NCBI GenBank assembly: GCA_947385775.1
Contig: CANDMI010000043.1
Coordinates: forward strand, 1 to 33,447
Length of the DNA stretch: 33,447 nt
Source of the DNA: an uncultured Eubacterium sp.
Lineage (GTDB): Bacteria > Bacillota > Clostridia > Lachnospirales > Lachnospiraceae
Direction: 5' to 3'
Made by a program: the position numbers and the translations under genes. Below are positions 1 to 33,447 of the stretch, piece by piece (position 1 is the first letter of the stretch; every line of letters starts with the position of its first letter). A model generated the notes under the pieces. It worked only from the letters and a program-made list of their open reading frames with translations. It had not been told where the DNA came from and ran no database searches.

Positions 1-112
1 GTCCGTCCGGTATCGATAACTTATAAACAGAATGCTTAGGGCTTCTTACATCCCGGAGCCGGAACATCCGGACAGGCCCCCGGCTTGCTTCCAGCGTCCG
101 GGTAGCATAAAC
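1..112 (+). repeat. Palindromic repeat family P1, copy 1 (cut by window edge)
   Basis: The first ~112 bases match 22918-23019 with only a few differences, including the core GTCCGTCCGGTATCG and the end CTTCCAGCGTCCGGGTAG. They are the right half of the ~240-bp palindromic element seen complete at 22777-23017 and, inverted, at 22432-22670. The left half lies outside the window. No reading frame is apparent. Confidence 0.85.
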
Positions 113-186
113 TTTCAAAATATCCTAAAACCAAACTTCCGGATAACGCTCTATTACTTAGCATTTATACAACAGCGCCCCACCCC

Positions 187-198
187 GTGAAAAGTAAC
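187..198 (+). repeat. 12-bp repeat GTGAAAAGTAAC, left of the secreted-protein array
   Basis: GTGAAAAGTAAC occurs here and, in the same orientation, at 8797-8808, where it is the right arm of a perfect 13-bp inverted repeat. The left arm is missing here, so this is either half of the same palindrome or a chance match. The two copies bracket the secreted-protein array. Confidence 0.45.
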
Positions 199-237
199 TC
201 TCAAATCGTTAGCCGTCGAAATTATCACAAGCTGGCG

Positions 238-266
238 TTGCATTTTCAAAAAATAAATGTTATGAT
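238..266 (+). promoter_or_regulatory. Likely sigma-A promoter of the LPYENP array
   Basis: TTGCAT (238-243) and TATGAT (261-266) are separated by exactly 17 bases in an AT-rich stretch, 46 bases upstream of the first array gene. This is the only good promoter I see ahead of the first three genes, which are closely spaced and probably cotranscribed. Confidence 0.65.
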
Positions 267-312
267 ATAAAGTAGTTATTACATTTATTATTGTTAGATA
301 AAGGAGGCGGTT

Positions 313-1110
313 ATGGGGATTATAAAAAATCATGGTTTCAGCAGGCTTTGTTTTGTTCGCAAAGTAAGTCTGTTCGCGCTGTTTCTGGCATTTTTCCTCT
401 GTCGGCTGTCAGATGGGACTGTGAACGCCGCGGTGGAATTATTAAATCCGAAACAAACGGTCTATCTGACAAGCAAAAATGTTGGACATTACGACTATAA
501 TCTGGAAGGCGAAATAGGTTTTTCTATGGAGCTTGGGAAATATGAATATATTGTGGAATCCTCCCTTCGTACAGACAACGAGTTTGTGACATCAGATATG
601 GAGTGGGGGCTGCGGGGCGAAATGGATAAGCAGACGGAAAAATGTAGACATGCTCTGTCCGTATATCCGCAATATCCAGGCAGCGCGAACCTATTTTTCG
701 ACGATGAACGAAAAAACACATACGTTTTATCCTTAAACGTACTGCCGTATGAAAATCCGATTCGGACTTTAAAGATCACAAATATCCATAACGGAAAGAA
801 CCTCGCCGGAAAAGTGGAGGAAGCTTATCGGTTTAATTCTGGAAAGGGGGAGTTTGGCGGCCTGATTTATTCCAAAAAAACAGCCGTGCCGAAATTAAAG
901 GTGGAAGTAAAAGAAGGCTGGAAAATAACGGCTGTAGAGGCGCAAAGAATTTGCTCCAAAATGGTTTTGCTCCAAAATCTGAACGCCCAGTCCAAAACAG
1001 TGGAGCTTAAAAAGGCAGGCAAGGGCGACGAACTGCTGGTAGGCATTGATTGCAAAAATGTTGAAAATGGAGGAGAGGCGCGTATCCGATTTGGAACTTC
1101 TAACTGGTAA
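313..1110 (+). CDS. Secreted LPYENP-family protein, type A (copy A1)
   Basis: I do not recognise a named family. The 265-residue product has a basic N-terminus, a hydrophobic segment at about residues 17-30 and a probable signal-peptidase site near residue 40 (VNAA). The mature part is about 225 residues and has no second membrane span, LPxTG or lipobox, so it is probably soluble and exported. It carries the features shared by the array: a VYLTSKN strand after the signal, an RTDNE motif (86-90), YPGSANLFF (121-129), LPYENP (144-149), KNLAGK (162-167), NSGKG (175-179) and SKTVEL (227-232). The PG-x-AN-x-x-F...Y pattern before LPYENP is reminiscent of bacterial Ig-like (Big) domains, which is inference. 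AAGGAGG at 301-307 fixes the ATG at 313. It is the most 5' gene of the array. Confidence 0.85.
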   Translation: MGIIKNHGFSRLCFVRKVSLFALFLAFFLCRLSDGTVNAAVELLNPKQTVYLTSKNVGHYDYNLEGEIGFSMELGKYEYIVESSLRTDNEFVTSDMEWGLRGEMDKQTEKCRHALSVYPQYPGSANLFFDDERKNTYVLSLNVLPYENPIRTLKITNIHNGKNLAGKVEEAYRFNSGKGEFGGLIYSKKTAVPKLKVEVKEGWKITAVEAQRICSKMVLLQNLNAQSKTVELKKAGKGDELLVGIDCKNVENGGEARIRFGTSNW

Positions 1111-1120
1111 GCGCGCTTGG

Positions 1121-1140
1121 AGCGTGTTTAAAAAACGCTC
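1121..1140 (+). repeat. Solo end of the MITE family seen at 6927-7084
   Basis: AGCGTGTTTAAAAAACGCTC begins 10 bases after the A1 stop codon. It matches the terminal repeat of the MITE at 6927 (AGCGTGTTTGAAAAAT) and its next few bases, but no right end follows. It may be a deletion remnant. The AGCGT/ACGCT pairing also makes a short hairpin in the A1-B1 gap. Confidence 0.5.
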
Positions 1141-1208
1141 TGGGGCGAATCTTTTGGACAATACATATTCTCTTGAGAATCTCATAGGAAATTTAGGAGG
1201 AAAGCTTT

Positions 1209-2003
1209 ATGCGGGCATGGAAACAATACGATTGGATAAAAACGAAAAAATTATGCGCTCTTTCGGCTTTGGCGCTGCTTACGTCGGCGTTTTGCCTGGC
1301 ATCTGCCAGCGCGGTATCTGCAAAAGTGAAGATAGAAAAGCCAAAACAGACCATTTATCTAAGCAGCAAGGATGGAAAGGACAGCGCCAGGCAGCCGGAA
1401 TTATTTTTTTACATAGGGCTAAGCGATGGCGACCGGATTGAGGAAACATCGATACGATCCGACAATGAATGGGCTTCCGGCAAGGTCAGCTTTATTAAGC
1501 CTGTAAATTCAGACGGCGTTTTTTTAAACATACGCCCTGTCCATCCAGGCACAGCCAACCTGGCGTTTCAAGACCAGGCTGGCAGAGCCTATACGGTCAC
1601 GGCGGAAATCCTGCCATATGAAAATCCGCTGAAAACCTTAAAGATCACAAATGTAAAAAAGGGGAAAAACCTCGCCGGGAAATTAAACGAGTCGCGTGAA
1701 ACTAAGCCAGAGTCATTTGCCTTTTCCAAAAAGACGGATGCGTCGAAAATAAAGCTTGTGTGTGCGGATGGATGGAAATTAATGGGCGTTAAAATATACG
1801 TAAGAGAGTTTGATGACACATACAATTTTCGGGAACAGGCGATAGACAGAATCAATCTCAATGCCAGGTCAAAGACGATAAATCTGAAAGAGACAAAAAA
1901 AGGGGATTACGTCTGGTTTCGGGACATGCGGTTTGTCAATGAGAAAAACGGGGCGTCCCAGATTATTTTCACCTTTGGCAAAGATCCTTACACATCAAAA
2001 TAG
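1209..2003 (+). CDS. Secreted LPYENP-family protein, type B (copy B1)
   Basis: The 264-residue product is the type B relative of its upstream neighbour. The signal peptide is lysine-rich at the N-terminus, hydrophobic at about residues 17-33, and has a cleavage site after VSA (38). The mature start KVKIEKPKQTIYLSSKD aligns with A-type proteins. Type B is then marked by ELFFYIGLSDGD (64-75), IRSDNE (82-87) and a short loop in place of the type A tyrosine-rich segment. It retains HPGTANLAF, LPYENP (135-140) and KNLAGK. It lacks the NSGKG motif of type A. AGGAGG at 1195-1200 places the ATG at 1209. Its nearest relative in the window is the gene at 7988. Function unknown; export is the only well-supported property. 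Confidence 0.85.
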   Translation: MRAWKQYDWIKTKKLCALSALALLTSAFCLASASAVSAKVKIEKPKQTIYLSSKDGKDSARQPELFFYIGLSDGDRIEETSIRSDNEWASGKVSFIKPVNSDGVFLNIRPVHPGTANLAFQDQAGRAYTVTAEILPYENPLKTLKITNVKKGKNLAGKLNESRETKPESFAFSKKTDASKIKLVCADGWKLMGVKIYVREFDDTYNFREQAIDRINLNARSKTINLKETKKGDYVWFRDMRFVNEKNGASQIIFTFGKDPYTSK

Positions 2004-2046
2004 AAAAAGCAGATTTATGGAAGGGAAAAATTGGAAAGGAAAAATT

Positions 2047-2823
2047 ATGCAGGTATTTCAAACACGCCGCATTGCCGGAACATCCATTCGCTGGCAGTCG
2101 ATTTTGGCTATTATGCTTCTGTTTGGCGTTTCATTTCCTTCTGCCGTAGGAGCGGAAGTAAAAATCGAAAAACCAAAGCAGACGGTTTATCTGGCAAATA
2201 AAAATATCGGATATTATGATTATGACGAAGATGGATTGTTGTATTTTGATATAAAAGTCGGAAAATATGACTATATCGTGGAAGATTCCACACGTACAGA
2301 CAATGAAATAGTGGTGGATGGAGTAGGCTGGTCTAACCGCAGCAGCATGGACAGACAGACGCAAATGTGTTCCCATGATCTATCCATTGCCCCGGAGTAT
2401 CCAGGCATAGCGAATATCTTTTTTGAAGATGAAAAACAAAACACCTATACGGTACAGGTAGAAATCCTGCCATACGAAAACCCGCTGCAAAGCATTCGGA
2501 TTACAAATATTAATAATGGAAAAAGCTTTGCCGGGAATATAGAGGAATGCAATCGGTATCATTCCGGAAAAGGGGAAATGGGAGGGATGTTTTTTCAAAA
2601 GGATACAGCCGCGCCAAAATTAAAAGTGAAAGCGAAGGACGACTGGCAGATCATGACCATTTCCACTACAAAATCCAGGACAAAAACGAAGATCCGCGCG
2701 CAGTCCAAAACGGTAAAATTAGAAAAAGCAAAAAAGGGCGAGGAGATCCAGATCGACATTGTTTTGAAAAATAAGAAAAACGGCGGGGAAGCGATCGTTC
2801 ATTTTGGAAAGTATTGGTGGTGA
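2047..2823 (+). CDS. Secreted LPYENP-family protein, type A (copy A2)
   Basis: This type A copy has 258 residues from the ATG at 2047. I chose that start because AAAGGA (2035-2040) is well spaced from it and a clean signal peptide begins there. Longer in-frame starts at 2017 or 1933 lack a good ribosome site, and the latter would overlap the upstream gene. Signal cleavage is probably after VGA (36). The protein shares YYDYDEDG, YIVED, RTDNE, YPGIANIFFED, LPYENP (141-146) and SGKGEMGG with A1 and the later A copies. It is closer to A1 than to the 4944/6016/7109 group. Forty-three bases separate it from B1. After it the array is interrupted by about 1.6 kb of decayed genes. Confidence 0.83.
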   Translation: MQVFQTRRIAGTSIRWQSILAIMLLFGVSFPSAVGAEVKIEKPKQTVYLANKNIGYYDYDEDGLLYFDIKVGKYDYIVEDSTRTDNEIVVDGVGWSNRSSMDRQTQMCSHDLSIAPEYPGIANIFFEDEKQNTYTVQVEILPYENPLQSIRITNINNGKSFAGNIEECNRYHSGKGEMGGMFFQKDTAAPKLKVKAKDDWQIMTISTTKSRTKTKIRAQSKTVKLEKAKKGEEIQIDIVLKNKKNGGEAIVHFGKYWW

Positions 2824-2845
2824 TATGGTAAGCGGAGGGAAAGCT

Positions 2846-3068
2846 GTGGCAAGGACGGTATCCATAGGAAATCAGGATTTTGGAGAAATGATCAAACAGG
2901 CGTTTTTACTTTATTGGACAAATACCAGTTCGAACGCCCTGATCGGCTCTTTGATAAAAGATGGGGACGATGATGTTCATCTGTATCCGGAATTTTATAT
3001 GCGGGTTTGCATTACGCGGAAAAGAAACACTTATTGACGGCGGATATTTGAATAAATTTGACGCTTAA
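2846..3068 (+). pseudogene. Remnant of an AAA-ATPase-like / PD-(D/E)XK family gene
   Basis: GGAGGG followed by a GTG at 2846 opens a frame starting VARTVSIGNQDFGEMIKQ. This is the characteristic N-terminus of AAA-ATPase-like proteins with a C-terminal nuclease-like domain, common in Clostridia. The following bases keep traces of the YxDKT and DGDDV...RP segments but only with frame changes. At about 3007-3068 a different frame gives GFALRGKETLIDGG, which resembles the very C-terminus of the same family (GFAFRGKEVLI). The roughly 400 residues in between, including the ATPase, are gone. I infer an internally deleted, frameshifted relic. Family assignment rests on recognised motifs only. Confidence 0.55.
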
Positions 3069-3111
3069 TAATCGAATTGTAACAGTTCAGATATAGTGTT
3101 ACATAGTAAAA

Positions 3112-3818
3112 GGAAGGATAATCAGGAAAAATGCCAGTGTTCAAATTGAAAATGAAATAGGAAAAATATTTAGGGGTCATAATATATTTGAATATAAATC
3201 ACCAAAGCACGAACTGGATATAGACACTTTTTATAAAGCAATGGCTTATGCCTGTCTGTATAAATCTTATGGAAAAACGCTAGATGCTGTAAAGGCGGAT
3301 GATATAACGGTATCTCTGGTCAGGAAAGCAAAACCTATGGTTTATTCCGATATTTTAAGGAACATGGTTATTTGGTAAAGGATGTTTACCGTGGAATTTA
3401 TTATGTGGAAGATAGCGTGTTATTTCCTACACAGATTATTGTAACAAAGGAGCTAGATTTACAAGAGCATATTTGGCTTGGGTCTTTGTCAGACCAGCTT
3501 AAGAAACAGGATTTGTGCAATCTGCTGGCAGAGGCTGGAAGGCTGCATGGAAAGGTTGAAAAAGAGTATGCGGAATCTGTTTTGGAGGTTGGACTGGGTG
3601 CGAATAAGCAGCTTGTTAAGGAATTAATAGGAGATGGTAATATGAGTGAAGAATTATTAGAAATACTGAAACCAGTACTTGAACCGGTACGGACAGAAAG
3701 CATAAAGGTGACAGTAGATGCACTGCGTGAGTTTGGGCATAAGAATGGAGAAATAAAGACAGTTATAAAAGAAAAGTATGGGTTAACAGAAAAAGAAGCA
3801 GATTCCTTTTTGCAATAA
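3112..3818 (+). pseudogene. Frameshifted, 5'-truncated PD-(D/E)XK nuclease-like protein
   Basis: Two frames together make one protein. The first, ending at TAA 3376-3378, reads from IENEIGKIFRGHNIFEYKSP through AMAYACLYKSYG to TVSLVRKAKPM. The second, open to 3818, continues LFRYFKEHGYLVKDVYRGIYYVE and then FPTQIIVTKELD. One base missing near 3341-3342 explains the switch: restoring a G after ATGG would give MGLFRYF. EYK in IFEYKSP fits the [DE]xK half of a PD-(D/E)XK nuclease site. The N-terminus typical of this Lachnospiraceae family (as begun at 33420) is absent. The C-terminal ~60 residues are a helical tail rich in Glu and Lys. A stray GTAACAGTTCAG at 3079-3090, just upstream, matches the repeat at 24271. 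Nonfunctional as it stands. Confidence 0.65.
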
Positions 3819-4024
3819 ATAACTGATTCTTGATCCGGGGCATGAGATATCAGAAATTGCTTCTTGATATTTGGGAAATGATCCTTCATATTATGTTGTA
3901 ATCGAAAATAAGAAAGGGGCATGGGATAAAGGATATTTTTACTTTAACAAATTGCGATCAGTTAGAATAACTATGTAAATTATAATTTGAAACATGTCAT
4001 GAAAATCAAGAAAGGATTGATATT

Positions 4025-4285
4025 ATGTTAGCAACAACAGCTCATAACCTTGTTTAACATTTTGATGAAACCTGCGATAACGTTATTAAGACCTGTGAAC
4101 CTATCATTGTTACCCGGAACAACAATAACAATGTCGTTCTTATCTCTCAAGCAGAATATGAGAATCTCATTGAGAACCTTTATATTCGCGAAAGCAAAAC
4201 AAATTATGCCAGGCTTCTTAAATCCATAGAGGAAGCGGACGCAGGTAAACTGACAGTTCTTGATTTAGATTGTTGCCATGCTTAA
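4025..4285 (+). pseudogene. yefM: Decayed YefM/Phd-type antitoxin
   Basis: Read through its single internal stop (TAA at 4055-4057, codon 11), this 87-codon frame gives a recognisable YefM antitoxin. It starts MLATTAHNLV, followed by IIVTRNNNNNVVLISQAEYENLIENLYI, NYARLLKSIEEADAGK and a C-terminal TVLDLD. The known family pattern is MLATT..NFR, PLIVTR..NKNVV and NLMENIY. The stop would leave only ten residues. A start downstream of it could in principle give a shortened protein, but the DNA-binding N-terminus would be lost. The next gene begins inside its last codons, as in intact yefM-yoeB operons. Confidence 0.75.
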
Positions 4286-4343
4286 ATGTTTTACGGATAC
4301 AGCTTGGGAAGATTACAATTGTCGATACCATTATGATAAATAA
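4278..4343 (+). pseudogene. yoeB: Truncated YoeB/Txe-type toxin remnant
   Basis: The ATG at 4278 overlaps the antitoxin stop by eight bases, as is usual for this pair. The first residues, MLKCFTDTAWEDY, match the YoeB/Txe N-terminus (AWEDY is diagnostic). The frame then drifts and stops after 21 codons, without the ribonuclease core residues found near the C-terminus of the family. It is the dead partner of the antitoxin at 4025. Confidence 0.7.
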
Positions 4344-4368
4344 ATCAAATTATTGAATACAAATTACA

Positions 4369-4453
4369 GCAGGTTGTGGAAAAGGGGATTATGAAAACCA
4401 TCAACCATAACAGGTTGATTAGACAGGGGAAAAATAATGGAGCTTATGAATGA
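4369..4453 (+). pseudogene. 5' remnant of a type B LPYENP gene
   Basis: GCAGGTTGTGGAAAAGGGG then ATGAAAACCATCAACCAT (ATG at 4391) resembles the leader and first codons of the B genes at 5823 and 7988 (CTGTGGAAAGGGGAATT, ATGAGAACGGTCGATCAT). The frame ends after about 20 codons, inside the next gene. It marks a lost B copy directly before the A copy at 4944. Confidence 0.5.
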
Positions 4454-4811
4454 ACTGTTTACAAATGTTTCTTATCTCAAAAAATTGCTGGATATAACCG
4501 CTTCAAAATGGGGGCTTTTGGCGGAGGAGCATATTTATGTGGAGGATAAGGAACGCATACAGGATGGATTTATTTTTGATAAGAATACGAACATGCTCGT
4601 TTTCAGACAGCATATTTTTTGTATGTTAAAGCCGAATGGACAGGGGCTTACTTCCATTCACTTAATCCATGATGCGCAGGAAAACACGATCGCCTGCCAG
4701 GCGTACAGGGGCGGGAAGCCTGTAAGTAATTATGTGTTTTTTGCCAGGCAAAATGATTTGGAGGATGAATTTGCCAATTATATGAATCTGGTTGTTGGCA
4801 GGGTTGTTTGA
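4437..4811 (+). CDS. Hypothetical protein, 124 residues
   Basis: I do not recognise this protein. The ATG at 4437 follows AGGGGA (4425-4430), and the frame is intact to TGA 4809-4811. The product has no signal peptide or membrane segment, so it is probably cytoplasmic. It is mixed in composition, with two cysteines (one in the central FCMLKPNG) and an acidic QNDLEDEFANYM segment near the C-terminus. It is not related in sequence to the secreted proteins around it, although its ribosome site lies inside the remnant of a B-type gene. It could be a passenger brought in when the array was interrupted. No function is proposed. Confidence 0.55.
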   Translation: MELMNELFTNVSYLKKLLDITASKWGLLAEEHIYVEDKERIQDGFIFDKNTNMLVFRQHIFCMLKPNGQGLTSIHLIHDAQENTIACQAYRGGKPVSNYVFFARQNDLEDEFANYMNLVVGRVV

Positions 4812-4943
4812 GACGGGCATGTTCAAGAAAGCGTGTGAAGATAACGCTTTCATCTTGGATTTGTTTAGCCGTGCCGAATTGGATTGACCAGCTTAGTTGA
4901 GGTTTGGTTGAGAAGATGCGGTTAAAAAAGGAAAGGAGATAAA

Positions 4944-5759
4944 ATGCAAATTATCAAAAAACATGGTTTTATACCACGATTCCTATTGTTTGCCTTATTG
5001 CTGTTTATGGCCTGCCGTATGTCCACAGTTCCCGCGCAGGCGGAAGTGAACATAAAAAATCCCAACCCGGTCATCTATCTGACGGGGGATTGGCCAAGGA
5101 GTGGTTTCGATTATTTATACGATGCGGATGAGGATGGAATAGTGTATTTTTCATCATATGGAAGAGATACGTGCCCCATAAAATTTACCGAGGGAGATTA
5201 CATTGTTGAATCTTCCGTCCGCGTAGACTGTGAGCAGGTAACAGCGGGCGGAGATTACTATAAAGGGAAATTTGATCCCGTTACCGGTAAATTTGGCTGT
5301 AAGTTTGGTTTTGATATAAGGTTTCCAGGCACAATCCACGTATTATTTGAAGACCAGCGCGGCAGGGAATATGCGATCATTGCTAAAGTCCTGCCATATG
5401 AGAACCCGATCAAAAGCCTGACGGTCACGAATATAAAGAAAGGGAAAAACCTTGCGGGAAAGTTAGATCGGAATTATATGTATGATTCTGGCAAAGGGGA
5501 CTATGGCGGGCTGTTTTTTTCTAAAAAAACAAAAGCTCCGAAATTAAAGGTGAAAACAAAAAAGGGCTGGGAGATCGTGTCAATGAGTATAGGTCCTCAT
5601 GGCTATAAATATCTCAATAAGATCCATGCACGATCCAAAACTGTGGAATTGAAACGTGCAGACAAAGGCGATGAGGTGAGAATCATCTTGAAATTGAGGA
5701 ATATAGAAAACGACGCATATATGTATATCCGGTATGGGATTTATACTTACTCAGCATGA
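4944..5759 (+). CDS. Secreted LPYENP-family protein, type A (copy A3)
   Basis: This 271-residue protein starts at 4944 behind AAAGGAGA. Signal peptide: KKHGFIPR, a hydrophobic stretch (13-24) and a signal-peptidase site after AQA (33). The cysteine at 24 is not in a good lipobox, so type I cleavage is favoured. The mature chain has GDYIVESSVRVDCE (84-97), FPGTIHVLFED (127-137), LPYENP (150-155), KNLAGK, DSGKGDYGG and SKTVELKRADKGDE. Compared with A1 and A2 it carries a longer insert at 50-80 with an extra cysteine pair. Its C-terminal ~110 residues are identical, apart from the last one, to the gene at 7109, while its N-terminal half differs. The following gap holds a deleted B copy. Function unknown. 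Confidence 0.87.
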   Translation: MQIIKKHGFIPRFLLFALLLFMACRMSTVPAQAEVNIKNPNPVIYLTGDWPRSGFDYLYDADEDGIVYFSSYGRDTCPIKFTEGDYIVESSVRVDCEQVTAGGDYYKGKFDPVTGKFGCKFGFDIRFPGTIHVLFEDQRGREYAIIAKVLPYENPIKSLTVTNIKKGKNLAGKLDRNYMYDSGKGDYGGLFFSKKTKAPKLKVKTKKGWEIVSMSIGPHGYKYLNKIHARSKTVELKRADKGDEVRIILKLRNIENDAYMYIRYGIYTYSA

Positions 5760-5822
5760 TGAATAAATATCCGGCAAATATATGGAAAACAGTCAATTAG
5801 GCTGGCTGTGGAAAGGGGAATT

Positions 5823-5977
5823 ATGAGAACGGTCGATCATTTACTGCAACAGCTCTGCCATATGAAAACCCGATCAAAAGCCTTAAGATAGTATCGAATT
5901 TGATGTTTATAAATGAAGAAAACGGGGGATACCAGATCGTGGAAGATTTTGGGAGACGGCCTTTGGATATGAAGTAA
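5823..5977 (+). pseudogene. Type B LPYENP gene with two internal deletions
   Basis: This stretch is a collapsed copy of the B gene at 7988. The ribosome site and ATGAGAACGGTCGATCATTT are kept. The sequence then jumps to the LPYENP region (CTGCCATATGAAAACCCGAT...CTTAAGAT), and again to the 3' end (TCGAATTTGATGTTTATAAATG to the final ATGAAGTAA). About 600 bases are missing in two blocks. The frame is not maintained, so no product of interest is expected. The ends show that the ancestral unit here was an A-B pair, as at 7109-8743. Confidence 0.8.
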
Positions 5978-6015
5978 GATTCGATGGGCTAGGCGTAAAA
6001 AGGAAAGGAGATAAG

Positions 6016-6705
6016 ATGCAAATTATCAAAAAACATGGTTTTATACCACGATTCCTATTGTTTGCCTTATTGCTGTTTATGGCCTGCCATATGTCCATAG
6101 TTCCCGCGCAGGCGGAAGTGAACATAAAAAATCCCAACCCGATCATCTATCTGACGGGGGATTGGCCAAGGAGTGATCGCGATTATTTATACGATGCGGA
6201 TGACGGTGGAATGGTGTATTTTTCATCAGGAAGTAAGCTGTGCTCCATAAAATTTACCGAGGGAGATTACATTGTTGAATCTTCCGTTCGCGTAGACTGT
6301 GAGCAGGTAACGGGAGAAAATTCCTATTACTATGAAGGGGAATTTAATCCCGTTACCGGTAAATTTGGCTGTGATTTTGGTTTTGATATAAGGTTTCCAG
6401 GCACAATCCACGTATTATTTGAAGACCAGCGCGGCAGGGAATATGCGATCATTGCTAAAGTCCTGCCATATGAGAACCCGATCAAAAGCCTGACGGTCAC
6501 GAATATAAAGAAAGGGAAAAACCTTGCGGGAATGTTAGATCGGAACTGTGTGTATGACTCTGGCAAAGGATACTGGGGCGGGCTGTTCTTTTCTAAAAAA
6601 ACAAAAGCGCCGAAATTAAAAGTGAAAACAAAGAAGAATTGGGAGATCGTGTCAATGTGGGTACATCATTATGGCTATAAATATCTCAATAAGATCCATG
6701 CATAA
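6016..6705 (+). CDS. Type A LPYENP-family protein truncated by a stop (copy A4)
   Basis: The open frame gives 229 residues with the same signal peptide as the genes at 4944 and 7109. Residues up to KNLAG are essentially identical to those of 7109. At codon 231, where the sisters have CGA (Arg of ARSKTVEL), this copy has TAA, and the remaining 39 codons continue in frame to 6825. The loss removes the final strands and may destabilise the fold. The protein could still be exported, so I list it as a truncated CDS. Distinctive residues after LPYENP are NCVYDSGKGYWGG and VSMWVHHYG, not found in the other copies. It stands 38 bases after the decayed B copy. Confidence 0.7.
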   Translation: MQIIKKHGFIPRFLLFALLLFMACHMSIVPAQAEVNIKNPNPIIYLTGDWPRSDRDYLYDADDGGMVYFSSGSKLCSIKFTEGDYIVESSVRVDCEQVTGENSYYYEGEFNPVTGKFGCDFGFDIRFPGTIHVLFEDQRGREYAIIAKVLPYENPIKSLTVTNIKKGKNLAGMLDRNCVYDSGKGYWGGLFFSKKTKAPKLKVKTKKNWEIVSMWVHHYGYKYLNKIHA

Positions 6706-6825
6706 TCCAAAACTGTGGAATTGAAACGTGCAGACAAAGGCGATGAGGTGCATATCCACATGAAATTGAAAAACATAAAAAATGGCGCTTATACGTATAT
6801 TGAATATGGGACAGATGTTTGGTAA
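6706..6825 (+). other. Severed 3' end of copy A4
   Basis: After the premature stop the frame stays open, encoding SKTVELKRADKGDE, HIHMKLKNIKNG and YIEYGTDVW before TAA 6823-6825. It aligns with the C-terminus of the other type A copies, so the nonsense change appears recent. No separate start codon or ribosome site serves it. Confidence 0.7.
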
Positions 6826-6837
6826 ATATCCGGCAAA

Positions 6838-6911
6838 TGTTTATAAATGAAGAAAACGGTGGATACCAGATCGTGGAAGATTTTGGGAGACGGCCTTCGG
6901 ATATGAAGTAA
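6838..6911 (+). pseudogene. 3' scrap of a type B LPYENP gene
   Basis: TTTATAAATGAAGAAAACGG through GGCCTTCGGATATGAAGTAA equals the last ~74 bases of the B gene at 7988. It is joined directly to the CCGGCAAAT that normally follows an A gene. The leader, signal peptide and core are all deleted, so this B copy is reduced further than the one at 5823. Confidence 0.75.
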
Positions 6912-6926
6912 GATTCGATGGGCTAG

Positions 6927-7084
6927 AGCGTGTTTGAAAAATGCTTTCTGACAGATGTATTCCACAATTTGTGGGAGATTTGTGCCAAATGAAGGGCGCA
7001 TAGCGGGCTATGTAACCTGAATTTGGCGCAAATATCGCGCAAAGTGGGGGATGCAGATGGCGGGAATGATTTTTCAAACACGCT
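6927..7084 (+). mobile_element. 158-bp MITE with 16-bp terminal inverted repeats and CTAG duplication
   Basis: The ends AGCGTGTTTGAAAAAT (6927-6942) and its exact reverse complement (7069-7084) flank 126 bases without a coding frame. CTAG stands on both sides (6923-6926 and 7085-7088). The paralogous gap before 6016 reads GATGGGCTAGGCGTAAAAA with one CTAG and no element, so the insertion and its target duplication can be read directly. The interior is itself a long imperfect palindrome (ATTTGTGCCAAAT against ATTTGGCGCAAAT, GCGCATAG/CTATGT). It encodes no transposase and would need one in trans. Confidence 0.9.
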
Positions 7085-7108
7085 CTAGGCGTAAAAAAAG
7101 GAGATAAG

Positions 7109-7924
7109 ATGCAAATTATCAAAAAACATGGTTTTATACCACAATTCATATTGTTTGCCTTATTGCTGTTTATGGCCTGCCATATGTCCATAGTTCCCGC
7201 GCAGGCGGAAGTGAACATAAAAAATCCCAACCCGATCATCTATCTGACGGGGGATTGGCCAAGGAGTGATCGCGATTATTTATACGATGCGGATGACGGT
7301 GGAATGGTGTATTTTTCATCAGGAAGTAAGCTGTGCTCCATAAAATTTACCGAGGGAGATTACATTGTTGAATCTTCCGTTCGCGTAGACTGTGAGCAGG
7401 TAACGGGAGAAAATTCCTATTACTATGAAGGGGAATTTAATCCCGTTACCGGTAAATTTGGCTGTGATTTTGGTTTTGATATAAGGTTTCCAGGCACAAT
7501 CCACGTATTATTTGAAGACCAGCGCGGCAGGGAATATGCGATCATTGCTAAAGTCCTGCCATATGAGAACCCGATCAAAAGCCTGACGGTCACGAATATA
7601 AAGAAAGGGAAAAACCTTGCGGGAAAGTTAGATCGGAATTATATGTATGATTCTGGCAAAGGGGACTATGGCGGGCTGTTTTTTTCTAAAAAAACAAAAG
7701 CTCCGAAATTAAAGGTGAAAACAAAAAAGGGCTGGGAGATCGTGTCAATGAGTATAGGTCCTCATGGCTATAAATATCTCAATAAGATCCATGCACGATC
7801 CAAAACTGTGGAATTGAAACGTGCAGACAAAGGCGATGAGGTGAGAATCATCTTGAAATTGAGGAATATAGAAAACGACGCATATATGTATATCCGGTAT
7901 GGGATTTATACTTACTCAACTTGA
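7109..7924 (+). CDS. Secreted LPYENP-family protein, type A, mosaic (copy A5)
   Basis: The 271-residue product starts at 7109 behind AAGGAGA. Up to KNLAG it equals the gene at 6016 (for example GDWPRSDRDYLYDADDGG and GENSYYYEGEFNP), with one early difference (Q for R at 12 and I for L at 14). From there on it equals the gene at 4944 (NYMYDSGKGDYGG, VSMSIGPHGYKY, EVRIILKLRNIENDAY), differing only at the last residue. The switch lies in a stretch of roughly 150 bases, identical in all three genes, that encodes VLFEDQRGREYAIIAKVLPYENP. This is what gene conversion or unequal crossing-over would leave. Export and function are as for the sister copies; the protein is intact. Confidence 0.88.
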   Translation: MQIIKKHGFIPQFILFALLLFMACHMSIVPAQAEVNIKNPNPIIYLTGDWPRSDRDYLYDADDGGMVYFSSGSKLCSIKFTEGDYIVESSVRVDCEQVTGENSYYYEGEFNPVTGKFGCDFGFDIRFPGTIHVLFEDQRGREYAIIAKVLPYENPIKSLTVTNIKKGKNLAGKLDRNYMYDSGKGDYGGLFFSKKTKAPKLKVKTKKGWEIVSMSIGPHGYKYLNKIHARSKTVELKRADKGDEVRIILKLRNIENDAYMYIRYGIYTYST

Positions 7925-7987
7925 TGAATAAATATCCGGCAAATATATGGAAAACAGTCAATTAAGCTGGCTGTGGAAAGGGGAATT

Positions 7988-8743
7988 ATGAGAACGGTCG
8001 ATCATTTCAAAAAAAGACGCTGGCATTTTGCTGTGGGGGGGATTGCGGCGGCGCTTTGCCTTGCGCCTGTAGCCACGGCGCATGCGAAGGTGACAATAGA
8101 AAAACCAAAACAGGCCATCTATCTAAACAGCAAGGATGCGGACGAAAGCGTCAAACAGGCGGAATTATATTATTATATCGGGTTAAGCGACGGCGACGCG
8201 ATCCGGGAAGACACCATCCGGTCAGACAATGAGCTGGTTTCCGGGGAAGTGCGTTGTTACAAGCCTGTAAATATGGAAGGGGTGATTTTAAATGTAAGCC
8301 CGGCGAGCCCCGGCACGGCGAACATATCCTTTGAGGACGGCGCTGGCAGGGAATATACGGTTACAGCGGAAGCTTTGCCATATGAAAACCCGATCCAAAG
8401 CCTTAAGATCACAAACGTCAAAAACGGAAAAAACCTGGCTGGGAAATTGGACGGGGCGCGGGCCTATACGCAGGAAATGTTTACGTTTTCCAAAAAAACG
8501 GACAAGCCGAAGCTAAAGGTCGTGTGCAAGGAAGGCTGGCGGCTGGGATATGTACGCATTGACACCCCTTCGGACTGGTATAGCGTCAGAATCTTTGCCC
8601 CTACCGGTTCAAAGACCTTGAAGCTGGAAAAAGCAGCAAAAGGGGATTATGTATGGCTATCGAATTTGATGTTTATAAATGAAGAAAACGGGGGATACCA
8701 GATGGTGGAAGATTTTGGGAGACGGCCTTCGGATATGAAGTAA
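7988..8743 (+). CDS. Secreted LPYENP-family protein, type B (copy B2)
   Basis: I place the start at the ATG 7988, which follows GGAAAGGGG at 7974-7982. A GTG at 7973 lies within that ribosome site. The 251-residue product has a basic N-terminus (FKKRRWHF), a hydrophobic core and a cleavage site after AHA (33). The mature chain starts KVTIEKPKQAIYLNSKD and has ELYYYIGLSDGD (59-70), IRSDNE (77-82), SPGTANISFEDGAGREYTV (107-125) and LPYENP (130-135). The PGTANISFED...YTVTAE run resembles the end of a Big-type Ig domain. It is the only intact B copy besides 1209 and forms an A-B pair with the gene 63 bases upstream. Codon use here is more G+C-rich than in the A copies. Function unknown. Confidence 0.85.
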   Translation: MRTVDHFKKRRWHFAVGGIAAALCLAPVATAHAKVTIEKPKQAIYLNSKDADESVKQAELYYYIGLSDGDAIREDTIRSDNELVSGEVRCYKPVNMEGVILNVSPASPGTANISFEDGAGREYTVTAEALPYENPIQSLKITNVKNGKNLAGKLDGARAYTQEMFTFSKKTDKPKLKVVCKEGWRLGYVRIDTPSDWYSVRIFAPTGSKTLKLEKAAKGDYVWLSNLMFINEENGGYQMVEDFGRRPSDMK

Positions 8744-8759
8744 TGTTTGACAGGCAGCC

Positions 8760-8808
8760 GTTACTTTTCACAGCTTAGACGCTTCTTGTCTGGGGTGTGA
8801 AAAGTAAC
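8760..8808. terminator. Perfect 13-bp inverted repeat closing the array (bidirectional terminator or palindromic repeat)
   Basis: GTTACTTTTCACA (8760-8772) pairs exactly with TGTGAAAAGTAAC (8796-8808), and an inner AGAC/GTCT extends the hairpin. It lies 17 bases after the last array gene and before a converging minus-strand fragment, a good place for a terminator. There is no strong T-run. The right arm recurs at 187-198, so it may be a repeat element instead. Confidence 0.55.
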
Positions 8809-8841
8809 AGTTCTTGTTTTGATGTTAAATTGTTTCTCCAA

Positions 8842-9171
8842 TTACGCTAACTGCATCGATTGGCTTTCTAACTCTTTAATTATATCAAGGGATAATTCCG
8901 TAGCTTCTGCTATTTCCTCTAAAGTCATTTTACCTAACTTTATTAAATGCACCGCTGTCCTTTTTGCCTTATTTTGTGCCGCTTCGATTGCCGCTTCATT
9001 TCTCATGTCTTCCATAATTTTACACATGGTGGCAACTCCTTTCTCATCTTGCTTAAAATATCGTGCTTTTTTAGCAAGCGCTTCAAAGTTCATATCATCG
9101 GGGTTAGTGCATGAAAAATCGTGCATTAGCTTGCCAATTTCATCATTGCCCCTATATCTGCTCTGTTGTGC
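8842..9171 (-). pseudogene. C-terminal fragment of an Rpn/PD-(D/E)XK family nuclease-transposase
   Basis: On the minus strand the frame runs from a stop near 9171 through SRYRGNDEIGKLMHDFSC, NPDDMNFEALAKKARYFK, GVATMCKIMEDMRNEAA and a C-terminal helix with KMTLEEIAEATELSLDIIKELE. These are the familiar closing segments of Rpn-family (recombination-promoting nuclease / PD-(D/E)XK transposase) proteins. The N-terminal two thirds, including the catalytic core, are absent. Internal ATGs (for example at 9126) could yield at most 94 residues. I judge it a broken relic at the right border of the island. Confidence 0.7.
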
Positions 9172-9365
9172 TCAAAATATTACCTTCTTTCGCCACTTTT
9201 ATTATACATCAGACAATTTCTTTTAAAAACTGAATTTTTCGTAAAATTTTCCTGCCTCATTTCATAATAAAGTCAATATATTTTAATTAAAATCATCGCG
9301 TCCCGGGTTACAGTGAAGCCAAGGCTGAACTGAAACAAAAATGATAAAAATTTAACAAAATTATA

Positions 9366-9394
9366 TTGAATATTTGAAAGAAAAGCGTTACTAT
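9366..9394 (+). promoter_or_regulatory. Candidate promoter of the carboxyltransferase operon
   Basis: TTGAAT (9366-9371) and TACTAT (9389-9394) are 17 bases apart in a very AT-rich stretch, ending 51 bases upstream of the first gene. The surrounding 9172-9445 contains no convincing gene. Confidence 0.5.
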
Positions 9395-9445
9395 TATTCT
9401 GACGAAATTTTTTTTTACTTTCAAATATAAATGGAGGAATAAAGA

Positions 9446-10882
9446 ATGGGTAATAGTAATGATAACTGTGCAATGCGGCGAATTACACAGTTAGTCGACG
9501 AAAACAGCTTTATGGAAATTGGTTCGCTTGTTACAGCCAGAAGCACTGATTTTAACCTGTCAAAGGCAGATACCCCGTCGGACGGCGTAATTACTGGGCA
9601 TGGGCTGATTGATGGGAACCTGGTGTTTGTATACAGCCAGGATGTGTCCGTGTTGGGCGGTACGGTAGGCGAGATGCATGCGAAAAAGATCGCGTCGGTC
9701 TATGATATGGCGATGAAGATGGGCGCGCCTGTCGTCGGCATTTTGGACTGCGCCGGCGTAAGGCTCCAGGAATCGGTAGACGCGCTGGAAGGCTTTGGGC
9801 TGATCTATGCAAAGCAGGCCGCGGCTTCCGGCGTTATCCCGCAGATCAGCGCCGTTTTTGGAAGCTGCGGAGGCGGGCTTGCTGTCGTATCCGCGTTAAG
9901 CGATTTTACCTACGCGCAGGCGGATAAAGCGAAAATCTTTTTAAATTCCCCGAACGCCATCGAAGGAAACCGGATGGATAAGTGCGACACTTCTTCGGTG
10001 GAATTTCAGGACGCGCAGGCAGGCACGATTGACGGAGCGGGCAGTGAGGAAGAGATCCTTTCTGATATCCGCACCCTTGTATGCATGCTGCCTTCCAATA
10101 ATGCCCAGGGCGGCTGCGACGACGGCTGCACGGACGATTTAAACCGCGCGTGTGAAAGCCTGGATACGATGAAGGGCGACCCAAGGTATGTTCTAAGCGA
10201 GATTTCCGACGGACACTTATTTATAGAAGCAAAAGCAGGCTACGCAAAAGAAATGGTGACGGGCTTTATCAAATTAAACGGCATTACCGTTGGCGCGGTG
10301 GCAAACTGCACCGAAGAATATGACGCACAGGGCAAAAAGACCGAAAGCTACGATGCGGCGTTATCCGCAAGGGGATGCCATAAAGCAGCGGAATTTGTTT
10401 CATTTTGCGACGCCTTTGACATTCCTGTAATCTCCTTTACGAATGTATCCGGCTTTAAAGCGTCCATGTGCTCAGAGCGCAACCTTGCAAAAGCGCTCGG
10501 ACGGCTGACCTGCGCCTTTGCAAACGCGACGGTGCCGAAAGTAAACCTGATCATGGACAAGGCATATGGAAGCGCTTATGCGGTTATGAACTGTAAATCC
10601 CTTGGCGCAGATTTAGTATACGCATGGCCGGACGCAAAAACCGGGATGATGGATTCGGCGCTTGCGGCGAAGATCATGTACGCGGACGAACCGGCTTCTG
10701 TAATAGAGAAAAAAGCGGCGGAATATGACGCGTTGCAGGGAAATGTGCGCTCTGCCGCCGCCCGAGGCTATATCGACCGCATCATAGACTATCCGGATAC
10801 AAGGAAATATTTGATCGCGGCAATGGAAATGCTGTATACAAAGCGTGTAGAACAGCCAAATAAAAAGCATGGAACAAAATAG
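9446..10882 (+). CDS. Acyl-CoA carboxyltransferase subunit (methylmalonyl-CoA decarboxylase alpha-like)
   Basis: The 478-residue protein belongs to the biotin-dependent acyl-CoA carboxyltransferase family (crotonase-like fold), which moves CO2 between a carboxylated acyl-CoA and carrier-bound biotin. Diagnostic segments are SQDVSVLGGTVGEMHAKKI (64-82), DCAGVRLQE (101-109), the oxyanion-type GSCGGG (139-144) and a second-domain FTNVSGF. It is somewhat short for the family (usually about 510). GGAGGA precedes the ATG at 9446. As first gene of an operon with carrier, OadG, OadB and OadA it should be the acyl-CoA-specific transferase. Methylmalonyl-CoA/propionyl-CoA is my preferred substrate, but glutaconyl-CoA or malonyl-CoA type cannot be excluded from sequence alone. 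Confidence 0.87.
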   Translation: MGNSNDNCAMRRITQLVDENSFMEIGSLVTARSTDFNLSKADTPSDGVITGHGLIDGNLVFVYSQDVSVLGGTVGEMHAKKIASVYDMAMKMGAPVVGILDCAGVRLQESVDALEGFGLIYAKQAAASGVIPQISAVFGSCGGGLAVVSALSDFTYAQADKAKIFLNSPNAIEGNRMDKCDTSSVEFQDAQAGTIDGAGSEEEILSDIRTLVCMLPSNNAQGGCDDGCTDDLNRACESLDTMKGDPRYVLSEISDGHLFIEAKAGYAKEMVTGFIKLNGITVGAVANCTEEYDAQGKKTESYDAALSARGCHKAAEFVSFCDAFDIPVISFTNVSGFKASMCSERNLAKALGRLTCAFANATVPKVNLIMDKAYGSAYAVMNCKSLGADLVYAWPDAKTGMMDSALAAKIMYADEPASVIEKKAAEYDALQGNVRSAAARGYIDRIIDYPDTRKYLIAAMEMLYTKRVEQPNKKHGTK

Positions 10883-10895
10883 AAAGGTGACAGAT

Positions 10896-11627
10896 ATGAA
10901 GAAAAAATTAGTTCTGGTCATCAGCTTGTGTATGTTTGTGCTTGGTTTCGCTGCATGTGGGGAAGACCCGAAAAAAGTGGATTATAACGGTATGACCTAT
11001 GACCAGCTGGAAATGACGAGCGAAAACCTGGCAACGACATTGATGGGATTGTCAGACGAGGAAATCGACCAATATATCGAACAGGGTGCGGATGATATGA
11101 CCGCTCACCTTGTGACAAAATGGAAGGAATTAAAACCGGATGTTGGCGAATACAGTAAAATCGACAGCTTTTCCATTGAAAAATCCGGCAAGACGCTGAC
11201 GACCTCGCATATTTTGAATTTTTCCAAGCGTGACCTGACAATGACATGCGTGTACAACTATCTGGAGATGCAGATTACGGATGTCACACTGGAAGAAAAT
11301 TTCACCCTTGGGGAGACGATGCAAAAAGCCCTTATGAATACGTTGATGGGGCTTGGCACGGTATTTTTGATCTTAATCCTGATCTGCTTTATTATCTTTG
11401 GGTTTAAGGTCATCCCATATATGCAGCAAAAAGCGCAGGCCAAAAAAGCGTTATCCGCTCCGGCTGCAAACGAACCTGTACAGGCGGCTCCGGTCATCGC
11501 GCCGCAAAAAGAAGAGCCAAAACAGGATGACAACGAGCTTGTGGCTGTCATTGCGGCGGCGATCGCGGCGGCGCAGGGCACATCGGCGGATGGTTTTGTA
11601 GTCCGCTCGATCAAGCGCAGAAGATAA
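10896..11627 (+). CDS. OadG-like subunit of Na+-translocating decarboxylase, with extended N-terminal domain
   Basis: The start at 10896 follows GAAAGGTGA. The in-frame ATG at 10869 overlaps the previous gene and would spoil the signal. The 243-residue product begins with a lipoprotein-like leader (KKKLVLVISL...GFAAC). An extracytoplasmic domain of about 120 residues follows, acidic and reminiscent of DUF3887-type modules. Then comes a single membrane span (GTVFLILILICFIIFGF) and a cytoplasmic Ala/Pro/Gln-rich tail ending in FVVRSIKRRR. The span plus tail is the OadG (gamma subunit) pattern. OadG anchors and helps assemble the decarboxylase on the membrane. Classical OadG is only about 80 residues, so the outside domain is an addition. 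It sits between the carboxyltransferase and the biotin carrier. Confidence 0.75.
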   Translation: MKKKLVLVISLCMFVLGFAACGEDPKKVDYNGMTYDQLEMTSENLATTLMGLSDEEIDQYIEQGADDMTAHLVTKWKELKPDVGEYSKIDSFSIEKSGKTLTTSHILNFSKRDLTMTCVYNYLEMQITDVTLEENFTLGETMQKALMNTLMGLGTVFLILILICFIIFGFKVIPYMQQKAQAKKALSAPAANEPVQAAPVIAPQKEEPKQDDNELVAVIAAAIAAAQGTSADGFVVRSIKRRR

Positions 11628-11727
11628 TGTTAGACTGGCGTTGGTTCACTGACGTATATAAATTAGTTAAAATTTGTATAAAATAATAAGAAAAATCAAG
11701 ACGCAGATTATTTTAGGAGGAAATAAG

Positions 11728-12102
11728 ATGAAAAGCTATACAATTACCGTAAATGGAAATGTTTATGACGTTACAGTAGAAGAAAACGGCGCAGGGGGCG
11801 GCGCTCCAGCGGCAGCTGCTCCTAGGGCGGCGGCCAGGGCAGCGGCTCCGGCTCAAGCAGCGGCTCCAAAGCCTTCGGGCGGCGCTGGCAGCATTAAAAT
11901 AGAAGCAGGGGCGGCAGGAAAGGTATTTAAGCTGGAAGCTTCCGTAGGACAGCAGCTGAAAAAGGGCGACCCGGTGCTTGTGTTAGAGATCATGAAGATG
12001 GAAACCCCTGTCGTAGCTCCGCAGGACGGCGTTGTCGCAAGCATAGACGTAGCGGTTGGCGATACCGTAGAATCCGGCGCGGTATTGGCTACATTGAATT
12101 AA
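11728..12102 (+). CDS. Biotin carboxyl carrier protein of the decarboxylase
   Basis: The 124-residue carrier starts at 11728 behind AGGAGG (11715-11720). A short N-terminal part (YTITVNGNVYDVTVEE) is followed by an Ala/Pro linker (25-50) that lets the domain swing. The biotinyl domain covers about 53-124, with the modified lysine in EIMKMET (Lys90) and the usual VLVLE and VEVGDTV-like turns. Biotin ligase must attach the cofactor. The carrier shuttles carboxybiotin between the acyl-CoA transferase (9446), OadA (13297) and the membrane subunit OadB (12129). Free-standing carriers are the rule in methylmalonyl-CoA and glutaconyl-CoA decarboxylases and in transcarboxylase. Confidence 0.93.
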   Translation: MKSYTITVNGNVYDVTVEENGAGGGAPAAAAPRAAARAAAPAQAAAPKPSGGAGSIKIEAGAAGKVFKLEASVGQQLKKGDPVLVLEIMKMETPVVAPQDGVVASIDVAVGDTVESGAVLATLN

Positions 12103-12128
12103 TTGAGTAAATCTTTAGGAGGATAATC

Positions 12129-13280
12129 ATGCTTAGTTACGTTGGAGAGACACTCAGTAACCTCCTCCACCAGACGGCATTTTTTAACCTGACCTGGGGG
12201 AATTACCTCATGATCGTGGTTGCCTGTGTTTTCCTGTACCTGGCGATCGCGAAAGGTTATGAACCGCTTTTGCTTGTGCCGATCGCGTTTGGGATGCTGC
12301 TTGTAAATATTTATCCGGACATTATCGCAAGCCCGGAGGAGACAAGCAACGGTGTAGGTGGATTACTGTACTACTTTTATACGTTAGATGAATGGTCGAT
12401 ACTGCCTTCCTTAATTTTCCTGGGAGTAGGGGCGATGACCGATTTCGGGCCGTTAATTGCAAACCCGATCAGCTTTTTGATGGGCGCGGCCGCACAGTTT
12501 GGCATTTATATGGCGTACTTTATCGCGATCTTTATGGGCTTTAACGACAAAGCGGCGGCGGCAATCTCCATTATCGGCGGCGCGGACGGCCCGACCTCGA
12601 TCTTTCTGGCAGGAAAGCTTGGTCAAAGCGGCCTGATGGGGCCGATCGCGGTGGCGGCGTATTCTTATATGGCGTTGGTTCCGGTCATCCAGCCGCCGAT
12701 CATGAAAGCTCTGACTACGAAAAAGGAACGCCAGATCAAGATGCAAAACCTGCGTCCGGTATCGAAATTGGAGAAGATTTTATTCCCGATCATTGTTACG
12801 ATCGTGGTATGTCTGCTTTTGCCGACGACGGCTCCGCTTGTAGGTATGCTGATGCTTGGCAACCTGTTCCGTGAGTCCGGGGTTGTGCGCCAGCTGACAG
12901 ATACGGCTTCCAATGCGCTGATGTACATTGTCGTTATTTTGCTTGGCACATCTGTTGGCGCGTCCACAAGCGCGGAGGCGTTTTTAAATATCAGCACGTT
13001 AAAGATCGTAGCGCTTGGCCTGATCGCGTTTGCGTTTGGCACGGCGGCGGGCGTATTGCTCGGAAAGCTTTTATGTACCGTTACGCATGGAAAGATCAAT
13101 CCGTTGATCGGATCTGCCGGCGTATCCGCGGTTCCAATGGCGGCGCGTGTGTCGCAAAAGGTGGGCGCGGAAGAAGACCCGACCAACTTCCTGCTTATGC
13201 ATGCGATGGGCCCGAATGTGGCAGGCGTTATCGGTACGGCTGTAGCGGCGGGTACGTTTATGGCAATCTTTGGAATATAA
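12129..13280 (+). CDS. oadB: Na+-translocating decarboxylase beta subunit (carboxybiotin decarboxylase)
   Basis: The 383-residue integral membrane protein is of the OadB/MmdB/GcdB family. It decarboxylates carboxybiotin on the carrier and uses the energy to export Na+. About nine to eleven hydrophobic segments are visible. The signature [18 protein letters not shown] (148-165) holds the essential aspartate (Asp153 here, equivalent to Asp203 of the Klebsiella protein). The C-terminal region (about 335-380) has [16 protein letters not shown] and [18 protein letters not shown], also typical. AGGAGGATAATC precedes the ATG, 26 bases after the carrier gene. Length is slightly below the classical 430, mainly at the N-terminus and central loop. 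Confidence 0.95.
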
Positions 13281-13296
13281 CTAGGAGGAATCAAAA

Positions 13297-14715
13297 ATGG
13301 CAGAAAATGCAAAAAAACCGTTAAAGATTACGGAAACTGTGCTGCGTGACGCGCACCAGTCTTTGATCGCCACCAGGATGACGACAGAGCAGATGCTTCC
13401 GATCATAGATAAAATGGACAAAGCGGGCTTTCATGCGGTGGAATGCTGGGGCGGCGCCACCTTTGACGCATCCCTTCGTTTCTTAAAGGAAGACCCATGG
13501 GACAGACTGCGTAAATTAAAGGCAGGGTTTAAAAAGACAAAGCTCCAGATGCTGTTTCGCGGGCAGAATATCCTCGGGTACCGCCCGTACGCGGACGACG
13601 TGGTGGAATACTTTGTGCAAAAATCCATTGCAAACGGGATCGACATTATCCGTATCTTTGACTGCTTAAACGACCTTAGGAATCTCCAGACGGCGGTCAG
13701 CGCATGCAATAAGGAAAAAGGCCATGCGCAGGTTGCGTTATCTTATACGTTAGGGGATGCTTATACGTTAGACTACTGGACGGGCATGGCGAAAAAAATA
13801 GAAGAAATGGGCGCGGATTCCATTTGCATCAAGGATATGGCAGGGCTTTTGGTGCCGCAGCAGGCAGACGTTTTGGTGCGCGCGTTAAAAGAAGCGACCA
13901 GCCTTCCGATCGAGCTGCATACGCACTACACCTCCGGCGTGGCTTCCATGACTTATATGAAGGCGGTGGAAGCGGGGTGCGACATTATCGATACCGCAAT
14001 GTCGCCGTTTGCCCTTGGCACGTCCCAGCCTGCGACAGAGGTTATGGTGGAAGCCTTTAAGGGCACGGCATATGATACCGGCTTAGAGCAAAACCAGCTT
14101 GCGGAGATCGCGGACTATTTCCGTCCGATGCGGGAAGACGCGCTGGAAAGCGGCCTGATGAACCCTAAGGTATTGGGCGTAAATATTAAGACCTTATTGT
14201 ACCAGGTGCCGGGCGGCATGCTTTCGAACCTGATCTCCCAGTTAAAAGAGCAGGGGAAGGAAGATAAATACGAGGAAGTGCTTGCGGAGGTGCCGCGTGT
14301 GCGTAAAGACTTGGGAGAGCCGCCGCTTGTTACGCCGTCCTCTCAGATTGTAGGCACTCAGGCTGTGTTTAACGTACTGATGGGCGAGCGCTATAAAGTG
14401 GCTACAAAAGAGACAAAGGACATTTTGCTTGGGAAATACGGACAGACTGTAAAACCGTTTAATCCACAAATCGTAGATAAGGTGTTAGGCGAGGATAAGA
14501 AAAACGCGATCACCTGCCGACCTGCCGACCTTTTGGAGCCGGAATTAGACAAAATCGAAGCAGAGATGAAGCAGTGGAAGCAGCAGGATGAAGACGTTCT
14601 TTCCTATGCCTTGTTCCCGCAGGTTGCGACGGAATTTTTCAAATACCGCGAAGCGCAGCAAAAGAAGGTGGACGCTGCGGTGGCGGATACAAAAAACGGC
14701 GCTTATCCGGTATAG
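13297..14715 (+). CDS. oadA: Oxaloacetate decarboxylase alpha / pyruvate carboxyltransferase subunit
   Basis: This 472-residue TIM-barrel carboxyltransferase (HMGL-like plus PYC/OADA conserved domain) transfers CO2 between oxaloacetate/pyruvate and biotin. The metal site is readable: Asp18 in RDAHQSL, the carbamylatable Lys179 in CIKDMAG, and His208/His210 in ELHTHYTSG. CWGGATFD and FRGQN are further family motifs. The protein ends shortly after the conserved domain and lacks the C-terminal biotin domain found in Klebsiella OadA (~595 residues), which fits the separate carrier at 11728. It follows oadB by 16 bases behind AGGAGG. Direction in vivo (decarboxylation with Na+ export, or carboxylation of pyruvate fed by the acyl-CoA transferase) is not decided by the sequence. 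Confidence 0.93.
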   Translation: MAENAKKPLKITETVLRDAHQSLIATRMTTEQMLPIIDKMDKAGFHAVECWGGATFDASLRFLKEDPWDRLRKLKAGFKKTKLQMLFRGQNILGYRPYADDVVEYFVQKSIANGIDIIRIFDCLNDLRNLQTAVSACNKEKGHAQVALSYTLGDAYTLDYWTGMAKKIEEMGADSICIKDMAGLLVPQQADVLVRALKEATSLPIELHTHYTSGVASMTYMKAVEAGCDIIDTAMSPFALGTSQPATEVMVEAFKGTAYDTGLEQNQLAEIADYFRPMREDALESGLMNPKVLGVNIKTLLYQVPGGMLSNLISQLKEQGKEDKYEEVLAEVPRVRKDLGEPPLVTPSSQIVGTQAVFNVLMGERYKVATKETKDILLGKYGQTVKPFNPQIVDKVLGEDKKNAITCRPADLLEPELDKIEAEMKQWKQQDEDVLSYALFPQVATEFFKYREAQQKKVDAAVADTKNGAYPV

Positions 14716-14743
14716 GGCGCGTAAGCCTGTGACGGATGGCTGT

Positions 14744-14765
14744 TTCCGCGGCAAAAGCCGCGGAA
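14744..14765. terminator. GC-rich hairpin after oadA
   Basis: TTCCGCGGC and GCCGCGGAA form a perfect 9-bp stem with an AAAA loop, 29 bases after the oadA stop and 31 before the next start. No T-run follows on the plus strand, so it may be an attenuator or processing/stability hairpin rather than a full terminator. Confidence 0.45.
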
Positions 14766-14795
14766 GCGGCGGACGATAACGACTCAGGGAGAGAT

Positions 14796-16580
14796 ATGAT
14801 GACAAAGAAGGCTTTGACAACAAAAAAAACTCTGATGTGCAGTATCCTGGCTGCCTTTTTATGCGGCATTTTCATTCTGGGATTTCGGACAGAGGCGAAG
14901 GCCGCTGGAAATTTTTACTTAAAGATTAACAAATCGACAAACGTCGTGACCGCTTATACGCTAAACGGCAAGCCGTACACCGCGTTTGTGTGCTCTACGG
15001 GGACGGCTACGCCGATCGGAACCTTTTACACCCCGGCGAAGCACCGCTGGTGGTTGCTGGACGGCCCAAGCTATGGGCAGTATTGCACGCAGATCACAGG
15101 AAACTTTTTGTTCCATTCGGTCTGGTATTACCAGCAGGACAGCACGACGCAGTCATACGTGCAGTACAACCTGCTTGGCTCTACCGCTTCCCATGGCTGC
15201 GTCAGGCTTACGACAGCCGCCGCGAAATGGATTTACGACAACTGCCCGTTGGGAACGAAAGTCATTATTTTTAACGGCACGTCCGCAGACGACCCGCTTG
15301 GCAAGCCGGCGTTTATCCGGGTGAGCAGCCCGTCTGGAATGGGCTGGGACCCGACTGATCCAAATCCGGAGAACCCTTACAGCACCAAAAATTCGACGCC
15401 GTCTATTTCGGTGGCGAGCAAGCGGGTAAAAGTGCAGTATAAATCAAAATTCAAGCCGGTGGAAATGACGATACGGGATTCTGCGGGCAATACGTTAAGC
15501 AGCGCATGGCTGCGCACGTCGGGGAGCGTGAATACAAACCAGATGGGAAGCTATCCGGTGACATATTCTTTGACGGATTCCTTTGGCAGGGACGCGTCTG
15601 TTACCGTAACCTACGAAGTGGGGGATGTGAGCAAGGCGACGATCACCGGGATAAAAGGGACTGCGGTAAAGGAATTTGGATCTTATACAAAGCTGCGCGC
15701 CGGGGTGAAGGCGAAAAACGCCTTTGGCACGGTTTTGACAGACCAGATCATCGTCAAGGTATGCAAGCCAGGCTCTAAAACCTATAAAAAAACCTCCGCC
15801 GAGCAGCTGACGTTAAACCAGACCGGCACCTATAAGATCATGTATTACCTGAAAAACCCGACGAACAAGCTTGTTACGAAAGAATACCGCAGGGTCATTG
15901 TCAAGGATACGAAAAAACCGGTGTTTACAAGCGAGGATAATTTTTCCGCAATCCGGTTAAAGGCGGGAACGAAATCCATTACTTATAAAAAGCTGCGCTC
16001 TGGCGTGACGGCGGCGCTGCGCTCCGGCAAAAAAATGACCTCTAAGATCAGCATTAAGGTGACAGACCAAAACGGAAGCATCAAAACCGTAAAACAGGAC
16101 GGCTCTTATAAATTAAAAGGGGCGGGGAATTATACCGTTACCTATTATTGCGCCAATACGTTAAAAAATCTAAAGACCGGGACTTACATGGTCGCGAAAA
16201 AGACAAGGAAACTGATCGTGGCAAAGCCGGAAGTGAAAAAAGCCACAACGAAGCTGATCGTTCCGGCGGATGAAACCGTAACGGTCTCCGGCGGCTCCAT
16301 ACAGCTGTTAAAGGATGTGGAGGCGCGCACTTCGATCCAGATGACGGACGGCACGAAGCGCCAGGAGACGGTAACGGAAGGAATCGAATATCGGATCACG
16401 TTCCAGCCGGACGAGTTTACTCCGGAAACGGAGGTTACGCCTTTGGACGACGTATTAGAGCTTACGCAGGCGGGCGTTTATAAGATCGTTTATTCCTATG
16501 CCGGTGAACATGGGAATACGGCGGAATATGTGCGCACCATTACGGTACAGGAGGAAATCGCGGTTCAACCGCCGCAATAG
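14796..16580 (+). CDS. L,D-transpeptidase (YkuD) with C-terminal Ig-like repeats, secreted
   Basis: I start at the ATG 14796 (another ATG follows directly), preceded by AGGGAGA. A longer frame from 14736 runs through the hairpin and lacks a signal. The 594-residue product has a lysine-rich N-terminus, a membrane/signal segment (12-30) and EAKAA cleavage near 37. The YkuD domain spans about 38-160, with the catalytic pattern HSVW...STASHGCVRL (Cys135). It cross-links peptidoglycan through 3-3 bonds or attaches proteins to it. From about 195 to the end are four or so beta-rich units ending in patterns such as GSYPVTYSLTDSFGRDASVTVTYEV and AGNYTVTYYC, typical of bacterial Ig-like wall-binding modules. 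It acts outside the membrane. Cotranscription with oadA is possible but unproven. Confidence 0.87.
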   Translation: MMTKKALTTKKTLMCSILAAFLCGIFILGFRTEAKAAGNFYLKINKSTNVVTAYTLNGKPYTAFVCSTGTATPIGTFYTPAKHRWWLLDGPSYGQYCTQITGNFLFHSVWYYQQDSTTQSYVQYNLLGSTASHGCVRLTTAAAKWIYDNCPLGTKVIIFNGTSADDPLGKPAFIRVSSPSGMGWDPTDPNPENPYSTKNSTPSISVASKRVKVQYKSKFKPVEMTIRDSAGNTLSSAWLRTSGSVNTNQMGSYPVTYSLTDSFGRDASVTVTYEVGDVSKATITGIKGTAVKEFGSYTKLRAGVKAKNAFGTVLTDQIIVKVCKPGSKTYKKTSAEQLTLNQTGTYKIMYYLKNPTNKLVTKEYRRVIVKDTKKPVFTSEDNFSAIRLKAGTKSITYKKLRSGVTAALRSGKKMTSKISIKVTDQNGSIKTVKQDGSYKLKGAGNYTVTYYCANTLKNLKTGTYMVAKKTRKLIVAKPEVKKATTKLIVPADETVTVSGGSIQLLKDVEARTSIQMTDGTKRQETVTEGIEYRITFQPDEFTPETEVTPLDDVLELTQAGVYKIVYSYAGEHGNTAEYVRTITVQEEIAVQPPQ

Positions 16581-16619
16581 GCATGCTTACTGTGGCTGCA
16601 AATAAGGATTGGCTTAGGG

Positions 16620-17546
16620 ATGAGTAATACAAATGACCTGAAAAACCGCATCAATGAGCGTTACAGTAAAATGAGCAAGGGGCAGAAGCTTTTAGCGAAT
16701 TACATTACGGATTATTATGACAAGGCTGTCTTTTTGACAGCCTCAAGGCTTGGCGATGTGGTGGGCGTAAGTGAATCCACCGTTGTGCGCTTTGCCGCGC
16801 AGCTTGGCTATAAGGGCTATCCCGATTTTCAGCGGGCGTTAGAAGAAATGGTGCGCCAAAAGCTGTCCTCGGTGGAGCGCATTAAGGAAGCTTCGGCAAA
16901 AACGAACCAGTCCGGGATCTTGGAATCGGTGCTTCTTTCGGATATCGAAAAGATCAAAGGGACGCTGCGTAAAATCGATCCAAACGCGTTTGCGCTGGCG
17001 GTGGACACGCTGCTTTGCGCAAGGCGCATTTATGTCATCGGCATTCGAAGCTGCGCGCCGCTTGCCAGCTTTCTTGCGTTTTATCTGAATTATATGTTTG
17101 AGGATGTGGCGCTGCTTTCCACAAACAGCTCCAGCGAGCTGTTTGAGCAGATGGTGCGGATCGGGAAAGAGGATGTGATTGTAGGCATTAGCTTTCCAAG
17201 ATATTCCATGCGCACGTTAAAGGCGTTGGAATTTGCCAACAACCGAAACGCCAAGGTGATCACCCTTACGGACAGCGTTCATTCCCCGATGAACCTGTAT
17301 TCCTCCTGTAATCTGATCGCGGAAAGCGACATGGTATCCATTGCAGATTCCCTGGTGGCTCCTCTTAGCGTGATCAATTCTCTGATCGTGGCATTATGCA
17401 TCCGCAAGCAGGATGAAGTGGCGAATACCTTTGAAGCGCTGGAAAAAATATGGGACGAATACCAGGTTTACGAAAATGACGAGATCGACTATATCGATGA
17501 CACGTTAAAAATGCACTATGCCAATATAGGAGAATTTGATGTCTGA
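16620..17546 (+). CDS. MurR/RpiR family transcriptional regulator
   Basis: The 308-residue protein has the family's two domains. An N-terminal RpiR helix-turn-helix occupies about 1-77 (KMSKGQKLLANYI, LGDVVGVSESTVVRFAAQLGYKGYPDFQRAL). A SIS sugar-phosphate-binding domain occupies about 125-260 (ARRIYVIGIRSCAPLASFLAFYL, GKEDVIVGISFPRYSMRTLKALEFA, AKVITLTDS). Such regulators sense phosphosugars and control sugar or cell-wall metabolism genes. No sugar genes are adjacent, so the target is unknown; the upstream transpeptidase is one guess. AAGGA at 16604-16608 serves the start. The gene overlaps the next by eight bases, indicating one transcript with the flavoprotein gene. Confidence 0.9.
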   Translation: MSNTNDLKNRINERYSKMSKGQKLLANYITDYYDKAVFLTASRLGDVVGVSESTVVRFAAQLGYKGYPDFQRALEEMVRQKLSSVERIKEASAKTNQSGILESVLLSDIEKIKGTLRKIDPNAFALAVDTLLCARRIYVIGIRSCAPLASFLAFYLNYMFEDVALLSTNSSSELFEQMVRIGKEDVIVGISFPRYSMRTLKALEFANNRNAKVITLTDSVHSPMNLYSSCNLIAESDMVSIADSLVAPLSVINSLIVALCIRKQDEVANTFEALEKIWDEYQVYENDEIDYIDDTLKMHYANIGEFDV

Positions 17547-18792
17547 ACAACTCATAGTCGTAGGCGGCGGCGCTGCCGGGATGATGGCGGCATACGCCGC
17601 CGCAAGCAACGGATGCAGCGTACTGTTATTAGAGCGCAACGAAAAGCTTGGGAAAAAGCTGTTTATAACCGGAAAGGGCAGATGCAACGTCACAAACGCC
17701 TGCGACCCCCAGGATTTTTTTTCGTATATTACCGGAAACGCGAAATTTTTATACAGCGCGTTTTACGCCTTTGACAATTCCGCCGTCATGGATTTTTTTG
17801 AAGCTCAGGGGATAAAGCTTGTAACGGAGCGGGGAATGCGCGTGTTTCCATCTTCCGGGCATTCCTCTGACATTATACGGGGCTTAAAAAATGCGCTGGA
17901 GCGCGAAAACGTAAAAATCCGGCTGCATACGAGAGTGCAAAAAATCCAAAAAGAGCCGGACGGTTCTTTCCGGCTTTTGGATGCGTCGGGGCAGGCGTAT
18001 CATGCCGCAAAAGTAATCCTTGCCACCGGCGGCATGTCTTATCCGGCCACCGGTTCCACCGGGGACGGCTATGGGTTCGCGAAAGCTTTTGGGCATCCAG
18101 TATCGAAAACGCGCCCCGGGCTTTCGGCTATGGTCGCGGCGGAAGCTTATATCCATAAAATGCAGGGGCTTTCGTTAAAAAATGTGCGCGCGCGTATTTT
18201 CGATGGGAAAAAGCTTTTATACGATGATTTTGGAGAAATGCTGTTTACCCATTTTGGAGTCAGCGGCCCATTAATGCTTCGCGCCAGCAGCATTGTAGGA
18301 GACAGGCTGTTCGATACGGGCGCGACGCTGCAATTAAATATAGATCTAAAGCCCGCGCTTAGCAACGAGCAGCTTGATAAGCGGATTTTGCGTGATTTTG
18401 AGGAAAATCATAACAAACAGTTTAAAAATGTATTAAACCGCCTTTTGCCGTCAAAACTAATCCCGGCAGTTATTTTTGTAAGCGGGATCTTGCCGGAGCG
18501 TCCGGTAAATGAGATTTCAAAAGAGCAGCGTATGCAGCTAATAAAGACGCTCAAATGCTTTCCGGCCACGTTGACCGGACTTCGGGATTTCACAGAGGCC
18601 ATTATTACAAGGGGCGGAGTCGGTATCAAACAGGTGAACCCGTCCACGATGGAATCTAAGCTTTTGCCTGGGCTTTATTTTGCCGGAGAGCTTTTGGACG
18701 TGGATGCCCTAACAGGCGGGTTTAATTTACAGATTGCCTGGTCTATGGGCTACCTTGCCGGATTAAGCGCAGCGGAGGCGGGGCTTTTTTAG
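17539..18792 (+). CDS. NAD(P)/FAD-dependent oxidoreductase, HI0933/BaiN-like
   Basis: The 417-residue flavoprotein starts at the ATG 17539, inside the end of the regulator gene and behind AGGAGA. It opens with the FAD-binding VVGGGAAGMMAAYAAA (7-22) and the HI0933-family stretch KLGKKLFITGKGRCNVTNA. ATGGMSYPATGSTGDGYG and GVGIKQVNPSTMESKLLPGLYFAGELLDVDALTGGFNLQIAWSMG-type segments complete the family pattern. The family includes BaiN, reported in bile-acid dehydroxylation, but most members are uncharacterised, and the position next to cmk and ispH is common in Clostridia. I would not infer bile-acid activity here. It is cytoplasmic; no signal or membrane span. Confidence 0.88.
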   Translation: MSEQLIVVGGGAAGMMAAYAAASNGCSVLLLERNEKLGKKLFITGKGRCNVTNACDPQDFFSYITGNAKFLYSAFYAFDNSAVMDFFEAQGIKLVTERGMRVFPSSGHSSDIIRGLKNALERENVKIRLHTRVQKIQKEPDGSFRLLDASGQAYHAAKVILATGGMSYPATGSTGDGYGFAKAFGHPVSKTRPGLSAMVAAEAYIHKMQGLSLKNVRARIFDGKKLLYDDFGEMLFTHFGVSGPLMLRASSIVGDRLFDTGATLQLNIDLKPALSNEQLDKRILRDFEENHNKQFKNVLNRLLPSKLIPAVIFVSGILPERPVNEISKEQRMQLIKTLKCFPATLTGLRDFTEAIITRGGVGIKQVNPSTMESKLLPGLYFAGELLDVDALTGGFNLQIAWSMGYLAGLSAAEAGLF

Positions 18793-18831
18793 GAAAATAG
18801 TTTCCTTAGAAAATAGTTGGAGGAAAAAGCA

Positions 18832-19512
18832 TTGAGCATCAATATCGCAATTGACGGCCCGGCAGGGGCGGGAAAAAGCACCATTGCAAAAAAGCTGTCA
18901 AAAGAGTTATCCTATATTTATGTGGATACCGGGGCAATGTACCGCGCGATGGCGTTATTCTGCATCCGTGAGGGCGCGGATATCGATGACGGGCAGGCGG
19001 TGTCTGACCTGTGCCAGAAAGCGGATGTGAAAATTGAATATCGTAGCGGCATACAGCGCATACTTTTAAATGGAGAAGATGTGGGCGATAAGATCCGCAC
19101 CGAGGAGGTCGGAAATATCACCTCTAAGATCAGCGCATATCAAAAGGTACGGGAAAAGCTGACCGCGTTACAGCAAAAGCTGGCCAGGGAAAACGATGTG
19201 GTAATGGACGGCAGGGACATCGGCACCTGCGTGCTGCCAAACGCCCAGGTAAAAATCTATCTGACCGCCAGCGTAGAAGCAAGGGCGAAAAGGCGGTATG
19301 ACGAGCTGAAAAATAAAGGCGAACAAGTAAGTCTTGAGCAGATCGAGGCGGATATCAAAGAGCGCGATTTCCGGGATATGCATAGAGACGTGGCGCCGCT
19401 TGTTAAGGCGGAGGATGCGGCATTAATCGATTCCTCGGATATGGGGATTTCGGAAGTGGTTACGGAAATCCTTGTGCTTTTAAAAAAAAAGGGATTTGTA
19501 AAAAAGGCGTAA
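18832..19512 (+). CDS. cmk: Cytidylate kinase
   Basis: CMP/dCMP kinase phosphorylates CMP and dCMP with ATP in pyrimidine nucleotide recycling. The protein starts at a TTG (18832) eight bases after GGAGG; translation is SINIAIDGPAGAGKSTIAKKLS, with the P-loop GPAGAGKST near residue 9. VDTGAMYRAMALF, MDGRDIGTCVLPNA and the YDELKNKG...I..RD lid region identify Cmk over other NMP kinases. At 226 residues it has normal length. The end, VLLKKKGFVKKA, is encoded over a run of nine A, and the stop TAA (19510-19512) overlaps the first codons of the ispH reading frame (see the slippery-site entry). Confidence 0.95.
   Translation: MSINIAIDGPAGAGKSTIAKKLSKELSYIYVDTGAMYRAMALFCIREGADIDDGQAVSDLCQKADVKIEYRSGIQRILLNGEDVGDKIRTEEVGNITSKISAYQKVREKLTALQQKLARENDVVMDGRDIGTCVLPNAQVKIYLTASVEARAKRRYDELKNKGEQVSLEQIEADIKERDFRDMHRDVAPLVKAEDAALIDSSDMGISEVVTEILVLLKKKGFVKKA
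19482..19493 (+). promoter_or_regulatory. Possible -1 frameshift site joining cmk to ispH
   Basis: Nine A followed by GGG (19482-19493) contains the heptamer A-AAA-AAG in the cmk frame. A -1 slip would carry ribosomes from cmk into the ispH frame, which is open from 19407 onward. No ATG, GTG, TTG or CTG exists in that frame before 19545. The slip is an inference; a homopolymer sequencing error or a mutated start are alternatives. Confidence 0.35.
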
Positions 19513-20402
19513 CCGTCGCAAGGAACGCGGGATTTTGCTTTGGCGTGAAACGGGCGGTTAATAAAGTCTATGAACAGGCCGATATAAAACAAGGGCCTGT
19601 TTATACCTACGGCCCGATCATCCACAACGAGGAAGTCGTAAAGGACTTAGCGGAAAAAGGCGTTGTGGCTATGGATTTGGACAGCCTTTTGCGGATAGCG
19701 GACGAAAAACCGGGCAGAGCAGAACTGTCTTCCCCTGCTTGTAAAGGCACGGTGGTCATCCGCTCCCATGGCGTGCCAAAGGAAGTTTATACAAAGCTTA
19801 CTAAGGCCGGATTTGAAATTGAAGACGCCACCTGTCCTTTTGTTTTGAAAATCCATCAGATCGTGGAGGAATTTTCAAAAGAAGGGTATCACATTGTGAT
19901 CATCGGCAACAGCGCGCATCCGGAGGTGGAAGGGATCAGGGGCTGGTGCGAGCCGGATCGGATAACAGTCGTAGGCGGGATGAAAGATGCGAGAGAATTT
20001 GCCGAAATTCCAAGGGAAAAGGTATGCATCGTATCACAAACGACTTTTAATTACAAGAAATTTCAAGAACTAGTTGAAATTATCCGTAAAAAAGGTTATA
20101 TTAATGATATACGCGTATTAAATACAATTTGCAATGCGACGCAGGAGCGACAGACCGAAGCGGAAAACCTAGCGAGAGTATCAGACGCGATGGTGGTCAT
20201 CGGAGGAAAGAGCAGCTCCAATACGCAGAAGCTGTATGAGATATGCAAAGAGAAATGTAAAAATACTTACTATATACAAACGATTGCAGATCTGGATTTA
20301 ACACAGATAGGGCACATTGATAACGTAGGTATTACTGCAGGGGCTTCCACCCCAAAGAATATTATTGAGGAGGTTCAAAAGTATGTCAGAACAAAGCTTT
20401 GA
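19509..20402 (+). CDS. ispH: 4-hydroxy-3-methylbut-2-enyl diphosphate reductase, start codon not canonical
   Basis: IspH makes IPP and DMAPP in the last step of the MEP isoprenoid pathway, using a [4Fe-4S] cluster. All three cluster cysteines are visible: AGFCFGVKRAV (first Cys near residue 10), DATCPFV and TICNATQERQ. RSHGVPKE, IIGNSAHPEVEG and SQTTFN are also conserved. The only ordinary start, GTG at 19545, lies after the first cysteine and cannot be right. I place the nominal start at GTA 19509 (GTA-ACC-GTC), where a single G would give GTG overlapping a cmk TGA stop. Alternatively the protein is made by -1 frameshifting from cmk. The 3' end overlaps rpsA by 20 bases; the two are separate here although fused in some Clostridia. 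Confidence 0.8.
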   Translation, partial: VTVARNAGFCFGVKRAVNKVYEQADIKQGPVYTYGPIIHNEEVVKDLAEKGVVAMDLDSLLRIADEKPGRAELSSPACKGTVVIRSHGVPKEVYTKLTKAGFEIEDATCPFVLKIHQIVEEFSKEGYHIVIIGNSAHPEVEGIRGWCEPDRITVVGGMKDAREFAEIPREKVCIVSQTTFNYKKFQELVEIIRKKGYINDIRVLNTICNATQERQTEAENLARVSDAMVVIGGKSSSNTQKLYEICKEKCKNTYYIQTIADLDLTQIGHIDNVGITAGASTPKNIIEEVQKYVRTKL

Positions 20403-21495
20403 ACAAATGTTAGAAGAATCTTTTAAAACAATAAGAAACGGGGAGGTTGTTGAAGGTACTGTTATCGATGTGAAGCCAGATGAAATCGTACTGAATATCG
20501 GATACAAGTCAGATGGTATTATTACTCGTAATGAATACACCAATGAATCCAACGTTGATCTAACTACTTTAGTTGAAGTAGGAAGCGCTATGGAAGCGAA
20601 AGTTTTAAAAGTAAATGATGGTGATGGACAGGTTCTTTTAACTTACAAACGGCTTGCGGCGGAAAAAGGCAACAAGCGTCTGGAAGAAGCATTTGAGAAC
20701 CAGGAGGTACTGAAGGCAAAAGTTGTGCAGGTATTAAACGGCGGTTTAATCGTTGTAGTGGATGAAGCGAGAGTCTTTATCCCGTCCAGCCTCGTATCGG
20801 ACGTTTATGAGAAAGATTTGACGAAATACGATGGCCAGGAGATTGAGTTTGTCATCACAGAGTTTAACCCGAGAAGAAGAAGGATTATCGGCGACCGGAA
20901 ACAACTTCTGCTTGCGAAAAAGGAAGAGCTTCGCAAAGCGCTCTTTGAAAAAATTAAGATCGGTGACATTATAGAAGGCACCGTAAAAAATGTAACTGAT
21001 TTTGGCGCGTTTATCGACTTAGGTGGCGCAGACGGGCTGCTTCATATTTCAGAGATGTCTTGGGGCCGTGTAGAAAGCCCGAAGAAGGCATTTAAGGTAG
21101 GGGAGGTCGTAAGGGTATTTATCAAAGATATCCGCGACACCAAGATTGCGTTAAGCAGAAAGTTCCCGGAGGACAACCCGTGGAACGACGCGGCGGATAA
21201 ATTTGGCGTGGGCACGATCATTAAAGGAAAGGTTGCGCGCATGACGGACTTTGGCGCATTTGTGGAATTGGCGCCGGGCATTGACGCATTGCTGCATGTA
21301 TCGCAGATTTCCAGGGAGCATATTGAAAAGCCGTCCGACGTATTAAAGGCAGGCCAGGAGATTGAGGCTAAGATTGTAGACTTTAACGAAGCGGATAAAA
21401 AGATCAGCTTAAGCATGAAAGCTTTGATCACAGATGATAATTCTGCAAAGCCGGAGGAAGATACGCCGGCGCAGGCAGAATCGGAAAATGAATAA
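20383..21495 (+). CDS. rpsA: 30S ribosomal protein S1-like protein
   Basis: The 370-residue protein carries four S1 RNA-binding domains at roughly 17-85, 103-170, 189-257 and 274-343. Typical cores are GEVVEGTVIDVKPDEIVLNIGYKSDGII, GDIIEGTVKNVTDFGAFIDLGGADGLLHISEMSW and GTIIKGKVARMTDFGAFVELAPGIDALLHVSQIS. Four-domain S1 is usual in Firmicutes; E. coli S1 has six. It ends in an acidic Glu/Ala-rich tail. GAGGAGG at 20366-20372 places the ATG at 20383, within the last codons of ispH. It binds mRNA and helps translation initiation, or acts as a general RNA-binding protein. A hairpin follows the stop. Confidence 0.93.
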   Translation: MSEQSFEQMLEESFKTIRNGEVVEGTVIDVKPDEIVLNIGYKSDGIITRNEYTNESNVDLTTLVEVGSAMEAKVLKVNDGDGQVLLTYKRLAAEKGNKRLEEAFENQEVLKAKVVQVLNGGLIVVVDEARVFIPSSLVSDVYEKDLTKYDGQEIEFVITEFNPRRRRIIGDRKQLLLAKKEELRKALFEKIKIGDIIEGTVKNVTDFGAFIDLGGADGLLHISEMSWGRVESPKKAFKVGEVVRVFIKDIRDTKIALSRKFPEDNPWNDAADKFGVGTIIKGKVARMTDFGAFVELAPGIDALLHVSQISREHIEKPSDVLKAGQEIEAKIVDFNEADKKISLSMKALITDDNSAKPEEDTPAQAESENE

Positions 21496-21516
21496 ATCCA
21501 ATCTTTAAGCCGGATG

Positions 21517-21565
21517 CCCAAAGCAGCATATAGACAGCCTTGCTGTTTGTATGCTGCTTTTTGGG
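21517..21565 (+). terminator. Hairpin after rpsA
   Basis: CCCAAAGCAGCATA (21517-21530) pairs with TATGCTGCTTTTTGGG (21550-21565), and the loop has a further ACAGC/GCTGT stem. It lies 22 bases after the rpsA stop and before the cheR ribosome site. The T-run is inside the stem, so its strength as an intrinsic terminator is uncertain. Confidence 0.6.
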
Positions 21566-21597
21566 TTAAAAAATACTATAATAGGAGTTGTATGGCT

Positions 21598-22374
21598 ATG
21601 GACAATTATGAAAAATTTAAAAAGGACGTATTGTCATTAACAAAGATTGACTTAAACAGCTACAAAGAAAAACAAATGAGGCGCAGGATTGACACGCTGA
21701 TCCGTAAGACCAACGCGAAAACCTATGATGAATACGTGGCGCTGTTAAAAAAGGATAAGGACATATTTGAAGCGTTTATCAACTTTTTAACGATCAATGT
21801 GTCTGAATTTTTCCGTAATCCTGACCAATGGCAGATATTGGATAAAAAGATCATTCCGGAGCTGATCGGGAAATTCGGCAAAAACTTAAAAATCTGGAGC
21901 GCGGCCTGCTCTACCGGAGACGAGCCGTATTCCCTTGTTATGGCATTGTCCAAGCATATCCCGTTAAACCAGATCCGTATTCTTGCTACGGACATTGACA
22001 AGCAGGTGTTGGAAAAAGCGAGGGTAGGGCTTTACAACGCCAAAAGCATTGCCAACGTACCGGAGGAATTTAAAAAGAAGTATTTTACGAAAATCGGCGC
22101 GTCTTACCAGATTTCTGACGACATAAAAAAACGTGTGGAATTTAAGGAACATAATTTACTGCGGGATACTTATCCGACAGGCTGTGATATGATCGTCTGC
22201 CGCAATGTGGTTATTTATTTTACGGATGATGCAAAGCAGGAGATTTATATTAAGTTTAATAAGGCGCTGAAGGATAAGGGGATTTTGTTTATTGGGAGTA
22301 CGGAGCAGATTATGAATTATAAGGAGTTGAATTATGAACGTTCGTCGTCGTTTTTCTTTATAAAGGGCGTGTAG
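21598..22374 (+). CDS. cheR: CheR-type chemotaxis protein methyltransferase
   Basis: CheR adds methyl groups from S-adenosylmethionine to glutamates of chemoreceptors. I use the ATG 21598 (ten bases after AGGAG); 21592 is four bases from it and less likely. The 258-residue product has the helical N-terminal domain (YEKFKKDVLSLTKIDLNSYK, KQMRRRIDTLI), the SEFFRNPDQW segment and the SAM-binding WSAACSTGDEPYSLVMAL (near 98-115). It continues with ILATDIDKQVLEKA, IVCRNVVIYF and FIGSTEQI. No chemoreceptor, CheA or flagellar gene is in the window, so it is an isolated copy. Many Lachnospiraceae carry such a gene outside the main chemotaxis operon. Confidence 0.9.
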   Translation: MDNYEKFKKDVLSLTKIDLNSYKEKQMRRRIDTLIRKTNAKTYDEYVALLKKDKDIFEAFINFLTINVSEFFRNPDQWQILDKKIIPELIGKFGKNLKIWSAACSTGDEPYSLVMALSKHIPLNQIRILATDIDKQVLEKARVGLYNAKSIANVPEEFKKKYFTKIGASYQISDDIKKRVEFKEHNLLRDTYPTGCDMIVCRNVVIYFTDDAKQEIYIKFNKALKDKGILFIGSTEQIMNYKELNYERSSSFFFIKGV

Positions 22375-22431
22375 TTCAATGATAAATAATAAAGCGTTAG
22401 CGGGCAAAATAATGGGATTTTTTTTGTTGTT

Positions 22432-22670
22432 CGGACGCTGGAAACAGGCAGCAGGTCCGTCTGGATGTTCCGGCTTTAGGATGTAAGAAGTTCTAGGCAT
22501 TCTGCGCAGGGGTTTCGTATCGGACGGACCGGGATTGCACCGCCATCCATGGCGGCAATCCCTTTTTCGGGCATCCTTGCCCGAAAATCCTGTATGGAAA
22601 GCAGAATGCAAGAACTTCTAACATCTCTACACAGTCACATCCAGACGGGCCTGCTGCCTGTTTCCGGCTG
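22432..22670. repeat. Palindromic repeat family P1, copy 2 (inverted relative to copy 3)
   Basis: About 239 bases fold on themselves: GGAAACAGGCAGCAGG near the left end pairs perfectly with CCTGCTGCCTGTTTCC near the right end. The pairing continues through GTCTGGATG/CATCCAGAC and AGAAGTTCT/AGAACTTCT. Two inner hairpins are GGATTGC...GCAATCC around GGCGG and TTTTCGGGC/GCCCGAAAA. The sequence is the reverse complement of the element at 22777. No open frame explains it. Confidence 0.88.
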
Positions 22671-22776
22671 TTTTTCAAAAGCTTTTCGTTATTTTTTCCC
22701 ATCTTGAACTAGTTTTTAATTCATATAGCAAATGTAGTATATGCAGGCAGTTTTGAAACACTTAAATTTTCGATAA

Positions 22777-23017
22777 CCAGCGGAAGCAAGCGGGGGACTG
22801 TTCGGATGGTGACATGCGCAGGGATGTTAGAAGCGCTTGCATTCTGTTTTCAACAGGATTTTCGGGCAGGGACGCCCGAAAAAGGGGACTGCGCCATGGA
22901 TGGCGGTCAGTCCCCGGTCCGTCCGGTATCGGTAAATTATAAACAGAATGCTTAGAGCTTCTTACATCCCGAAGCCGGAACATCCGGACAGGCCCCCGTT
23001 TGCTTCCAGCGTCCGGG
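22777..23017. repeat. Palindromic repeat family P1, copy 3
   Basis: GGAAGCAAGCGGGGG pairs with CCCCCGTTTGCTTCC (one G-T), and the stem continues through GGATGTTAGAAGCGC...TGCATTCTG against CAGAATGCTTAGAGCTTCTTACATCC. Inner hairpins are TTTTCGGGC/GCCCGAAAA (22859-22882) and GGGGACTG/CAGTCCCC (22884-22915). Many stem bases differ from copy 2 yet remain paired. The right half equals the start of the window (1-112). The 106 bases between copies 2 and 3 hold nothing I recognise. Confidence 0.88.
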
Positions 23018-23037
23018 TAGCCCAAAACAAAGCAACA

Positions 23038-24117
23038 TTATATCCCCTGCCTTAATGTCTCTAACATATGGATACAGTAGCTTTTTAACCGCTCCGGGCT
23101 GGATTCGTATTCTTCTTGCCATTCAAAATAGGAAACGGCATCCTTATAAGCCTGGTAAAACGCGGGTGTTTCGATCGTCCCATATTGGGGAAGGAAGCGG
23201 CCCGTTTTTTTCTGATAGCAGTTTGCGGCGGTTGCTTTTACGCGGTGGGTTTTGTCCACAAAGGACGCGACGCTTTTATGGATCGCCATATCCTCTCCTG
23301 GCAGGTAATAGTATTCTTTGTAATTCGGGTAAAAATATTTTAAGCTTCCTTCGTATACCGGGCATTGCAGGTAGATCTGACCTTTGGAAATATGCAGGTA
23401 AAACAGGTCGTTTTTGCAGCTGCATGTAACCGGAAACGGGATATCCAATCGGCAGACAATGGAGCATTCCAATCCCATCTGGCCGTCCAGCTTTTGGTAA
23501 GGCGTACAGCGGCAGCTTATCGGCGTAAATCCGCCCTGCCAGACGGCATCAACGTCTTTTAGAGAGAGCAGGCTGGCAAGGCCCAGTAAATCTTCGTAAT
23601 TATGATTCAATAGCATAGAAAGCAGCGCATTCTTATTTTGTTTGACATACTCCTTGTAAACCGGAATCAGTTCCCCGCCGGTCGATTGGTCTTCCTTTCT
23701 TTGGATTCCTAAAAATTCCTCGACTGTTTTTTGCTTATAATCTTTCAAATGGAAGATGTGCTTATAGGAATGGATTTTCCGGTATAGATCCTCCTGTTTT
23801 TTGCCGCTGATGGAATCTTCTATGCCAAGCTTTTCCATCCGGTTTTTTAAAAACGGAAGGTCAAAGCCTGCGCCGTTGTAGGATATCAGCGAATCAAATT
23901 CATTTGCCAGCTTTTGAAATTCGGATATCACCTCTGATTCCTCCTGTAAGCTGTCCGCAAAAAACTGCTCCAGTACGATGGAATCATCTTTTTGGTAAGC
24001 CGCGCCGATTAAGTATACGCCTGCGGATCTTGCGGATAGCCCGGTGGTTTCGATGTCGAAAAGAAGCGCATGTTTTGGCGCGTTGTTTAATTTTTCAGTT
24101 TTTTTTATTTTTTTCAA
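23038..24117 (-). CDS. YprB-type ribonuclease H-like exonuclease domain protein
   Basis: The 359-residue protein carries a DEDD-type 3'-5' exonuclease fold (ribonuclease H-like, YprB family). Motifs: LFDIETTGLSARS (first acidic pair), SYNGAGFDLPFLKNRM (second) and HNYEDLLGLASL (third). The C-terminal ~160 residues, with CRCTPY, CSCKND and a C-terminal helix, are poorly conserved. I prefer the TTG at 24117, eight bases after GGAG; an upstream GTG at 24138 would add seven residues but has no good ribosome site. Function in the cell is unknown (nucleic-acid processing). It converges on the palindromic repeats, which may end its transcript. Confidence 0.82.
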   Translation of the reverse strand: MKKIKKTEKLNNAPKHALLFDIETTGLSARSAGVYLIGAAYQKDDSIVLEQFFADSLQEESEVISEFQKLANEFDSLISYNGAGFDLPFLKNRMEKLGIEDSISGKKQEDLYRKIHSYKHIFHLKDYKQKTVEEFLGIQRKEDQSTGGELIPVYKEYVKQNKNALLSMLLNHNYEDLLGLASLLSLKDVDAVWQGGFTPISCRCTPYQKLDGQMGLECSIVCRLDIPFPVTCSCKNDLFYLHISKGQIYLQCPVYEGSLKYFYPNYKEYYYLPGEDMAIHKSVASFVDKTHRVKATAANCYQKKTGRFLPQYGTIETPAFYQAYKDAVSYFEWQEEYESSPERLKSYCIHMLETLRQGI

Positions 24118-24263
24118 TTTTTTATCTCCATATTGCACAATTACCCGTAATGTATTATAATAAAAAAGCTGTATGATATTGTCGAATTAGTAAAACTAAT
24201 TACAGTTCTTTATATCATATCACAAAAGAATGTATTTCAAAAGCTTTTTATTCATACGATAGA

Positions 24264-24368
24264 TTGTACGGTAACAGTTCAGCCATCGGCTGTAAGATGG
24301 GCGAATCATGCTTGCATGAATGAGCGCGTCTCACAGTCGATGAGCAGCTTAACTGTTATATTGTACGA
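24264..24368. repeat. 105-bp palindromic repeat (family P4)
   Basis: GTAACAGTTCAGCCATCGGCTG (24271-24292) pairs with CAGTCGATGAGCAGCTTAACTGTTA, flanked by TGTAC on both sides, with an inner ATCATGCTTGCATGA hairpin. GTAACAGTTCAG also occurs at 3079-3090. It lies in the 361-base gap between yprB and rnfC, upstream of the rnf promoter. Confidence 0.7.
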
Positions 24369-24387
24369 GTCATACCTGGGAAAATGG

Positions 24388-24415
24388 TTGTATCAGGGGA
24401 CAGGTGTGGTATAAT
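24388..24415 (+). promoter_or_regulatory. Promoter of the rnf operon (extended -10)
   Basis: TTGTAT (24388-24393), 16 bases, then TATAAT (24410-24415), which is preceded by TGG to make an extended -10 (TGGTATAAT). The expected transcript starts near 24422, leaving a leader of about 57 bases before rnfC. Confidence 0.75.
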
Positions 24416-24478
24416 GGGTTATGGAAATGCAAAAGAAGTGCATTCATATTTTTATAGAAAGAAGGGGACGTAAAAAAT

Positions 24479-25798
24479 ATGGGATTACGTACATTTAAAA
24501 ATGGCGTCCATCCTTTCGAAGGAAAGGAATTGTCCAAGGAAAAGCCAGTAAAGGAATTGCTTCCTAAGGGCGAAATGGTGTTTCCGGTATCGCAGCATAT
24601 CGGCGCGCCTGCAAAACCTGTGGTAAAGGTGGGCGATACGGTGCTAAGGGGCCAGGTGATCGCGGAAGCGGGCGGATTTGTGTCTGCGCCGATCCATTCG
24701 TCGGTGTCCGGCAAGGTGAAAAAAATCGAGCCGCGCCGTGTGGCGGTGGGCGACATGGTAAATTCCATCGTGATCGAAAGCGACGGGCTGATGAACGAGG
24801 TGGAATACGAAGCGACGGATAACGTTTCTGCGCTTTCCAAGGAGCAGATCATTGAAAAGGTGAAAAACGCGGGCGTAGTCGGGTTAGGAGGCGCCGGTTT
24901 TCCGACGCATGTCAAGCTTTCTCCAAAGGAGCCGGACAAAATTGACTACATAATCGCAAACTGTGCGGAATGTGAGCCGTACTTAACATCCGATTATCGG
25001 CGTATGATGGAAAATCCTGAGCAGCTTGTAGAGGGCATGAAGATCGTGTTGCAGCTCTTTCCAAAAGCGAAGGGTGTTTTTGGTGTGGAAAATAATAAAA
25101 AAGACTGCATTGACAAGCTCCAAAGCCTGATAAGCGGCGATTCCAGGCTGGAAGTGGCGGAGCTTATGACCAAATACCCGCAGGGCGGCGAGCGCCAGTT
25201 GATCTATGCGGTAACAGGGCGTGAAATTAATTCCGCCATGCTTCCGGCGGACGCGGGCTGTATCGTGGATAACGTAGAGACGCTGGTTTCGATTTACAAC
25301 GCGGTAAAATTGGGCAAGCCGATCATGAACCGTATTTTTACCGTGACTGGGGATGCGATAAACGACCCGCGCAACTTTTATGTCTGCACCGGGACGAATT
25401 TCCAGGAAATATTAGACGCGGCGGGCGGGTTTAAGACGCAGCCGGAAAAAATGATCGCAGGGGGGCCTATGATGGGTTTTGCGTTATTCGGGCTGGATAT
25501 TCCGGTTACGAAGACAAATTCCGCCCTGCTTTGCATGACAAAAGACGAGGTCGCGTCCCTTGCGCCGACTGCCTGCATTAACTGCGGACGTTGTGTAAAC
25601 GCCTGTCCGGAGCTTTTGGTGCCGTCGAGGCTGGCAAAATTTTCTGACCACGGGGATAAGGCGGCGTTTGAACAGTGGAACGGCATGGAATGCGTAGAAT
25701 GCGGAAGCTGTAGCTTTATTTGCCCGGCAAGAAGGCATCTGGCGCAGTCCATTAAGACGATGAAGAAAAACATCCTTGCTGACCGGCGCAAGAAATAA
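24479..25798 (+). CDS. rnfC: Electron transport complex subunit RnfC
   Basis: RnfC is the NADH-binding peripheral subunit of the Rnf complex (ferredoxin:NAD+ oxidoreductase coupled to Na+ or H+ export). The 439-residue protein has the family N-terminus (GGVHPFEGK-like NGVHPFEGKELS), a biotinyl-like hairpin domain (24-100) and the NADH/FMN-binding fold with GLGGAGFPTHVKL (about 140-152) and NCAECEPYLTSDYR. Two [4Fe-4S] motifs follow near the end: CINCGRCVNACP (366-377) and CVECGSCSFICP (405-416). GAAGGGGACG precedes the ATG. First of six genes in the order C-D-G-E-A-B. Confidence 0.96.
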   Translation: MGLRTFKNGVHPFEGKELSKEKPVKELLPKGEMVFPVSQHIGAPAKPVVKVGDTVLRGQVIAEAGGFVSAPIHSSVSGKVKKIEPRRVAVGDMVNSIVIESDGLMNEVEYEATDNVSALSKEQIIEKVKNAGVVGLGGAGFPTHVKLSPKEPDKIDYIIANCAECEPYLTSDYRRMMENPEQLVEGMKIVLQLFPKAKGVFGVENNKKDCIDKLQSLISGDSRLEVAELMTKYPQGGERQLIYAVTGREINSAMLPADAGCIVDNVETLVSIYNAVKLGKPIMNRIFTVTGDAINDPRNFYVCTGTNFQEILDAAGGFKTQPEKMIAGGPMMGFALFGLDIPVTKTNSALLCMTKDEVASLAPTACINCGRCVNACPELLVPSRLAKFSDHGDKAAFEQWNGMECVECGSCSFICPARRHLAQSIKTMKKNILADRRKK

Positions 25799-25840
25799 AA
25801 AGTTTAGAATCAAGAAAGTAGAAAGAAAGAGGTGGATAAA

Positions 25841-26779
25841 GTGAGTGATATGTTAAAGGTTTCATCCTCACCGCATGTCCGTGCCAAAGATACCACAGAC
25901 AGAATCATGCTGTATGTCATTATAGCGCTTTTGCCTACGAGCCTGTTTAGCGTCTATAACTTTGGAATCCGGGCTTTGCTGTTAATTGTAATTACGATCG
26001 CAAGCTGTATGGCTTCGGAATTTATATTTGAAAAAATTACAAAAAGGCCGAATACCTTAAAAGACTTTAGCGCGGTGGTAACAGGGCTTTTGCTGGCGTT
26101 AAACCTTCCGGTGTCCTTACCGTACTGGCAGGCGGTTATTGGCGGCGTGTTCGCCATCGTCGTTGTCAAAATGCTTTTTGGGGGGCTTGGGCAGAACTTT
26201 ATGAACCCGGCGCTTGGCGCAAGGTGCTTCCTTTTAATTTCCTTTACCGGGAGCATGACCGCGTTTACATATGACGGCGTGAGCACCGCAACGCCGCTTG
26301 CTTTGTTAAAATCCGGCGAAGAATTAAACGTTTCGGTTATGGATATGCTGATCGGGCGTACGGCAGGAACCCTCGGGGAAACTTCCGCCCTTGCTATTTT
26401 AATCGGAGCCGCGTTTTTGATCGCGATGGGCGTGATCGATTTAAAGATCCCGGCTTCCTATATCCTTACCTTTGCGGTTTTTGTACTGCTTTTTGGCGGG
26501 CATGGATTTGATATGACTTATTTAGCGGCGCAGCTTTGCGGCGGCGGCCTGATGCTCGGGGCGTTTTTTATGGCTACAGACTATGTTACATCGCCGATCA
26601 CGCCGATGGGGCAGATCGTATTCGGCGTAATATTAGGGCTGTTGACCGGGATTTTCCGAATTTTCGGCGCAAACGCGGAGGGCGTGTCTTATGCGATCAT
26701 TTTAAGCAACCTTTTAGTGCCGTTAATTGAACGCTATACTATTCCGACAGCATTTGGCAAAGGGGGGAAGAAAGCATGA
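25841..26779 (+). CDS. rnfD: Electron transport complex subunit RnfD
   Basis: RnfD is a membrane subunit with covalently bound FMN. I choose the GTG at 25841, spaced from AAAGAGGTGG; a GTG at 25832 lies in the ribosome site, and an ATG at 25850 is also possible. The ~312-residue product has about eight to ten hydrophobic spans. It carries the family stretch VSSSPHVRAKDTTDRIMLYVI at the N-terminus, NFMNPALGARCFLLISF mid-protein, and MATDYVTSPITPMGQ, the segment that holds the flavinylated threonine in this family. It needs an ApbE-type flavin transferase, not present in this window. Its stop overlaps the rnfG start (ATGA). Confidence 0.95.
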   Translation: MSDMLKVSSSPHVRAKDTTDRIMLYVIIALLPTSLFSVYNFGIRALLLIVITIASCMASEFIFEKITKRPNTLKDFSAVVTGLLLALNLPVSLPYWQAVIGGVFAIVVVKMLFGGLGQNFMNPALGARCFLLISFTGSMTAFTYDGVSTATPLALLKSGEELNVSVMDMLIGRTAGTLGETSALAILIGAAFLIAMGVIDLKIPASYILTFAVFVLLFGGHGFDMTYLAAQLCGGGLMLGAFFMATDYVTSPITPMGQIVFGVILGLLTGIFRIFGANAEGVSYAIILSNLLVPLIERYTIPTAFGKGGKKA

Positions 26780-27378
26780 ATAACAAAATAGTGCATGACG
26801 CTTTGATACTTACGGCGATTACGCTGATTTCCGGTTTTTTGCTTGGCCTTGTATTTGCCGTAACGAAAGAGCCGATCGCGGCGGCGGAGGAAGCCAACAA
26901 GCAGGCGGCTTATAAAGAAGTGTTCCAGGATGCGGATAAATTTGAGGAATACGCGGATTTTGACGCGGCGGCGGCTACAAAAGCGGCGGCGGACGCAGGA
27001 TACGTAAACGATACGGTGGACGCGGCCCAGACTGCTTTAGACAGCTCCGGCAACCCGCTTGGGTATGTCATTACCGTAACGTCTACCGAAGGCAGCCAGG
27101 CAAACATCACCTTATCGGTCGGCATTACAAACGACGGCGTGGTAAACAGCTATGCCGCGACCGCCATCAGCGAAACGCCTGGCCTTGGCATGAAAGTGGA
27201 AGACGCGGATTTTAAAGCGCAGTTTGAAGGCAAAGACCTGGAATCGTATACAGTTACCAAAACTCCTGCCACGGCGGATAATGAGATTGAAGCCATCAGC
27301 GGCGCTACGATTTCATCCAATGCCGTAACAAACGCAGTCAATGCCGCGCTTGCATACTATAGAAGTATAGGAGGCTGA
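26776..27378 (+). CDS. rnfG: Electron transport complex subunit RnfG
   Basis: RnfG is an extracytoplasmic flavoprotein anchored by one N-terminal span (residues 9-29 here). The 200-residue product has an FMN-binding domain with SETPGLGMKV (132-141) and SGATISS (175-181), where Thr178 is the expected site of covalent FMN attachment. The stretch between the span and this domain is unusually Ala/Asp-rich. Its ATG overlaps the rnfD stop by four bases, indicating translational coupling. It carries electrons between RnfC and the membrane subunits. Confidence 0.94.
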   Translation: MNNKIVHDALILTAITLISGFLLGLVFAVTKEPIAAAEEANKQAAYKEVFQDADKFEEYADFDAAAATKAAADAGYVNDTVDAAQTALDSSGNPLGYVITVTSTEGSQANITLSVGITNDGVVNSYAATAISETPGLGMKVEDADFKAQFEGKDLESYTVTKTPATADNEIEAISGATISSNAVTNAVNAALAYYRSIGG

Positions 27379-27380
27379 TC

Positions 27381-28115
27381 ATGAATAAATACACAGAACG
27401 GTTATATAACGGGATCGTAAAAGAGAACCCGACCTTTATATTGATGCTTGGCATGTGCCCGACGCTTGCGGTCACCACCTCCGCCATCAACGGCGTAGGC
27501 ATGGGGCTGTCCACGACAGCCGTGCTGATCATGTCCAACCTGATGATCTCGTTGCTTCGTAAGATTATCCCGGACGGCGTGCGTATGCCTGCATTTATCG
27601 TAATTGTAGCATCCTTCGTAACGATCATACAGTTTTTATTGCAGGGCTATGTGCAAAGCCTCTACAGCTCGTTAGGTCTGTATATCCCGCTGATCGTGGT
27701 AAACTGTATTATTTTAGGCCGCGCAGAAGGCTATGCGTCCAAAAACCCGGTTGGCACGTCTATCTTTGACGGTATCGGGATGGGGCTTGGATTTACCTGC
27801 GGTCTTACTTTGATTGGCATTTTCCGTGAGATCTTAGGCGCAGGCCAGGCGTTTGGCGTACAGATCTTACCGCTTGCAGACGCGGCTTCCGGGAAAATGG
27901 GCTATACGCCGATTACGATCTTCATTCTCGCTCCTGGCGCGTTTTTCGTACTTGCGATACTGGTAGCGGTTATGAACATCATAAGGAAACGGGCGGAAGA
28001 AAAAGGAAAGCCATTGCCGGCTGCCCAGGGCTGCTTAGGCGGGGACTGCACTTCCTGCGGCAACAGGCTTTGCAGCGGGCATCTGCATTCGGAAGCGAAA
28101 AAAACGGAATCATAG
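27381..28115 (+). CDS. rnfE: Electron transport complex subunit RnfE
   Basis: RnfE is one of the two homologous membrane subunits (with RnfA) that hold redox centres within the membrane. Family motifs: GIVKENPTFILMLGMCPTLAVT near the N-terminus, LYIPLIVVNCIILGRAEGYA mid-protein. It has about six spans. The 244-residue product has a C-terminal tail with several cysteines (GCLGGDCTSCGNRLCSG) beyond the last span, a common extension in clostridial RnfE that may bind metal. ATAGGAGGCTG precedes the ATG; two bases separate it from rnfG. Confidence 0.95.
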   Translation: MNKYTERLYNGIVKENPTFILMLGMCPTLAVTTSAINGVGMGLSTTAVLIMSNLMISLLRKIIPDGVRMPAFIVIVASFVTIIQFLLQGYVQSLYSSLGLYIPLIVVNCIILGRAEGYASKNPVGTSIFDGIGMGLGFTCGLTLIGIFREILGAGQAFGVQILPLADAASGKMGYTPITIFILAPGAFFVLAILVAVMNIIRKRAEEKGKPLPAAQGCLGGDCTSCGNRLCSGHLHSEAKKTES

Positions 28116-28127
28116 GAGGGTGGTATC

Positions 28128-28703
28128 ATGACACAATTATTGCTTATTTTAATCGGTTCTTCTATTGTAAATAACGTCGTGTTAGCCCAGTTCCTCGGCA
28201 TCTGCCCGTTCCTTGGCGTATCGAAAAAGGTGGAGACAGCCGCCGGCATGGGTGCCGCGGTTACGTTCGTAACGACCCTTGCAGCTTTTGTAACAAGCAT
28301 TATTTACAAGTTTATTTTAGAGCCAACCGGTTTATCTTATTTACAGACGATCGTGTTTATCGTTGTGATCGCGGCGCTGGTGCAGTTTGTGGAAATGTTT
28401 TTAAAGAAATTCATGCACAGCCTGTATGAATCACTTGGCGTGTACCTGCCGCTTATTACGACAAACTGCGCGGTTCTTGGGGTTTCTTTAAACAGTGTGA
28501 CAAAAGGGTACAGCATTTTGGAAGCGACGGTTTACGGCTTTGCGACCGCCATCGGCTTTTTGATCGCCATTGTCATTATGGCAGGGCTGCGTGAAAAAAT
28601 TGAATACAACGATGTGCCAGAGACATTTAAAGGTTCCGCTATCGTGCTGGTAACGGCTGGCCTTATGTCTATCGCATTTTTTGGATTTTCCGGAATCATA
28701 TAG
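28128..28703 (+). CDS. rnfA: Electron transport complex subunit RnfA
   Basis: RnfA is the partner of RnfE. The 191-residue product has six predicted spans and the family cores NNVVLAQFLGICPFLGVSKKVETAAGM (shown in part: NVVLAQFLGICPF) and LPLITTNCAVLGVSL, whose cysteines are proposed to bind an iron-sulfur centre between RnfA and RnfE. GGAGGGTGG precedes the ATG, 12 bases after rnfE. Length and composition are normal for the family. Confidence 0.95.
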   Translation: MTQLLLILIGSSIVNNVVLAQFLGICPFLGVSKKVETAAGMGAAVTFVTTLAAFVTSIIYKFILEPTGLSYLQTIVFIVVIAALVQFVEMFLKKFMHSLYESLGVYLPLITTNCAVLGVSLNSVTKGYSILEATVYGFATAIGFLIAIVIMAGLREKIEYNDVPETFKGSAIVLVTAGLMSIAFFGFSGII

Positions 28704-28712
28704 GAGGAAAGT

Positions 28713-29513
28713 ATGGATTTTACTGGTATTATACTCGCCGCCGCTGCGGTCGGCGGTACAGGGATTTTAGTCGGTTTCCTGCTTGGCATTGCGGGGGATA
28801 GGCTAAAGGTGGAAGTAGACGAACGTGAAGAAAAGATCATGGGGGTACTGCCGGGGAATAACTGCGGCGGGTGCGGCTACCCGGGCTGTTCCGGCCTTGC
28901 GGCGGCCATCGTAAAGGGCGAAGCCCCGGTAAACCAGTGCCCGGTAGGAGGTTCCCCGGTCAGCGCAAAGATCAGCGCGATCATGGGCGTAAAAGCGGAA
29001 GAGGGCGGACGCAAGGTCGCGTTTGTAAAATGCGGCGGCAACTGCGAAAAGGCCAATCAAAATTATGAGTACACGGGGGTGGAGGACTGCCAGTCTGTGG
29101 CATACGTGCCAAACAAAGGGCCAAAGGCTTGCAGCTACGGCTGTATGGGGTTCGGCTCCTGCGTAAAAGCCTGCCCGTTTGACGCGGTACATATTGTGGA
29201 CGGCATCGCCGTAGTCGACCCGGAAGCCTGCAAAGCCTGCGGGAAATGCGTGGCGGCCTGCCCGAACCATTTGATCGAGCTGATCCCTTATGAAGCGAAG
29301 GTCAAGGTAATGTGCAATTCCAAGGACAAAGGCAAAGACGTTATGGCGGCCTGCTCCGCGGGATGTATCGGGTGCCATCTTTGCGAAAAGAACTGCGAGC
29401 ATGACGCGGTGCATGTGGCGGACAATGTGGCTTATATTGATTACGCGAAATGCACGGGATGCGGAACCTGCGTGGAAAAGTGCCCGAAGAAGGTTATCCA
29501 CCTTGCGAAATAA
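28713..29513 (+). CDS. rnfB: Electron transport complex subunit RnfB
   Basis: RnfB is the ferredoxin-interacting entry subunit. The 266-residue protein has one N-terminal span (5-28) and an Fe-S domain with CGGCGYPGCSGLAAAI (51-66) and CPVGG (76-80). Four [4Fe-4S] ferredoxin-type motifs follow: CMGFGSCVKACPF, CKACGKCVAACPN, CIGCHLCEKNCEH and CTGCGTCVEKCPK. That is two more than the proteobacterial RnfB and usual in Clostridia and acetogens. It follows rnfA by nine bases and closes the operon. The 170 bases after it show no clear terminator hairpin. Confidence 0.95.
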   Translation: MDFTGIILAAAAVGGTGILVGFLLGIAGDRLKVEVDEREEKIMGVLPGNNCGGCGYPGCSGLAAAIVKGEAPVNQCPVGGSPVSAKISAIMGVKAEEGGRKVAFVKCGGNCEKANQNYEYTGVEDCQSVAYVPNKGPKACSYGCMGFGSCVKACPFDAVHIVDGIAVVDPEACKACGKCVAACPNHLIELIPYEAKVKVMCNSKDKGKDVMAACSAGCIGCHLCEKNCEHDAVHVADNVAYIDYAKCTGCGTCVEKCPKKVIHLAK

Positions 29514-29683
29514 AAGGAACGGTTTCGTTTATGCCTGCGGGTATAAATGGGATTTTGGGTTATAAAAAATGGTCTATGGCGGAATGCTGTAGACTGTTTT
29601 TTTGCATATTTTTAATGTTGAGTTCCTCCCATGCTTTGTCAATCGTTTAAACACCGTCTTTATTTCGCAATCGCTTATCAACA

Positions 29684-30421
29684 TCACATGATCATATTGT
29701 TTGCGCGTCTTCTGATTCCAGAAACAAGTATCATTCCTGTTATGATATTGACAGCAATTCCTATTGCGATCGTTTTGCCTGTCAATTCGATTCCGTTATA
29801 TCCGCAAAACGCGTACAGATAATACATAAAATCTATAAACAAAATGTAACTGCCAAAAAACTGGCTGAATAAATTATTGACTAGTAAAATAATAAGCGAA
29901 GCGCACATCATACTGGATATATTTGCCATATACAAGGATAAAAGCGTGAAAAACAGAACCATCGTTGTCTGCGGAAAAATTAATAACAGCATTTGTAACA
30001 GATACGTTTGGGCTTGCTCTAAGACAGATCCGCCCCATAAAAAGTATCCTGTTGCAATGCTTGCGAGCGCAACAAACAAAAAACATATGAGCGCAACTGT
30101 GAAAATGCTGATAGTTTTTGCGATCAGAAGCTGTTTTTTGGAAACGCCGTTTAACAAAGGCTGTCGGAACATACCGCTTGCCATTTCCCCGCAGATCAAT
30201 ACCGCGCTGATAAAGCTAAGGAACAGTGTGCCGACTATGTCAATATAGGACTGCATGCACATAGTCGGAAAATTAGCGCCTGCATAATATTCCATGCCAT
30301 TATCTTTTGAGCATTGAAGCGCGTTGAAGAGGATCATTGCTGTCATTACGACAAAAAATAAGTGTAATATCTTCTGCCTTTTTAGTCGCGCAAATTGTAT
30401 ATTTAATAATCTTAGAATCAT
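29684..30421 (-). CDS. ABC transporter permease (second membrane subunit)
   Basis: The 245-residue membrane protein has a short cytoplasmic N-terminus (LLNIQFARLKRQK), about six spans and an ABC-2/lantibiotic-immunity permease style. LICGEMASGMFRQPLLNGVSKKQLLIAKTIS is the cytoplasmic loop typical of such permeases (in part: FRQPLLNGVSKKQLL). GAGAGGT precedes the ATG at 30421. It is the last gene of a three-gene minus-strand unit with an ATPase and a related permease. Size and pairing resemble LanE/LanG (MutE/MutG) transporters that expel lantibiotics. No lantibiotic gene or two-component system is visible here. Confidence 0.8.
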   Translation of the reverse strand: MILRLLNIQFARLKRQKILHLFFVVMTAMILFNALQCSKDNGMEYYAGANFPTMCMQSYIDIVGTLFLSFISAVLICGEMASGMFRQPLLNGVSKKQLLIAKTISIFTVALICFLFVALASIATGYFLWGGSVLEQAQTYLLQMLLLIFPQTTMVLFFTLLSLYMANISSMMCASLIILLVNNLFSQFFGSYILFIDFMYYLYAFCGYNGIELTGKTIAIGIAVNIITGMILVSGIRRRANNMIM

Positions 30422-30433
30422 TTTTTACCTCTC

Positions 30434-31198
30434 TTAAAAGTCTATTTTTTGGATTCGGTATCGGGATATCTGAAAAAAAACAGTTCCATACAGTATCATA
30501 ATGGATGTTCCGATAAGCAGTTCGCGAAATGGTATTTTCTGGTACTCGTATGCAAACGTCCAAAGGTTAAGGTAATACCCAACCCATATTTTTTGTAGGA
30601 AAGCGATACTGGAACGGTATATAAACTGGTCAATCCATAGATAAATGATCGCAAAGAATATGGTTTTCCATGCGCTTCGGGTACAGATGCAAAGCGCAAC
30701 GATTCCAAGCGCTAGAACCGACAGATAGACGCCCGATAACAGATATTTTAGAATGGTTCTGATAAAGGCTGCCTGTTCAAAGATTTCATGGCCCCAGCGC
30801 ATAAAGGCTGTCAGATAATTGATCAAAGCTGTCAGCAGGACAAAGATCATTGACATACTAACGGCTGCATACATTTTTGAACGTATCATTCGACTGCGGC
30901 TTTCTCCATGCAATAAAGGCTGGTAAAGCGTTTTGTTCCGATCTTCTTCACAAATAAACAGCGTCAGCAGAAATACTTGAAAAAGAATGCCCACTGTCCC
31001 GACATAAAACCGCATCATAAATTCGGGGAAATTTTGTCTTGAGGCAATTTTTACATTAATATTCAGCGTTTGTTCCATTTGCGGAGCTCCCATAAGAAAA
31101 GCGTAAAAGAAAGAAGCTGTAAAAAAGCAGGCGAAAAAAATATAGATCCATTTTTGCCTGTATAGTTTTCTTGCATAAAATTTGGTTAATGGACACAT
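30434..31198 (-). CDS. ABC transporter permease (first membrane subunit)
   Basis: The 254-residue permease has six or so spans and a loop comparable to its neighbour (EEDRNKTLYQPLLHGESRSRMIRSKM against the QPLLNG segment downstream). The two permeases are thus distant paralogs that probably form a heterodimer. It starts at the ATG 31198, four bases after the ATPase stop, and ends 12 bases before the second permease. The extracytoplasmic loop after the first span is long (about residues 38-60). Probable role: export of, or protection from, a peptide antibiotic; the substrate is not known. Confidence 0.8.
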   Translation of the reverse strand: MCPLTKFYARKLYRQKWIYIFFACFFTASFFYAFLMGAPQMEQTLNINVKIASRQNFPEFMMRFYVGTVGILFQVFLLTLFICEEDRNKTLYQPLLHGESRSRMIRSKMYAAVSMSMIFVLLTALINYLTAFMRWGHEIFEQAAFIRTILKYLLSGVYLSVLALGIVALCICTRSAWKTIFFAIIYLWIDQFIYRSSIAFLQKIWVGYYLNLWTFAYEYQKIPFRELLIGTSIMILYGTVFFQISRYRIQKIDF

Positions 31199-31201
31199 GG
31201 C

Positions 31202-32128
31202 TTAAGCTCCTCCTGTTAGTTTTAGAAAAAGATCCTGCAAGGAATGTTTTTGCATGGATAGAGCGTGGATATGCAAATGGTTTGCCACAAGTTTCTTCAC
31301 AAATTCATCAAAACAGATATTTTCCAGCCGGACCGTAAACTGATTTCCTTTTTGTGAAAGCAGACTTATTCCGTTACAACCCAAAAGGACCCTCCTGGCA
31401 GCGTTTGTTTCTTCCAGTATGCAGTCCACGATATTTGTTGTTTCGGATAAAATGTTTTCCGTTTTTCCCTGCAAGATACTTTTTCCCTTATCCAAAATTA
31501 AAATATCGGTACAGAATTTTTCCATATCATGCAGTTGGTGGGATGATACGATAAAGGTTGTGTTCCGTTCTTTTGCCATATCGCAGATAAGGCGGTACAG
31601 GTTCATCTGCCCTTGTGGGTCTAATCCATTTGCCGGTTCGTCTAAAATGATCAGTTTTGGCTGTCCTAACATAACCCTTGCCAATGCCAGCCTTTGTTTC
31701 ATTCCAAGGGAAAACTTTTTTACTTTCTTATCAGCCTGGTTGATAAGCCCGACCTGATCAAGCAATTCCATGACCTGACCCTTTGGGATATTTTTATGTA
31801 GATGTGCAAAGCATTCTATATTTTCTCTTGCCGTCAGTTCTTGATAAAAACTGGGAGCGTCAAGCGCGGCCCCAACCTTTGACAATGCCAGTCCGGGATT
31901 TTGGTCTAAGGATACGTTGTCTATGACGACTTTCCCCTTATCTTTGGAACACAGGTTTGTAATCATCTTTAATGTCGTAGTTTTGCCCGCTCCGTTTGTC
32001 CCCAATAGTCCCATGATATTTCCGGGCGAAAGTGCAAAGCTGACATTCTCAACGGCAATTTCCGAATTGAGCCTGTTTGATTTTTTGTATGCTTTTTTTA
32101 GATTTTTCACGCTGATTATTTTCTCCAT
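31202..32128 (-). CDS. ABC transporter ATP-binding protein, BcrA/LanF-like
   Basis: The 308-residue ATPase has a Walker A GTNGAGKTT (near 43-51), a Q-loop region, the signature FSLGMKQRLALA (SLGMK form usual in BcrA/LanF-like transporters), Walker B KLIILDEPANGLDP and the switch histidine in VSSHQLHDMEKF. A C-terminal ~90 residues follow, as in antibiotic-resistance ABC proteins. GAGGAGAG precedes the ATG at 32128. It drives the two permeases downstream. A tandem GTAACAGA (32150-32165) lies just upstream and may be an operator, which is speculative. Confidence 0.9.
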   Translation of the reverse strand: MEKIISVKNLKKAYKKSNRLNSEIAVENVSFALSPGNIMGLLGTNGAGKTTTLKMITNLCSKDKGKVVIDNVSLDQNPGLALSKVGAALDAPSFYQELTARENIECFAHLHKNIPKGQVMELLDQVGLINQADKKVKKFSLGMKQRLALARVMLGQPKLIILDEPANGLDPQGQMNLYRLICDMAKERNTTFIVSSHQLHDMEKFCTDILILDKGKSILQGKTENILSETTNIVDCILEETNAARRVLLGCNGISLLSQKGNQFTVRLENICFDEFVKKLVANHLHIHALSMQKHSLQDLFLKLTGGA

Positions 32129-32281
32129 TTTTCGACTCTCCTCATTTTTGTAACAGAGTAACAGAGTTTCCTAGGTTTACCAAGATTGGAATCTGCAATC
32201 ATATATTTTAGTTCTTTTCAAGTGCGATTTGTTACAACCTTTTTTCATTTCCGTCCCTTTATGCCGCAAATTACTTTCTGA

Positions 32282-32310
32282 TTGCTTCTCCTATTTTTAT
32301 ATGCTACAAT
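32282..32310 (+). promoter_or_regulatory. Promoter of metF (extended -10)
   Basis: TTGCTT (32282-32287), 17 bases, then TACAAT (32305-32310) preceded by TGC (extended -10). It is the only good plus-strand promoter in the 344-base gap between the divergent ABC unit and metF, and predicts a leader of about 155 bases. Confidence 0.65.
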
Positions 32311-32316
32311 ATTTAT

Positions 32317-32472
32317 ACGAACTCAATGGAAATACAACATGGCTGCACTGCAAATTTGCATTGATGACATGCGATACTCACAAGTATCAAGCAGGAAGAT
32401 GCCCTTGTCTGTCCTTTCCGCGACCGCGACTGGAAGCCATGCTGATTTATTAGAGAAAGGAAAAAGACGATT
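32317..32472 (+). promoter_or_regulatory. Structured 5' leader of metF
   Basis: CATGGCT (32338-32344) can pair with AGCCATG (32435-32441), enclosing TGCAAATTTGCA (32349-32360) and GATACT/AGTATC (32373-32388). I see no match to the SAM or THF riboswitch cores. A regulatory role is only suggested by the length and the enclosing stem. GAGAAAGGAAAAAG near the end is the ribosome site. Confidence 0.35.
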
Positions 32473-33333
32473 ATGAAAATCACAGAGCTTTATAAGCAAA
32501 AGAAAAATGTGCTGTCCTTTGAAATATTTCCACCAAAAAAAGACAGCGAATTAAAAAGCATCGACAAAACACTGGAAATTTTATGCGAACTTTCTCCGGA
32601 TTATATCAGCGTTACGTTTGGGGCGGGGGGAAGCTCGAATCATAATAAAACCATCGAGATCGCAAAAAAGTTGAAAGAAGAATATCATGTGGAACCGGTA
32701 GTGCATTTAACCTGCCTGTGCTATGACAAGTCGGAAATCGATGAGTTTTCCAAGCAATTGGCTTATGAGGGGATTACGAACATACTTGCGCTGCGCGGCG
32801 ACAGCAATCCGGATGTGCCGCCAAAGACGGACTTTGCCCATGCTTCTGATTTAATTGCCTATTTAAAGCAGAAAGGGGACTTTTGCATTGCGGGAGCGTG
32901 TTATCCTGAGTGCCATCCCCAGTCGGAAAACCGCGTGCAGGAAATCCGCTGTCTGAAAAAGAAAGTGGATGCCGGAGCGGAAGTATTGCTGTCCCAGCTT
33001 TTTTTTGACAACAACTTTTTTTACCGTTTTGTGGAGGATTGCCGGATTGCCGGGATTGACACGCCGATCACGCCTGGGATTATGCCGGTTATCAACGCTT
33101 CCCAGATCAAGCGTATGGTGACTTTGTGCGGAGCTTCGCTGCCAAAGCGGTTTGAGCGGATCATACATAAATTTGAAGGAAATAAAACGGCGTTGTTTGA
33201 TGCTGGAATGTCCTATGCGTTAAGCCAGATCATTGATCTGCTTGCGAACGATGTGGATGGCCTGCATCTGTATACAATGAACAATCCGGCGGTTGCCAGA
33301 AAGATCTGTGAAGGGATTAAAAACATTATTTAA
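32473..33333 (+). CDS. metF: Methylenetetrahydrofolate reductase
   Basis: MetF reduces 5,10-methylene-THF to 5-methyl-THF, feeding methionine synthesis (and the methyl branch of one-carbon metabolism where present). The 286-residue protein has the family N-terminus LSFEIFPPKKDSELKSI, PDYISVTFGAGGSSN (near 45-60), HLTCLCYDKSEI, NILALRGDSNPD and PGIMPVINASQIKRM, all FMN-binding (beta-alpha)8 barrel features. Length is normal for the bacterial enzyme. AAAGGAAAAAG precedes the ATG. In acetogens metF often sits with metV and rnfC2; here neither is adjacent, so a biosynthetic role is the simpler reading. Confidence 0.94.
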   Translation: MKITELYKQKKNVLSFEIFPPKKDSELKSIDKTLEILCELSPDYISVTFGAGGSSNHNKTIEIAKKLKEEYHVEPVVHLTCLCYDKSEIDEFSKQLAYEGITNILALRGDSNPDVPPKTDFAHASDLIAYLKQKGDFCIAGACYPECHPQSENRVQEIRCLKKKVDAGAEVLLSQLFFDNNFFYRFVEDCRIAGIDTPITPGIMPVINASQIKRMVTLCGASLPKRFERIIHKFEGNKTALFDAGMSYALSQIIDLLANDVDGLHLYTMNNPAVARKICEGIKNII

Positions 33334-33344
33334 TTAAAGGCGGA

Positions 33345-33366
33345 GTTTTTTCAAACACGCTTTAGG
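33345..33366 (+). repeat. Solo right end of the 6927-type MITE
   Basis: GTTTTTTCAAACACGCTTTAG, 12 bases after metF, matches the MITE right end ATTTTTCAAACACGCT followed by CTAG. No left end is nearby. It shows that the element family is dispersed along this chromosome. Confidence 0.6.
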
Positions 33367-33419
33367 TAAAAGTATGGTTTATGATATACTGCAAACAAAG
33401 CAGGGAGGCTTTGTAAAGC

Positions 33420-33447
33420 ATGGGAGACGTAAAAATACAATGGCATC
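33420..33447 (+). CDS. Start of a PD-(D/E)XK-like protein (cut by window edge)
   Basis: AGGGAGG at 33402-33408 precedes an ATG at 33420, and the nine visible codons read MGDVKIQWH. This resembles the usual N-terminus (xxVKIQWHPGF) of the Lachnospiraceae family to which the broken gene at 3112-3818 belongs. A TATACT at 33385-33390 could be its -10. Only nine residues can be judged. Confidence 0.45.

What the first reader, a model, noticed from the sequence alone, without database searches (positions are those of the whole stretch)
313..8743. Tandem array of an unrecognised secreted protein family (LPYENP family)
Seven genes plus at least three remnants encode exported ~220-residue proteins sharing a signal peptide, PG-x-AN-x-x-F, LPYENP, KNLAGK and SKT motifs. 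They have no anchor, no lipobox and no recognisable partner. The motif pattern hints at a single bacterial Ig-like domain, which is inference. A multigene family of secreted proteins with rapid turnover suggests interaction with a changing target such as host, phage or competitor molecules.
Basis: partly seen in the sequence, partly recalled or inferred. Interest (0 to 1): 0.8.

Follow-up and report, generated by a model that had tools for sequence, protein, structure and literature searches.

The report
Tandem secreted two-domain protein array
A gut-type bacterium carries a cluster of seven related genes for small, apparently exported proteins of a family without a name in the databases searched; relatives occur in other gut bacteria, and the copies seem to multiply and swap halves, as genes for contact with a changing environment often do.

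Summary
Six intact genes and one with a premature stop (313-8743) encode apparently exported proteins of one family; two further remnants lie among them. No convincing match was found in Pfam, NCBIfam, PHROGs, PADLOC or PDB sequences. The reading changes in four ways. (1) The mature chain is two halves, not one Ig-like domain: an N half that is a far relative of Big_2 (visible only through relatives) and a C half ("YxNP...GW") without known relatives. (2) The family is not private: 30 frames covering most of its profile were read in other Lachnospiraceae, a Clostridia MAG and a Coriobacteriales MAG, up to six per genome, tandem in two. (3) The seven are one well-supported clade that grew by duplication, lastly of a two-gene A-B unit, in an island of at least 9.3 kb that parts a D-Ala-D-Ala carboxypeptidase gene from the next gene; none of 12 other same-genus genomes gave a full match. 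(4) g6 matches g5 in its 5' part and g4 in its 3' part, switching in a 157-nt block identical in all three, if the assembly is right. Best reading: exported ligand-binding proteins diversified by duplication and half-swapping. Ligand, export and folds are not shown; structure prediction gave no result.

The parts
313..1110 (+). g1, A-type family gene, intact, 265 aa with signal-peptide-like start
1209..2003 (+). g2, B-type family gene, intact, 264 aa
   Evidence: pairs with g7, 99/88
2047..2823 (+). g3, A-type family gene, intact, 258 aa (ATG 2047 behind GGAAAGGAAAAATT)
   Evidence: pairs with g1, 96/91
4944..5759 (+). g4, A'-type family gene, intact, 271 aa
5808..5977 (+). remnant of a g7-type (B) gene with internal deletion
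6016..6705 (+). g5, A'-type gene with premature TAA at 6703; coding similarity goes on to 6822
6837..6911 (+). 3' remnant of a g7-type (B) gene
6926..7085 (.). 160-bp MITE-like element with inverted ends; four copies with exact ends in the genome (this one included), each between CTA and TAG; the paralogous junction near 5985-6000 is an empty site
7109..7924 (+). g6, A'-type gene, intact, 271 aa; mosaic of g5 (5') and g4 (3')
7469..7625 (+). 157-nt block in g6 (nt 361-517) identical in g4, g5 and g6, spanning the LPYENP junction between the two halves; the switch lies in it
7988..8743 (+). g7, B-type family gene, intact, 251 aa
9334..9346 (.). right border of the lineage-specific island: DNA similarity to same-genus genomes starts here

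Best explanation
The array encodes small exported proteins with two halves: an N-terminal Big_2-like half and a C-terminal half of a new kind, joined at a conserved YENP junction. Most likely they are soluble or loosely held extracellular binding proteins that fasten to a ligand in the gut (host mucus or glycoprotein, or the surface or polymers of neighbouring cells), each half carrying its own variable binding face. The array grew by tandem duplication, lastly of a two-gene A-B unit whose B copies decayed twice, and recombination inside the conserved junction made a new pairing of halves. Shown: one family, seven copies, two halves, tandem duplication, one clade, an island absent from the same site in the relatives that could be read. 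Shown on the assembly as given: the mosaic. Inferred: export, the Ig-like fold of the N half, binding, the ligand, and selection for variety.
For: Family and copies. Relatives: 30 frames over most of the profile, 37 rows with the window; window versus relatives by profile 99.5%, E 2.8e-23. N half versus 23 distinct Big_2 domains of the same genome: 91.6%, E 8e-7 from 17 relatives; reversed alignment 0.2%, C half 0.9%. Ten column shuffles gave at most 0.4% against 84.3% for all 22 members in a run with 14 Big_2 domains. One clade 100/100 with sub-clades g1+g3, g2+g7, g4-g6, which with the g7-type remnants behind g4 and g5 gives an A-B unit. Mosaic: 30 sites follow g5 (last at nt 360), then 50 follow g4 (first at nt 518); 2 runs, reached in 0 of 100,000 shuffles; longest stretch without g4-g5 difference 158 nt, 0 of 20,000 uniform draws. 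Old pairs look constrained (dN/dS 0.17-0.34 in 16 of 18 pairs, dS high or saturated; 2 not computable). In 5 of 15 loci whose neighbours were read, exported surface-type proteins lie beside the relative: BspA-type LRR (2), CAP+Big_2 (2), Big_2 (1). Precedents: two Big domains of T-Mac bind host receptors (PMC11833123, passages); SSL7 uses its two domains for two ligands (PMC4964448, passages).
Against: No ligand, binding site or structure. The window copies alone show no Big_2 similarity (0.9%), and a profile of the 23 Big_2 domains finds single members weakly: 5 of 37 at E below 0.01, the seven window copies at 0.66-3.2. No excess of amino-acid change among recent copies: N half pN/pS 1.41, p 0.64; C half 0.51, p 0.016 uncorrected. 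The mosaic lies in repeats of several hundred identical bases in a 152-contig draft and could be a misjoin. Ten of 15 loci have no such surface-protein neighbour identified.
Confidence: 0.45

Rival explanations
1. Host-directed modulators: the proteins bind host immune or epithelial proteins and the copies differ in target, as the staphylococcal superantigen-like proteins do.
For: Small exported two-part proteins in a tandem array; Big domains that bind host receptors exist; two-domain two-ligand precedent.
Against: No host target tested; relatives include many scattered single copies; no excess of amino-acid change in recent copies.
Confidence: 0.17
2. Own-envelope or matrix proteins: the mostly basic proteins coat the cell wall or hold its acidic polymers, and copy number sets dose.
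For: 30 of 30 relatives have a computed mature pI of 9.47 or more (with a rough cleavage rule); neighbours in some genomes are surface proteins.
Against: The window copies have left that charge range (pI 6.7-9.5) and old copies differ far more than a dose effect needs.
Confidence: 0.18
3. Competition between bacteria: secreted inhibitors or decoys against toxins, phages or enzymes of neighbours.
For: Rapid turnover and a toxin-antitoxin remnant in the same island.
Against: No toxin or immunity pair recognised; PADLOC 0 of 22 members, PHROGs one weak match in 1 of 18; no match in phage or plasmid records for the two proteins tried.
Confidence: 0.1
4. A relic: copies multiply by recombination without benefit and decay.
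For: One nonsense copy, two deleted copies and other broken genes in the same island; recent copies near neutrality in the N half.
Against: Six of seven frames are intact with plausible ribosome sites; old pairs have dN/dS 0.17-0.34 where computable; the family is spread over many genomes.
Confidence: 0.1

Closest known systems
Bacterial Ig-like domain group 2 (Big_2, PF02368)
   Same: N half of relatives aligns with Big_2 domains of the window's own genome over the SSN..V and KKAGTa.V stretches
   Different: No window copy and none of 10 relatives reaches Pfam's score; a long insert lies between the two stretches; a C half without convincing Pfam match follows
Staphylococcal csa1/lpl tandem lipoproteins ('gene accordion', PMC7360770; abstract and passages seen)
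   Same: Tandem array of exported paralogues alike over their length; recombination between copies, said in that paper to have been proposed to make chimeric surface proteins
   Different: Those are lipoproteins; here four of seven copies fit no lipobox pattern; no shared Pfam family; copy-number change over time is not shown here
Staphylococcal superantigen-like (SSL) proteins (PMC4964448 passages; array named in PMC7360770 passages)
   Same: Secreted two-domain paralogues from a tandem array, with different ligands
   Different: SSLs are OB-fold plus beta-grasp; no such family matched here; function here unknown
Fibrillar adhesins (PMC8286594, passages seen)
   Same: Ig-like (stalk-type) domain in an exported protein
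   Different: Here the protein is short, with no repeated stalk and no recognised anchor or adhesive domain

Membership tests
Big_2 (PF02368) | Pfam gathering score reached by the protein | tested here: not met
   none of 7 window proteins and none of 10 relatives; best 14.1 bits against 22.8
Big_2 (PF02368) | profile-profile similarity of the N half to genuine Big_2 domains | tested here: inconclusive
   91.6% for 17 relatives, 87.8% for all 22, 0.9% for five window copies alone; controls under 1%
Big_2 (PF02368) | Ig-like beta-sandwich fold | not testable with these tools
csa1/lpl tandem lipoproteins | lipobox | tested here: inconclusive
   g1, g2, g3, g7 fit none of three recalled patterns; g4-g6 fit only the loosest
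csa1/lpl tandem lipoproteins | tandem array of paralogues that recombine | tested here: met
   subject to the assembly
SSL proteins | match to the OB-fold / beta-grasp toxin families | tested here: not met
   no such Pfam family listed at E up to 1 and 5; the folds themselves could not be tested
Fibrillar adhesin | stalk repeats, adhesive domain and anchor | tested here: not met
   251-271 aa, no tandem repeat in the genes, no LPXTG-like motif, no Pfam domain; non-motif anchoring not testable
Phage or plasmid cargo | relatives in phage, plasmid or viral records | tested here: not met
   Searches (two proteins by tblastn; pattern scans): none found

The most novel reading that the evidence does not exclude
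A gene accordion for half-swapping in a gut commensal: a two-part exported family whose conserved YENP junction serves as the place of exchange, so that N and C halves are re-paired within a tandem array and the cell changes the binding face it shows, with a C-terminal domain of a new fold.
Probability: 0.18. Interest if true: 0.75.

Novelty: new variant of a known kind. Interest (0 to 1): 0.5.

Why it matters
The family-model libraries searched miss this family although it recurs, up to seven copies per genome, in gut lineages including Blautia. If the copies are exported binders that recombine by halves, this would be a commensal counterpart of the staphylococcal arrays, open to test with culturable gut bacteria. 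The alignments made here (22 and 37 sequences) would let the family be named in genomes and metagenomes.

Tried and rejected
Family look-ups: Pfam, NCBIfam, PHROGs and PADLOC gave no convincing family. Weak matches that disagree with each other were taken as chance: NCBIfam in 3, 2 and 1 of 18 members at best E 0.0008-0.0027, PHROGs in 1 of 18 at 0.0087, Pfam SpaA_4 in 1 of 19 C halves at 0.0004. PDB profile searches: best E 0.31 for the whole profile, none up to E 10 for the C half.

Mobile origin by phage or plasmid: no relative found in phages, plasmids or IMG/VR; the IMG/VR scans use short patterns and reach mainly close relatives.

Positive selection: tested by halves, not shown. Protease-inhibitor (chagasin-like, I42) idea: resemblance of NP, GxGG and GW recalled only; no such Pfam match; dropped.

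More copies elsewhere in the genome: none found; the eight matches are all on this contig. Contigs C24 and C43: ends compared, sharing a 17-nt stretch of an interspersed repeat; not joined.

A first Big_2 comparison kept 14 of 21 domains because I read seven on the wrong strand; one search repeats it with all 24 (23 distinct).

Literature: searches showed no paper that by title or abstract start treats this family; the library holds open-licence PMC papers only.
Full report
What is there. The window is one whole contig (C43, 33,447 bases) of a draft genome of 152 contigs, 96.0% complete and 3.75% contaminated. Seven family genes run on the + strand from 313 to 8743. Six are intact; g5 has a TAA at 6703 and its frame goes on resembling the family to 6822. 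Two more remnants are g7-like: 5808-5977, with an internal deletion, and 6837-6911, a 3' end only. All seven have a charged start, a hydrophobic core, an AxA-like site and a purine-rich stretch before the start (read by eye). None has an LPXTG-like motif or a further strongly hydrophobic segment. g4-g6 have a cysteine in FMAC that fits only the loosest of three recalled lipobox patterns.

Known families. The seven proteins matched no Pfam family above chance (best E 0.05, far below cut-offs) and no NCBIfam family. Ten relatives gave only matches below Pfam's cut-offs, among them Big_3 at 20.1 bits (cut-off 21.2), Big_2 at 14.1 (22.8) and Big-like at 12.1 (27). PHROGs matched 1 of 18 members at E 0.0087; NCBIfam matched 3, 2 and 1 of 18 to three unrelated families at best E 0.0008-0.0027; PADLOC matched 0 of 22; of 19 C halves one matched SpaA_4 at E 0.0004 and others other families more weakly. 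The Protein Data Bank had no match below E 0.31 for the whole profile and none up to E 10 for the C half.

Relatives. With the profile of the seven, 1 of 13 genomes of the genus matched, the window's own, and 7 of 397 of the family including it. With profiles widened by relatives: 14 of 397 in the family at E 1e-3, 13 of 392 in the order at 1e-4, 4 of 391 in the class at 1e-4, each count including the window's genome. In these larger searches at most six candidates per genome were scored, so they are lower bounds; some weak partial matches may be other Big_2 proteins. In the genus, 3 of 12 other genomes gave weak matches (E 9e-5 to 2e-3) within the first 136 of 251 positions, in open frames of 324-850 aa, which I take for Big_2 cross-talk. 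With all candidates scored in 17 chosen genomes (16 that had matched before, and the window's own), matches at E 1e-6 were 7 (window), 6 (Coriobacteriales MAG), 6 (Lachnospiraceae MAG), 4 (B. schinkii), 4 (another genome of its genus code), 3, 3 and 1 in each of the other ten. From the loci I read 35 family frames outside the window; 30 were kept for the tree and 5 dropped by a filter on profile coverage and length (three that miss the first part of the profile, one 100-aa fragment, one 512-aa protein). MAG binning may misplace a contig, so the spread to Actinomycetota rests on one MAG with six copies.

Two halves. The relatives show what the window copies hide. Their first half keeps two stretches, SSN..V and KKAGTa.V.yk.g.k.Y...V, that look like Big_2. 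I took the 24 Big_2 domains that PF02368 finds in the window's own genome, 23 of them distinct, and compared profiles: N half of 17 relatives 91.6% (E 8e-7); N half of all 22 members 87.8%; N half of five window copies alone 0.9%; C halves 0.1-0.9%. The reversed N half gave 0.2%. An earlier run with 14 Big_2 domains (seven had been read on the wrong strand and dropped) gave 84.3%, and at most 0.4% in ten column shuffles. Against this, a profile of the Big_2 domains finds single members only weakly: 5 of 37 at E below 0.01, best 1.4e-6, the window copies at 0.66-3.2. Window and relatives belong together: 99.5% (E 2.8e-23) over the full length, 98.9% for the C half, 71% for the N half (both sides cut from one joint alignment). 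So the N half is most likely a far Big_2 relative that has drifted beyond direct recognition in the window clade. The C half begins at YxNP: N and P are invariant and Y, G and W nearly so in the 22 aligned members; among all 30 relatives 24 have [YW]xNP and six have changed forms such as YxCP (two of the 24 were trimmed rows, read). The C half has no known relative. In three other proteins (512, 309 and 289 aa) the later part of the profile, from about position 52-67 on, lies at the C-terminal end of another chain, and Pfam knows nothing in them. Structure prediction would have tested the folds but gave no result.

How the array arose. In a tree of 37 proteins the seven are one clade (100/100) on a long branch, with g1+g3 (96/91), g2+g7 (99/88) and g4+g5+g6 (100/100) inside; the three tandem copies of the Clostridia MAG form their own clade (100/99), so tandem growth happened more than once (the program flags an odd letter make-up for g6 and one relative, and six long branches, none of them a window row). 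Gene order with the remnants reads A(g1) B(g2) A(g3) ... A'(g4) b A'(g5) b A'(g6) B(g7). g4 and g6 are alike from before the gene through the start of the following B copy (4932-5842 against 7097-8007, 95%), and the 3' parts of the two b remnants are 97-98% like g7. The unit copied last is therefore A'-B, and two B copies decayed. A 160-bp element with inverted ends sits before g6; its four exact-ended copies in the genome all lie between CTA and TAG, and the junction before g5 is the matching empty site, which suggests a TA target as in IS630-type elements (recalled).

g6 is a mosaic. Of 82 sites that vary among g4, g5 and g6 over 804 ungapped columns, 30 pair g6 with g5 and 50 pair it with g4; all 30 come first (last at nt 360), all 50 after (first at nt 518); the two others, in the signal peptide, set g6 apart. 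Two runs were reached in 0 of 100,000 shuffles. The 157 nt between are identical in all three, although g4 and g5 differ at 80 sites; a gap that long arose in 0 of 20,000 uniform draws. The block covers the end of the N half, LPYENP and the start of the C half, the best conserved part of the array (17 of 52 columns invariant among g1, g2, g3, g6, g7, against 9 of 87 and 14 of 99 on its sides). So the exchange re-paired an N half with a C half. The caution is that identical stretches of several hundred bases are where draft assemblies misjoin.

Selection. Of 18 pairs of old copies, 16 have dN/dS 0.17-0.34, with dS from 1.2 to 3.6, and two have dS beyond computing. In the recent trio the N half shows pN/pS 1.41 (p 0.64); the C half of g4-g5 and g5-g6 shows 0.51 (p 0.016, uncorrected, g5 taken with the tail behind its stop): no sign of positive selection, perhaps some constraint on the C half.

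Where it sits. DNA similarity to the same-genus genomes begins at 9334-9346, just before the carboxyltransferase-like gene at 9446. All 12 other genomes of the genus have a match to that gene, one of them partial. Upstream sequence was fetched for ten: in six the next gene is a D-alanyl-D-alanine carboxypeptidase gene on the same strand (G001, G002, G003, G005, G008, G011; Peptidase_S11 and PBP5_C in all six, G003 and G008 cut by the contig end), in G004 an AAA-ATPase-like gene (PF09820), in G012 an ABC-transporter gene, and in G009 and G010 the contig ends too soon. In the window's genome the carboxypeptidase gene stands at the very end of contig C24 (195-1460), followed by scpB, scpA and further frames of the size, strand and order seen in the relatives. 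So the island of at least 9.3 kb (GC 0.41 against 0.47 for the rest) lies between two genes that are neighbours in six of the eight relatives where this could be read, at a site where two others hold other genes. That C24 and C43 are neighbours is inferred from this order. Both contig ends carry the same interspersed 17-nt stretch, so the array may be longer than assembled. The island also holds a broken YefM-type antitoxin frame and a short piece like the AAA-ATPase-like protein (22 residues, 50%).

What it does. Nothing here shows function. Relatives are uniformly basic (computed pI at least 9.47 in 30 of 30, with a rough cleavage rule), the window copies are not (6.68 to 9.54), so the clade has changed its surface. 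Of 15 loci whose neighbours I read, five have other exported proteins beside the relative: BspA-type LRR (two), CAP plus Big_2 (two), Big_2 (one); the other ten have plain or unidentified neighbours, and the neighbours in the 12 loci were not read. Small exported proteins in recombining arrays have precedents: csa1 lipoproteins, whose array expands and contracts and where recombination has been proposed to make chimeric surface proteins (PMC7360770, abstract and passages), and SSL proteins, where SSL7 binds IgA with one domain and C5 with the other (PMC4964448, passages). Two Big domains of T-Mac bind host chemokine receptors (PMC11833123, passages). From this I infer ligand binding outside the cell, with variety made by duplication and re-pairing of halves; confidence 0.45, limited mostly by the unknown ligand.

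Novelty. The family and its C half are not named in the libraries searched, and five literature searches showed no paper on it (open-licence library, titles and abstract starts). The way of working, if right, is known from other arrays. I rate it a new variant of a known kind, interest 0.5.

Noticed in passing
window 22472-22633 (-) and 22815-22976 (+): Two TwoAYGGAY RNA motifs (RF01731, 104.9 and 97.7 bits) on opposite strands between the genes ending at 22374 and 23038.
   Followed up: no
window 4025-4284 (+): YefM/Phd-type antitoxin frame (PF02604, E 8e-12) with a TAA near its start; no intact toxin frame was noticed beside it.
   Followed up: partly
window 2912-2977 (+): Short piece (YWTNTSSN...) like the AAA-ATPase_like protein that stands intact at the same site in genome G004 (L162 510-1955): the site seems to hold different genes in different species.
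   Followed up: partly
window 6926-7085; L062, L063, L065: 160-bp MITE-like element with exact inverted ends, four such copies in the genome, all at CTAG, with an empty paralogous site in the array.
   Followed up: partly
window 139-155; L170 45-61; L096 422-438 and 534-550: Interspersed stretch CCGGATAACGCTCTATT at the facing ends of contigs C43 and C24 and twice, inverted, on another contig of the genome.
   Followed up: partly
window 8842-9126 (-): Fragment weakly like the end of Rpn-type recombination-promoting nuclease/transposase (TIGR01784, 22.2 bits, cut-off 52.1).
   Followed up: no
L141, L142, L133, L134, L138 (genome G1098, Coriobacteriales MAG): Besides the first-found copy (L035), five scattered family frames in a MAG named as actinobacterial: descent, transfer or binning not decided.
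   Followed up: partly
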